From an uncultured Gemmiger sp. (GTDB lineage: Bacteria; Bacillota; Clostridia; Oscillospirales; Ruminococcaceae): a DNA stretch of 47,086 nucleotides. Numbering within the stretch: position 1 is the first letter of the stretch; the number at the start of each line of letters is the position of its first letter. The stretch spans positions 1 to 47,086 of the forward strand of contig CASFJO010000089.1 of assembly GCA_949295035.1 (NCBI GenBank). Direction: 5' to 3'. Made by a program: the position numbers and the translations under genes. Shown piece after piece: positions 1-47,086 of this stretch. The notes below the pieces were generated by a model. The model was given only the letters and a program-made list of their open reading frames with translations. It had not been told where the DNA came from and ran no database searches.

Positions 1-8
1 AAACTCAT
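1..8 (-). CDS. Start of a gene leaving the left edge
   Basis: On the minus strand an ATG occupies 8 to 6, preceded by a purine-rich ribosome site (GGAAAGG, about 20-26) at usable spacing and by a strong promoter at 138-166. Only two and a half codons lie in the window, so the product cannot be named. The orientation is divergent from glyS. Confidence 0.4.
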
Positions 9-137
9 GTTTGTCCATCCTTTCCAGGAGCAGTATCATCGGCCTGCACCCTATTGTCAAAATCAAATATATGCAGATCCGCTGCCGGATATGCCAAATG
101 TTTTGGATCAGAAAGCCGCGCTCCTGCATGTATATAA

Positions 138-166
138 ATTATACCACATTCGACAACGGCGGTAAA
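138..166 (-). promoter_or_regulatory. Promoter for the left-edge minus-strand gene
   Basis: Reading the minus strand, a -35-like TTTACC (166-161), a 17-base spacer and a perfect TATAAT (143-138) are present, with TGTGG just before the -10, so it is also an extended -10. Transcription would begin near 131, giving a leader of about 120 bases before the ATG at 8. The rest of 9-330 is AT-rich and I see no convincing gene in it. Confidence 0.55.
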
Positions 167-330
167 GAATTCTGACAGCGATTGAAGCATTACCATGTAA
201 AAATATCTGCTCTGTCTATAACCTGTATATAATATAAGTACCATTTTGACACAGAAATGTTGCAAAAGAACAAAATATTTACAGATTATTCAATTTGCTC
301 CAAAACCGGCACCCGGATACCGTTTTCCCC

Positions 331-359
331 TTGACCTTGGGGGGATTTGTGTTTATAAT
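331..359 (+). promoter_or_regulatory. glyS promoter (SigA type)
   Basis: TTGACC (331-336), a 17-base spacer and TATAAT (354-359) form a near-consensus SigA promoter. The predicted start near 366 leaves a leader of about 34 bases before the chosen glyS ATG at 400, too short for a T-box. Confidence 0.8.
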
Positions 360-399
360 ATGAGAGAGAATGTATTCCGATGAAAGGATGTCAACACAG

Positions 400-1815
400 A
401 TGAAAAACAGCGAAAAAACGCTTGATATGATTGTCAACCTCTGCAAGAGCCGCGGTTATATCTTCCCCGGCAGTGAAATCTATGGCGGTCTCGCCAACAG
501 CTGGGACTACGGCCCCCTCGGCGTCGAATTCAAAAACAACGTCAAAAAGGCGTGGCTGAAAAAGTTCGTCCAGGAAAGCCCCTACAACGTCGGCCTCGAC
601 GCCGCCATCCTGATGAACCCCCAGACCTGGGTCACCACCGGCCATGTGGCCAGCTTCTCCGACCCGCTGCTGGACTGCCGCGCCTGCAAGGCCCGCCACC
701 GCGCCGACAAGCTGATCGCCGACGAGTTCCCCGACGTGAACGTGGACGCCATGAGCTTTGACGAGATGGACCAGTTCATCGCCGAGCACGATCAGGTGGT
801 CTGCCCGGTCTGCGGCAAGCACGACTTTACCCCCCTCCGCAAGTTCAACCTGATGTTCAAGACCGCCATCGGCGTCACCGAGGACAGCTCCTCGGTCTGC
901 TACCTGCGGCCCGAGACCGCCCAGGGCATCTTTGTCAACTTCGCCAACATCCAGCGCACCACCCGCCGCAAGCTGCCCTTCGGCGTCTGCCAGGTGGGCA
1001 AGGCCTTCCGCAACGAGATCACCCCGGGCAACTTCACCTTCCGCACCCGGGAGTTCGAGCAGATGGAGTGCGAGTTCTTCTGCAAGCCCGGCACCGACCT
1101 GGAGTGGTTCGCCTACTGGAAGGACTTCTGCAAAAACTGGCTGCTGAGCCTGGGCATCCGGGAGGAGAACCTGCGCCTGCGGGACCACGAGCCCGCCGAG
1201 CTGGCCTTCTACTCCCGCGCCACCACCGACATCGAGTACGCCTTCCCGTTCACCGACTGGGGCGAGTTGTGGGGCATCGCCGACCGTACCGACTACGACC
1301 TGGGCCGCCACCAGGAGGCCAGCGGCAAGAGCCTGGAGTACTTTGACCAGGAGAGCGGCGAGCACTACATCCCCTACGTGATCGAGCCCTCTCTGGGCGC
1401 CGACCGGGTGGCGCTGGCCTTCCTGTGCGACGCCTACGACGAGGAGCACCTGACCGACGCCAAGGGCAAGGAGGACGTGCGGGTGGTGCTGCGACTGCAT
1501 CCCTTCCTGGCCCCCTTCAAGGCCGCCGTGCTGCCCCTGAGCAAGAAGCTGGGGGACAAGGCCCAGGAGATCCGCTCCGAGTTGAGCCGCTACTTTATGG
1601 TGGACTACGACGAAGCCGGTTCCATCGGCAAGCGGTACCGCCGGCAGGATGAGATCGGCACCCCGCTGTGCATCACCGTGGACTTTGACACGGTGGGCGA
1701 CGCGGAGAAAGCCGGCGACAACTGCGTCACCGTCCGCGACCGGGATACCATGGAGCAGGTGCGTATGCCCATCAGCGAACTGCGCGCCTACATCGAGAAA
1801 AAAGTGGAGTTTTAA
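400..1815 (+). CDS. glyS: Glycyl-tRNA synthetase (single-chain, dimeric type)
   Basis: This class II synthetase charges tRNA-Gly with glycine in the cytosol. The N-terminus carries the family signature [21 protein letters not shown] Cys4 zinc-type insertion follows (CRACK near residue 90, CPVC near 135). Motif 2 is visible in [20 protein letters not shown], motif 3 in [13 protein letters not shown], and an anticodon-binding domain fills the last 120 residues. At 471 residues it fits the alpha2 family rather than the GlyQ/GlyS heterotetramer. In-frame ATGs also exist at 370 and 388. I chose 400 because the promoter would make 370 almost leaderless, because GAAAGG at 382-387 precedes 400 at usable spacing, and because relatives begin at this point. 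It stands alone between its own promoter and a terminator. Confidence 0.95.
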
Positions 1816-1827
1816 GCGGTAAACCCG

Positions 1828-1867
1828 GCGGCGCGCGCCCTGCGAACAGGACACGCGCCGCTTTTTT
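1828..1867 (+). terminator. Terminator after glyS
   Basis: An 8-bp GC stem (1828-1835 with 1854-1861) is followed by TTTTTT (1862-1867). It ends only 19 bases before the next start codon. The aminopeptidase gene therefore depends on read-through or on a promoter I cannot see. Confidence 0.8.
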
Positions 1868-1886
1868 GAAAGGAAAAGGAGAAACT

Positions 1887-3125
1887 ATGGATTCAAAACT
1901 GTTGCGGGAATACGCCGATTTCGCGGTGAAGGTGGGGGTGAACGTGCAGCCCGGCCAGACCCTGATCATCCACGCCCCGGTGGATAGCGCGGCCTTTGCC
2001 CGGATGTGCGCCGCCGCCGGCTATGAGGCCGGGGCCGCCCGGGTGCAGGTTCGCTACAAGGATGAGCAGCTCTCCCGCCTGGATATGGAAAAGGCGGAGG
2101 AGTCGGTGCTCTGCGACAACAAGCCCTGGCTGCTGCGCAGCTACCTGGACTACGCGGAGGCTCCCGGCGGGGTGTGCGTCCTGCATGTGGTGACCGAGAA
2201 CCCGGAATTGTACAAGGGCCTGGACGCGGGCAAGGTGAACCGGGTGGCCCTGGCCCGCCAGACGGCGCTGCGCCCCTGGCAGGCCTACACCATGTCCAAC
2301 CGGGTACAGTGGTGCATCGTGGCCGTCCCGTCCCCGGCCTGGGCGGGCAAGGTGTTCCCGGGCATGACGCAGGCGGAGGCGGTGGAGGCGTTGTGGCAGC
2401 GCATCTTTACCGCCTGCCGGGTGCAGCCCGGCCGCAGCGTGACTGAGGCCGGGCGGGAGCATGTGGCCGCCATGGCGGCCCGGCGGGACACCCTCAACGC
2501 CCTGGGCCTGGTGCGGGTGCGGATGACCACCCCTGAGGGCACCGACCTGATGGTGGGCCTGGCCGATGACGCGGTCTGGGCCGGGGCCAGCAGCACCACC
2601 CCCGCCGGCGCGGACTTTATCGCCAACATCCCCACCGAGGAGGTGTTCACCGCCCCCCATCGGGACAAGGTGGACGGGGTGGTCAAGGGCACCAAGCCCT
2701 TTGTCTACAACGGCCAGCTGGTGGAGGACTTCACCGTCTGGTTTGAGAAGGGCAAGGCGGTGCGCTGCGCCGCCCGGGTCGGGGAACAGCCGCTGAAGGA
2801 GATGCTGGCCAGCGACGAGGGCGCGGCCCATATCGGGGAGCTGGCCCTGGTGCCCGCTTCCAGCCCCATCAATCAGGCCGGGGTGCTGTTCTACAACACC
2901 CTGTTTGACGAGAACGCCGCCTGCCACATTGCCTTTGGTGAGGGGTATCCCGAGAATATCCGGGGCGGCGTGACCATGGAGAAGCCCGCCCTGGCCGCCA
3001 AGGGGCTGAACCAGTCGGATATCCATGAGGACGTGATGGTGGGCAGCGCCACCATGACCGTCACCGGCTGGACCGCCGACGGCCGGGAGGTTTCCATCTT
3101 CGAGAAGGGCGAATGGGTGCTGTGA
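1887..3125 (+). CDS. Aminopeptidase, M29 (AmpS/PepS) family
   Basis: A cytosolic metallo-aminopeptidase of family M29 that releases N-terminal residues from short peptides; 412 residues, the family's normal length. The C-terminal half holds the expected metal ligands by comparison with Thermus aminopeptidase T: Glu251/252 (IPTEE), Glu318 (HIGELAL), His347 (ACHIAFG), His380 and Asp382 (SDIHEDVMVG), plus Tyr354, which is catalytic in the family. Several in-frame codons precede ATG 1887, but AAAGGAG at 1875-1881 sits five bases upstream of it. Its stop overlaps the following acyltransferase start by 13 bases, so the two are probably one transcription unit. AmpS, PepS and AmpT are alternative names; substrate preference cannot be read here. 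Confidence 0.92.
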   Translation: MDSKLLREYADFAVKVGVNVQPGQTLIIHAPVDSAAFARMCAAAGYEAGAARVQVRYKDEQLSRLDMEKAEESVLCDNKPWLLRSYLDYAEAPGGVCVLHVVTENPELYKGLDAGKVNRVALARQTALRPWQAYTMSNRVQWCIVAVPSPAWAGKVFPGMTQAEAVEALWQRIFTACRVQPGRSVTEAGREHVAAMAARRDTLNALGLVRVRMTTPEGTDLMVGLADDAVWAGASSTTPAGADFIANIPTEEVFTAPHRDKVDGVVKGTKPFVYNGQLVEDFTVWFEKGKAVRCAARVGEQPLKEMLASDEGAAHIGELALVPASSPINQAGVLFYNTLFDENAACHIAFGEGYPENIRGGVTMEKPALAAKGLNQSDIHEDVMVGSATMTVTGWTADGREVSIFEKGEWVL

Positions 3126-4291
3126 CCGAAACGCCCGCCTGGCGGCGGGAGCTGGCCCGGCCCCGGGGCGCGGACGTGTTCCGGGTACTGGCCATCGGGA
3201 TGGTGGCCGCCTTCCATTTCTGGCAGCAGACCTGGATCGGCGGCGGGCGGCTGGACTATCTGCTGCGCACCGGCTGCGCCTGGGTGGACGGGATGATCCT
3301 GCTGTCCGCCTTCTGCCTCTGGCTGCCCCATGGGCTGGACGCGGCCGAGGGGCGGCCCTTCGCCGGCTGCGCGGGATTCTGGCGCCGGAGGCTGGTGCGT
3401 CTGGTGCCCGGCTACTGGCTGGCCACCCTGGTGGGCGGCGCGGCGAACGCGGTGCAGCAGGGGCTGGACGCCCATCTGGTCAAGGATGTGCTTGCCCATC
3501 TGCTGCTCATCCCCACCCTTTTCCCGGAGAGCTATATCTGGGCCCGCACCAACGGCGCCCTCTGGACGGTGGGGGTGCTGGTTCAGTTCTACCTGCTGTT
3601 CCCGCTGCTGGCCCGGGCCTTCCGGGCCCGGCCGGCACTGACCTTTCTGGGGCTGTGCGCGGTACAGGCGGGGTACACCGCCTGGGCTCTGGGGCTGGAG
3701 GATTGGCGATACTCCTTCGCCTTCAACCAGCTGCCCGCCTTTGCCGGGGTGCTGGCGCTGGGCTTTGCGGCGGCGTTGGCGGTGGCGCAGCTGGGCTGCC
3801 GGGTGCGCGGCCGGGGCCGATGGGGCTTTTCCGCGCTGGCGGTGGGGGGTCTGTGGGCCGCCGCCCGGGTGCTGCGCTGCATGAACGACATGGGGGATAT
3901 CCAGCACGCCCAGCTGATCTGGCGGATGCCGCTGATCGGCTGTCTGACCTTGGCGCTCATCGGCCTCTGCCTGGGGGTGCGGCTGCCCGGCGGGCGGCTC
4001 TGGGCCTTTCTGAGCGGGATCAGCTTCCAATATTACATGTGGCACCAGTGGCTGGCGGTGCAGCTCAAATACCACCTGCGCCTGCCCCCCTGGCAAGGAG
4101 ATACCCCGCCCAACCAGCTGGGCAACACCGCCTGGATGTGGCGCTATTTCGCGCTGATCCTGGCGGTCTCACTGGCGGCGGCGGTGCTGCTTACCTATGG
4201 GGTGGAGCGCCCGGCGGCTGCCCGTCTGCGCCGGCTTTTGGGCCTGGAGCGGTTCAAAACCGGCCAAATCCCGCAAAACACTTGCAAATAG
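3113..4291 (+). CDS. Acyltransferase family 3 membrane protein
   Basis: A polytopic membrane protein of the acyltransferase-3 (OafA/YrhL-like) family, whose members transfer acetyl or other acyl groups to extracytoplasmic sugars or glycans. The start shows the family pattern: ADVFRVLAIGMVAAFHFW, with the conserved His in the first membrane segment, then a second segment around WVDGMILLSAFCLWLP and an Arg-rich RRRLVRLVPGYW. About ten hydrophobic segments cover the 392 residues; no SGNH domain is attached. The start ATG overlaps the upstream aminopeptidase by 13 bases, which suggests translational coupling, although the two products have no obvious shared role. The target is unknown. Confidence 0.85.
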   Translation: MGAVTETPAWRRELARPRGADVFRVLAIGMVAAFHFWQQTWIGGGRLDYLLRTGCAWVDGMILLSAFCLWLPHGLDAAEGRPFAGCAGFWRRRLVRLVPGYWLATLVGGAANAVQQGLDAHLVKDVLAHLLLIPTLFPESYIWARTNGALWTVGVLVQFYLLFPLLARAFRARPALTFLGLCAVQAGYTAWALGLEDWRYSFAFNQLPAFAGVLALGFAAALAVAQLGCRVRGRGRWGFSALAVGGLWAAARVLRCMNDMGDIQHAQLIWRMPLIGCLTLALIGLCLGVRLPGGRLWAFLSGISFQYYMWHQWLAVQLKYHLRLPPWQGDTPPNQLGNTAWMWRYFALILAVSLAAAVLLTYGVERPAAARLRRLLGLERFKTGQIPQNTCK

Positions 4292-4310
4292 CAAGGGGTT
4301 GTGGTATAGT
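4282..4310 (+). promoter_or_regulatory. rimP operon promoter
   Basis: TTGCAA (4282-4287), a 17-base spacer and TATAGT (4305-4310), preceded by TGTGG, giving a TGn extended -10. The -35 lies in the last codons of the acyltransferase. The predicted start is near 4317. Confidence 0.75.
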
Positions 4311-4334
4311 GCTACTGTACGATGATCAACATGG

Positions 4335-4370
4335 AAAGTGGGCCGCAAGGTCCGCTTTTCTTGTTTGTTT
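4335..4370 (+). terminator. Attenuator-like hairpin in the rimP leader
   Basis: Ten base pairs (4335-4344 with 4349-4358, two of them G-U) close a GCAA tetraloop and are followed by a T-rich run to 4370. The hairpin lies between the promoter at 4282-4310 and the ribosome site AGGAGG at 4371, so it should stop part of the transcription before rimP. Because nusA is the second gene, NusA-dependent feedback at this site is plausible but inferred. Confidence 0.65.
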
Positions 4371-4382
4371 AGGAGGTTTTTC

Positions 4383-4871
4383 ATGGCGAAGGCAAAAGGC
4401 GGCCCCAGCACCGTGCAGGTGGTGGAGGCTCTGGTGCGTCCGGTGGTGGAGGGTATGGGCCTGCGGCTGTGGGACGTGCGGTTTGAAAAGGAAGGGCCGG
4501 ACTGGTTCCTGCGCATCCTGATCGACCGGGACATTCCGCTGGACACCGATACCTGCGAGGCGGTGAGCCGGGCCATCGACCCGGTGATCGACGCCGCCGA
4601 CCCCATCGAGCAGAGTTACTACATGGAGGTGGGCAGCCCCGGCCTGGGCCGGCGCCTGACGAGGGAGGAACATTTTGCCCTCTGCCGCGGCCAGAAGGTG
4701 GCCGCCCGGCTGATCCGTCCGGACGAGCAGGGCCGCCGGGACCTGGCCGGCGTGCTGGCCGGCAAGGAGGACGGGATGGTCACCCTGGAGACTCCCGAGG
4801 GCCCGGTGCGCTTTGAAGCCGCCGCCGCCAGCTTTATCAAGCTGTGCGACGATGAGGACCTGTTTGGCTGA
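4383..4871 (+). CDS. rimP: Ribosome maturation factor RimP
   Basis: RimP helps assemble the 30S subunit. The 162-residue product has the family's two-part form: an N-terminal alpha/beta domain with WFLRILIDRD and the signature YMEVGSPGLGRRLTREEHF, then an SH3-like C-terminal domain (VAARLI to FEAAAASFIKL). The reading frame is open upstream, but AGGAGG at 4371-4376 six bases before ATG 4383 fixes the start. It leads the rimP-nusA-ylxR-ylxQ-infB-rbfA-nrnA-truB-ribF operon. Confidence 0.95.
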   Translation: MAKAKGGPSTVQVVEALVRPVVEGMGLRLWDVRFEKEGPDWFLRILIDRDIPLDTDTCEAVSRAIDPVIDAADPIEQSYYMEVGSPGLGRRLTREEHFALCRGQKVAARLIRPDEQGRRDLAGVLAGKEDGMVTLETPEGPVRFEAAAASFIKLCDDEDLFG

Positions 4872-4926
4872 ACCACGATTCCCGCGGAAGAAAACCGCAT
4901 ACTATAGACAGGAGGATATCGCAAAA

Positions 4927-5985
4927 ATGAACAACGAGTTTTTTGAGGCGCTGGCCCAGCTGTGCAAGGAGCGGGGCATCGCCGTGAGCGATATGGTGGA
5001 GAAGATCCGCGCCGCCATCGTGATCGCCGTCAAAAAGGATTACGAGGTCGAGGACGACAACGTCCTGGTGGAGATCGACCCCGACGCCGGCAAATTTGGC
5101 GTTTCGCTGGTGCGGGACGTGGTGGACGAGGTGGAGAATCCCCACACCCAGCTCACCCTGGAGGAAGCCCACGCCATCCGCAAGACCTACGCGGTGGGCG
5201 ACCGGGTGGTCACCCCGCTCAAGACCAAGGAGTTCGGCCGCATCGCCGCCCAGACGGCCAAGCACGTGATCCGGCAGGGCATCCGGGAGGCCGAGCGCAG
5301 CCTGCAGTACAGCGAGATGCAGTCCAAGGCCCATGAGATCGTCAGCGGCACCGTCACCTCCATCGACCCGGTGCGGGGCATCGTGGCGCTGGATCTGGGC
5401 AAGGGCGGCAACGCCATCCTGCCCAAGGGCGAGCAGGTGCCCGGCGAGGAATACTACGAGGGCCAGCATCTGCAGGTCTACGTGGTGGATGTGATCGTCA
5501 CCGAGCGGGGGCCCAAGGTCATGATCAGCCGCACCCATCCGGGCTTGGTCAAACGGATGTTCGAGATGGAGGTGCCCGAGATATTCGACGGCACCGTGGA
5601 GATCAAGGCGATCAGCCGCGAGGCCGGCGCCCGCACCAAGATCGCCGTGGCCAGCAAAGATCCCAACGTGGATCCGCAGGGCGCCTGCATCGGCGTGCAC
5701 GGCTGCCGGGTGTCCAAGATCGTGGAAGCGCTGAACGGCGAAAAGATCGACGTGATCCCTTGGAGCGAGGACATCACCCAGTTTATTGCCGCCGCCCTCA
5801 GCCCCGCCAAGGTGCTGAAGGTGGAACTGCTGGAAGGCGACACCCGCAGCTGCCGGGTCACCGTGCCCGACGCTCAGCTGAGCCTGGCTATCGGCAACAA
5901 GGGCCAGAACGCACGCCTCTGCGCCCGGCTGACGGGGTATAATATCGATATCCGCCCTGAGAGCGGCTACTACGGCGAGGAATAA
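4927..5985 (+). CDS. nusA: Transcription factor NusA
   Basis: NusA binds RNA polymerase and controls pausing, termination and antitermination. In order the 352 residues show the N-terminal polymerase-binding domain (to about 125), an S1 domain (SGTVTSIDPVRGIVALDLG, about 135-200) and two KH domains. KH1 includes GARTKIAVAS and IGVHGCRVSKIVEALNGEKID; KH2 includes QLSLAIGNKGQNARLCARLTG. It ends shortly after KH2 with no C-terminal acidic repeats, the usual Firmicute form. The start is ATG 4927 with AGGAGG at 4910-4915. The 55-base gap after rimP holds no promoter I can see. Confidence 0.96.
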   Translation: MNNEFFEALAQLCKERGIAVSDMVEKIRAAIVIAVKKDYEVEDDNVLVEIDPDAGKFGVSLVRDVVDEVENPHTQLTLEEAHAIRKTYAVGDRVVTPLKTKEFGRIAAQTAKHVIRQGIREAERSLQYSEMQSKAHEIVSGTVTSIDPVRGIVALDLGKGGNAILPKGEQVPGEEYYEGQHLQVYVVDVIVTERGPKVMISRTHPGLVKRMFEMEVPEIFDGTVEIKAISREAGARTKIAVASKDPNVDPQGACIGVHGCRVSKIVEALNGEKIDVIPWSEDITQFIAAALSPAKVLKVELLEGDTRSCRVTVPDAQLSLAIGNKGQNARLCARLTGYNIDIRPESGYYGEE

Positions 5986-6039
5986 TTTCGCGAAGGGCAG
6001 CGCCCCTCGCACAGAATCCGGAAAGGAGTGACCCCGCAG

Positions 6040-6318
6040 ATGCAACAACGAAAGATCCCGCTGCGTCGGTGCCTGGGCTGCAACGAATCCAAACCCAAAA
6101 AGGAACTGGTGCGGGTGGTGCGCAGCCCGGCGGGGGAGATCTCGCTGGACCTGGCGGGCAAAAAGCCAGGCCGCGGCGCCTATGTGTGCCCCAGCGTCCA
6201 GTGCCTGGCCAAGGCCCGCAAAGCCAAACGGATCGAGCGCGCGCTGGATACCCCCATCCCCCCCGAGGTGTACGACGCCCTGGAGCAGCAGATGAAGGAG
6301 GCCGCCCATGACCAGTGA
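6040..6318 (+). CDS. rnpM: YlxR family RNA-binding protein (RnpM)
   Basis: A 92-residue member of the YlxR/DUF448 family, small basic proteins that bind RNA; in Bacillus the protein has been linked to RNase P modulation and named RnpM. The family patterns CLGCNESKPKKELVRVVR and GRGAYVCPSVQCL are intact. A GTG at 6028 is in frame but sits inside the ribosome site AAAGGAG (6022-6028), so ATG 6040 is preferred. It overlaps the next gene by 11 bases. Confidence 0.92.
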   Translation: MQQRKIPLRRCLGCNESKPKKELVRVVRSPAGEISLDLAGKKPGRGAYVCPSVQCLAKARKAKRIERALDTPIPPEVYDALEQQMKEAAHDQ

Positions 6319-6624
6319 CAAAGCCTTTCAGGCCCTGTCACTCTGCCGGCGGGCGGGCAAGCTCGTGATGGGCTTCGACCCGGTGGCCGACAATGTGGCG
6401 CGGGGCCGGGCGCAGCTGGTACTGCTGGCCGCCGACCTGAGCCCCAAAACGGCCCGGCGGGTGCAGAACTTCTGTGAGGGGCTGGCGCCGGTGGTGACGC
6501 TGCCCCACACCCAGGCCGAACTGGCTGCCATCGCCCGCAAGCCGGTGGGGGTGTTCGCCGTGATCGACCAAAACCTCGCCGTTCTGTGCAAGAACAGCCT
6601 GACGCAGACAAAGGAGGACCGCTA

Positions 6625-6625
<1 letters not shown>
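6308..6625 (+). CDS. ylxQ: L7Ae-type ribosomal protein YlxQ
   Basis: A 105-residue L7Ae/L30e-fold RNA-binding protein expected to recognise kink-turn [19 protein letters not shown] at the start and [15 protein letters not shown] in the middle fit the family. The position between ylxR and infB is the classical Firmicute order. Its stop codon TAA shares its last A with the infB ATG, so translation is probably coupled. Its role in the cell is less clear than its fold. Confidence 0.9.
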
Positions 6626-8955
<2,330 letters not shown>

Positions 8956-8969
8956 GAGGAGGGCGTACC

Positions 8970-9341
8970 ATGCCCAGTAAAAACCAGGGCCGTCTGGCCC
9001 AGGATATGAAGCGGGAGGTCATCGGCATCATCGGCCAGATGAAGGACCCGCGCCTGACCGGCGCGGGCCTGCTCACCGTCACCCGGCTGGACGTGACCCC
9101 GGACCTGGACCAGGCCCGGGTGCATATCAGCGTGATGGGGGCCTCCGATCAGGCCACCGCCGAGGCGGTCAAGGCGCTCAACAAGGCCAGCGGCCATGTG
9201 CGCACCGAGATCTCCCGCCGCATGCACATCCGCAAAGCCCCGCGCTTTGTCTTCTGCGCCGACGACGGCGCCGCCTACGCGGCTCACATCAACGAGCTGC
9301 TGGCCGGCCTGGAAAAGGACGACCCGGCCCGGGGCGAGTAA
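8970..9341 (+). CDS. rbfA: Ribosome-binding factor A
   Basis: RbfA binds the 30S subunit near the 5' end of 16S rRNA and assists late maturation. The 123-residue protein has a KH-like fold with the family signatures IIGQMKDPRLTGAGLLTVT and DLDQARVHISVMG, and ends with RRMHIRKAPRFVF. GAGGAGG lies just before the ATG and 14 bases separate it from infB. Confidence 0.95.
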   Translation: MPSKNQGRLAQDMKREVIGIIGQMKDPRLTGAGLLTVTRLDVTPDLDQARVHISVMGASDQATAEAVKALNKASGHVRTEISRRMHIRKAPRFVFCADDGAAYAAHINELLAGLEKDDPARGE

Positions 9342-9359
9342 GCCGAAAGGAGGGTATCC

Positions 9360-10346
9360 ATGACGGATCGTTTACAGCCGGAGGAGATGGTCAGCCGCCT
9401 TTTGAACGCGGAGGACATCCTGCTTCTGTGCCATAAAAATCCCGATGGGGACACCACCGGCAGCGCCGCGGCTCTGTGCCACGCGCTGCGGGGGCTGGGC
9501 AAGCGGGCGGCGGTATTCTGCGCCGATCCCATCCCGGCCATGTACAGCTATATGCAGATCCCGCTCTACACGCCGGACCAGTTCACCCCCGGCTGCGTGG
9601 CGGCCATTGACGTGGCCAGTATCCAGCTGTTCGGGGACGGGGCGCGGCCCTTTAGCGAGCGGGTGGACCTGTGCATCGACCATCACGGCTCCAACGCCGG
9701 CTACGCGGGGGAGACCCTGCTGGATGAATCGGCCGCCGCCACCTCCGAGATCCTGGCCGATCTGATCCCCCTGCTGGGGGCCGAGATCACCCCGCTCATC
9801 GCGGACTGCCTGTACACCGGCCTGTCCACCGACACCGGCTGCTTCAAGTTCGCCAACACCACCGCCCGCACCCACCGCACCGCCGCCCGGCTCATGGAAC
9901 TGGGCGCCCGCGTGGAGGAACTCAATCCGCTGTTGTTTGAGAACAAGTCCCGGGCGCTTATGGAGATCGAGCGGATGGCGCTGGCCGGATTGGAATATTT
10001 CTTTGACGGCCGCTGCGCCGTGATCTGCCTGACCAAAGAGCAGATCGCCGGCAGCGGGGTCACACCCGGCGAATTGGAGGGGCTCACCAGCCTTCCCCGC
10101 ATGATCGAGGGGGTGCAGGTGGGCGTCACCATGCGCCAGCTGCCCGCCGGCAGCTGCAAGATCAGCGTGCGCACCGTAAAAGGGGTGGACGCCTGCGCCA
10201 TCGCCCGCCGGCTGGGCGGCGGCGGCCACAATCAGGCCGCCGGCTGCGAGCTGGAAGGCAACCTGGAAAACGCCAAGCAGGCAGTACTGGACGAGGTGGA
10301 GAAGGAGTTCCGCCGTATGGCCGCCGCCGTGCAGGAGGAAGAATGA
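9360..10346 (+). CDS. nrnA: DHH/DHHA1 phosphoesterase (NrnA-type nanoRNase)
   Basis: A cytosolic manganese-dependent phosphoesterase that in relatives degrades 2-5 nucleotide RNAs and/or converts pAp to AMP. The N-terminal DHH domain shows HKNPDGDTTGS, AAIDVAS and CIDHHGSN; the C-terminal DHHA1 domain ends with the substrate-binding GGGGHNQAAG. The length of 328 residues matches NrnA. AAAGGAGG precedes ATG 9360, and the stop overlaps the truB ATG by four bases. The usual Firmicute rbfA-nrnA-truB order supports the call. It could act on cyclic-dinucleotide breakdown products instead. Confidence 0.9.
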   Translation: MTDRLQPEEMVSRLLNAEDILLLCHKNPDGDTTGSAAALCHALRGLGKRAAVFCADPIPAMYSYMQIPLYTPDQFTPGCVAAIDVASIQLFGDGARPFSERVDLCIDHHGSNAGYAGETLLDESAAATSEILADLIPLLGAEITPLIADCLYTGLSTDTGCFKFANTTARTHRTAARLMELGARVEELNPLLFENKSRALMEIERMALAGLEYFFDGRCAVICLTKEQIAGSGVTPGELEGLTSLPRMIEGVQVGVTMRQLPAGSCKISVRTVKGVDACAIARRLGGGGHNQAAGCELEGNLENAKQAVLDEVEKEFRRMAAAVQEEE

Positions 10347-11227
10347 GTTCGCTGAACGGGGTACTGGTGGTGGATAAGCCCGCCGGCTGGACCAGCTTTG
10401 ACGTGCTTGCCAAGCTGCGCGGGGTGCTGCATACCCGCAAGCTGGGCCATTCCGGCACCCTGGACCCGATGGCCACCGGGGTACTGCCGGTCTTTGTAGG
10501 CCCCGCCCGCAAGGCGGTGGATCTGCAGACCGACCACAACAAGGAGTATGAGGCGGTGATCCGCCTGGGCGTGCGCACCGACACCGGCGATGTGACCGGC
10601 ACGGTGGTGGAGACCGCCCCCGTCACGGCGGGAGAAGCGGAACTGCGGGCTGTGCTGCCCCGGTTTGTGGGGCCGCAGATGCAGCTGCCGCCCATGTACT
10701 CGGCGGTCAAGGTGGGGGGCGTGCCCCTCTACAAGGCCGCCCGCCAGGGCAAAGAGGTGGCGCGCGCCCCCCGGCCGGTGGTCATCCATGAACTGGAATA
10801 TCTGGGCCGGTGCGGTGAGAACGAGTACCGGCTGCGCATCTTTTGCGGCAAGGGCACCTATGTGCGGGTGCTGCTGGAGGAGATCGGCGCGGCGCTGGGC
10901 ACCGTGGCCACCATGGCCGAACTGCGCCGTACCAGGGCCGGGGCCTACACTCTGGCTGACAGCCATACGCTGGACGCGATCCTGGCGGCGGGGGAGCAGC
11001 TGCCCGGCCTGCTGATCGGGCTGGACACGGTGTTTGCCCAGCTGCCCGCCCTCACCGCCGACGGAGCCGCCGTGGACCGGCTGACCAACGGCGCGCCCGC
11101 CTGGCGATGCGGCCATCCCGCCGGGCGCTACCGGCTCTACGGGCCGGACGGCGGCTTTCTCGGGGTGGGCCGGGTGGATGCGGACGGCGCGCTCCGGGCG
11201 GAAAAACTGTTTATTGAGAGAGGATGA
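10343..11227 (+). CDS. truB: tRNA pseudouridine-55 synthase TruB
   Basis: TruB makes pseudouridine 55 in the T-loop of tRNAs. The catalytic motif is GHSGTLDPMATGVLPV with Asp41 as nucleophile; NGVLVVDKPAGWTSFDV at the start and YSAVKVGGVPLYKAAR and CGKGTYVRVL later are family hallmarks. A C-terminal PUA-like part (about 220-294) is present but short. It overlaps nrnA and ribF by four bases each (ATGA), a tightly coupled operon. Confidence 0.95.
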   Translation: MSSLNGVLVVDKPAGWTSFDVLAKLRGVLHTRKLGHSGTLDPMATGVLPVFVGPARKAVDLQTDHNKEYEAVIRLGVRTDTGDVTGTVVETAPVTAGEAELRAVLPRFVGPQMQLPPMYSAVKVGGVPLYKAARQGKEVARAPRPVVIHELEYLGRCGENEYRLRIFCGKGTYVRVLLEEIGAALGTVATMAELRRTRAGAYTLADSHTLDAILAAGEQLPGLLIGLDTVFAQLPALTADGAAVDRLTNGAPAWRCGHPAGRYRLYGPDGGFLGVGRVDADGALRAEKLFIERG

Positions 11228-12180
11228 ACCGTTCCTTGCAGATCAGCGATACATTGCAGGACCTGGGCTGCGCGCAGGGGAGCGCGGTGGCCCTGGGTTT
11301 CTTTGACGGGATCCACATCGGGCATCAGTCGGTGATCCGGGCCGCCGTGGAATGTGCCCGTGCCGAGGGCCTGGCCGCCGGGGTGTTTACCTTCCGGCTG
11401 CCGCTGTCCCACCGGCTCAAGGGCGGCCGGCTGGAGACCGAGGCCGACAAGCGCCGGGTCATGGCGCAGCTGGGGGTCCAGGTCTATCTGGAACCCCCTT
11501 TTGAGGCGGTCTGCGACCAGTCTCCCGAGGAGTTCGTGGATCAGATCCTGGTAAACGCTTTCCACGCAAAAGCTGTGTTCTGCGGCGATAACTTCACCTT
11601 CGGCAAAAAGGCCGCCGGCAACGTGGACACCCTGCGCGCGCTCTGCGGGGCGCGGGGCATCCGGGTGGTGCAGGTGGCGATGGCTCTCTGGCAGGGCCAA
11701 AGCGTCAGTTCCACCCGCATCCGGGCCGCGCTGGAGGCCGGCGATGTGGCCGCCGCCAACGCCATGCTGGGCCGGCCTTACCGGATCGACTTCCCGGTAA
11801 AACACGGCCAGGGCCTGGGCCACACGCTGGGATTCCCCACCATCAACCAGGTGTTTCCCGAGGGATTCATCCAGCCGCGCTACGGCATCTACATCACCCG
11901 CGTGCTGGTGAACGGCGTCTGGTACGCCGGCGCCACCGGCCTGGGCACCCGCCCTACCGTGAATCTGACCGGGAAAAACCCCACCTGCGAGACCTTCATC
12001 CCCGGCTTTTCCGGCGATCTGTACGGCGCGCAGCCGGTGCTGGAATTCTATGAATACCTGGCCCCCAGCCGCAAGTTCGATTCGGTGGACGGGCTGCGTG
12101 CCTGCGTGCAGGACGCCGCGGCCAAAGCCGCCGCCTACTTTGCCCCCGGCGGGGCGGGATACTCCGCCGCGCGTGTGTGA
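11224..12180 (+). CDS. ribF: Bifunctional riboflavin kinase / FAD synthetase
   Basis: RibF phosphorylates riboflavin to FMN and adenylates FMN to FAD. The N-terminal nucleotidyltransferase domain has GFFDGIHIGHQ and later SSTRIRAALEAGD. The C-terminal flavokinase domain begins near GRPYRIDFPVKHGQGLGHTLG with FPTIN. The 318-residue length is normal. It is the last gene of the rimP operon; the promoter for rpsO begins 18 bases after its stop. Confidence 0.94.
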   Translation: MNRSLQISDTLQDLGCAQGSAVALGFFDGIHIGHQSVIRAAVECARAEGLAAGVFTFRLPLSHRLKGGRLETEADKRRVMAQLGVQVYLEPPFEAVCDQSPEEFVDQILVNAFHAKAVFCGDNFTFGKKAAGNVDTLRALCGARGIRVVQVAMALWQGQSVSSTRIRAALEAGDVAAANAMLGRPYRIDFPVKHGQGLGHTLGFPTINQVFPEGFIQPRYGIYITRVLVNGVWYAGATGLGTRPTVNLTGKNPTCETFIPGFSGDLYGAQPVLEFYEYLAPSRKFDSVDGLRACVQDAAAKAAAYFAPGGAGYSAARV

Positions 12181-12197
12181 AAATCCGCCAAAACCGC

Positions 12198-12226
12198 TTG
12201 TAATCCCGCGGGCGGTGTGGTATACT
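12198..12226 (+). promoter_or_regulatory. rpsO promoter
   Basis: TTGTAA (12198-12203), a 17-base spacer and TATACT (12221-12226), preceded by GTGTGG (TGn extended -10). The predicted start near 12232 gives a leader of about 98 bases. Confidence 0.75.
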
Positions 12227-12248
12227 ACATATCGATACCGTGGCTCGG

Positions 12249-12288
12249 CGAGGGGAGTATGCCCTGTATCAGGGAACCCTCGTTCCCT
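12249..12288 (+). promoter_or_regulatory. Structured rpsO leader, candidate S15 autoregulatory site
   Basis: Three helices can form. CGAGGG (12249-12254) pairs with CCCTCG (12277-12282). CCCTG (12262-12266) pairs with CAGGG (12270-12274). AGGGAA (12271-12276) pairs with TTCCCT (12283-12288). The third helix excludes the second, and its six-base loop is exactly the segment that pairs with 12249-12254, so a pseudoknot or switch is possible. S15 is known to repress its own mRNA through varied leader structures; applying that here is inference. Confidence 0.5.
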
Positions 12289-12330
12289 CCGCTGTGCTGC
12301 CGGCAAATAACCAAAAGAGAGGTACCTGTT

Positions 12331-12588
12331 ATGGAAAACAAGCTGAACATCATCGAGTCCGCCCGCGTGCATGAGAACGACACCGGTTCTCCCGAGGTCC
12401 AGGTCGCCCTGCTGACCGCCCGTATCAATCACCTGAACGAGCATCTGCAGGCCAACCCCCATGACCACCACAGCCGCCGCGGCCTGCTGAAGATGGTTGG
12501 CCGCCGCCGCAACCTGCTGGCCTATCTGCAGAAGAAGGACATCGAGCGCTATCGTGCCCTGATCGCCAAGCTGGGTCTGCGCAAGTAA
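12331..12588 (+). CDS. rpsO: 30S ribosomal protein S15
   Basis: A primary 16S rRNA-binding protein of the central domain. The 85-residue product carries the family core [18 protein letters not shown], the [20 protein letters not shown]-binding stretch and [21 protein letters not shown] at the end. The frame is open far upstream, but ATG 12331 with the purine run AAAAGAGAGG upstream gives the standard N-terminus. It has its own promoter and a strong terminator. Confidence 0.96.
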
Positions 12589-12598
12589 TCGTCGCCTT

Positions 12599-12641
12599 GA
12601 GGCAGGCGGGCCGTCCCGGGCCGCCTGCCTCTCTGTTTTTT
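12599..12641 (+). terminator. Terminator after rpsO
   Basis: An 11-bp perfect stem (12599-12609 with 12621-12631) is followed shortly by TTTTTT (12636-12641). It separates rpsO from pnp. Confidence 0.88.
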
Positions 12642-12670
12642 CACAGCCCGCAAAGGGTCCGTCAGCGTGT

Positions 12671-12728
12671 GTTTTAGCAGTGAATCGAGCCGTTTTGCCC
12701 CCAAGACGGCTGGCTTTATTGCTAAAGC
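12671..12728 (+). promoter_or_regulatory. Long imperfect hairpin in the pnp leader
   Basis: Arms of 27 bases (12671-12697 and 12702-12728) pair almost end to end around a CCCC loop. The outer helix TTTAGCA/TGCTAAA and the inner ten pairs are complete apart from G-U wobbles; only two positions in the middle fail. There is no T-run, so it is not a terminator. Pnp in other bacteria is controlled by RNase III cutting a leader stem, and this element is in the right place. A dispersed palindromic repeat is the alternative. I see no clear promoter for pnp. Confidence 0.55.
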
Positions 12729-12812
12729 CGCGCCGGGCCCGCTGCGGGCGCCAATATCCCGGGCGGCAGCCGCGCGCCGCGCGCCGCCGCCCATGATGCA
12801 GGAGGTAGAACA

Positions 12813-14957
12813 ATGGCATTGGAATTCGCGTCCCGGCACGAGACCTTCCCCCACTACAAGACCTATCAGATGGAACTGGCGGGCCGTCCGCTGGTGGTGG
12901 AGACCGGCAAGATGTGCGGTCTGTCCAACGGCAGCTGCCTGGTGCGCTACGGCGAGACCGTGGTGCTCTGCAACGTGACCATGAGCGAGAAGCCCCGCGA
13001 GGGCATCGACTTTTTCCCGCTGAGCGTGGAGTTTGAGGAAAAACTCTATGCGGTGGGCCGCATCCCCGGCAGCTTTCTGCGCCGCGAGGGCCGTCCCGGC
13101 GAAAAGGCCATCCTGACCAGCCGGGTGGTGGACCGGCCCATCCGGCCGCTCTTCCCCAAGGAGATGCGCAACGACGTCTGTGTCACCATGACGGTGATGA
13201 GCGTGGATCAGGACTGCAGCCCCGAGATCACCGGCATGATCGGCACCTCCATCGCCCTTTCCATCAGCGAGATCCCCTGGAAAGGTCCCATCGGCGGCGT
13301 TTTCATGGGCCTGGTGGACGGCGAGCTGGTGGTCAACCCCACCCTGGAGCAGCGGGAAAAGAGCGATCTGCAGCTGACGGTGGCCGCCACCGAGCAGAAG
13401 ATCGTCATGATCGAGGCCGGCGCCAACGAGGTGGATGAGACCACCATGCTGAACGCCATCAAGATGGCCCATGCCGAGATCAAAAAGGTCATTGCCTTTA
13501 TCAACGGTATCGTGGCCGAGATCGGCAAGCCCAAGGTGGAGTTCCAGAGCGCCGATCTGGATATGGACCTGTACCATGCCGTCAAGGACAAGTATCTGGA
13601 CGATTTCAAGGCCGCCATGGATACCGACGACAAGAACGTGCGGGACGCCCGCCTGAGCCCCATTCGCGCTCGTCTGGAGGAGGAGTACCCCGATCTGGAC
13701 GCCGCCACCATCGAACTGATCATGTACAAGATGCAGAAGTTTGTGGTGCGCCGCTGGCTGCTGGACGAAGGCAAGCGCGTGGACGGCCGCGGCATCAACG
13801 AGATCCGGCCCCTGGCCGCCGAGGTGGGCCTGCTGCCCCGCGTACACGGCAGCGGCATGTTCACCCGCGGCCAGACCCAGGTGCTCACCGTCTGCACCCT
13901 GGGCAACACCAAGGACAGCCAGCTGATGGACGACCTGGGCACCGAGCCCTACAAGCGGTATATCCATCACTACAACTTCCCGCCCTACTCGGTGGGCGAG
14001 GCCCGCGCGCCCCGCAGCCCCGGCCGTCGTGAGATCGGTCACGGCGCTTTGGCCGAGCGCGCCCTGCTGCCCATGATCCCCTCGCAGGAGGAGTTCCCCT
14101 ATACCATCCGTCTGGTCAGCGAGGTGCTGTCTTCCAACGGCTCCACCAGCCAGGCCTCCATCTGCGGCAGCACCCTGGCGCTGATGGATGCGGGCGTGCC
14201 CATCAAGGCCCCCGTGGCCGGCATCAGCTGCGGCCTCATCACCGAGGGCGACCGCTGGATGACCATGCTGGACATCCAGGGCGTGGAGGACTTCCACGGC
14301 GATATGGACTTCAAGGTGGGCGGCACCCACAACGGCATCACCGCCATTCAGATGGACATCAAGATCGACGGCCTGACCTACGACATCATTGAGGAGGCCT
14401 TCGAAAAGTGCCGCAAAGGCCGGTTGTTCATTCTGGATGAGATCATGCTGCCGGTCATCCCGGCTCCCCGTGAGCAGTTGTCCAAGTACGCGCCCAAGAT
14501 GCTGTCCATGGTCATCCCGGTGGACAAGATCAAGGACGTGATCGGCAAGGGCGGCAAGGTCATCCAGGAGATCTGCGCCAACTGCAACTGCAAGATCGAC
14601 GTGGAGGAGGACGGGCATGTGTTCGTCTCCGCCGTGGACATCGACGACGCCAACCGGGCCATCCACACCATCAAGACCATCGTGGAAGACCCGGAGATCG
14701 GGGCCATCTACAAGGGCCGCGTGACCCGTCTGATGAACTTCGGCGCTTTTGTGGAGATCGCCCCCGGCAAGGAGGGCTTGTGCCACATCTCCAAGCTGGA
14801 CACCAAGCGTGTGGAGCGGGTGGAGGACGTGGTCGCGGTGGGCGACGAGCTGATCGTTATGGTCACCGACATTGGCCAGCGCGGCATCGACCTGAGCCGC
14901 AAGGATGCTCTGGCCGCCATCGAGGCCCGCAAAAAACAGCAGAAGAACGAAGGCTGA
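12813..14957 (+). CDS. pnp: Polynucleotide phosphorylase
   Basis: PNPase degrades RNA 3' to 5' by phosphorolysis and can add tails. The 714 residues show the complete layout: first RNase PH domain (GETVVLCNVTMS, FPLSVEFEEKLYAVGRIPGS), an alpha-helical linker, the catalytic second RNase PH domain (YNFPPYSVGEARAPRSPGRR, EVLSSNGSTSQASICGSTLA), a KH domain (IPVDKIKDVIGKGGKVIQEI) and an S1 domain (YKGRVTRLMNFGAFVEI). AGGAGG lies a few bases before ATG 12813. A very strong terminator follows. Confidence 0.97.
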   Translation: MALEFASRHETFPHYKTYQMELAGRPLVVETGKMCGLSNGSCLVRYGETVVLCNVTMSEKPREGIDFFPLSVEFEEKLYAVGRIPGSFLRREGRPGEKAILTSRVVDRPIRPLFPKEMRNDVCVTMTVMSVDQDCSPEITGMIGTSIALSISEIPWKGPIGGVFMGLVDGELVVNPTLEQREKSDLQLTVAATEQKIVMIEAGANEVDETTMLNAIKMAHAEIKKVIAFINGIVAEIGKPKVEFQSADLDMDLYHAVKDKYLDDFKAAMDTDDKNVRDARLSPIRARLEEEYPDLDAATIELIMYKMQKFVVRRWLLDEGKRVDGRGINEIRPLAAEVGLLPRVHGSGMFTRGQTQVLTVCTLGNTKDSQLMDDLGTEPYKRYIHHYNFPPYSVGEARAPRSPGRREIGHGALAERALLPMIPSQEEFPYTIRLVSEVLSSNGSTSQASICGSTLALMDAGVPIKAPVAGISCGLITEGDRWMTMLDIQGVEDFHGDMDFKVGGTHNGITAIQMDIKIDGLTYDIIEEAFEKCRKGRLFILDEIMLPVIPAPREQLSKYAPKMLSMVIPVDKIKDVIGKGGKVIQEICANCNCKIDVEEDGHVFVSAVDIDDANRAIHTIKTIVEDPEIGAIYKGRVTRLMNFGAFVEIAPGKEGLCHISKLDTKRVERVEDVVAVGDELIVMVTDIGQRGIDLSRKDALAAIEARKKQQKNEG

Positions 14958-14982
14958 TCTTTCGTTTCAAATCGTTTCAAAT

Positions 14983-15032
14983 CGCGCGCAGGGCGCGCCG
15001 CCAACCGGCGGCGCGCCCTGCGCGCGTTTTTT
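14983..15032 (+). terminator. Terminator after pnp
   Basis: A perfect 20-bp stem (14983-15002 with 15007-15026), AACC loop, then TTTTTT (15027-15032). It may also slow transcripts arriving from the convergent minus-strand gene ending at 15041, but that side has no good T-run. Confidence 0.93.
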
Positions 15033-15040
15033 ATTCGGTT

Positions 15041-16378
15041 TTATCCCACCGGTACCGCAAGCGCCCGGTACATGGTAAACAGGCCATAAACAGCCAGCAG
15101 CACGGCGGGGACCCAGAGCAGCCCGCGGGGCAGCCGGCTCTCCCGCGCGATGCGGAACAGCTGGCGAAGGCTCAGCAGATTCAGCAGGATATTGCTCACA
15201 TAGAACGGCCGTTCCAGCGAGGCGTAAATCGAGGGGGTGAATCCCATCAGCACCAGATTGGCCAGCACCGCCAGACCGGTGACGCCGGCTCCCCAGTCGA
15301 TCGTCTCTCCGTCGGTCAGCAGCACGCCGCAGAGCAGAAACCAGAAAAACAGCGCCAGCCAGGTCAGCGGCAGGGCCGAGGGGCCGCCTGCGTACAGATC
15401 GTTGCCCGGCACAAAGGCAAACAGCCCGGCCAGGGCCGGCACAAAGTCCCGCGCGGCGGCCAGCGCCCAGTATCCGGCGCAGACCCCGGCCAGCAGCATG
15501 GGAAGCCACCGGCGGCACAGCAGCAGCCGCAAAGCAAGCAGCGCGGCCAAAATAAATCCATAGCGGGCCAGTGGCCCGGTCAGGGCGTCCAGCCCGTAAC
15601 TCAGCCCCAGGGCCAGTTTCCGCCACAGGCTGTAGCCGCCGTAGTCGGGCCAGCGGGAGATGGTCTCGGCAAAGGTGCGCACGCCGTTTCCGGGCGCGGC
15701 GAGATTGACAGCGCTGTTCACCGCCGCAAGCGCCAGGATCGGCCAGAAGGGAAGAGGGATGTGCCGCCGGGTCAGCATAAAAGCGGCCAGCAGCACCAGC
15801 AGATAGCCCAGCAAGGTGGCGGCCGGTTGCTCCGCGTAGGGGGCAAAGCAGGCGCAGACCGCCGCTACGCCCCAGAGCACAGGCGGAATCTCCCGCCCCT
15901 GAAGCGCCAGGCAGAGCACCCATACGGTTATAAAACAAAGGGTCAGCCCCCACAGATACAGGACGGTGGAACATCCCCAGAGAACGGTGTTGAACAGCGA
16001 GGAGGTGCAGACCGCCAGCGCTCCGGCGGCCAGCGTCAAGGCGGGCAGGGCAGGCGTTTCCCTGTCCGGCAGGACAAAACAGGCGGCCAGCTGTTCCAGA
16101 CAGAAGGCCAGACCGGTCAGAAACAGGGCGTTCAGGGTGCGAAACACCCAGATGGGCATACGGGCCACCAGCACAAACACCAGATGCAGCACCCGGCCGC
16201 TCCAGTTCTGATAGTAGTAGGCGAACCAGTTCCCGATCCCGCCGTATTGCTCCGGCGCGGCCAGGAAGCGCAGATCGTCCGACCAGAATACCATCCGGCT
16301 GTTAAAGAGCAGGAACACCGCGAACAATCCCAGATAGATCCCCGCGCGGGGAGAAAGAAACCGACGCGTGCGATTCAC
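15041..16378 (-). CDS. DUF6056-like polytopic membrane protein (copy 1)
   Basis: A 445-residue integral membrane protein with about eleven hydrophobic segments. After the first segment it has an acidic pair (Asp34-Asp35) and, 20 residues on, the motif YYQNWSGR (55-62). Later come VLYLW, an EQ pair in CFAPYAEQ and APGNGVRT. These match positions in the second copy at 26860-28188 (Asp35-Glu36, HYQTWSSR at 55-62, LNYLW, MEQ, CPGSAVRT). The acidic pair in the first outside loop followed by a W-S/G-R motif resembles GT-C-type glycosyltransferases, so a lipid-linked sugar transferase is a reasonable but unproven guess. Its ATG overlaps the upstream small-protein stop by four bases. Confidence 0.72.
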   Translation of the reverse strand: MNRTRRFLSPRAGIYLGLFAVFLLFNSRMVFWSDDLRFLAAPEQYGGIGNWFAYYYQNWSGRVLHLVFVLVARMPIWVFRTLNALFLTGLAFCLEQLAACFVLPDRETPALPALTLAAGALAVCTSSLFNTVLWGCSTVLYLWGLTLCFITVWVLCLALQGREIPPVLWGVAAVCACFAPYAEQPAATLLGYLLVLLAAFMLTRRHIPLPFWPILALAAVNSAVNLAAPGNGVRTFAETISRWPDYGGYSLWRKLALGLSYGLDALTGPLARYGFILAALLALRLLLCRRWLPMLLAGVCAGYWALAAARDFVPALAGLFAFVPGNDLYAGGPSALPLTWLALFFWFLLCGVLLTDGETIDWGAGVTGLAVLANLVLMGFTPSIYASLERPFYVSNILLNLLSLRQLFRIARESRLPRGLLWVPAVLLAVYGLFTMYRALAVPVG

Positions 16379-16908
16379 AGGCCCACCTCCTCGCCGGTGT
16401 GGTAAAGGTAGCGGCTGCCGTCAGGCAGGGTGAAGGTCACGCAGATCTCCGCCTGACCGGGCAGACCGGACACCGGTACCCGCGCCGTCAGGGAGCAGCG
16501 CCCGTAGTCCAGGCCGTCCTCCGGCAGCCAGGACGCATCCGCCGCCGGTGCGCGCGCCTGGGTGGGCAGCAGATACAGCGCGCCGTTTTCCGCGTCCAGC
16601 AGAGCCAGGCGGCTGTCATTCCAGGGGCCTCGCACCTGGCTGCCGTTGCCCCAGTTGTAACTTTGATATTCCACACCCTCGTCCAGCGCCCAGCCGGTCA
16701 GCAAAAGAAAGCCCTCCTCCCGCGCGATCTGCTCCACCCCCGCATGCAGGGTAGGCCGGGCGCTGGCGTCGGTCCATCCGTCGGCGGAACTTCGCTCGAT
16801 CCGGGCGCGCAGCCCGTAGAGCAGCAGGCACGCCGCTGCCAGTACCGCCGCGCCCAGCGGCACCACAAGCGGCAGGATGCGTTTTCCAAAAGGCGATACA
16901 GGCTGCAT
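16375..16908 (-). CDS. Small membrane-anchored companion protein (copy 1)
   Basis: A 177-residue protein of unknown function with a short basic N-terminus, one hydrophobic segment (about 13-34) and a predicted extracytoplasmic, strand-rich remainder. It contains FLLLTGWALDEG, matched by VLTLSGWAMVRG in the second copy (28185-28676). Both end with a strand and a TYR/HIS-TG motif (YLYHTGE; LIYTGQ). A TTG at 16914 is in frame, but AGGAAG six bases before ATG 16908 favours the latter. It is translationally coupled to the DUF6056-like gene and lies 96 bases after rny, with a hairpin in between. No enzymatic motif is visible; a partner or substrate-binding role is inference. Confidence 0.68.
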   Translation of the reverse strand: MQPVSPFGKRILPLVVPLGAAVLAAACLLLYGLRARIERSSADGWTDASARPTLHAGVEQIAREEGFLLLTGWALDEGVEYQSYNWGNGSQVRGPWNDSRLALLDAENGALYLLPTQARAPAADASWLPEDGLDYGRCSLTARVPVSGLPGQAEICVTFTLPDGSRYLYHTGEEVGL

Positions 16909-16939
16909 AGGCAACTTCCTTTCTTGCGCGAGACGGCAA

Positions 16940-16994
16940 CGCGCCGGAACCAGGTGCGGAAGGCGCTGTGCCCTTCCACCCGCGTTCCGGCGCG
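16940..16994 (-). other. Intercistronic hairpin between rny and the membrane cassette
   Basis: An 11-bp perfect outer stem (16940-16950 with 16984-16994) encloses further partial pairing. On the minus strand it follows the rny stop but has no T-run, so it may mark an RNA end or a processing site rather than a factor-independent terminator. Confidence 0.45.
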
Positions 16995-17004
16995 TATGGG
17001 TGTA

Positions 17005-18567
17005 TTATTTCGCGTATTCCACCGCGCGGCTCTCGCGGATCACATTTACCTTGATCTGACCGGGGTAATCCAGCTCCTCCTCGATCTTCTTGGTAATGGC
17101 CCGGGCCATCAGGATCAGCTGATCGTCGCTGACCGCCTCCGGCTTGACCATGATCCGCACCTCGCGGCCGGCCTGCACCGCAAAAGCGGTATCCACGCCC
17201 TCGAAGCTGCAGCTGATCTCCTCCAGGTTCTCCAGGCGCTTGATATAGCTCTCCAGATTCTCCCGGCGGGCGCCCGGCCGGGCGGCGCTGATGGCGTCGG
17301 CCGCCATCACGATAAAGGCCAGCGGGGTCTTGGGCTCCACATCGCCGTGATGGGCCTCGATGGCATGGATGATGGCGGGATTCTCCTTGTACTTGCGGGC
17401 GATCTCCACGCCGATCTGGATGTGGCTGCCCTCGATCTCGTGATCCAGCGCCTTGCCGATGTCATGCAGCAGGCCGGCGCGGCGGGCCTGGGTCACGTTG
17501 ACCCCCATCTCGGCGGCCAGCAGCCCGGCCAGCCAGGCCACCTCCAGCGAGTGGTTCAGCACGTTCTGGCCAAAGCTGGTGCGGAACCGCAGCCGGCCCA
17601 GCAGCTTGACCATGTCGGGGTGGATGCCGTGCAGCCCCAGGTCCATCACGACCTTCTCGCCCTCCCGCTTCATGCTGATCTCCAGCTCGCGGCGGCATTT
17701 TTCCACCGTCTCCTCGATGCGGGCGGGATGGATACGGCCGTCGCTGATCAGCTTCTCCAGCGCCATCCGGGCCACTTCCCGGCGGGTCTGGTCAAAGCTG
17801 GACAGGGTGATGGCCTCGGGGGTGTCGTCGATGATCAGATCTACGCCGGTGGCGGTCTCCAGAGCGCGGATGTTCCGGCCTTCACGGCCGATGATCCGGC
17901 CCTTCATCTCATCGCTGGGCAGCGGCACCACACTCACGGTGGTCTCGCTGGAGTGATCCGCGGCGCAGCGGGCGATGGCCTGGCCGATCATCTCCCGGGC
18001 GATATTGTCCGCCTCATCCTTCAGGTTGGCCTCGTAGGCGCTGATCCGCATAGCCTTTTCGTGGGTCAGTTCTTCCTCCAGGCGGTTCAGCAGCAGCTGC
18101 TTGGCGTCCTCCTGGGTCAGGCCGGCAATGGTCTCCAGCTTTTCCATCTGGCGCAGCTTGAGCTGTTCCAGTTCGTCCAGCCGGGCCTCCACCAGTTCGC
18201 TGCGGCCCTTCAGGTCCTCTTCCTTCTTCTCCAGGGCGGCGGTGCGCTTGTCCAGGGATTCCTCCTTCTGGTCCAGCCGGCGCTCCTGCCGGGTAAGTTC
18301 GCCGCGGCGCTCCTTTACCTCCTTGTCGGCCTCGGCTTTCAGACGGAAAACCTCGTCCTTGGCCTCCACCACGGCCTCCTTGCGCTTCTGCTCGGCGGTG
18401 CGGATGGCCTCGTTCACCAGCCGCTTGGCTTCTTCCTCGGCGCTGCCGATCTTGGCCTCGGCCGTTTTGCGCCGGTAGAGGGACCCCGCGTAAAACGCGA
18501 GGGCGCCCACCACAACGGCAACGACCAGACCCACCACGACGCACGCAATGACAATGCTCGGGTTCAT
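17005..18567 (-). CDS. rny: Ribonuclease Y
   Basis: RNase Y is the membrane-anchored endonuclease that starts mRNA decay in many Firmicutes. The 520 residues have an N-terminal membrane segment (about 5-27), a long coiled coil rich in Glu/Lys/Arg (about 30-205), a KH domain ([19 protein letters not shown]), an HD domain ([15 protein letters not shown] and [12 protein letters not shown], with the HD pair) and the C-terminal rny domain. In-frame TTG 18579 directly abuts AGGAG, so ATG 18567 (12-base spacing) is preferred and gives the usual MNPSIV-type start. It has a strong promoter and an unusually long leader. Confidence 0.96.
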
Positions 18568-18653
18568 GGATGGTGTCAACTCCTCAAAATAAACTTGCTA
18601 TCTTGAGATGGACCGCCGCACAGGGGGACGCCTTCTGCGAGAGTGCTATTCAA

Positions 18654-18735
18654 TTTTTATAAGTTGGGCAACAACAACTACACGGACCGCTCCACAACGC
18701 GCCGTGCACAGAATCCGATCGCAAACTTATAAAAA
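18654..18735 (-). repeat. Inverted repeat in the rny 5' leader
   Basis: TTTTTATAAGTT (18654-18665) and AACTTATAAAAA (18724-18735) are perfect 12-base inverted repeats 58 bases apart. Inside, CACGG and CCGTG can form a second helix. The element lies within the predicted rny 5' untranslated region (about 18568-18795) and would fold in the RNA. No reading frame is evident here. Confidence 0.5.
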
Positions 18736-18801
18736 GGGATTACCCCAGAAAACAGTAAGGCGGGGCAGACGCCCCAGACGGTCCACCAAAATATCAGTAT
18801 T

Positions 18802-18830
18802 ATTGTAAAGTAGAATCCGCGCAATGTCAA
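18802..18830 (-). promoter_or_regulatory. rny promoter
   Basis: On the minus strand TTGACA (18830-18825), a 17-base spacer and TACAAT (18807-18802) give a near-perfect SigA promoter. Transcription from about 18795 yields a leader of roughly 228 bases before rny. Confidence 0.78.
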
Positions 18831-18837
18831 GAAAGAG

Positions 18838-18866
18838 TTGACTTTTGGCGGCGGCGGCGGTATAGT
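18838..18866 (+). promoter_or_regulatory. thrS promoter
   Basis: TTGACT (18838-18843), a 17-base spacer made of GGC repeats and TATAGT (18861-18866). It is back-to-back with the rny promoter, with seven bases between the two -35 boxes. The predicted start is near 18873. Confidence 0.82.
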
Positions 18867-18872
18867 ATAGGC

Positions 18873-19198
18873 GACGACGGAAGGCGCAGCGCCTTCGCCG
18901 CCGTACAACCGACTGTTTCATCTTGCAAAAGGTGTCGATGCGGCCATGAGCCGGGCGCATCCGCCGCAGCAGAGAGGGCCGCCGTTCCCGCAGGGAACGC
19001 GCTGTGAGCGGCCTTGCGCGGCGCCCGGTCTTACCAACCGCGGAACCGCGGGGGCGAACCCCCGCCGGGCCGGCCCGTTACAGCCGAGAACGAGAGGCGT
19101 CCCTGTATTGGCAAGGGCGCAATCCGGGTGGAACCGTGGAGCGTGCGATTGCGCCGCTTCATCCCGTGGCAGCAGTTGCGGGATGAAGCGGCTTTTTT
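18873..19198 (+). promoter_or_regulatory. T-box riboswitch, threonine
   Basis: The thrS leader holds a T-box sequence (TGGAACC at 19129-19135 within GGGTGGAACCG) and a terminator at 19153-19198, so uncharged tRNA should allow read-through into thrS. Stem I can be traced: CCGGGCGC (18951-18958) pairs with GCGCCCGG (19021-19028), and below it GCGG (18940-18943) pairs with CCGC (19038-19041). The internal loop between these helices places ACC (19033-19035), a threonine codon followed by A, where the specifier belongs. A small hairpin (18880-18896) precedes stem I. Confidence 0.9.
19153..19198 (+). terminator. T-box terminator before thrS
   Basis: A perfect 14-bp stem (19153-19166 with 19179-19192), 12-base loop, then TTTTTT. 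The 5' arm also contains the bases needed to pair with the T-box, so the antiterminator and terminator exclude each other. Confidence 0.9.
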
Positions 19199-19254
19199 CA
19201 TTTCCGCCGCCACCGGGCGTGCGGACGAACCTGAGCGAAAGGAAGGAAACAAGA

Positions 19255-21156
19255 ATGATCAATGTGGATCTGAAGGGCACCGTGCGGCAGTACGAGGCGG
19301 GCACCACCGCCGCCGAGGTGGCTAAGAGCATCGGCATGGGCCTGTACAAGAGCGCCTGCGCCGCCAAGGTGGACGGGGAGGTGTGCGATCTGCGCACCCC
19401 GCTGGAAAAGGACTGCGCGCTGGAGATCCTGACCTTTGAGGACGAGGGCGGCAAGCACGCCTTCTGGCACACCGCCGCCCATGTGATGGCCCAGGCGGTG
19501 CAGCATCTGTTCCCGGGTGCGCATTTCGGCATCGGGCCGGCGCTGGAGAACGGCTGGTACTACGACATCAAGGCCGACCGGCCGCTGACCACCGGAGACT
19601 TTGAGGCCATCGAGGCCGAGATGAAGAAGATCGTCAAGGCCGACCTGCCGCTGGAAAAGCGTGTCATCACCGTGGAGGAAGGCCGCCAGATCTTTGCCGG
19701 CCAGACCTACAAGCTGGAACTGCTGGAGGAGTACGCCGAAAAAGGCTGGGAACTCACCGTCTACCAACAGGGAGACTTCACCGATCTGTGCGCCGGCCCC
19801 CACCTGATGAGCACCGGCGCCATCAAGGCGGTGAAGCTCACCAAAGTGGCCGCCGCCTACTGGCGCGCCGACGCCTCCCGGGACAGCCTGGACCGGCTGT
19901 ACGGCATCGCCTTCCCCAAGGCCAGCCAGCTGGAGGACTACCTGCACATGCTGGAGGAGGCCGCCAAGCGTGACCACCGCCGCCTGGGCAAGGAACTGGA
20001 ACTGTTTGCCCTGATGGAGGAGGGCCCGGGCTTCCCGTTCTTTTTGCCCAAGGGCATGATCCTGAAAAACACCCTGATCGACTTCTGGCGGCAGATCCAC
20101 CACGAGGCCGGCTATCAGGAGATCAGCACCCCCATGATGCTGAACCGGTCGCTGTGGGAGCGCAGCGGCCACTGGGACCACTATAAAAACAACATGTACA
20201 CCACCGTCATCGACGACACCGACTTTGCCATTAAGCCGATGAACTGCCCGGGCGGCATGCTGGTCTACAAGACCCAGCCCCGCAGCTACCGGGACCTGCC
20301 CCTGCGGATGGGCGAGCTGGGCCTGGTGCACCGGCATGAGCTGTCCGGCGCGCTGCACGGGCTGATGCGGGTGCGCTGCTTCACCCAGGACGACGCCCAC
20401 ATCTTCATGACCCCGGACCAGATCAAGGACGAGATCAAGGGGGTCGTGAAGCTGATCGACCAGGTGTACAGCCTGTTCGGCTTTGAGTACCACATCGAAC
20501 TGTCCACCATGCCCGAGGACCACATGGGCAGCCAGGAGGACTGGGACCGGGCCACCGACGGCCTGCGCAGCGCCATCGAGGAACTGGGCCGGGAGTACAC
20601 CGTCAACGAGGGCGACGGCGCCTTCTACGGCCCGAAGCTGGACTTCCATCTGGTGGACGCCATCGGCCGTACCTGGCAGTGCGGCACCATCCAGCTGGAT
20701 ATGCAGCTGCCTGAGCGGTTTGAACTGGAGTACACCGGCGAGGACGGCCAGAAACATCGGCCGGTCATGGTCCACCGGGTGGTGTTCGGCAGCATCGAGC
20801 GGTTCATCGGCATCCTGATCGAGCATTTCGCCGGCGCCTTCCCCACCTGGCTGGCACCGGTGCAGGTCATGGTCATCCCCATCACCGACCGCCAGCACGA
20901 CTATGCCCGCGAGCTGGTCAAGCGGCTGGACAAGGCCGGCATCCGGGTGGAGGCCGATTACCGCAGCGAGAAGATGAACTACAAGATCCGCGAAGCCCAG
21001 CTGAAAAAGACCCCCTATATGCTGGTGGTGGGCGACAAGGAGATGGAGAGCGGCCAGGTGGCCGTGCGCGCCCGCAAGGAAGAAAAGGGCGGCGTCATGA
21101 GCGTGGAGGCATTCCTGGATCAGATCCGCGCCGAGATCGACAGCAAGGAGCGGTAA
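19255..21156 (+). CDS. thrS: Threonyl-tRNA synthetase
   Basis: A class II synthetase charging tRNA-Thr. The 633 residues are in standard order: a TGS domain (1-62), the editing domain with HTAAH (72-76) and CAGPH, a catalytic core with MNCPGGM, the motif 2 region HRHELSGALHGLMRVR and VHRVVFGSIERFIG, then a C-terminal anticodon-binding domain (VMVIPITDRQHDYARELVKR). The catalytic zinc ligands (Cys in MNCPGG, His in HRHE, His in VHRVV) are all present. The frame stays open upstream through the T-box leader, but AAAGGAAGGA before ATG 19255 gives the correct N-terminus. Confidence 0.97.
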   Translation: MINVDLKGTVRQYEAGTTAAEVAKSIGMGLYKSACAAKVDGEVCDLRTPLEKDCALEILTFEDEGGKHAFWHTAAHVMAQAVQHLFPGAHFGIGPALENGWYYDIKADRPLTTGDFEAIEAEMKKIVKADLPLEKRVITVEEGRQIFAGQTYKLELLEEYAEKGWELTVYQQGDFTDLCAGPHLMSTGAIKAVKLTKVAAAYWRADASRDSLDRLYGIAFPKASQLEDYLHMLEEAAKRDHRRLGKELELFALMEEGPGFPFFLPKGMILKNTLIDFWRQIHHEAGYQEISTPMMLNRSLWERSGHWDHYKNNMYTTVIDDTDFAIKPMNCPGGMLVYKTQPRSYRDLPLRMGELGLVHRHELSGALHGLMRVRCFTQDDAHIFMTPDQIKDEIKGVVKLIDQVYSLFGFEYHIELSTMPEDHMGSQEDWDRATDGLRSAIEELGREYTVNEGDGAFYGPKLDFHLVDAIGRTWQCGTIQLDMQLPERFELEYTGEDGQKHRPVMVHRVVFGSIERFIGILIEHFAGAFPTWLAPVQVMVIPITDRQHDYARELVKRLDKAGIRVEADYRSEKMNYKIREAQLKKTPYMLVVGDKEMESGQVAVRARKEEKGGVMSVEAFLDQIRAEIDSKER

Positions 21157-21182
21157 GCTTCCTTTTGGCCTGAAGTATGAAT

Positions 21183-21219
21183 ACAGGGAGGAGCCCGGCC
21201 GGGCTCCTCCCTGTTGTTT
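21183..21219. terminator. Terminator between convergent thrS and reductase genes
   Basis: A perfect 30-base palindrome (21184-21213) is followed on the plus strand by TTGTTTGTT. It terminates thrS and may act weakly on the convergent minus-strand gene that ends at 21221. Confidence 0.78.
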
Positions 21220-21220
21220 G

Positions 21221-22072
21221 TTACGGCTCTTGCAGCGCCCGGGCCAGCGCGTCGGCCGCGTCCGCAAACCGTACCCCCGCCGCCCGGGCCCTGGCCGGGT
21301 CCATCCGCAGTTCCCGGGGCGGCAGGTCCTTGGGCCGGGCCAGCGCCGGGTCCGCCCCCAGCGCGGCCAGCCCCCGCCGGGCCAGTTCATAGACCGACAG
21401 CCCCGCCTCGTTGGGGCTGCCCCAGTTCCATACACCCCCCGGCAGCCCGAAAGCCGCGGGCAGGCTGGCCAGCAGTTCCCGCACATCGGTCACCCCCCGC
21501 CGGTCGGCGGCGGAAAACTCCGCCGTCTGCCCCTGTTCGGCCATCCGCCGCAGGGCCTGGGCCAGATCGCCCCGCCGGCAGGGGTAGGGACGGGGGTCGT
21601 ACAGCCAGGTCAGCCGCAGGCACACCGCCCCCGGCGCCAGCGCCGCGCACAAGGCTTCCGCCGCCAGTTTCTGCCGCCCGTAGGGCTGTGCCGGGGCGCA
21701 GGATTCTTCCTCTCTGTAAGGGCCGCCGTTCTCCCGGCCCGGCCGCCCCAGATATACCTGGTCGGAACTGCAGAACACCAGCCGGGCCCCGGCTTTTCCG
21801 CAGGCCCGGGCCACCAGGCGGGTCCCGTCCACATTGATCCGCCCGCTGCCCGCCGGATCGGCGGCGCAGGCCCCCACATCGCTCACAGCCGCCGTGTGCA
21901 GCACCCGGGTGGGCCGAAATTCCCGGAACACCCGCTCCACCGCCGCCGGATCGGTCAGATCCATCTCCCTGCGGCCCGCCGCCAGCGTCTGCCAGCCTGC
22001 CAGAGCGGAAAAGTACGCCGCCGCCCGGCTGCCCAGAAATCCGTTTGCCCCGGTGATCAAAAGCCGTTCCAT
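21221..22072 (-). CDS. RmlD-like NAD(P)-dependent sugar-nucleotide reductase
   Basis: An extended short-chain dehydrogenase of 283 residues, closest in form to dTDP-4-dehydrorhamnose reductase (RmlD). The dinucleotide-binding motif is GANGFLG (8-14). MDLTDPAAVERVF and PTRVLHTAAVSDVGAC are RmlD-like, and the catalytic pair is in YGRQK after the Ser of VFCSSDQVYLG. No rmlA, rmlB or rmlC lies nearby, so dTDP-rhamnose synthesis cannot be asserted; other sugar-nucleotide or NAD-dependent epimerase roles are possible. It is monocistronic with its own promoter. Confidence 0.82.
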   Translation of the reverse strand: MERLLITGANGFLGSRAAAYFSALAGWQTLAAGRREMDLTDPAAVERVFREFRPTRVLHTAAVSDVGACAADPAGSGRINVDGTRLVARACGKAGARLVFCSSDQVYLGRPGRENGGPYREEESCAPAQPYGRQKLAAEALCAALAPGAVCLRLTWLYDPRPYPCRRGDLAQALRRMAEQGQTAEFSAADRRGVTDVRELLASLPAAFGLPGGVWNWGSPNEAGLSVYELARRGLAALGADPALARPKDLPPRELRMDPARARAAGVRFADAADALARALQEP

Positions 22073-22094
22073 GCCGCCATCCCCCTTTTGGGCC

Positions 22095-22124
22095 AGTATA
22101 CCCGGCCCGGCGGCGGCCCGTCAA
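22095..22124 (-). promoter_or_regulatory. Promoter of the RmlD-like gene
   Basis: On the minus strand TTGACG (22124-22119), an 18-base spacer and TATACT (22100-22095) lead to a start near 22088, 16 bases before the ATG at 22072. Confidence 0.65.
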
Positions 22125-22137
22125 TCCCTTTGCTGGG

Positions 22138-22170
22138 TGAATATATGCACAATATATGCATAATAATTCG
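22138..22170 (+). promoter_or_regulatory. Candidate ARG-box-like operator pair
   Basis: TGAATATATGCA (22138-22149) and TGCATAATAATTCG (22157-22170) resemble the ArgR consensus TGAATWWWWATTCA, the second matching at 12 of 14 positions. They also contain the direct repeat AATATATGCA (22140-22149, 22151-22160). They lie about 80-110 bases upstream of the importer promoter, where an AGAATATTCATG palindrome (22257-22268) overlaps the spacer. Assignment to ArgR is inference. Confidence 0.3.
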
Positions 22171-22245
22171 TTTGGTTAAAGTGAAAGAGAAAGATTTGCA
22201 CAGAAAAAACCCGAATATATCGGATATGTTCGGCGGTTTTACCCA

Positions 22246-22274
22246 TTGAAACTGCAAGAATATTCATGTATACT
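22246..22274 (+). promoter_or_regulatory. ABC importer operon promoter
   Basis: TTGAAA (22246-22251), a 17-base spacer and TATACT (22269-22274). The predicted start is near 22281, with a leader of about 35 bases before ATG 22316. Confidence 0.72.
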
Positions 22275-22315
22275 GCATATACAGTCAAACACGACTGGAA
22301 AGGATGGGATCAATC

Positions 22316-23266
22316 ATGAAAAAGGTATTTGCTATTGTTTGCGCGCTGACTCTGCTGGTCAGCCTGCTGGCCGGCTGCGGCGGCGCCGCCTCCGGTTCCG
22401 ACAACACCTCCTCCGCTGCCACCGGCAGCAGCGCTGCCGCCGGGGATTCTTCCGCTGCTGAGGAGAAGCCCGCCGGCTGGTGGAAGGAAGAGCTGGCCAC
22501 CGTCACCGACGGCGTTCTGACCGTGGCCACCAGCCCGGACTTCGCCCCCTATGAGTTCTACGCCATCGACGAGAACGGCAACGCCCAGCTGGCCGGTTTT
22601 GATATGTCCCTGGCCCAGTACATCGCCGACTATATGGGCCTGACCCTGGAGGTCATCCCCATGGATTTTGACGGCGTGCTGGCTGAAGTGACCGCCGGCA
22701 ACGTGGACCTGGGCATGGCCGGCCTGAGCCCGGATCCTGACCGTATGGACGCCATGGACTTCTCCGACATCTACTACCAGGGCGGCCAGTCTCTGGTGAC
22801 CGTGCAGGCCAACAAGGACAAGTGGTCCTCCCTGGCCGATCTGAACGACGCTTCCCTGAGCATCGGCGCCCAGCTGGGCTCCATCCAGTATAACCTGGCC
22901 ATGGAGAACACCCCCGACGCCGACATTGTGACCCTGGCGAAGGTGACCGACGTGATCGCCGACCTGCTGGGCGAGAAGCTGGACGCCGCCTTCATCGAGA
23001 CGGTGGTGGCCCAGAGCTATCAGAAGAACTACCCGGACCTGTACATCGCCTTTGACGTGCCCTACGAGGTGGAGGGTTCCTCCATCGGCGTGGTGAAGGG
23101 CAACGAGGCTCTGCTGGCCGGCGTGAACGAGGCCATTGCCGCTGCCCTGGCGGACGGCAGCATGGACACCTTCGTGGCCGAGGCCAACGAGCTGGCTTCC
23201 GGTGAGACCTACGAGGGCCTGCTGGAAGGCGACAGCGCCGACGCCAGCGCCTCCTCCGCCGCCTGA
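22316..23266 (+). CDS. Amino-acid ABC transporter substrate-binding lipoprotein
   Basis: A family-3 solute-binding protein (polar amino acids) of 316 residues. The signal peptide ends in the lipobox LLAGC with Cys21 as the lipid site. A Ser/Ala-rich linker follows, then the two-lobed domain: VATSPDFAPYEFYAIDENGN, LAGFDMSLAQYIA, DGVLAEVTAGNVDLGMAGLS. The end is again Ser/Ala-rich. ATG 22316 is chosen because it starts the basic MKK n-region and has GAAAGG upstream. Being first in the operon and followed by a stabilising-type hairpin, it is probably made in excess over the membrane parts. Ligand unknown; the neighbouring amidohydrolase hints at an amide-linked amino acid. Confidence 0.92.
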   Translation: MKKVFAIVCALTLLVSLLAGCGGAASGSDNTSSAATGSSAAAGDSSAAEEKPAGWWKEELATVTDGVLTVATSPDFAPYEFYAIDENGNAQLAGFDMSLAQYIADYMGLTLEVIPMDFDGVLAEVTAGNVDLGMAGLSPDPDRMDAMDFSDIYYQGGQSLVTVQANKDKWSSLADLNDASLSIGAQLGSIQYNLAMENTPDADIVTLAKVTDVIADLLGEKLDAAFIETVVAQSYQKNYPDLYIAFDVPYEVEGSSIGVVKGNEALLAGVNEAIAAALADGSMDTFVAEANELASGETYEGLLEGDSADASASSAA

Positions 23267-23292
23267 TCCTAGGCACAGATCTGTATGACCGA

Positions 23293-23326
23293 CAATTCCT
23301 CTCCGTCTTCCGGCGGGGAGGAATTG
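23293..23326 (+). other. Intercistronic hairpin after the binding-protein gene
   Basis: Twelve base pairs (23293-23304 with 23315-23326, one G-U) around a ten-base loop and no T-run. Such hairpins after the first gene of import operons usually protect the upstream mRNA and raise binding-protein output over the permease. Confidence 0.55.
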
Positions 23327-23362
23327 CCATCCCAGAACGGACCCCCGAAAGGAGTTTCTGCC

Positions 23363-24148
23363 ATGAGCATTTCTGTCTCCGGCTTTGAAAGGACCTTCCA
23401 ATACGCCCAGATGTTCAAGGAGGGCATGCTCTGCACTGTCTACCTCTCCCTGTTCACGGTCATCCTGGGCTTCATGCTGGCGCTGGTGCTGGCGGTCATG
23501 CGGATGAGCAACTTCCGCCCGCTGCGCTTTCTGGCCATGACCTCGGACGGCCACGCCCGGGAGGAGGGCTTCCGGGCCTTCGTCAGCCGCTTCAACCCCA
23601 TCAGTTTTGTTGCCACCGTCTATGTGGAGGTCATCCGGGCCACCCCCATGCTGGTGCAGCTGTTCATCGTCTATCAGGTGGTGTTCGACAAGGACGTGAT
23701 CAACCTGCCCTCCGTCACCGTGCTGGGCTTTTTGAAGCTCAACCGCTTCCTGCCCGGCGTGGTGGCCCTGGCGCTGAACTCTGGCGCCTACCTGTCCGAG
23801 ATCATCCGGGCGGGCATCCAGTCGGTGGACGGCGGCCAGACCGAGGCGGCCCGTTCCCTGGGCCTTAGCCAGGGCCAGACCATGCGGTTCATCGTGCTGC
23901 CCCAGGCCATCAAGAACATTCTGCCCGCCATCGCTAACGAGTTCGTGACCATTATCAAGGAATCCGCCATCACCTACACCATCGGCGTGGCGGACCTGAT
24001 GGCCGCGGTCAAGGCCGCCCAGGCCGGCACCTTCCTGGTGCTGGAGCCGCTGCTGGTCGTGGCCGCTCTCTACTTCTGCCTGACCTTCCCCACCAGCAAA
24101 ATCATTGCCTATTTCGAAAGGAGAATGCGCCGTGGCGATCGCCGATAG
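23363..24148 (+). CDS. Amino-acid ABC transporter permease
   Basis: A HisM/GlnP-type permease of 261 residues with about five membrane segments. The core [20 protein letters not shown] and the ATPase-docking EAA loop ([20 protein letters not shown]) are clear. A hydrophilic stretch of roughly 17-20 residues ([18 protein letters not shown], about 54-75) sits between the first segment and the core, longer than in common GlnP proteins. AAAGGAG at 23348-23354 supports ATG 23363. The 3' end overlaps the ATPase gene by 17 bases. Confidence 0.93.
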
Positions 24149-24908
24149 TCTGATCCGGGTCACCGACCTGAAGAAATACTACAATCACGGGGCCATCAAG
24201 GCGCTGGACGGCGTCACCGTGGACATCAACAAAGGGGACGTGATGGTGGTCATCGGGCCTTCCGGGTCCGGCAAGTCCACCTTCCTGCGCAGCCTCAACC
24301 TGATGGAGATGCCCACCGGCGGCGCCATCCTCTTCGACGGAGTGGACATCACCAAAAAGAAGGTGCGCAACGAGGCCGGCAAGATGGTCAAGCTGGACAT
24401 CGACAAGCACCGCCAGAAGATGGGCATGGTGTTCCAGCACTTCAATCTGTTCCCCCACATGACCATTCTGGACAACATGACCCTGGCCCCCGTTCAGGTC
24501 AAGCATATCTCCAAGGCCGAAGCCGGGGAAAAAGCCAAAAAGCTGCTGGAGCGGGTGGGCCTGGCCGACCGGGCCGACGCCTATCCCATCCAGCTGTCCG
24601 GCGGCCAGAAACAGCGGGTGGCCATCGTGCGCGCGCTGATGATGGAGCCGGAGGTCATGCTCTTTGACGAGCCCACCAGCGCCCTGGACCCGGAGATGGT
24701 GGGCGAGGTGCTGGACGTGATGAAGGAGCTGGCCCAGGAGGGGATGACCATGGTGGTGGTCACCCACGAGATGGGCTTTGCCCGCGAGGTGGGCAACCGG
24801 GTGTTGTTCATGGCCGACGGCCAGCTGCTGGAACAGGGCGCCCCTGCCGATATCTTTGAACATCCCCGGCACCCGCGTCTGAAGGATTTTCTGAGCAAGG
24901 TGCTGTGA
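24132..24908 (+). CDS. Amino-acid ABC transporter ATP-binding protein
   Basis: A GlnQ/HisP-type ATPase of 258 residues that drives the importer. Walker A is GPSGSGKST (about 42-50), the signature is LSGGQKQR, Walker B is [13 protein letters not shown], and the switch His is in [10 protein letters not shown]. The frame is open upstream inside the permease gene, but AAAGGAG (24117-24123) eight bases before GTG 24132 fits best and gives a normal N-terminus. An insertion after the Q-loop approach ([20 protein letters not shown]) is also seen in some relatives. Confidence 0.93.
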
Positions 24909-24930
24909 TCGCGGAGGCAACGCAAACAAT

Positions 24931-26376
24931 ATGGAGACCACGAACAAACAGGCCGCCCTGGCGGCCATCGACCGATACGCCGACCTGGTGTGCGGCGTCA
25001 GCGACAAGATCTGGGATTTTGCCGAGTTGAGCCTGCAGGAGCGCCGCTCCGCCGATCTGTACTGCGCCGAGCTGGAGAAGCTGGGCTTTACGGTGGAGCG
25101 GGGGATCGCCGGCATCGACACCGCCTTCTGCGCCAAATGGGGCAGCGGAAAGCCGGTGATCGGTATCCTGGCGGAGTATGACGCGCTGAGCGGGCTCTCC
25201 CAGAAGGCGGGGGTCACCGAACCGGCGCCCCGCGCCCCGGGCGGCTGCGGCCATGGATGCGGCCACAACCTGCTGGGGGCGGGCAGCATGGCCGCCGCCC
25301 TGGCCATCAAGGAGTATCTGACCCTCACCGGCTGCCCCGGCACGGTGGAGTTCTACGGCTGCCCCGGCGAGGAGGGCGGCGCCGCCAAGGCCTTCATGGC
25401 CCGGGACAACGTCTGGCGGCATCTGGACGCGGCTTTGACCTGGCACCCCGGCGAGGTGAACGAGGTGGTCACCGGGTCCTCCAACTCCTGCATCCAGACC
25501 CAGTACTTTTTCCACGGGGTGGCGGCCCACGCGGCCGGCGCGCCGGAGCGGGGCCGCAGCGCCCTGGACGCGGTGGAACTGATGAACATCGGGGTGCAGT
25601 TCCTCCGGGAGCACATGGGAGACAAATGCCGGGTACACTACGCCATCACCGACGCGGGCGGCCGCAGCCCCAATGTGGTGCAGGCCGGGGCTTCGGTACT
25701 CTACATGGTCCGGTCCAACAAGGTGGCTGAGGCGGTGGAACTGCAGAAGCGGGTGGACGATATCGCCGCCGGCGCCGCCCTGATGACCGGCACCACCCTG
25801 ACCAAAAAATTCATCGACGGTTTGGCGGACACCGTTTCCAACCACACGCTGGAGAAGGTGCTGTACGCCAACTTCCAGGCTCTGGGCGTGCCGCAGCATA
25901 CCCCGGAGGAATTGGCCTTCGCCGACGCGCTGGCGGCCACCTGCCCGGCGGGGGCGCGGGATTCCGGTATCGGCGCTCACCACAGCGAGGAGATCGCCCG
26001 GCAGGTGCGCCAGCTGCAAAAGCAGGCCGGCCATGCCATGAACGACTTCCTGGCCCCCTACTACGACGGCCCGGCCTTCGAACCCGGCTCCACCGATGTG
26101 GGAGATGTGAGCTGGCAGACCCCCACCGGCCAGATCCATCTGGCCGCCTGGCCCGCCGGCACCCCCGGCCACAGCTGGCAGGCGGTCAGCTGCGGCACCA
26201 CCGGCCTGGCCCACAAAGCCCTGCTGCAGGCGGGCCGGGTGCTGGCCGCCGCGGCCATCGACCTGTACGAGCAGCCAAAGACCCTGGCCGCCGCCCGGGC
26301 CGAGTTTGAGACCGCGGCCGCCAGCGGCTATGTATGCCCCATCCCGCCGGACGCAGTCCCCACCCTGGTGGACTGA
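24931..26376 (+). CDS. M20 amidohydrolase, AbgB-like
   Basis: A zinc-type M20 peptidase/amidohydrolase of 481 residues, the same length as E. coli AbgB (p-aminobenzoyl-glutamate hydrolase subunit B). Metal-site motifs are present: GGCGHGCGHNLLGAG, CPGEEGGAAK, LTWHPGEVNEV, and a late His in GTPGHSWQA. A dimerisation domain starts near YFFHGVAAHAAGAPERGRSA. Only 22 bases separate it from the ATPase gene, so it belongs to the import operon and probably cleaves what is imported. E. coli AbgB works with AbgA; no AbgA-like gene is here, so a homodimer or a different amide-linked substrate (N-acyl or aryl amino acid) is possible. Confidence 0.85.
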   Translation: METTNKQAALAAIDRYADLVCGVSDKIWDFAELSLQERRSADLYCAELEKLGFTVERGIAGIDTAFCAKWGSGKPVIGILAEYDALSGLSQKAGVTEPAPRAPGGCGHGCGHNLLGAGSMAAALAIKEYLTLTGCPGTVEFYGCPGEEGGAAKAFMARDNVWRHLDAALTWHPGEVNEVVTGSSNSCIQTQYFFHGVAAHAAGAPERGRSALDAVELMNIGVQFLREHMGDKCRVHYAITDAGGRSPNVVQAGASVLYMVRSNKVAEAVELQKRVDDIAAGAALMTGTTLTKKFIDGLADTVSNHTLEKVLYANFQALGVPQHTPEELAFADALAATCPAGARDSGIGAHHSEEIARQVRQLQKQAGHAMNDFLAPYYDGPAFEPGSTDVGDVSWQTPTGQIHLAAWPAGTPGHSWQAVSCGTTGLAHKALLQAGRVLAAAAIDLYEQPKTLAAARAEFETAAASGYVCPIPPDAVPTLVD

Positions 26377-26400
26377 CCGTTTTCCGGCAACCATCCTTTT

Positions 26401-26433
26401 CCGCGCCCCGGCGTCAGCAGCGCCGGGGCGCGG
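26401..26433 (+). other. GC-rich hairpin after the amidohydrolase gene
   Basis: A perfect 13-bp stem (26401-26413 with 26421-26433) and seven-base loop, with only CCCTTTA after it. It is probably a 3' stabiliser or part of a tandem terminator with the next hairpin. Confidence 0.5.
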
Positions 26434-26449
26434 CCCTTTACCCACAGCA

Positions 26450-26493
26450 CAAAGCGCGCGGCTTTTGCAGTTTGCCAAAAGCCGCGCGCTTTG
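26450..26493. terminator. Bidirectional terminator
   Basis: A perfect 18-bp inverted repeat (26450-26467 with 26476-26493) starting with CAAAG and ending with CTTTG, so each strand reads a GC stem and then Ts. It lies between the importer operon (plus) and the DUF378 gene (minus, ending at 26516) and can serve both. Confidence 0.75.
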
Positions 26494-26515
26494 TTGCCAG
26501 GGATTGTATGCCGCA

Positions 26516-26740
26516 TCAAGCCATGCCGTCGCTTTTGCTCGCGTCCGGGGCCGGGGCGAACAGCCCGGGAATGGCGCAGAGCGCCGCCGCGCCGATCACC
26601 GTGAAGACGATCCGGCTGATCAGCGACGCGGTGCCGCCGAACAGCCAGCCCACCGCGTCAAAGGTGAACAGCCCCATCAGGCCCCAGTTCACACCGCCCA
26701 GGATGAGCAGCAGCAGCAGGATCTTGTTGAAGATGCTCAC
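26516..26740 (-). CDS. DUF378 family small membrane protein
   Basis: A 74-residue protein with two hydrophobic segments and the DUF378 (YuzA-like) signature NKILLLLLILGGVNWGLMGL followed by FDAVGWLFG. Function unknown in the family. The frame is open upstream, but GTG 26740, preceded by GGAGGGAG at about eight bases, gives the normal (M)SIFNKI start. The tail is short and hydrophilic. It is monocistronic. Confidence 0.85.
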   Translation of the reverse strand: MSIFNKILLLLLILGGVNWGLMGLFTFDAVGWLFGGTASLISRIVFTVIGAAALCAIPGLFAPAPDASKSDGMA

Positions 26741-26807
26741 GTTCGAGTCTCCCTCCTTCCTTGGCACAGTCTGCCCGGAAAAAAAGAGGGTTATTCCTGC
26801 GGGCCGC

Positions 26808-26841
26808 AAAAAAGGCCGTTCCCCGGCATGGGAACGGCCTT
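26808..26841 (-). terminator. Terminator of the minus-strand ACT-PFL-DUF6056 operon
   Basis: On the minus strand a 12-bp stem (26841-26830 with 26823-26812) is followed by six Ts (26813-26808). It lies just past the stop at 26860 and isolates the DUF378 gene. Confidence 0.82.
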
Positions 26842-26859
26842 CCGGTATTCTTCAGCGGG

Positions 26860-28188
26860 TCAGATCTCCCACAGGGAGATAAACTGTACCCCCGCCATGG
26901 GCAGCAGGATCGCCGCCGTCAGAAGTTTTTGCCACAGCCGCTCCAGCCGCAGCCGCCGGCCCACCAGCACCGCGCAGACCGCCGCCCCCATCGCAAAGAG
27001 GAAGCCGGTGCGCTCTCCGGACACCGCCGCCGCCGGGGTGAACCCGATGGCCGCCCGGGTGGCAAAGCCGCTCAGCAGCACCGCCAGTCCGGCAAAAGCC
27101 TGGGGCGTGTGGCCCAGCGCGATGTAGACACAGCCGCACACCAGGGCAAAGCAGCCGCAGAGCAGCAAAAAGGGGATCCAGGCGGTGAGCTGGTTGCAGT
27201 TGGACACATGCACCGTGCCCACCCCCCGGGCCGCGGCCACCGCGTCCCGCAGCGCCGGCACCAGGTCTTTGTAATGGCGGAACAGCAGCCCCAGGCTCAG
27301 CTCCACCGCCAGAGGCACCAGCGCCGCTGCCCGGTACAGCCAGTTCCGGCTGACCTGCCACACCGCCGCCGCCAGGATCATCAGGAACAGCGCGTAGAGC
27401 AGGTTCCGATCCAAAAACATCTCCCCCAGCGCGCCGGACACCCCTGCCTCCACCTTGGAGAGGAAGGACTGCATCCCGAAATCCTTGTAGTAGGATACGA
27501 TCTCGTTCTCGGTGCGCACGGCCGAGCCGGGGCAGGCCAGCATGTACACCAGCCCTGCCAGAGACAGGGCCGCCTCCGCGTAGAACAGCCGGGGCAGCGG
27601 CTGTTTGCAGAACACCCGCCAGCCGCCCCAGCAGGCCAGCAGCAGGATGGCCAGCACCATGGTCTGCTCCATGTTCACCGCGCAGACCATCCCCAGCACG
27701 GCCCCCACAGCGCCCCAGCGGCCGCCCCAGCCGTCCAGGGCGAGAAAGCCCAGGCAGAGCCCGGCCAGCGGCCACAGGTAGTTCAGGGTGGTCACCACCC
27801 AGCCGGCGGTGCTCAGATACCACCAGGGATACAGCCAGAGCAAGGCCGCCAGCAGCCAGTTCTCCCGGGCGTTTGGGGCGGCCCGGCCCCGCAGCAGCCG
27901 GCTCAGCGCCAGGGCCAGCCCCAGGATCACCGCGCTGTCCGCCAGCCGCCACACCCAGCGGGGCAGGGTGGAAAAGACGCAGAACAGCGTCTCGATCACC
28001 GTCCGGGAGGACCAGGTCTGATAGTGTTCCGCCAGAAAGCCCGCCAGCGACCGCTGCCCCAAAATGCTGCCGTAGAAAATTTCGTCCGCGTCCACGATCA
28101 CCAGCCCCAGGTGCCAGATCAGGGTCAGAGCACCGAACACAAAAAAGGGGGTCAGCGGGCTGCGCGCCCAGCGTCGCAGTTGGTTCAT
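26860..28188 (-). CDS. DUF6056-like polytopic membrane protein (copy 2)
   Basis: A 442-residue integral membrane protein with about eleven hydrophobic segments. It shares the landmarks of copy 1 (15041-16378) at nearly the same residue numbers: an acidic pair (Asp35-Glu36), HYQTWSSR (55-62), TTLNYLWPL, NMEQ and CPGSAVRT. Overall identity between the copies looks low, so the duplication is old or the two were acquired separately. A GT-C-like glycosyltransferase role is an inference from the acidic pair and topology. It is the last gene of the minus-strand operon and overlaps the small companion gene by four bases. Confidence 0.72.
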   Translation of the reverse strand: MNQLRRWARSPLTPFFVFGALTLIWHLGLVIVDADEIFYGSILGQRSLAGFLAEHYQTWSSRTVIETLFCVFSTLPRWVWRLADSAVILGLALALSRLLRGRAAPNARENWLLAALLWLYPWWYLSTAGWVVTTLNYLWPLAGLCLGFLALDGWGGRWGAVGAVLGMVCAVNMEQTMVLAILLLACWGGWRVFCKQPLPRLFYAEAALSLAGLVYMLACPGSAVRTENEIVSYYKDFGMQSFLSKVEAGVSGALGEMFLDRNLLYALFLMILAAAVWQVSRNWLYRAAALVPLAVELSLGLLFRHYKDLVPALRDAVAAARGVGTVHVSNCNQLTAWIPFLLLCGCFALVCGCVYIALGHTPQAFAGLAVLLSGFATRAAIGFTPAAAVSGERTGFLFAMGAAVCAVLVGRRLRLERLWQKLLTAAILLPMAGVQFISLWEI

Positions 28189-28676
28189 ACAGCGCCTCCC
28201 ATCGTGGTCTGCCCGGTGTAGATCAGGGCGTTATGGCCGTCGCTGCGGTAGGCAAAACAGAGTTCCAGCGCCCCGGCGGGCAGCTGATCGGTCAGCGCGA
28301 AGCCGTACAGCCCGGCGTAGAGCGCTCCGGATTCCCCGGTGGCGGCCACCGCCGCCTGGCTCTGTTCCATGGTGGTGGGCAGCCGGTAATACTGGTCACC
28401 GGCCGGGTCATAGAGCACATACCGGCAGTCCACCGAGCCGGGGCCCTCACCCCGCACCATCGCCCAGCCGCTCAGGGTCAGCACCCCGCTGCCGGGTGTG
28501 ATCGTGCACGCATAGACAAAACCCTCCGGCGCCGGTTCGGTGTAGGCGGCCGGGTCCAGCCGCCGCACCGACCGCAGATCGGCGCGCAGCAGAAAGGCAA
28601 AAAGAAGGATACCCGCCGCCGCCAGGGCCCAGAACCCCCACAGCAGCCGGGGATCGGCCGGTTTGGCCGGTTTCAT
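28185..28676 (-). CDS. Small membrane-anchored companion protein (copy 2)
   Basis: A 163-residue protein with one hydrophobic segment (about 10-31) and a strand-rich extracytoplasmic part. VLTLSGWAMVRG and the later PAGALELCFAYRSDG and LIYTGQ correspond to FLLLTGWALDEG, LPGQAEICVTFTLPDG and YLYHTGE in copy 1, so the two are homologous. GGAGGG precedes ATG 28676, only 19 bases after the PFL stop, placing it in the ACT-PFL operon. No known domain is recognised with confidence. Confidence 0.68.
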   Translation of the reverse strand: MKPAKPADPRLLWGFWALAAAGILLFAFLLRADLRSVRRLDPAAYTEPAPEGFVYACTITPGSGVLTLSGWAMVRGEGPGSVDCRYVLYDPAGDQYYRLPTTMEQSQAAVAATGESGALYAGLYGFALTDQLPAGALELCFAYRSDGHNALIYTGQTTMGGAV

Positions 28677-28695
28677 ACGCGTCCCTCCCGCAAAG

Positions 28696-30063
28696 TCAGT
28701 TTTTCAGCGCCTGCATGGGGGCCGGGATGCGGCCGCCCCGGGCCACGAACACCTCCGGCGACCAGCGGCTGATGGGCATGATGGGCCCGTAGCCCAGCAG
28801 CCCGCCAAAATCCAGGATCTCGCCTGCCTTGCGGCCGATGGCCGGGATCACCCGCACGGCGGTGGTCTTGCTGTTCACCATGCCGATGGCGGCCTCGTCC
28901 GCGATCAGGCCGCTGATCACCGCGGCGGGGGTGTCGCCGGGCAGAACCACCATGTCGATGCCCACGCTGCACACGGCGGTCATGGCCTCCAGTTTTTCCA
29001 GGCACAGGCTGCCCCGCTCGGCCGCCTTGATCATGCCGTCGTCCTCGCTCACCGGGATAAACGCGCCGGACAGCCCGCCCACATGGTTCGAGGCCATCAC
29101 GCCGCCTTTTTTCACCGCGTCGTTCAGCAGAGCCAGGGCGGCGGTGGTGCCGCAGCAGCCGCAGCTCTCCAGCCCCATCTCCTCCAGGATATTGGCCACG
29201 CTGTCGCCAACGGCGGGGGTGGGCGCCAGCGACAGATCCACGATGCCAAAGGGGACGCCCAATTGCTCGGCCGCCAGATTGCCCACCAGCTGGCCCATGC
29301 GGGTGATCTTGAAGGCGGTGCGCTTGATCAGTTCCGCCACCTCGTCCAGAGGGGCGTCCTTGGGCAGCTTGGCCAGCGCCGCGCGCACCGCGCCCGGGCC
29401 GGAGACCCCCACGTGCACCACGCAGTCCGGCTCGCCGGGGCCGTGAAAGGCCCCCGCCATGAAGGGATTGTCCTCCGGCGCGTTGCAGAACACCACCAGT
29501 TTGGCCGCGCCCATGCACTGGTTGTCGGCGGTGAGTTCGGCGGCCTGGCGCACCACATGGCCCATCCGGGCGATGGCGTCCATATTCAGCCCGCTCTTGG
29601 TGCTGCCGATGTTCACCGAGGAGCAGACCACGTCGGTCTCGGCCAGCGCCCGGGGGATGGCGTCGATCAGCCGCTCATCCCCGGCGGAAAAGCCCTTGTG
29701 CACCAGCGCGCCGAAGCCGCCGATAAAGTTCACCCCCACCGTTTTGGCCGCCTTGTCCAGGGCCCGGGCGTAGTCCACCGGGTCGGCCCCGGGGGCCGCG
29801 CCCAGCAGCATGGCGATCGGGGTCACGCTGATGCGCTTGTTCACGATGGGGATGCCGTAGTCGGCGCTGATGGTCTCCACCACCGGCACAAGCCGGGCGG
29901 CCTTGGAGGTGATCTTGTTGTAGATCTTCTCGCAGGCGCGCTGGGGGTCCGGGTCGATGCAGTCCAGCAAGCTGATGCCCATGGTCACGGTGCGCACGTC
30001 CAGATTTTCGTCGGTGATCATCTGGATGGTCTCCAGAATGTCCCGCGTGTTCAGAATACTCAT
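28696..30063 (-). CDS. PFL family protein (DUF711/UPF0210)
   Basis: A 455-residue cytosolic protein of the DUF711/UPF0210 family, structurally related to pyruvate-formate-lyase-like folds but without known activity. Family stretches are clear: [11 protein letters not shown] near the start, [38 protein letters not shown] and [25 protein letters not shown]. Length is standard. It follows the ACT-domain gene by 20 bases, the pairing seen in many bacteria (UPF0237-UPF0210), which implies a joint function, perhaps amino-acid or metabolite sensing. Confidence 0.92.
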
Positions 30064-30083
30064 GTTTGTCCCTCTCCGCCCTG

Positions 30084-30353
30084 TCAGATGTGGTGCATGG
30101 CCTCAAAAACTTCCTGCCGGGTAATGGTCACCTGCATGCCCATTTCGCGCCCCAGATCGGCCAGCGCGGCGCGCACCTGCTCATGGGGCACGGTGCAGCG
30201 GCTCAGATCCACCAGCATGATCATGCAGAACATCTCCTGCATGATGCTCTGGGTGATATCCTCGATGTTGATGTTCAGGTCTCCGCACACGCCCCCCACG
30301 CGGGCCACAACGCCCACCGTGTCCTTGCCCACAACGGTGATCACAGCTTTCAT
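30084..30353 (-). CDS. ACT-domain protein (UPF0237)
   Basis: An 89-residue stand-alone ACT domain: [19 protein letters not shown] and [20 protein letters not shown] are the family's ligand-loop and strand pattern. ACT domains bind amino acids; this one probably senses a ligand for the co-transcribed PFL protein. The frame continues upstream, but AAGGAG about seven bases before ATG 30353 and the family N-terminus fix the start. It is first in the minus-strand operon. Confidence 0.92.
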
Positions 30354-30404
30354 CTCGGTACTCCTTCCAACTCTCAAAATGATCGGTCTGCCAAGACCAT
30401 AACA

Positions 30405-30437
30405 ATTATAGCAGGCCGCGGGCAAATATGCTATAAT
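30405..30437. promoter_or_regulatory. Divergent overlapping promoters built on an inverted repeat
   Basis: ATTATAGCA (30405-30413) and TGCTATAAT (30429-30437) are perfect 9-base inverted repeats 15 bases apart. Each is an extended -10 (TGCTATAAT): one for the minus-strand ACT operon (start near 30398) and one for the plus-strand Lrp operon (start near 30444). Good -35 boxes are absent on both sides. Two polymerases could not bind at once, and the dyad is also a plausible operator. Confidence 0.65.
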
Positions 30438-30515
30438 ATTTGGCAACACGGCGCGCAAAGGGCGCCGCACTCTGCAAAACGGCCCGGCGAACCGGGCGGG
30501 AAAGGACGGTATGGG

Positions 30516-30992
30516 ATGGAACGTATGCTGAAACTGCTGGAGCAGAATGCGCGGCTGAGCGTGGAGGAACTGGCCGCCATGCTGGGGGTGACCGCCGAGG
30601 AGGCGGCCCTGCAGATGGATCAATACCGCAAGGACGGGGTCATCCGGGGCTTCAATACCCTGATCGACTGGGACAAGGTGGACGACAGCCGGGTGCAGGC
30701 GGTCATCGAACTGCGGGTGCGGCCCAAGAAGGACCGGGGCTTTGACGATGTGGCCGCCGCCGTGGCCGCCTTCGACGAGGTGGAGAGCCTGCTGCTCATG
30801 AGCGGCGGGTACGACCTGCAGGTGGTCATGCGGGGCAAGAGTTTCCAGGATATCGCCCTCTTTGTGGCCAAGCGGCTCTCTCCGCTGGACGACGTGCTGG
30901 GCACCGCCACCCATTTTGTGCTGCGCACCTACAAAAAAGACGGCCAGTTGTTCCAGGACGACGAGCCGGAGGAAAGGGAGACGATGTTTTGA
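30516..30992 (+). CDS. Lrp/AsnC family transcriptional regulator
   Basis: A 158-residue regulator with an N-terminal winged helix (LLEQNARLSVEELAAMLGVT, about 7-50) and a C-terminal RAM/ligand-binding domain (VQAVIELRVRPKKDRGF to LLLMSGGYDLQVVMRG). The family responds to amino acids. ATG 30516 has AAAGGA at 30501-30506. It is transcribed divergently from the ACT-PFL operon through a symmetric promoter, so autoregulation and control of both sides are likely. The stop overlaps an alternative TTG start of the aminotransferase gene. Confidence 0.9.
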   Translation: MERMLKLLEQNARLSVEELAAMLGVTAEEAALQMDQYRKDGVIRGFNTLIDWDKVDDSRVQAVIELRVRPKKDRGFDDVAAAVAAFDEVESLLLMSGGYDLQVVMRGKSFQDIALFVAKRLSPLDDVLGTATHFVLRTYKKDGQLFQDDEPEERETMF

Positions 30993-30994
30993 GC

Positions 30995-32170
30995 ATGGAC
31001 TATGAGAACCTGATCTCCCCCCTGGCGGCGCAGATGCGGCCTTCCGGCATCCGAAAGTTTTTTGACATCGCCGCCGAGATGGAGGAGTGCATCAGCCTGA
31101 GCGTGGGCGAGCCGGACTTCAAGACCCCCTGGGCCATCCGGGACGCGGCCATCAACAGCCTGCAGCGGGGGCGTACCCGCTACACCGCCAACGCCGGCAT
31201 GAAGGAACTGAGCGCTCAGATCGCCGCCTATATGGACCGCCGGTTCGGCCTGACCTACGACCCGGCCCATGAGATCCTGGTCACGGTGGGGGGCAGCGAG
31301 GCCATCGACCTGGCGATCCGGGCGCTGGTCTGCCCCGGGGACGAGGTCATCATCCCGGAACCCTGCTTTGTCTGTTACGACCCGATCACCACCCTTACCG
31401 GCGGGGTGCCGGTGCCGGTGCCCCTGAAGGCGGAGAACGGCTTCAAACTCACCGCCGGGGAACTGAAAGCCGCCATTACCCCCCGCACCAAACTGCTGGT
31501 GCTGCCCTTTCCCTGCAATCCCACCGGCGCGGTGATGGAAAAGCGGGACCTGGAGGCCATCGCCGAGGTGCTGCGGGAGACCAACGTGATGGTGCTGTCC
31601 GACGAGATCTACGCCGAACTCACCTACGGCTCCCGCCGGCATGTGAGCATTGCCAGCCTGCCCGGCATGGCTGAGCGCACCATCGTGGTGAACGGCTTTT
31701 CCAAAACCTACGCCATGACCGGCTGGCGGCTGGGCTACGCCTGCGGGCCGGCCCCGGTGGTTCAGGTCATGCTCAAGCTGCATCAGAACTGTATCATGAG
31801 CGCCCCCACCACCAGCCAGTACGGGGCCATCGTGGCTCTGCGGGAGTGCGACGACCAGATCGAGCAGATGCGCCAGGAGTACGACATGCGCCGCCGGCTG
31901 CTGGTGCGGGAGTTCAATAATATGGGGCTGGCCTGCTTTGAGCCGGGCGGGGCGTTCTATGTGTTCCCCTATGTGGGGGGCACGGGCCTTTCCAGCGACG
32001 AGTTCTGCCAGCAGCTGCTGCGCCGCAAGCATGTGGCCATCGTGCCCGGCACCGCCTTCGGCGCGTCTGGTGAGGGATACGCCCGGGTCAGCTATGCCTA
32101 TTCGGTGGCCCATTTACAGGAAGCCCTCTCCCGCATCCGGGAGTTTCTGTGGGAGCTGCGGGGATGCTGA
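30995..32170 (+). CDS. PLP-dependent aminotransferase (class I/II)
   Basis: A fold-type I aminotransferase of about 391 residues. The PLP lysine is Lys237 in NGFSKTYAMTGWRLGY; FPCNPTGAV (about 172-180) and VLSDEIYAELTY are conserved. It is close to the PatA/YugH group that often neighbours an Lrp regulator in Clostridia; the amino-acid substrate cannot be told. ATG 30995 gives the usual MDYENLIS start. TTG 30989 has better spacing from GGAAAGGGAG and overlaps the Lrp stop by four bases, so it may be the real start. Confidence 0.9.
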   Translation: MDYENLISPLAAQMRPSGIRKFFDIAAEMEECISLSVGEPDFKTPWAIRDAAINSLQRGRTRYTANAGMKELSAQIAAYMDRRFGLTYDPAHEILVTVGGSEAIDLAIRALVCPGDEVIIPEPCFVCYDPITTLTGGVPVPVPLKAENGFKLTAGELKAAITPRTKLLVLPFPCNPTGAVMEKRDLEAIAEVLRETNVMVLSDEIYAELTYGSRRHVSIASLPGMAERTIVVNGFSKTYAMTGWRLGYACGPAPVVQVMLKLHQNCIMSAPTTSQYGAIVALRECDDQIEQMRQEYDMRRRLLVREFNNMGLACFEPGGAFYVFPYVGGTGLSSDEFCQQLLRRKHVAIVPGTAFGASGEGYARVSYAYSVAHLQEALSRIREFLWELRGC

Positions 32171-33318
32171 GCGCAGTGACGGTACGGCCGGTGGCCTCGT
32201 ATGAGGACTCGGCGGCCCTGGACAAGGCGGTGGAGGCGGTGTTTGCCGCCCTGCCCGCCGAAAAACAGCCCGGCCCCGCAAGCCGGGTGCTGCTCAAACC
32301 CAACCTGCTGGCCCGGCACGCGCCGGACAGGGCGGTCACCACCCATCCGGCCCTGCTGCGGGCGGTGGTGGCCGCGCTGCGCCGCCGGAGCGTGTCCGAC
32401 ATCCTGCTGGCGGATTCCCCCGGCGGGCTGTACACCCCCGCGCGGATGCGCGCTCTCTACGAGGGCACCGGTATGACGGCGCTGGCCCAGGAACTGGGCA
32501 TCGGCCTGTACAGCGATTGCAAGAGCGTGACGGTGCCCGGGCCGGAAGGGGGGCTGGTGCGCCAGTTTGAACTGATCGAGCCGGCGGCGCGGCGGGACTA
32601 TGTGATCGACCTGCCTAAACTCAAGACCCATGTGATGACCGGGGCCAGCCTGTCGGTGAAGAACCTGTTCGGCTGCATCCCGGGGCTCAAAAAGGCCGAG
32701 TGGCACACCCGCTTCCCGGATAAGGAACGGTTCGGGGAGATGCTGGTGGACCTGTATCAGACGGTGAAGCCCGCCCTGACCATCCTGGACGGGGTGGTGG
32801 CCATGGAGGGGGACGGCCCCTCCGGCGGCAGCCCCCGCCCGCTGGGGCTGGTGCTGGGCGGCGCGGACCCCTTTCTGGTGGATCTGGCCGCCTGCCGGGT
32901 CATGGGCATCGAGCCGGCCCGTGTGCCCTACCTGGCCGCCGGCATCCGGCGGGGGCTTTGCCCGGATGCCTTCCCGATGGAGGCGCTGGACGGGGATGCG
33001 GCCCTGCTCGCGCCGGTGCCTTTCCGGCTGCCCGCCAGCTACAGCGCGGGGGACACCGACTTTGCCCGTCATGTGCGGGGCCCGCTGGCCTGGGCGCTGC
33101 CCCGGCTGGAGCGGTGGGCCGCCCCCCATCCGGTGGTGGACCGGGCCAAATGCGTGGGCTGCGGCCGTTGCGCCGAGATCTGCCCCCGCCATACCATCCA
33201 ACTGAAGGGTACCGCCCGCATCCGCCAGGAAAACTGCATCCGGTGCTTCTGCTGCCATGAGATGTGCCCGGTGCAGGCGATCCAGGTCAGGCGGCTGCCC
33301 TTGTTCCGACATCTGTGA
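32164..33318 (+). CDS. DUF362 iron-sulfur protein
   Basis: A 384-residue protein with an N-terminal DUF362 domain (VLLKPNLLA, DYVIDLPKLKTHVMTGASLSVKN, TILDGVVAMEGDGP) and a C-terminal pair of 4Fe-4S ferredoxin motifs (CVGCGRCAEICP and CIRCFCCHEMCP). It is presumably a cytosolic electron carrier or redox enzyme; no precise function is established for the family. ATG 32164 overlaps the aminotransferase by seven bases and is preferred to the in-frame GTG 32149. The operon position suggests a shared redox or amino-acid pathway. Confidence 0.88.
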   Translation: MLSAVTVRPVASYEDSAALDKAVEAVFAALPAEKQPGPASRVLLKPNLLARHAPDRAVTTHPALLRAVVAALRRRSVSDILLADSPGGLYTPARMRALYEGTGMTALAQELGIGLYSDCKSVTVPGPEGGLVRQFELIEPAARRDYVIDLPKLKTHVMTGASLSVKNLFGCIPGLKKAEWHTRFPDKERFGEMLVDLYQTVKPALTILDGVVAMEGDGPSGGSPRPLGLVLGGADPFLVDLAACRVMGIEPARVPYLAAGIRRGLCPDAFPMEALDGDAALLAPVPFRLPASYSAGDTDFARHVRGPLAWALPRLERWAAPHPVVDRAKCVGCGRCAEICPRHTIQLKGTARIRQENCIRCFCCHEMCPVQAIQVRRLPLFRHL

Positions 33319-33326
33319 GGTGTGAT

Positions 33327-34217
33327 ATGCGCAACCAAGTCACCGTGATCGCCCCCGCCAAGCTGAATCTGGCGCTGGACGTGGTGGGAACCCTGCCCGG
33401 CGGCTACCACGGCCTGGACATGCTCATGCAGGCGGTGAGCCTGTATGAGACGGTCACCCTGCGCCGCAGCCAGGACCTGACCCTGCGGCTGCCCGGCAGC
33501 CGGGTGCCCGCCAACGACAAGAACACCGCCTATAAGGCGGCGCTGGCCTTTTTCTACTATACCGGCCTGCTGGCGGGGGTGGAGATGGAGATCCGCAAGA
33601 CCGCCCCGGTGCGGGCGGGCATGGGCGGCGGCAGCGCCGACGCGGCCGCCGTGCTGGTGGGGCTGAACGAACTGTACGGGGCCAAGCTGTCCATGAGCGA
33701 GCTCTGCGCGCTGGGGGCCCAGCTGGGGGCGGATGTGCCCTTTGCTTTGCTGGGCGGCACCTGCCGGGTGCAGGGCAAGGGCGATCTGATCAAGGCGCTG
33801 CCCCCCTGCCCGGATTGCCGGTTCGTGGTGGTGATGCCCAGCGTGGGGGTCTCCACCCCGGAGGCTTTCGCCCGGTACGACCGGATGGGGAGCCCGGTGC
33901 ATCCGGATTGCGACGCGCTGGAGGCCGCTGTGCGCGCCGGGGATCTGCGGGCCCTCTGCGCCGGGATGAGCAACGCCCTGGAGATGTGCAGCGGCGCGAA
34001 GGAGACCCCCCGCATCCGCCGGATGCTGGACGAGGCCGGCGCGCTGGCCAGCATGATGACCGGGTCGGGCGCGGCGGTGTTCGGGGTGTTTGAAGGGGAA
34101 GAGCCCGCCCGGGCCGCCGCGGCCGCGCTGCGCCGGGTCTACCGGCAGGTGTGGGTGCTGGCCCCGGACGCGGGCGGCGCCCGTCTGGCCCCTCGCCCCC
34201 GCAAAAAAACGGAATAA
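33327..34217 (+). CDS. ispE: 4-(cytidine 5'-diphospho)-2-C-methyl-D-erythritol kinase
   Basis: IspE is the GHMP kinase of the MEP isoprenoid pathway. The 296-residue protein has APAKLNLALDV (Lys12 in the substrate site), the ATP loop PVRAGMGGGSADAAA (95-108) and the catalytic Asp in LGADVPFALLGG (Asp136), then MTGSGAAVFGVF near the end. The frame is open upstream inside the DUF362 gene; GAGGTG before ATG 33327 and family length set the start. It lies eight bases after the DUF362 stop. Confidence 0.95.
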   Translation: MRNQVTVIAPAKLNLALDVVGTLPGGYHGLDMLMQAVSLYETVTLRRSQDLTLRLPGSRVPANDKNTAYKAALAFFYYTGLLAGVEMEIRKTAPVRAGMGGGSADAAAVLVGLNELYGAKLSMSELCALGAQLGADVPFALLGGTCRVQGKGDLIKALPPCPDCRFVVVMPSVGVSTPEAFARYDRMGSPVHPDCDALEAAVRAGDLRALCAGMSNALEMCSGAKETPRIRRMLDEAGALASMMTGSGAAVFGVFEGEEPARAAAAALRRVYRQVWVLAPDAGGARLAPRPRKKTE

Positions 34218-34282
34218 TCTTCCAGCCGCAGGTCCATACTCCCGCTGCGAAACAAAACGCGGGAAAGGACGTGCGGTTTTTT

Positions 34283-34891
34283 ATGGAAAAGCGGGTACTT
34301 ACAAAACGAATGCTGATTCGTCTGGCGGCGGCGCTGGCGCTGGCAGCGCTGGCGGCGGGATTGTGGCAGGGCATCGCCTTTGCCCGGCTCTGCGCCCAGG
34401 TGCGCGGGGATACCCTGCGGCTGCATGTGCTGGCCGCCTCGGACAGCGCGGAGGATCAGGCGCTGAAGCTGCAGGTGCGGGACGCGGTGCTGGCTGCCGC
34501 CGCCCCGCTGCTGGCCTCCAGCACCGACAAACAGCAGGCTTTGACGGCTGCTGCGGCGGCGCTGCCCGCCCTGGAACAGGCCGCCGCCGGGGCGGTCGAG
34601 GCGGCGGGGGAGAACTGGCCGGTGCAGGCCAGGCTGGTGCGCCGGTATTTTCCCACCACCGATTATGCCAGCGGTCTGACCCTGCCCGCCGGCTGGTACG
34701 ACGCGGTACAGGTGGAGATCGGCCCCGCCGCCGGGCACAACTGGTTCTGCGTGCTCTATCCCACCCTCTGCGAAGCGGCCGCCGGCGGCGGCTATGCCCG
34801 GCCGGAGGAGAACGATCTGGTAGTGGGGAACTATCTGGTGCGGTTCGCCGCGCTGGAGTGGTGGCAGCGCCTGACCGGCCAGGCGGACTGA
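34283..34891 (+). CDS. spoIIR: Stage II sporulation protein R
   Basis: SpoIIR is made in the forespore and signals across the septum to switch on the SpoIIGA protease, which activates SigE in the mother cell. The 202-residue product has an N-terminal membrane segment (about 11-34) and the family blocks LRLHVLAASDSAEDQALKL, FPTTDYASGLTLPAGWYDAV and GHNWFCVLYPTLC. ATG 34283 follows GGAAAGGA at 13 bases; the wider frame overlaps ispE and is rejected. It shows that the lineage has, or recently had, the sporulation programme. No SigF promoter is clear upstream. Confidence 0.9.
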   Translation: MEKRVLTKRMLIRLAAALALAALAAGLWQGIAFARLCAQVRGDTLRLHVLAASDSAEDQALKLQVRDAVLAAAAPLLASSTDKQQALTAAAAALPALEQAAAGAVEAAGENWPVQARLVRRYFPTTDYASGLTLPAGWYDAVQVEIGPAAGHNWFCVLYPTLCEAAAGGGYARPEENDLVVGNYLVRFAALEWWQRLTGQAD

Positions 34892-34946
34892 GCGGCACCC
34901 TTTTCACCCCCGCGGCATAGGCTGGAGGGAAGGGAGGGGATACCCC

Positions 34947-35738
34947 ATGACAGAAGAGAAGATCACCCTGGCGGCCCTGCCGCCCTTTTTTGGCACGGTA
35001 CTCAAAACCGGTTCCCAAGGGCCGGACTGCGCCCAGGTGCAGACCTGGATGAACGGCCTGCAGGGCCGCTGGCCCAACCTGCCCAAGCTGACGGTGGACG
35101 GGGACTACGGCCCCAAGACCGCCCAGGCGGTGACCCAGTTCCAGACGCTGGCGGGCCTTGCCGCCGACAGCCAGACCGGCCATTCCACCTGGGACGCGCT
35201 CTATACCGCCTGGGCGGGCCAGAAGGGCGCGGGCGAGGTGTTCTGCGGGATCGTGGTGGAGAGCGGAGCCCGGGGCGCGGTGGTCAAGAGCGTGCAGCAG
35301 AAGCTGGATGTGTGCGCCGCCGTTTACAAGTCCATCAACAAGCCGGAGACCGACGGAGACTTCGGCAGCGCCACCGCCGCGGCGGTGAGCCGGTTCCAGC
35401 GGGAGATGGGCCTTTCCATCGACGGCCAGGCCGGCAAGACCACCTGGGCCAAACTGCAAAGCGCCGCCGCGGCCATCGCCGCCGGCAACCCGCTGCCCAG
35501 TGCCGCCCGCTATCCCAATACGGTGCTGAAGGTTGGCTCCACCGGGGATTCGGTGCGGTGCGTGCAGGCCTGGCTGGGGGCAGTGCAGGCCACGGCCCTG
35601 ACGGTGGACGGCAAGTTCGGGGACATCACCCGCAAGGCAGTGGTGAAGTTCCAGACGGTGGCCGGCCTCAAGGCGGACGGTATGGTAGGCAGCGCTACCT
35701 GGAGCGCGCTGCGCACCGCCTTCAACGCCACCCTGTAA
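34947..35738 (+). CDS. Protein of three peptidoglycan-binding (PG_binding_1) repeats
   Basis: A 263-residue protein made almost entirely of three PG_binding_1 domains (about 18-90, 98-172, 188-262). Each has the hallmark core: LTVDGDYGPKTAQAVTQFQ, ETDGDFGSATAAAVSRFQ and LTVDGKFGDITRKAVVKFQ. No catalytic domain, signal peptide or membrane segment is visible, so how it reaches peptidoglycan is unclear. GGAAGGAGGGG upstream of ATG 34947 supports the start. It lies 55 bases after spoIIR and is closed by a terminator. A role in spore cortex or forespore wall is a guess. Confidence 0.88.
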   Translation: MTEEKITLAALPPFFGTVLKTGSQGPDCAQVQTWMNGLQGRWPNLPKLTVDGDYGPKTAQAVTQFQTLAGLAADSQTGHSTWDALYTAWAGQKGAGEVFCGIVVESGARGAVVKSVQQKLDVCAAVYKSINKPETDGDFGSATAAAVSRFQREMGLSIDGQAGKTTWAKLQSAAAAIAAGNPLPSAARYPNTVLKVGSTGDSVRCVQAWLGAVQATALTVDGKFGDITRKAVVKFQTVAGLKADGMVGSATWSALRTAFNATL

Positions 35739-35746
35739 GCCCTTTT

Positions 35747-35782
35747 GCCCGGCCGGCGCGCCCCCCGGCCGGGCATTTTTTT
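35747..35782 (+). terminator. Terminator after the PG-binding protein gene
   Basis: A perfect 10-bp stem (35747-35756 with 35765-35774), then A and seven Ts (35776-35782). Confidence 0.88.
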
Positions 35783-35826
35783 GCGCCGCCGGGGCGAAAG
35801 CTGTCGCAATCCGGGGCGGCGGCTCG

Positions 35827-35832
35827 TATAAT
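35827..35832 (+). promoter_or_regulatory. -10 of the two-component operon promoter
   Basis: TATAAT at 35827-35832 with only a weak -35 (TCGCAA, 35804-35809) at 17 bases. A start near 35839 would give a leader of about 27 bases before ATG 35866. Confidence 0.5.
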
Positions 35833-35865
35833 GAAAGAGAGCAAACGAGAGAGGGAGAGCGCGGC

Positions 35866-36546
35866 ATGTATCGCATCCTGATGGTGGAGGACGACCCGGC
35901 CATCGCCGGGGAGGTGGCACGGCAGGCGGCCAACTGGGGATTCGAGGTGCGCCAGGTGGAGGACTTTGAGACGGTGATGGAGCAGTTCGCCGCCTTTGAG
36001 CCCCATCTGGTGCTGCTGGATATCACCCTGCCCCGGTACAGCGGCTACCACTGGTGCACCCGCATCCGGGCGGCCAGCAGCGTGCCCATCGTGTTTCTGT
36101 CCAGCGCGGCGGACAACATGAACATGGTCATGGCCATGACCATGGGGGCGGATGATTTTATCGCCAAGCCTTTTGACATGGAGGTGCTCATCGCCAAGCT
36201 CCAGGCGCTGCTGCGCCGCGCCTACGACTTTGCCCAGCCCGCTCCGCTGCTGGGGTGCGGTGGCGCGGTGCTGGACACCGCCGCCGCCGTCCTGGCCTGG
36301 CAGGGGCAGAAGATCCCCCTGACCAAGAACGAGAACCGCATTCTGCAGGTGCTGCTGGAGCACAAGGGCCGGGTGGTGGAGCGGGACACCCTCATGACCC
36401 GCCTGTGGGAGACCGACAGCTACGTGGACGAGAACACCCTGACGGTCAACGTGGCCCGGCTGCGCAAAAAGCTGGAGGCGGCCGGCCTGCGGGATTTTAT
36501 CCAGACCCAGAAGGGCGTGGGCTATAAGGTGGGAGGCACGGCATGA
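35866..36546 (+). CDS. OmpR-family response regulator (BceR-like)
   Basis: A 226-residue response regulator. The receiver domain has the acidic pocket (Glu8, Asp9, Asp10), the phosphorylated Asp52 (LVLLDITLP) and Lys101 (FIAKPFD). The C-terminal winged helix (about 128-224) includes PLTKNENRILQVLLEHKGRVV and LTVNVARLRKKLE. Together with the following small kinase and FtsX-type transporter it forms a Bce-like module that senses and detoxifies cell-wall-active peptides such as bacitracin. It overlaps the kinase gene by four bases. Confidence 0.92.
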   Translation: MYRILMVEDDPAIAGEVARQAANWGFEVRQVEDFETVMEQFAAFEPHLVLLDITLPRYSGYHWCTRIRAASSVPIVFLSSAADNMNMVMAMTMGADDFIAKPFDMEVLIAKLQALLRRAYDFAQPAPLLGCGGAVLDTAAAVLAWQGQKIPLTKNENRILQVLLEHKGRVVERDTLMTRLWETDSYVDENTLTVNVARLRKKLEAAGLRDFIQTQKGVGYKVGGTA

Positions 36547-37535
36547 AGGCGGGCGCGCGATGGCTGGGCGCCTATCTGTGGGCGCGGCGGGGCACTCTGA
36601 CGGTGCTGGCGGTCTGCTGCGGCATCTTCGCGGCGGTTCTGGCCCTGTACGGGGAAAAAGGGGAACCGGCGCTCTATGCCGGGGCGCTGTGCGCGGTGGT
36701 GCTGGCAGGGGCCGGCGCGGCGGGTGCGGCACGGGAGTACGCGCTCTGCCGCCGGCTGACCCGCCTGCGGGAGGAACTGGCCGCCGGGCTGGGGGAACTG
36801 CCCGCCCCCCGCAGCCCCGCCGAGGCCGGGTACGCCGCCCTCTGCGCCGCGCTGGAGGCCGACCGGGGGGAGCGGGCCCGGGCCGCCGACGCCGCCCGTC
36901 AGGATATGCGGGAGTACTACACCCTCTGGGCCCACCAGATCAAGACGCCGCTGGCGGCGCTGCGGCTGCTCACCCGGGGAGACCCGGGCCGGGCTGCCAT
37001 GGAGGCGGAACTGGTGCGGGTGGAGCAATATGTGGAGATGGCCCTGTGCTACCTGCAGGCCAGCAGCGGCCAGGACCTGGTGCTGCGCGTCTGCCCGCTG
37101 GATGGGGTGATCCGGGCCTCGGTGCGCCGGTTCGCGCCGCTTTTTGTGCAGAAAAAACTGGCTCTTTCCTATGAGGGCACCGACCTGTCCGCCCTGACCG
37201 ACGAGAAGTGGCTGGCCTTTATCTTGGAACAGCTGCTCTCCAATGCCCTCAAGTATACAGCCCGGGGCGGTATCACCCTGCGGGTGCTGCCCGGCCCGGC
37301 GCTGCGGGTGGAGGACACCGGCCCGGGTATCCCGCCCGCCGACCTGCCCCGCATCTTTGAGCGGGGCTACACCGGCTGCCACGGCCGGGCGGACAAGCGG
37401 GCCACCGGGGTGGGGCTGTATCTCTGCCGCCGGCTGGCCGGCCAGCTGGGCCACCGCATCACCGCCGAGAACCGGCCGGAAGGCGGGGCCGCCTTCACCC
37501 TGGACATGACCCCGGTGCCGGTGCGGGCCGAATAA
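36543..37535 (+). CDS. Intramembrane-sensing histidine kinase (BceS-like)
   Basis: A 330-residue kinase with two closely spaced N-terminal membrane segments and almost no outside loop, the intramembrane-sensing type. His131 lies in YYTLWAHQIKTPLAALRLL, the N box in LLSNALKYT (Asn234), the G boxes in EDTGPGIPPADLPRIF (Asp258) and ATGVGLYL. Such kinases do not bind the drug; they read the activity of the partner transporter. It is translationally coupled to the regulator gene. Confidence 0.9.
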   Translation: MKAGARWLGAYLWARRGTLTVLAVCCGIFAAVLALYGEKGEPALYAGALCAVVLAGAGAAGAAREYALCRRLTRLREELAAGLGELPAPRSPAEAGYAALCAALEADRGERARAADAARQDMREYYTLWAHQIKTPLAALRLLTRGDPGRAAMEAELVRVEQYVEMALCYLQASSGQDLVLRVCPLDGVIRASVRRFAPLFVQKKLALSYEGTDLSALTDEKWLAFILEQLLSNALKYTARGGITLRVLPGPALRVEDTGPGIPPADLPRIFERGYTGCHGRADKRATGVGLYLCRRLAGQLGHRITAENRPEGGAAFTLDMTPVPVRAE

Positions 37536-37537
37536 CC

Positions 37538-37613
37538 TTGCAAAACTGTAAGCAGCACTCCCGCCGATTGTAAGGCAAAGCGATGGCGCGCGGCCGGTCG
37601 GCGGGGGTATACT
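37538..37613 (+). promoter_or_regulatory. Candidate BceR operator and transporter promoter
   Basis: TTGCA-AAAC-TGTAA (37538-37551) fits the recalled BceR-type consensus TNACA-N4-TGTAA with one mismatch. A second TGTAA half-site lies at 37569-37573, exactly 22 bases (two helical turns) on. A -10 TATACT (37608-37613) follows, without a -35, as expected for an activator-dependent promoter. The link to the regulator at 35866 is inference. Confidence 0.5.
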
Positions 37614-37671
37614 TTTGCCTGGAGGCAGGGCCCGGACGGGCCCCGCCGCGCAAAAGGAGGGCGAAGAGACT

Positions 37672-38439
37672 ATGAGCATCTTACAGGTGGAAAACCTGAA
37701 AAAGACCTACACCACCCGCTTCGGCGGCAATCTGGTGCAGGCGCTGAGCGACGTTTCCTTCACGGTGGAGGAGGGAGAGTACCTGGCCATCATGGGGGAG
37801 AGCGGCAGCGGCAAAACCACCCTGCTGAACATCCTGGCCACCCTGGACAAACCCACCAGCGGGCGGGTGCTGCTGGACGGGCAGGATACCGGCCACATCC
37901 ATGCCGGGCGGCTGGCGGCTTTCCGGCGGGACCATCTGGGGTTTGTGTTCCAGGACTTCAATCTTTTGGACAACTTCTCGCTGCGGGACAACATCCTGCT
38001 GCCGCTGGTGCTGGCGGGCGCCCCGGTGAGCGAGATGGACCGGCGGCTGCCGCCCCTGGCCGAGAGCCTGGGGCTTGAAAAACTGCTGGATAAATTCCCC
38101 TACGAGGTGTCCGGCGGGCAAAAGCAGCGCACGGCGGTGGGTCGGGCGCTGATCACCCGGCCCAGGCTGCTGCTGGCGGACGAGCCCACCGGCGCGCTGG
38201 ACAGTCACGCCGCCGACAACCTGCTGCGCATCTTTGACGAGGTGAACCAGCTGGGCCAGACGGTTCTGATGGTCACCCACAGCACCAAGGCGGCCAGCCA
38301 CGCCAAGCGGGTGATCTTCATCAAGGACGGGCGGCTGTACCACCAGCTCTACCGGGCCGACCAGACCCCCGAGCAGATGTTCGCCCGCATCTCCGATACC
38401 CTGTCGGCCATCGCGGCGGGAGGGGTGCGCTATGAATAA
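37672..38439 (+). CDS. BceA-like ABC transporter ATPase
   Basis: A 255-residue MacB/BceA-type ATPase. Walker A is GESGSGKT (42-49), the Q-loop VFQDFNLLDNFSLRDNI is typical of Bce/Lol-type ATPases, the signature is VSGGQKQR and Walker B is LLLADEPTGALDS. AAAAGGAGG at 37652-37660 precedes ATG 37672; the upstream open frame is rejected. It overlaps the permease gene by eight bases. Confidence 0.93.
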   Translation: MSILQVENLKKTYTTRFGGNLVQALSDVSFTVEEGEYLAIMGESGSGKTTLLNILATLDKPTSGRVLLDGQDTGHIHAGRLAAFRRDHLGFVFQDFNLLDNFSLRDNILLPLVLAGAPVSEMDRRLPPLAESLGLEKLLDKFPYEVSGGQKQRTAVGRALITRPRLLLADEPTGALDSHAADNLLRIFDEVNQLGQTVLMVTHSTKAASHAKRVIFIKDGRLYHQLYRADQTPEQMFARISDTLSAIAAGGVRYE

Positions 38440-40387
38440 CCGGCTGTATCCCCGGCTGGCCCTCTCCAACCTGCGCAAGAACGGCCGGTTCGTGATCCCC
38501 TACATCCTGGCGGGCGGCGGCGCGGTGGCCATGCTCTACATCGTGGGCATGCTGGCCATGGACAACGGCCTGGGCAACATGTTCGCCGGATACTGGGTCA
38601 GCCTGCTCATGGCCATGGGCCTGGGTGTGGTGCTGGTGTTCGGGGTCATCTTCATGCTGTACATCAATTCCTTTTTGCAGCGCCAGCGTCTCAAGGAGTT
38701 CGGCCTCTACGCGGTGCTGGGGATGGAAAAACGCCACATCGCGCTGGTACTGCTGTTTGAGAACCTGTTCAGCGGCCTGGCCATGCTGGCGCTGGGCCTT
38801 GCCGCCGGGCTGGGGCTGGGCAAGCTGGCCTTTCTGGTGCTGCTCAAACTCATCCGGCTGCCGGTACCTCTGGGCTTTACCGTGTCGGCCCCGGCGCTGA
38901 TCTTCTGCGCGGAATGGCTGGGCGCGGTACTGATACTGTCGCTGCTGCTCAACCTGCGCCGGGTTCTCAAAGCCGACCCCATCCAGCTGCTCTATCAGGG
39001 CCAGAAGGGCGAGCGGGAGCCCCGCACCCGCTGGCTGCTGGTGCTGCTGGGGCTGCTCACCTGGGGCGGCGGCTACGCCATCGCCTGGCTGGTCACCTCC
39101 CCGGTGGCGCTGATCCTGGTATTCTTTCCGGCGGCCATCCTGGTCATCATCGGCACCTACTGCCTGTTCACCGCCGGCAGCGTGGCGGTACTCAAGGCCC
39201 TGCGGCGGGACCGTCGCTACTACTATCAGCCCCGCCACTTCATCACCGTGTCCGGCCTTCTCTACCGCATGAAGCAGAACGCCGCCGGCCTGGCCAGCAT
39301 CTGCATCCTGTCCACCATGGTGCTGGTCATGATGATCTGCACGGTCTCCCTCTATTCGGGGGTCAGCCGGTCGCTGGATATGCGGTATCCCCTGCAGTTC
39401 TGCGGCTCCATGCCGGACATCACCCCCGCCCGGCAGGCGGTGGAGGCCTCCGGCGCGCGGATCGTACGCCAGTACGAGTACGACTCCATCTCCTTCGCCT
39501 GCGCCCTGGTGGACGAGGTGGCGGTGCTGGACACCGCCAGCTCCGGCCAGGTCTGCCAGATCTATACCATCACCGCCGAGGGCTACACCGCCCTCACCGG
39601 CCGGACCCTGACTCTGGAGCCCGGCCAGGCGCTGTTCGGCAGCCGGGAGGGGGAGGCCTTCCCCTGGCCGGAACTGATCATCGGGGACACCCGCTGGGAG
39701 ATCGCGGGCGGTTGGGACGCCCCCGTTGTGGACGGCCGGGTCTACGTCTACATGGTGCCGATCTACTTTTTGGTGGTGCCCACCCAGGCGGATCTGGAAA
39801 CGATCGAACGGGTGCAGCAGCAGGCCTACGGGGACAACGCCAGCACGATCACCACCGTCTGGGCCTTTGACACCGCCTGGACCGACACCGCCGATATCGC
39901 CGCCCTCAAGGCCGGCATCGAGGAGGCGGTGGAAAACTCCGGCGCAAGCGGTTGGATCGACTGCGGCGCCACCGACCGCCAGGAGGGCTACGCCATGTAC
40001 GGGGGCTTTTTGTTCCTGGGCCTTGCGCTGGGGCTGGTGTTTTTGCTGGCCACCGGCCTGATCATCTACTATAAGCAGGTCAGCGAGGGCTACGATGACC
40101 GGCGGCGATTCCACATCCTGCAGCAGGTGGGTATGAGCCGTAAAGAGGTGCGGGCCACCATCCGCACCCAGGTGCTCACCGTGTTTTTCCTGCCGCTGCT
40201 CACCGCGGGTGTCCACACGGCGGCGGCCTTTCCGGCCATGACGCGGATGCTCTCGGTGCTGGGCATCGGCGCAAACCGGGTCACCCTCTACGCGGTGTGC
40301 GGGCTGGCCGCCTTCGGGGTGTTCAGCCTGATCTATGTGGGGGTCTACGCCCTCACCGCCCGCGTCTACGCCCGCATCGTGGGGTAA
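38432..40387 (+). CDS. BceB-like FtsX-type ABC permease
   Basis: A 651-residue permease with ten predicted membrane segments and the Bce hallmark, a large extracytoplasmic domain (about residues 310-515) between segments seven and eight. The FtsX core appears twice: RQRLKEFGLYAVLGMEKRHI near the start and ILQQVGMSRKEVRATIRTQV near the end. With the ATPase it should free lipid-II-cycle intermediates from peptide antibiotics and report flux to the kinase. The target peptide cannot be predicted from the sequence. Confidence 0.92.
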   Translation: MNNRLYPRLALSNLRKNGRFVIPYILAGGGAVAMLYIVGMLAMDNGLGNMFAGYWVSLLMAMGLGVVLVFGVIFMLYINSFLQRQRLKEFGLYAVLGMEKRHIALVLLFENLFSGLAMLALGLAAGLGLGKLAFLVLLKLIRLPVPLGFTVSAPALIFCAEWLGAVLILSLLLNLRRVLKADPIQLLYQGQKGEREPRTRWLLVLLGLLTWGGGYAIAWLVTSPVALILVFFPAAILVIIGTYCLFTAGSVAVLKALRRDRRYYYQPRHFITVSGLLYRMKQNAAGLASICILSTMVLVMMICTVSLYSGVSRSLDMRYPLQFCGSMPDITPARQAVEASGARIVRQYEYDSISFACALVDEVAVLDTASSGQVCQIYTITAEGYTALTGRTLTLEPGQALFGSREGEAFPWPELIIGDTRWEIAGGWDAPVVDGRVYVYMVPIYFLVVPTQADLETIERVQQQAYGDNASTITTVWAFDTAWTDTADIAALKAGIEEAVENSGASGWIDCGATDRQEGYAMYGGFLFLGLALGLVFLLATGLIIYYKQVSEGYDDRRRFHILQQVGMSRKEVRATIRTQVLTVFFLPLLTAGVHTAAAFPAMTRMLSVLGIGANRVTLYAVCGLAAFGVFSLIYVGVYALTARVYARIVG

Positions 40388-40397
40388 AACAAAAGCG

Positions 40398-40427
40398 AGG
40401 GCCCGGGGCAGTCCCGGGCCCTTTTTT
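40398..40427 (+). terminator. Terminator of the Bce-like operon
   Basis: A perfect 10-bp stem (40398-40407 with 40413-40422), five-base loop, and six Ts to 40427. Confidence 0.9.
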
Positions 40428-40431
40428 CGCT

Positions 40432-40479
40432 GCAAAAACAGGCAAGGCGCTCCGGCCGTTCGGCCGGAGCGCCTTGCCT
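40432..40479 (-). terminator. Terminator of the minus-strand lipoprotein gene
   Basis: On the minus strand a perfect 18-bp stem (40479-40462 with 40457-40440) with a four-base loop is followed by TGTTTTTG. It is convergent with the Bce operon terminator. Confidence 0.82.
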
Positions 40480-40540
40480 TCGCAGGGGTCTTTCGGAAAA
40501 GAGAAAGTAAGAAAAAACACGCGAATCGTGGAAGATATCC

Positions 40541-40825
40541 TTACGCGTTGGCGCTCTCGGCGCTGCTGCTCTCCAAAGCGGCGCTGCTGTCCTGAGCGGC
40601 GCTGCTGCCGTCGCTCATGCTGTTGTCCTCAGGCATACTGCTGTCCTCGGGCATGCTCTCGTCTTCCTGGCCGGCGGACATGCTGGAAGAGTTGTCGGCG
40701 GGCGCGGAGGAAGAATTGTCCTTGCCGGTGCAGCCGGCCAGCAGGCCGGCGGCCAGCACGGCGCAGACCAGCGTTACGCCCAGGCGGGCGGCGGTGCGAT
40801 TCTTTTTGGTATTCTGCATGCTCAT
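40541..40825 (-). CDS. Small Ser/Asp-rich lipoprotein
   Basis: A 94-residue predicted lipoprotein: basic n-region, hydrophobic core, lipobox LLAGC with Cys32. The mature part (about 63 residues) is low-complexity, rich in Ser, Asp, Glu, Met and Ala, with short repeats (SMPED twice) and no further Cys or aromatic residues. It is probably a disordered surface protein; no function is known. ATG 40825 has AAAGGAGAG upstream. The downstream minus-strand terminator supports its being a real gene. Confidence 0.78.
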   Translation of the reverse strand: MSMQNTKKNRTAARLGVTLVCAVLAAGLLAGCTGKDNSSSAPADNSSSMSAGQEDESMPEDSSMPEDNSMSDGSSAAQDSSAALESSSAESANA

Positions 40826-40933
40826 GATGTTCTCTCCTTTGTAAGTAACGGGTAAACAAATTCGCTTTGGGGCAGCGGTTTCAGGGCCGCCTCCAAAAGC
40901 ATGTTTCCAGTATACGGGCTGCCTGTGTACAAT

Positions 40934-41027
40934 TTGTTAGAAACAACTTAAGCTTTTCTGTGGAAAATGTGAGGGATGTGTGGGCGGCCGCCGCCCCTTT
41001 TTCTCGGCCGGAAGGCTGTGGTATAAT
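40934..41027 (+). promoter_or_regulatory. addB promoter and upstream palindrome
   Basis: TATAAT (41022-41027) preceded by TGTGG is an extended -10 with a poor -35; the start is near 41034. Upstream, TTGTT-AGA-AACAA (40934-40946) is a small palindrome in the region shared with the divergent lipoprotein gene and could be an operator. No GAAC-N4-GTTC LexA box is visible. Confidence 0.55.
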
Positions 41028-41060
41028 ACAAATATCCTACAGAAAATGAGGTGCCGCGCC

Positions 41061-44000
41061 ATGCTGCAGCTGGTGTTGGGGCCGTCCGGCTCCGGTAAGA
41101 CCCAGTATCTTTACGCCTGTATCCTGGACCGTGCCCGCCGCGGTCAGCGCAGTATCCTGCTGGTGCCGGAACAGTTCACATCCTCCACCGAGGGGCGGCT
41201 TTACCGCCTGCTGGGGGACAAGCTGTCCGGCTTTGTCACCAGCTACAGCTTCACATCCCTGGCCGAGGCGCTGCTGCAGCGGTACGGCGGCGCGGCGGTG
41301 CGCACCCTGGACGACGCGGGCCGCGCGGTACTGATCCGCCGGGCGGTGGCCTCTCTGGGGGACGAGATCGTCTGCTTTGGCCGCCACAAACGCAGCGCGG
41401 CCTTTTGCCAAATGGCCGCCGATACCATCCGGGAACTGAAGAACGCCGGGCTGGACGGGCCCCGCTTTCTGGAGATCGCCCGGCGGCTGGGGCCCGGCAA
41501 CGAAAAATTGCAGGAACTGGGGCTGATCTTTACGGCCTACGAGGCGCTGCTGGCCCGTTCGGCCATGGACCCGGAGGATCGGGTGGACGCCGCCGCCCGC
41601 CGCCTGGAACCGGATTTCTTTGCCGGGCAGGCGGTGTTTGTGGATGAGTTCGACGCGTTCAACGCCTCCAAATACCGCCTGCTGGAGGCCGTGCTTCCCG
41701 CCGCCGAGACGATGACCGTTGCCCTGTGCGCCGACGGTCTGGCCGACCCGGACAGGGGGCTTGGCCTGTTCAGCCGGGCCAAGCGGGTGGCCGCCCTGCT
41801 GCTGGATGCGGCCCGCCGCCGGGACGTGCGCTGCGCAGCGCCGGTGATCCTCACCGAGGATCGGCGCCATCAGAGCGCCCCCGGCCTGGCCCGGCTGGCC
41901 CGGCTGCTCTGGCAGGGGGACTGTGAGGAGGCCCCCGCCCCCGAGATCACCCTCTCCCGCTATCCCGGCCGCCAGCAGGAGGCCGCCGCCGTGGCCGCCG
42001 CCGTACAGAAGCTGGCCCGCCAGGGGGTGCCCTACCGGAAGATGGCGGTGATCTGCCGCAATGCCCCGGACTATCTGCCCGCCGTGCGGTACGCCTTCCG
42101 GCTGGCGAATATCCCGCTGTTCTGCGACGAGGCCACCACCGCCGAACACGCCGCTCCCGCCTTGATGGTGCGGGCAGCGCTGGGCCTGGCGCGCCGGGGC
42201 CTGACCAGCGAGCCGCTGCTGGCGCTGGTAAAGTCCGGCCTGTGTGACCTGCCGGAAGAGATGTGCTGCGCGCTGGAGAACTACGCCTATACCTGGCAGC
42301 TGCGCGCCGCCGACTGGCGCGCGCCGTTCACCCGCTCGCCGGAGGGGTTCGGCGGCCGCCTGGACGGGGAGGCCGCCCGCCAGCTGGGACTGGCTGAGCA
42401 GGCCCGCGCCTTTGTGGTGGATGCCGCCGAGACGTTTCTGCGGCGGGTGAAGGCCGATGCCACCGCCGCCGCGCTGAGCCGCTCGGTCTGGCGGCTGCTG
42501 GAAGCCCTCGGCGCGCCCAGACAGCTGGCGGCTCTGGCCGAGGAGCTGCGCGCGAGGCAGGGGGAAGGATACCTGGCCGCGGCCGACGCGGTGCGGGAAT
42601 GGAACACCGTCTGCGCCCTGCTGGACCAGATGGACCGGCTGGTGGGTCAGGAAGAACTCACCCCCGCCGAGTATGAGGAACTGTTCGGCCTGCTGCTGCG
42701 CACCACCGACCTGGGGCATATTCCCCAGACCCTGGACGCGGTCATCCTGACCACCGCCCGCCGTATGGGCCTGGAGGATGCGGATCAGGTTTTTGTGGTG
42801 GGCCTGGGGGAGGGCGAGTTCCCCCAGGCGCCCGGCGGCGCGGGGCTGCTCACCCACGCCGATCGGGACGCTTTGATCGGCCAGGGAGTGGAGATGCTGG
42901 ACAGCTTCGAGAACCGGGTGATGGGGGAACAGGGATATTTTTACAAAGCCCTTACCGCCGCCGGGAAAGGGCTGTGGCTCTCCTGGTGCGAGGGGGCGGC
43001 GGGCACCCCGCTCACCAGCGCCCTGTCCGGCGCGATGCGCCGGCTGCACCCCGCGCCGCCCTCCCTCACCCCCGCCGACTACGCCCCCACCCCTGACGCG
43101 GCGCTGGACGCTCTGGGCCAGGTCTGGCAGCAGGAACACGGCCCCGCCGCCTCTCTGCGGCAGGCGCTGGCCGCCCGGCCGGAGATGGCCCCGGCCCTGG
43201 CCGCCCTGGAGCGGGCCGCCCATCCGGAGGAGTTTGCCGCCCGGGATACCGACGCGCTGGCCCGGCTGCTCGGCCCGTCCCTGCGCATCTCTCCCAGCCG
43301 CATGGAGCGGTACTATACCTGCCGCTTTGCGTATTTCATGGAGTATGTGCTGAAGGTGAAGCCCCGCAAAAAAGCGGAACTGTCCGCCGACCAGACCGGT
43401 ACCCTGGTGCATTTTGTGCTGGAACAGGCGCTGCGCCGCAGCGGTCCGGGCTTTACGGACCTGACCGGCGACCAGCTGGCCGCCCTGGCCCATACCCTTA
43501 CGGAGGAGTATGTACAGGCCAATATGCCCGGCCTGACCACCCGCATGGAGTACCGCATCGCCCGCCTGGAGGAGAATGTGGCCGCGCTGCTGGCCTATCT
43601 GCAGGAGGAACAGCGGCAGGGGAGCTTTGTTCCCGCGGCCTTTGAAATGCCCATCGGCGCGGGCCCGGACGCGGTGCCGCCGGTGACCCTGACCACCCCG
43701 GAAGGCCAGACCATCCAGGTGATCGGCCAGATAGACCGGGTGGACACCTTTCAAAAGGACGGCCACACCTATCTGCGGGTGGTGGACTACAAGACCGGGA
43801 CCAAGACCTTCAGCCTGGAAGCGGTGTACAACGGCCTTAACTGCCAGATGCTGATCTATCTGTTCACCCTGACCCGGCAGGGGCCCTTTGCCGATCCGGA
43901 ACCGGCCGGGGTGTCCTACATCCTGGCCGATCCGGCCCCTCTCTCCGGGACCCGGCAGGAGGCGGAGGCCGTTCAGCCCTATCAGGTGGACGGGCTGGTG

Positions 44001-44336
44001 CTGCAGGACGACGCGGTGGTACTGGCGATGGACGCGAAGGCCACCGGACGGTTCGTGCCCTTTGCCTTCAACGAAAAGACCGGCAAACCCAGGGCCACCA
44101 AAAAGCTGGCCAGCCTGGAAAAGCTGGGCCGCATCCAGCAGCATATCGACGGGCTGCTGGTGGAGATGGCGCGGGGGCTGTACGGCGGCCGCATCGAGGC
44201 CGAGGCCCATTATAAAGGGGACCGGCCCCCCTGCCGCTGGTGCGACTACCGGGCGGTCTGCGGCCATGAGGACGGCCGCCGGGAATCCCCGGTGCAGGCC
44301 CCCGACCCTGTATTTGAGGAGGCGAGTGAGGAATGA
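41061..44336 (+). CDS. addB: ATP-dependent helicase/nuclease subunit B (AddB)
   Basis: AddB partners AddA to process double-strand breaks for recombination. The 1091-residue protein starts with a Walker A (GPSGSGKT, 7-14) and an inactive helicase-like fold. The C-terminal nuclease domain has GQIDRVD and VVDYKTG. The four iron-sulfur cysteines are present: one in YYTCRFAYF and three in CRWCDYRAVC near the end. In-frame ATG 41046 is possible, but GAGGTG seven bases before ATG 41061 and the family N-terminus MLQLVLG favour the latter. The stop overlaps addA by four bases. Confidence 0.95.
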   Translation: MLQLVLGPSGSGKTQYLYACILDRARRGQRSILLVPEQFTSSTEGRLYRLLGDKLSGFVTSYSFTSLAEALLQRYGGAAVRTLDDAGRAVLIRRAVASLGDEIVCFGRHKRSAAFCQMAADTIRELKNAGLDGPRFLEIARRLGPGNEKLQELGLIFTAYEALLARSAMDPEDRVDAAARRLEPDFFAGQAVFVDEFDAFNASKYRLLEAVLPAAETMTVALCADGLADPDRGLGLFSRAKRVAALLLDAARRRDVRCAAPVILTEDRRHQSAPGLARLARLLWQGDCEEAPAPEITLSRYPGRQQEAAAVAAAVQKLARQGVPYRKMAVICRNAPDYLPAVRYAFRLANIPLFCDEATTAEHAAPALMVRAALGLARRGLTSEPLLALVKSGLCDLPEEMCCALENYAYTWQLRAADWRAPFTRSPEGFGGRLDGEAARQLGLAEQARAFVVDAAETFLRRVKADATAAALSRSVWRLLEALGAPRQLAALAEELRARQGEGYLAAADAVREWNTVCALLDQMDRLVGQEELTPAEYEELFGLLLRTTDLGHIPQTLDAVILTTARRMGLEDADQVFVVGLGEGEFPQAPGGAGLLTHADRDALIGQGVEMLDSFENRVMGEQGYFYKALTAAGKGLWLSWCEGAAGTPLTSALSGAMRRLHPAPPSLTPADYAPTPDAALDALGQVWQQEHGPAASLRQALAARPEMAPALAALERAAHPEEFAARDTDALARLLGPSLRISPSRMERYYTCRFAYFMEYVLKVKPRKKAELSADQTGTLVHFVLEQALRRSGPGFTDLTGDQLAALAHTLTEEYVQANMPGLTTRMEYRIARLEENVAALLAYLQEEQRQGSFVPAAFEMPIGAGPDAVPPVTLTTPEGQTIQVIGQIDRVDTFQKDGHTYLRVVDYKTGTKTFSLEAVYNGLNCQMLIYLFTLTRQGPFADPEPAGVSYILADPAPLSGTRQEAEAVQPYQVDGLVLQDDAVVLAMDAKATGRFVPFAFNEKTGKPRATKKLASLEKLGRIQQHIDGLLVEMARGLYGGRIEAEAHYKGDRPPCRWCDYRAVCGHEDGRRESPVQAPDPVFEEASEE

Positions 44337-47086
44337 GCGTGAACTGGACCGAAGCCCAGCGGCAGGCCATCGAGGCCCGGGGCGGAGCGCTGCTGATCAG
44401 CGCCGCCGCCGGCAGCGGCAAGACCGCGGTGCTGGTGGAACGGGTGGTGCGGATGCTCTGCGATCCTCTTGAGCCGGTCAGCGCCGACCGGCTGCTGATC
44501 GTCACCTTCACCAACGCCGCCGCCGCCCAGCTGCGGGCGCGGATCGGGGACGCCCTCACCGCCCGCCTGGCGGAAGATCCCGGCTCGCTGGGGCTGCGCC
44601 GGCAGCGTCTGCTGCTGCAAAAGGCCTCGATCTGCACCATCGACGCATTCTGCCTGCAATTGCTGCAGAGCCATTTTCACCAGCTGGACATCCCGCCGGA
44701 TTTCACCGCCGCCGACGAGGCGGGCCTTCTGGCGCTGCAGAACGCCGCGCTGGACGAAACGCTGGAGCGGGCCTATCAGGACCCGGATTTTCGCGCTTTT
44801 GCCGATCTGTACGGCCGCAGCCGCACCGACCGGGCGGCGGGGGCGGCGGTGCTCAAGATCCACGATTTTGCCCGCACCCTGCCCCATTTTGGCCGCGCGC
44901 TGGACGATCTGGGCCGGGAATGGATGAGTGACGCCCCTTTTGCCGCTACCCGCTGGGCGGCGGTATTGCTGGACGAGGCCGCCCGTGCCTGCCGGCAGGC
45001 GATGCGGCTGACCCGGGCCGCGTTGACGGTGGCCGAAGGGCTGGCTGCCCCGCTGGACAAATATGCCGCGCCGCTGCGGCAGGATATCGGGGAGATGGAG
45101 TGCCTGGAAGGGGCCCTCGCCGCCCGGGACTGGGACGGCGCCGTGGCCCTGGCCGCCGGCTTTTCCCAGGCGAGGCTGCCCTCGGTGCGCAACTCCGCCT
45201 GCCTGGAGACCGACCAGATCAAGGCCCTGCGCAAGGAGGCCAAAGCGGTCATGGAACGGCTGCCCCGGGATCTCTTGCTCTGTACCGCCGCTGAATTTGA
45301 GGAGGATCGCCGCCGCGCCGCCCCGCTGGTGGCCGCCCTGCTGCGGGCGGTGGCGGATTTTGAAACGACCTTTTTTGCCGCCCGGGTGGAGGAAAAGACC
45401 CTGGACTTTTCCGACTTCGAACATCTGGCCCTGCGGCTGCTGCAAAACGAGGACGGCACCCGCACCCCCCTGGCTGAAACGGTCAGCGCCGGGTTCGACG
45501 TGGTCATGGTGGACGAGTATCAGGACACCAACGCATTGCAGGACGCGCTCTATCGCTGCCTGGCCCGGCCGGACGGCGGCAACCTGTTCTTTGTGGGCGA
45601 CTTGAAGCAGAGCATCTACCGGTTCCGCCAGGCGGACCCCCAGGTGTTTCTGGACAAGCTGGCCGCCTTCCGGCCGCTGGGGCAGGGCTGGCCGGCCAAA
45701 CTGGCGCTGGACGCCAACTTCCGCAGCGCGCCGGGGGTCATCCGGGGCATCAACTATTGCTTTGACACTCTTATGAGCCCCCGCCTGGGCGGGGTGGAGT
45801 ACGGCCCTGGCCAGCGGCTGGTGCCCGGGGCCGATACCCGCGGCTTTGAGGGCGGCTGCGAGATCCGGGCCATCCCGGCGTCCGGCCCCGCGGCTGACGC
45901 GGACTACATCGCCCGGCGCATCCGGGAGATGGTGGAGACCGGGGTCACTGTGCGGAACGGCGGGCAGGAGCGCCCCTGCGGCTGGGGGGATTTCTGCATT
46001 TTGCTGCGCACCCGCGCCAATATGGACGCCTACCTGGCCCGGCTGGAACAGGCGGGGGTGCCGGTCTACGCCGACACCGCCGAGGATTTGCTGGAGGCAG
46101 TACAGGTGCGTCCGGTGGCCGCCCTGCTGCGGGTGCTGGACAACCCCGCCCAGGACGTCTACCTGGCCGCAGTGATGCTCAGCGGCCTGGGCGGCTTTAC
46201 TCCGGACGATCTGGTGCGGCTGCGCACGGCGTTCCGGGAGGGCAGCCTGTACGGGGCGGTCAGCGCCGCCGGGGACGAGGCCACCGCCGCCTTTTTTGCC
46301 AGGCTGCAGCAGCTGCGCCGGCTGGCCCGCACCCTTCCGGTGGACCGGCTGCTGGAGGAGATCTTTGCCCGCACCGGCTATCTGGCCGCGGTGGGGGCGA
46401 TGGAGAACGGGCTGCGCCGCCGAGAGGATCTGCTCGCTTTTGCCCGCTGGGCGGGGGTGGCCGGGCGGGCGGGGCTGCCCGCGCTGGTGCGTGCCCTGGA
46501 CGCCGCGGCTGAAGGGGACGGCCTGCGCCAGGGCGGCGCGGGAGAGAGCCGCCCTGGCTGCGTGACCATCATGACGGTGCATCGCTCCAAGGGATTGGAG
46601 TTTCCCGTTGTGTTCGTGGCGGACACCGCCCGCCGCTTCAATCTGCGGGATCTGAGCGAGGCGCTGCTGCCCCATCCCCGGCTGGGCCTGGGGCTTGTGC
46701 TGCGGGCCCCGGGCCGGGGCGGCGCGTATCCGACCGCCGCCCACCGGGCGGTGCAGCGGCGGCTGCGGGCCGAGGCCCTCAGCGAGGAGATGCGGGTGCA
46801 GTATGTGGCGCTGACCCGCGCGCGGGACCGGCTCATCGTCACCGTGCCTCTGGCCGATCCGGAAAAGGAACTGAGCCGCCTGGCGGTGCGGCTGAGCGCC
46901 CTTGGTCCGGACGAGGACAGCCTTGCCCAGGCCCAGAGCCCGGGAGAATGGTACCTGACCGCCGCGCTGCTGCACCCGGACGGAAGGGAACTGCGCGCCG
47001 CCGCCGGCTGCCCGCTGCTGCCCGCCGATACCGGCAGCCGCATCGCCATCAGCTTGCAGCCGCCGGCCCCGGCGGAGGACGCGCCC
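44333..47086 (+). CDS. addA: ATP-dependent helicase/nuclease subunit A (AddA), cut by the right edge
   Basis: The UvrD-type helicase and nuclease subunit of AddAB. The first 918 residues are here and the frame is open to the edge. Visible motifs are the Q motif (TEAQRQAI), Walker A (SAAAGSGKT, about 23-31), TFTNAAAAQLRARI, motif II DEYQD (about 393), motif III GDLKQSIYRFRQADP, motif V VTIMTVHRSKGLEFPVVF and motif VI YVALTRARDRLIV. The C-terminal RecB-type nuclease domain would lie beyond the window. ATGA overlap with addB. Confidence 0.95.
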   Translation, partial: MSVNWTEAQRQAIEARGGALLISAAAGSGKTAVLVERVVRMLCDPLEPVSADRLLIVTFTNAAAAQLRARIGDALTARLAEDPGSLGLRRQRLLLQKASICTIDAFCLQLLQSHFHQLDIPPDFTAADEAGLLALQNAALDETLERAYQDPDFRAFADLYGRSRTDRAAGAAVLKIHDFARTLPHFGRALDDLGREWMSDAPFAATRWAAVLLDEAARACRQAMRLTRAALTVAEGLAAPLDKYAAPLRQDIGEMECLEGALAARDWDGAVALAAGFSQARLPSVRNSACLETDQIKALRKEAKAVMERLPRDLLLCTAAEFEEDRRRAAPLVAALLRAVADFETTFFAARVEEKTLDFSDFEHLALRLLQNEDGTRTPLAETVSAGFDVVMVDEYQDTNALQDALYRCLARPDGGNLFFVGDLKQSIYRFRQADPQVFLDKLAAFRPLGQGWPAKLALDANFRSAPGVIRGINYCFDTLMSPRLGGVEYGPGQRLVPGADTRGFEGGCEIRAIPASGPAADADYIARRIREMVETGVTVRNGGQERPCGWGDFCILLRTRANMDAYLARLEQAGVPVYADTAEDLLEAVQVRPVAALLRVLDNPAQDVYLAAVMLSGLGGFTPDDLVRLRTAFREGSLYGAVSAAGDEATAAFFARLQQLRRLARTLPVDRLLEEIFARTGYLAAVGAMENGLRRREDLLAFARWAGVAGRAGLPALVRALDAAAEGDGLRQGGAGESRPGCVTIMTVHRSKGLEFPVVFVADTARRFNLRDLSEALLPHPRLGLGLVLRAPGRGGAYPTAAHRAVQRRLRAEALSEEMRVQYVALTRARDRLIVTVPLADPEKELSRLAVRLSALGPDEDSLAQAQSPGEWYLTAALLHPDGRELRAAAGCPLLPADTGSRIAISLQPPAPAEDAP

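Follow-up and report, generated by a model that had tools for sequence, protein, structure and literature searches.

Two pairs of small and large membrane-protein genes were found in the window (the whole stretch of 47,086 nucleotides from an uncultured Gemmiger sp.), arranged head to tail on the minus strand with the small gene 5′ of the large gene in each, and each pair probably forms a cassette of a GtrC-type outer-face transferase and a separately encoded Ig-like subunit that handles the acceptor. The enzyme is of a known type; what is new is the accessory subunit on a chain of its own. The coordinates of both pairs were confirmed from the open reading frames (ORFs), and the 4-base overlap proposed to couple their translation was seen at both (GTGA and ATGA); Shine-Dalgarno-like purine runs, GAGGAGGTG in copy 1 and GGGAGGCG in copy 2, lie just within the 3′ end of the small genes. 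The features are as follows.

16375..16908, minus strand: small protein 1, 177 aa, without a Pfam or NCBIfam family; short N-terminus, one predicted TM segment and a presumed extracytoplasmic domain of ~140 aa with a TGWA...LPT...HTG core
16816..16878 (approximate), minus strand: predicted TM segment anchoring small protein 1 (residues ~11-31), based on the one hydropathy segment of the orthologue and other family members
16429..16719, minus strand: putative Ig-like (Big_7-like) region in residues ~64-160 of small protein 1, transferred by alignment from small protein 2
16375..16378, minus strand: 4-base GTGA stop/start overlap of small 1 and large 1
15041..16378, minus strand: large protein 1, putative DUF6056 / GtrC-like polytopic transferase, 445 aa, GTG start, PF19528 E 7.8e-15
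16274..16279, minus strand: acidic pair D34-D35 of large 1, in the presumed first extracytoplasmic loop; the D35 column is invariant as far as epsilon34 GtrC
16193..16213, minus strand: YQNWSGR, residues 56-62 of large 1; the Y56, W59, S60 and R62 columns are invariant as far as epsilon34 GtrC
28185..28676, minus strand: small protein 2, 163 aa, homologue of small protein 1
28239..28499, minus strand: putative Ig-like (Big_7-like) region of small protein 2, residues 60-146, from a profile-profile match
28185..28188, minus strand: 4-base ATGA stop/start overlap of small 2 and large 2
26860..28188, minus strand: large protein 2, putative DUF6056 / GtrC-like polytopic transferase, 442 aa, PF19528 E 6.4e-13
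14979..15030, no strand: terminator-like inverted repeat (24 nt, loop of 4 nt) where the pnp and large 1 genes converge; its role is presumed
16939..16995, no strand: perfect 12-nt inverted repeat between rny and small 1

The two pairs are homologous, since both the large proteins (25% identity over 255 aligned positions; BLASTP, E 9e-9) and the small proteins (27% identity, E 2e-7) align significantly. The landmarks listed in the original prediction recur as described: YQxWSxR occupies residues 56-62 in both large proteins, the acidic pair near residue 35 lies at 34-35 in large 1 and 33-36 in large 2, and YLW (141/137), PGxxVRT (229/220) and the E of EQ (183/174, large 1/large 2) follow. The C-terminal TG ascribed to the small proteins is common but not universal, being missing in G236, G145 and G083. 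Selection on the cassettes, also proposed from the outset, is purifying, with a dN/dS of 0.11-0.31 in eight comparisons between Gemmiger genomes covering both genes and all three loci of the genome (Nei-Gojobori; copy 1 dS was high, 0.77-0.99). This selection ruled out that the cassettes are a duplicate artefact or are themselves antisense ORFs; the long frames on the opposite strand (541 and 486 aa) contain no hydrophobic segment and were set aside. The large proteins at three Gemmiger sp. loci are 90-95% identical to large 2. Copy 1 is flanked by rny and pnp, and copy 2 by DUF711 and DUF378 genes; thus, the position of the cassette is uninformative on its acceptor.

The large proteins are members of DUF6056 proper. 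The label "DUF6056-like" named the right family but understated the relationship, because both proteins (55 bits for large 1 and 48.7 bits for large 2) exceed the PF19528 gathering cut-off of 27; 12 of the 15 members of the alignment A3 match PF19528 at E <= 1. The same family contains GtrC of Salmonella phage epsilon34 (PF19528 E 3.7e-67), the gene of which sits within a gtrA-gtrB-gtrC operon. Although epsilon34 GtrC aligns with large 2 at only 15% identity, 12 columns are invariant across an alignment of nine proteins that includes both window large proteins and epsilon34 GtrC (D35, Y56, W59, S60, R62, W130, Y137, W139, E174, G221, R225 and P385 in large 2 numbering). Most of the landmarks fall among these columns; the landmarks shared by the two copies are therefore real, but they mark the wider DUF6056/GtrC family rather than the pair. 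Because the family contains epsilon34 GtrC and the landmarks are invariant, the large protein is most likely a GtrC/GT-C transferase that uses a polyprenyl-phosphate sugar, and the proposal of a GT-C-type transferase for lipid-linked sugars gains further weight from the GT2/GtrB-like genes that adjoin its relatives. The large protein is not an enzyme of undescribed type.

What has been reported for characterized relatives (cited here, by PMC number, from the excerpts available) is consistent with this assignment. The epsilon34 gtr operon is almost certainly responsible for serotype conversion, and its GtrC is 30-40% identical to proteins in the gtrC position such as STM0557 (PMC2629481); the STM0557-STM0559 locus leads to the addition of glucose to O-antigen galactose (PMC3688519). 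Acidic motifs in an extracellular loop characterize GT-C enzymes, and in GtlB both D35 and D38 of the first outer loop are required (PMC5836110); the invariant D35 of the DUF6056 alignment is similarly placed, after TM1. Hydropathy segments, crudely counted, number 7-9 in copy 3 and in the orthologues of copies 1-3, which matches the ~7-13 TM segments and acidic first outer loop of GT-C enzymes, the orientation of the loop being presumed. A sequence search of the PDB with the large protein returned no match of value, and the name DUF6056 was not found in open-licence papers by word search.

Matches to the large-protein profile occur in 33 of the 297 host-family genomes at 1e-6. Their scores separate a subfamily, extending down to 4.3e-46, from other DUF6056-type proteins, which begin at 1.7e-23, when the pieces of two frame-split genes (G067 and G245) are disregarded. 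A phylum-wide search added matches in 5 further genomes of 398 at 1e-20, among which G461, G541 (four copies) and G557, all below 1e-50, were counted to the subfamily, and G610 and G538 were not. DUF6056 relatives are present in phage records; a tblastn search of viral_contigs with the large-protein alignment as query returned no relatives of the large family.

The surroundings of these relatives suggest where the sugar donor may come from. GT2 donor-synthase genes lie directly upstream, on the same strand, of three subfamily genes (G006, G178 and G209), all of which are among the ten scorable subfamily genes without a small gene (see below), and downstream of two others (G236, and G557, where the genes overlap); the GT2 calls were made by Pfam for all except that at G209, which was made by eye. 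In an Oenococcus phage, an annotated GtrB gene comes after a DUF6056 gene. One pair in G541 lies within a locus with GT2, LytR-CpsA-Psr and DUF2142 genes, and the neighbours in G461 resemble, by eye, a polysaccharide locus, in which two polytopic proteins are named by no Pfam family and a third matches MatE under the cut-off. The neighbour in G105 is a UbiA-family gene, and a UbiA-type synthase supplies a GT-C enzyme in pentofuranose addition (PMC11127046). In the genome of the window, a GT2 gene at a contig end encodes a protein 56% identical to that beside the G236 pair, and four GtrA-family matches were found; all of these are on contigs other than that of the window. Such unlinked donor genes are plausible because some Shigella GtrA and GtrB proteins are interchangeable, according to work cited in PMC3688519.

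It is improbable, in our estimation, that the large protein instead serves the same pathways as a flippase, a polymerase or a ligase-like membrane protein. Biochemistry of the subfamily was not found in the open-licence literature, and a domain like the small protein also occurs on a Wzy_C-like protein, both of which leave room for such a role; membership of the Pfam family and the 12 invariant positions in common with epsilon34 GtrC, together with the acidic outer-loop residue and the GT2 neighbours, argue for a sugar transferase.

The association between the small and the large genes is strong in one direction. Matches to the small-protein profile at E < 1e-10 comprise 18 genes in 11 of the 297 host-family genomes, and all 18 directly adjoin a large-profile match. 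Three weak matches (G163, G180 and G032; E 0.0036-0.007) were dropped as noise because those genomes have no large match at 1e-6 and the ORFs concerned look unrelated or antisense. For the reverse direction, the small-protein HMM was run over the upstream sequence (900 bases at most) of 53 distinct large loci (31 of the subfamily and 22 others) and one duplicate; 11 of the others came from the PF19528 search and 11 from the large-profile searches of the host family and phylum. The scan left out G033b, G067 and G245, where pairs had already been seen, and the weak PF19528-search matches L020, L027, L028 and L030, which by eye were other proteins. Four loci were unscorable, with few bases upstream (in the subfamily, G256 with 211 and G557 with 145; among the others, G021 with 377 and G030 with 224). 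A small gene was found upstream of 19 of the 29 scorable subfamily large genes, compared with none of the 20 scorable other DUF6056-type genes; the pairs in G033b, G067, G245 and G1323 are additional to this count. Eight of the 19 upstream small genes belonged to the ten-sequence HMM and their scores are thus not an independent test, although their genomic position still is.

These counts indicate that the small gene goes with the large gene but not the reverse, and that the small protein is likely to be dispensable for the basic reaction, since 10 of the 29 subfamily genes lack it. The description of the small protein as an "obligate partner" therefore applies to its own side only, in that strong host-family matches always lie beside a large gene; it does not extend to the large genes of the subfamily and fails for DUF6056 at large. 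A conserved small partner is nevertheless upheld by the paired loci and by divergence in step with the large protein. The distance matrices of the small and large proteins correlate with an r of 0.98 (16 pairs, with the G159 small protein lacking its first residue; none of 5000 permutations as high), or 0.86 when one pair is taken per orthologue group (10 pairs; 1 of 5000 permutations as high). This correlation reflects long joint inheritance and is not proof of contact, because any adjacent co-inherited genes would diverge in step.

The two genes might, alternatively, be co-transcribed neighbours that do not cooperate directly, with the small product acting as an independent wall-binding or sensing protein. 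Four-base gene overlaps are frequent in bacteria, large proteins occur without the small protein, and related domains are also found in a secreted repeat protein (G044), all of which would suit such an arrangement. We regard it as very improbable, given that the 18 strong small matches of the host family adjoin a large gene in varied surroundings and that the pairs are found again in other families of the class.

The cassettes appear to have a long history. The same pair had been predicted to recur at 26860-28676, and it does, but the count of two was too low, since the genome carries a third pair on contig C30 (small gene at 10140-10640 and large gene at 8794-10143, both on the minus strand), which has the same 4-base overlap and lies near a gene that is, by eye, Ssb-like. 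Of 16 pairs laid out, 15 have a 4-base overlap and one (G159) a 1-base overlap; in G461 the genes are separated by a gap of 16. In trees of both the small and the large proteins, copy 1 clusters with G145 and G1323, apart from copies 2 and 3 (support 0.93 and 0.999, respectively), although many deeper nodes are weakly supported; neither tree includes G033b, or G067 and G245, whose large genes are each broken across frames. These relatives of copy 1 come from other genera and another family, and small proteins of the copy 1 type have in common an extra segment (YNWGNG / YNFGEG / FNFGWN) that is absent from copies 2 and 3. The grouping rules out a recent duplication, and thus the label "duplicated" given to the cassettes is misleading; judged from these trees, they are old, separately kept and each coherent as a unit. 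Further pairs lie outside the host family: diverged small genes precede large genes in G541 and G461, and G1323, which belongs to a different family of the class, has another pair with a 4-base overlap. A class-wide search with the small protein (391 genomes) recovered, beyond the genome of the window, G541 and G1323, adjoining a large gene, and a fusion in G1274; an order-wide search (394 genomes) recovered G000 (the genome of the window), G001 and longer proteins in G951 and G044. Six far small sequences scored 15.6-67 bits (five at <=26), compared with 7.2 for the best composition-shuffled decoy.

Members of the small family have one hydrophobic segment near the N-terminus followed by ~130-140 residues, with commonly conserved G-W-A, L-P-T, G-F, E-L-C and H-T-G positions that fall mostly within the presumed outer domain. 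In small 1 and small 2, positive charges flank the TM segment on both sides; the outward topology of the small protein is thus an assumption. Membership of a known family was ruled out, as the small proteins have no match in Pfam or NCBIfam, only PHROGs matches at E 0.35 or worse, and nothing significant in sequence searches of the PDB; nine members searched against Pfam gave stray single matches only. A profile-profile comparison matched the small family to the four Big_7-called repeats of the secreted-type protein in G044 (hhalign, 87.8%, E 3.3e-6). The Ig-like assignment of the small domain is tentative; it comes from this single profile match, and the scores of the far members are modest. 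In addition, a related domain lies C-terminal to a GtrII-type transferase (PF14264) in G951 (small profile E 3.3e-7), and a Wzy_C-like polytopic protein of G1274 ends, at its C-terminus, in another (small profile E 1.0e-15; PF04932 E 1.5e-6, 28.5 bits, under the cut-off of 31.7); the gene of this protein lies near LicD and Polysacc_synt genes and, by eye, dTDP-rhamnose-like genes. Because of the match to the Big_7 repeats and the fusions to GtrII-type and Wzy_C-like proteins, these observations point to an outer Ig-like, glycan-associated module, for which glycan binding is proposed. The C-terminal Ig-like carbohydrate-binding module (CBM) of the GT-C enzyme ORF12 binds the unmodified polymer (PMC11127046).

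The best reading of the small protein, as far as its sequence allows, is therefore a separately encoded, membrane-anchored Ig-like module that may present or select the acceptor glycan. The main alternative is a structural or activating role, in which the small protein would support assembly, stability or activity through its TM or juxtamembrane segment, as GacJ and WpsB do, and its outer domain would not bind glycan. GacJ and WpsB, both small membrane proteins, activate a sugar-lipid synthase (PMC10821137, PMC8035078) and are encoded with the envelope glycosyltransferases that they modulate (GacI and WpsA); moreover, the overlapping genes and the divergence in step fit any stable complex, and ORF12 did not need its CBM for activity under the conditions used (PMC11127046). 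On the other hand, the conserved positions of the small protein lie mostly in the outer domain rather than the anchor, and similar domains, which look like the Ig repeats of a secreted-type protein, occur as fusions with other polytopic proteins. The likeness to known activators is also incomplete, as GacJ has three TM helices and its partner is a GT-A donor synthase rather than an outer-face transferase, whereas the small proteins counted here have one hydrophobic segment and a DUF6056 partner. On balance, this alternative is possible but rather unlikely.

If the acceptor-handling reading is taken up again, each cassette would be a two-protein unit of envelope glycosylation. The large protein would transfer one sugar from a polyprenyl-phosphate carrier, at the outer face of the membrane, to a polymer of the cell wall or surface; its active site would include, or lie close to, the conserved Asp of the first outer loop and the YxxWSxR segment. 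Synthesis of the donor by a GtrB/DPM-like GT2 and its flipping by GtrA would be provided by genes elsewhere in the genome. The small protein would act as an accessory subunit whose membrane anchor carries, on the outer side, an Ig-like domain for holding or selecting the acceptor glycan, and would thus be the separate-chain equivalent of the C-terminal CBMs inside other GT-C enzymes. The three cassettes may serve different acceptors or linkages.

Known systems resemble parts of this scheme. The GtrABC system of epsilon34, which glucosylates O-antigen, includes an enzyme of the same Pfam family, with the 12 invariant columns in common, and relatives of the window large proteins adjoin GtrB-like GT2 genes; in contrast, the window cassettes have an extra small partner, and no gtrA or gtrB gene was recognized among their immediate neighbours (pnp, rny, DUF711 and DUF378). 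ORF12 of family GT136 and the mycobacterial Emb/AftD enzymes combine a GT-C with an Ig-like module on the outside for binding the acceptor polymer, as is proposed here, but their module is part of the same chain (PMC11127046), whereas that of the window cassettes is a separate membrane-anchored protein. CsbB/YfhO and GtlA/GtlB couple a donor synthase to a polytopic GT-C-like enzyme, and GtlB requires acidic residues in its first outer loop; a small partner is not mentioned for these systems in the available passages of PMC5836110. A separately encoded, membrane-anchored Ig-like partner was not found described in the open-licence literature by word search. It is tempting to speculate, more tentatively, that acceptor reading is modular, such that an Ig-like "GWA" domain directs unrelated families of outer-face glycan enzymes to their polymer, either as an anchored subunit (GtrC/DUF6056) or as a fused domain (GtrII-type, Wzy_C-like), and that the cassettes of Clostridia constitute a glycan-decoration code.

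The DUF6056 proteins of Clostridia thus gain a likely function in outer-face glycosylation, and GT-C enzymes may leave acceptor recognition, as distinct from catalysis, to an undescribed family of accessory proteins. The role of CBMs in these enzymes becomes directly testable, because the module is here a gene product of its own that can be deleted, swapped or purified. In a gut commensal, surface sugars that differ between strains may also originate from these cassettes.

Both cassette copies, each a small gene for a single-pass membrane protein followed by a large DUF6056 gene, are encoded on the minus strand of the window, and three features lie beside or between them:

14979-15030, between the convergent genes pnp and large 1 (the large gene of copy 1): inverted repeat of 24 nt with a 4-nt loop, 96% complementary
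16939-16995, between rny and small 1 (the small gene of copy 1): perfect inverted repeat of 12 nt with a 33-base centre
21221-22072, minus strand: RmlD-like sugar-nucleotide reductase (PF04321, E = 8e-36)

The strong 24-nt repeat is followed by T-rich DNA and, judged by its appearance in the sequence, would be a terminator common to pnp and large 1. The reductase gene is positioned between copies 1 and 2; no further sugar-nucleotide genes were found among the other neighbours scanned (about 12.5-30 kb of the window).

Relatives of the large protein occur in other gene arrangements and in viruses:

L112 (a locus of genome G541), 11925-13700, minus strand: VanZ domain (PF04892) and DUF6056 transferase in one ORF
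L138 (Enterococcus phage VEsP-1), 3396-4766: DUF6056 protein, about 31% identical to the subfamily member from genome G006
BK063677.1 (virus record, host listed as Methanobacteriales), 47776-48561: segment with a relationship to the DUF6056 subfamily

In Acetobacterium bakii (L093, 3594-6350), a gene whose product, judged by eye, resembles a canonical DUF6056 protein immediately precedes a subfamily member, and scanning with the small-protein HMM detected no upstream small gene at this locus. The profile phrog_34335, which is named GtrB, matches the DUF6056 protein of locus L007 over profile positions 320-669 of 825, and this coverage suggests that phage proteins in which GtrB and DUF6056 are fused may exist. 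The DUF6056 gene of VEsP-1, flanked by lysin and integrase genes, is likely a lysogenic conversion gene.
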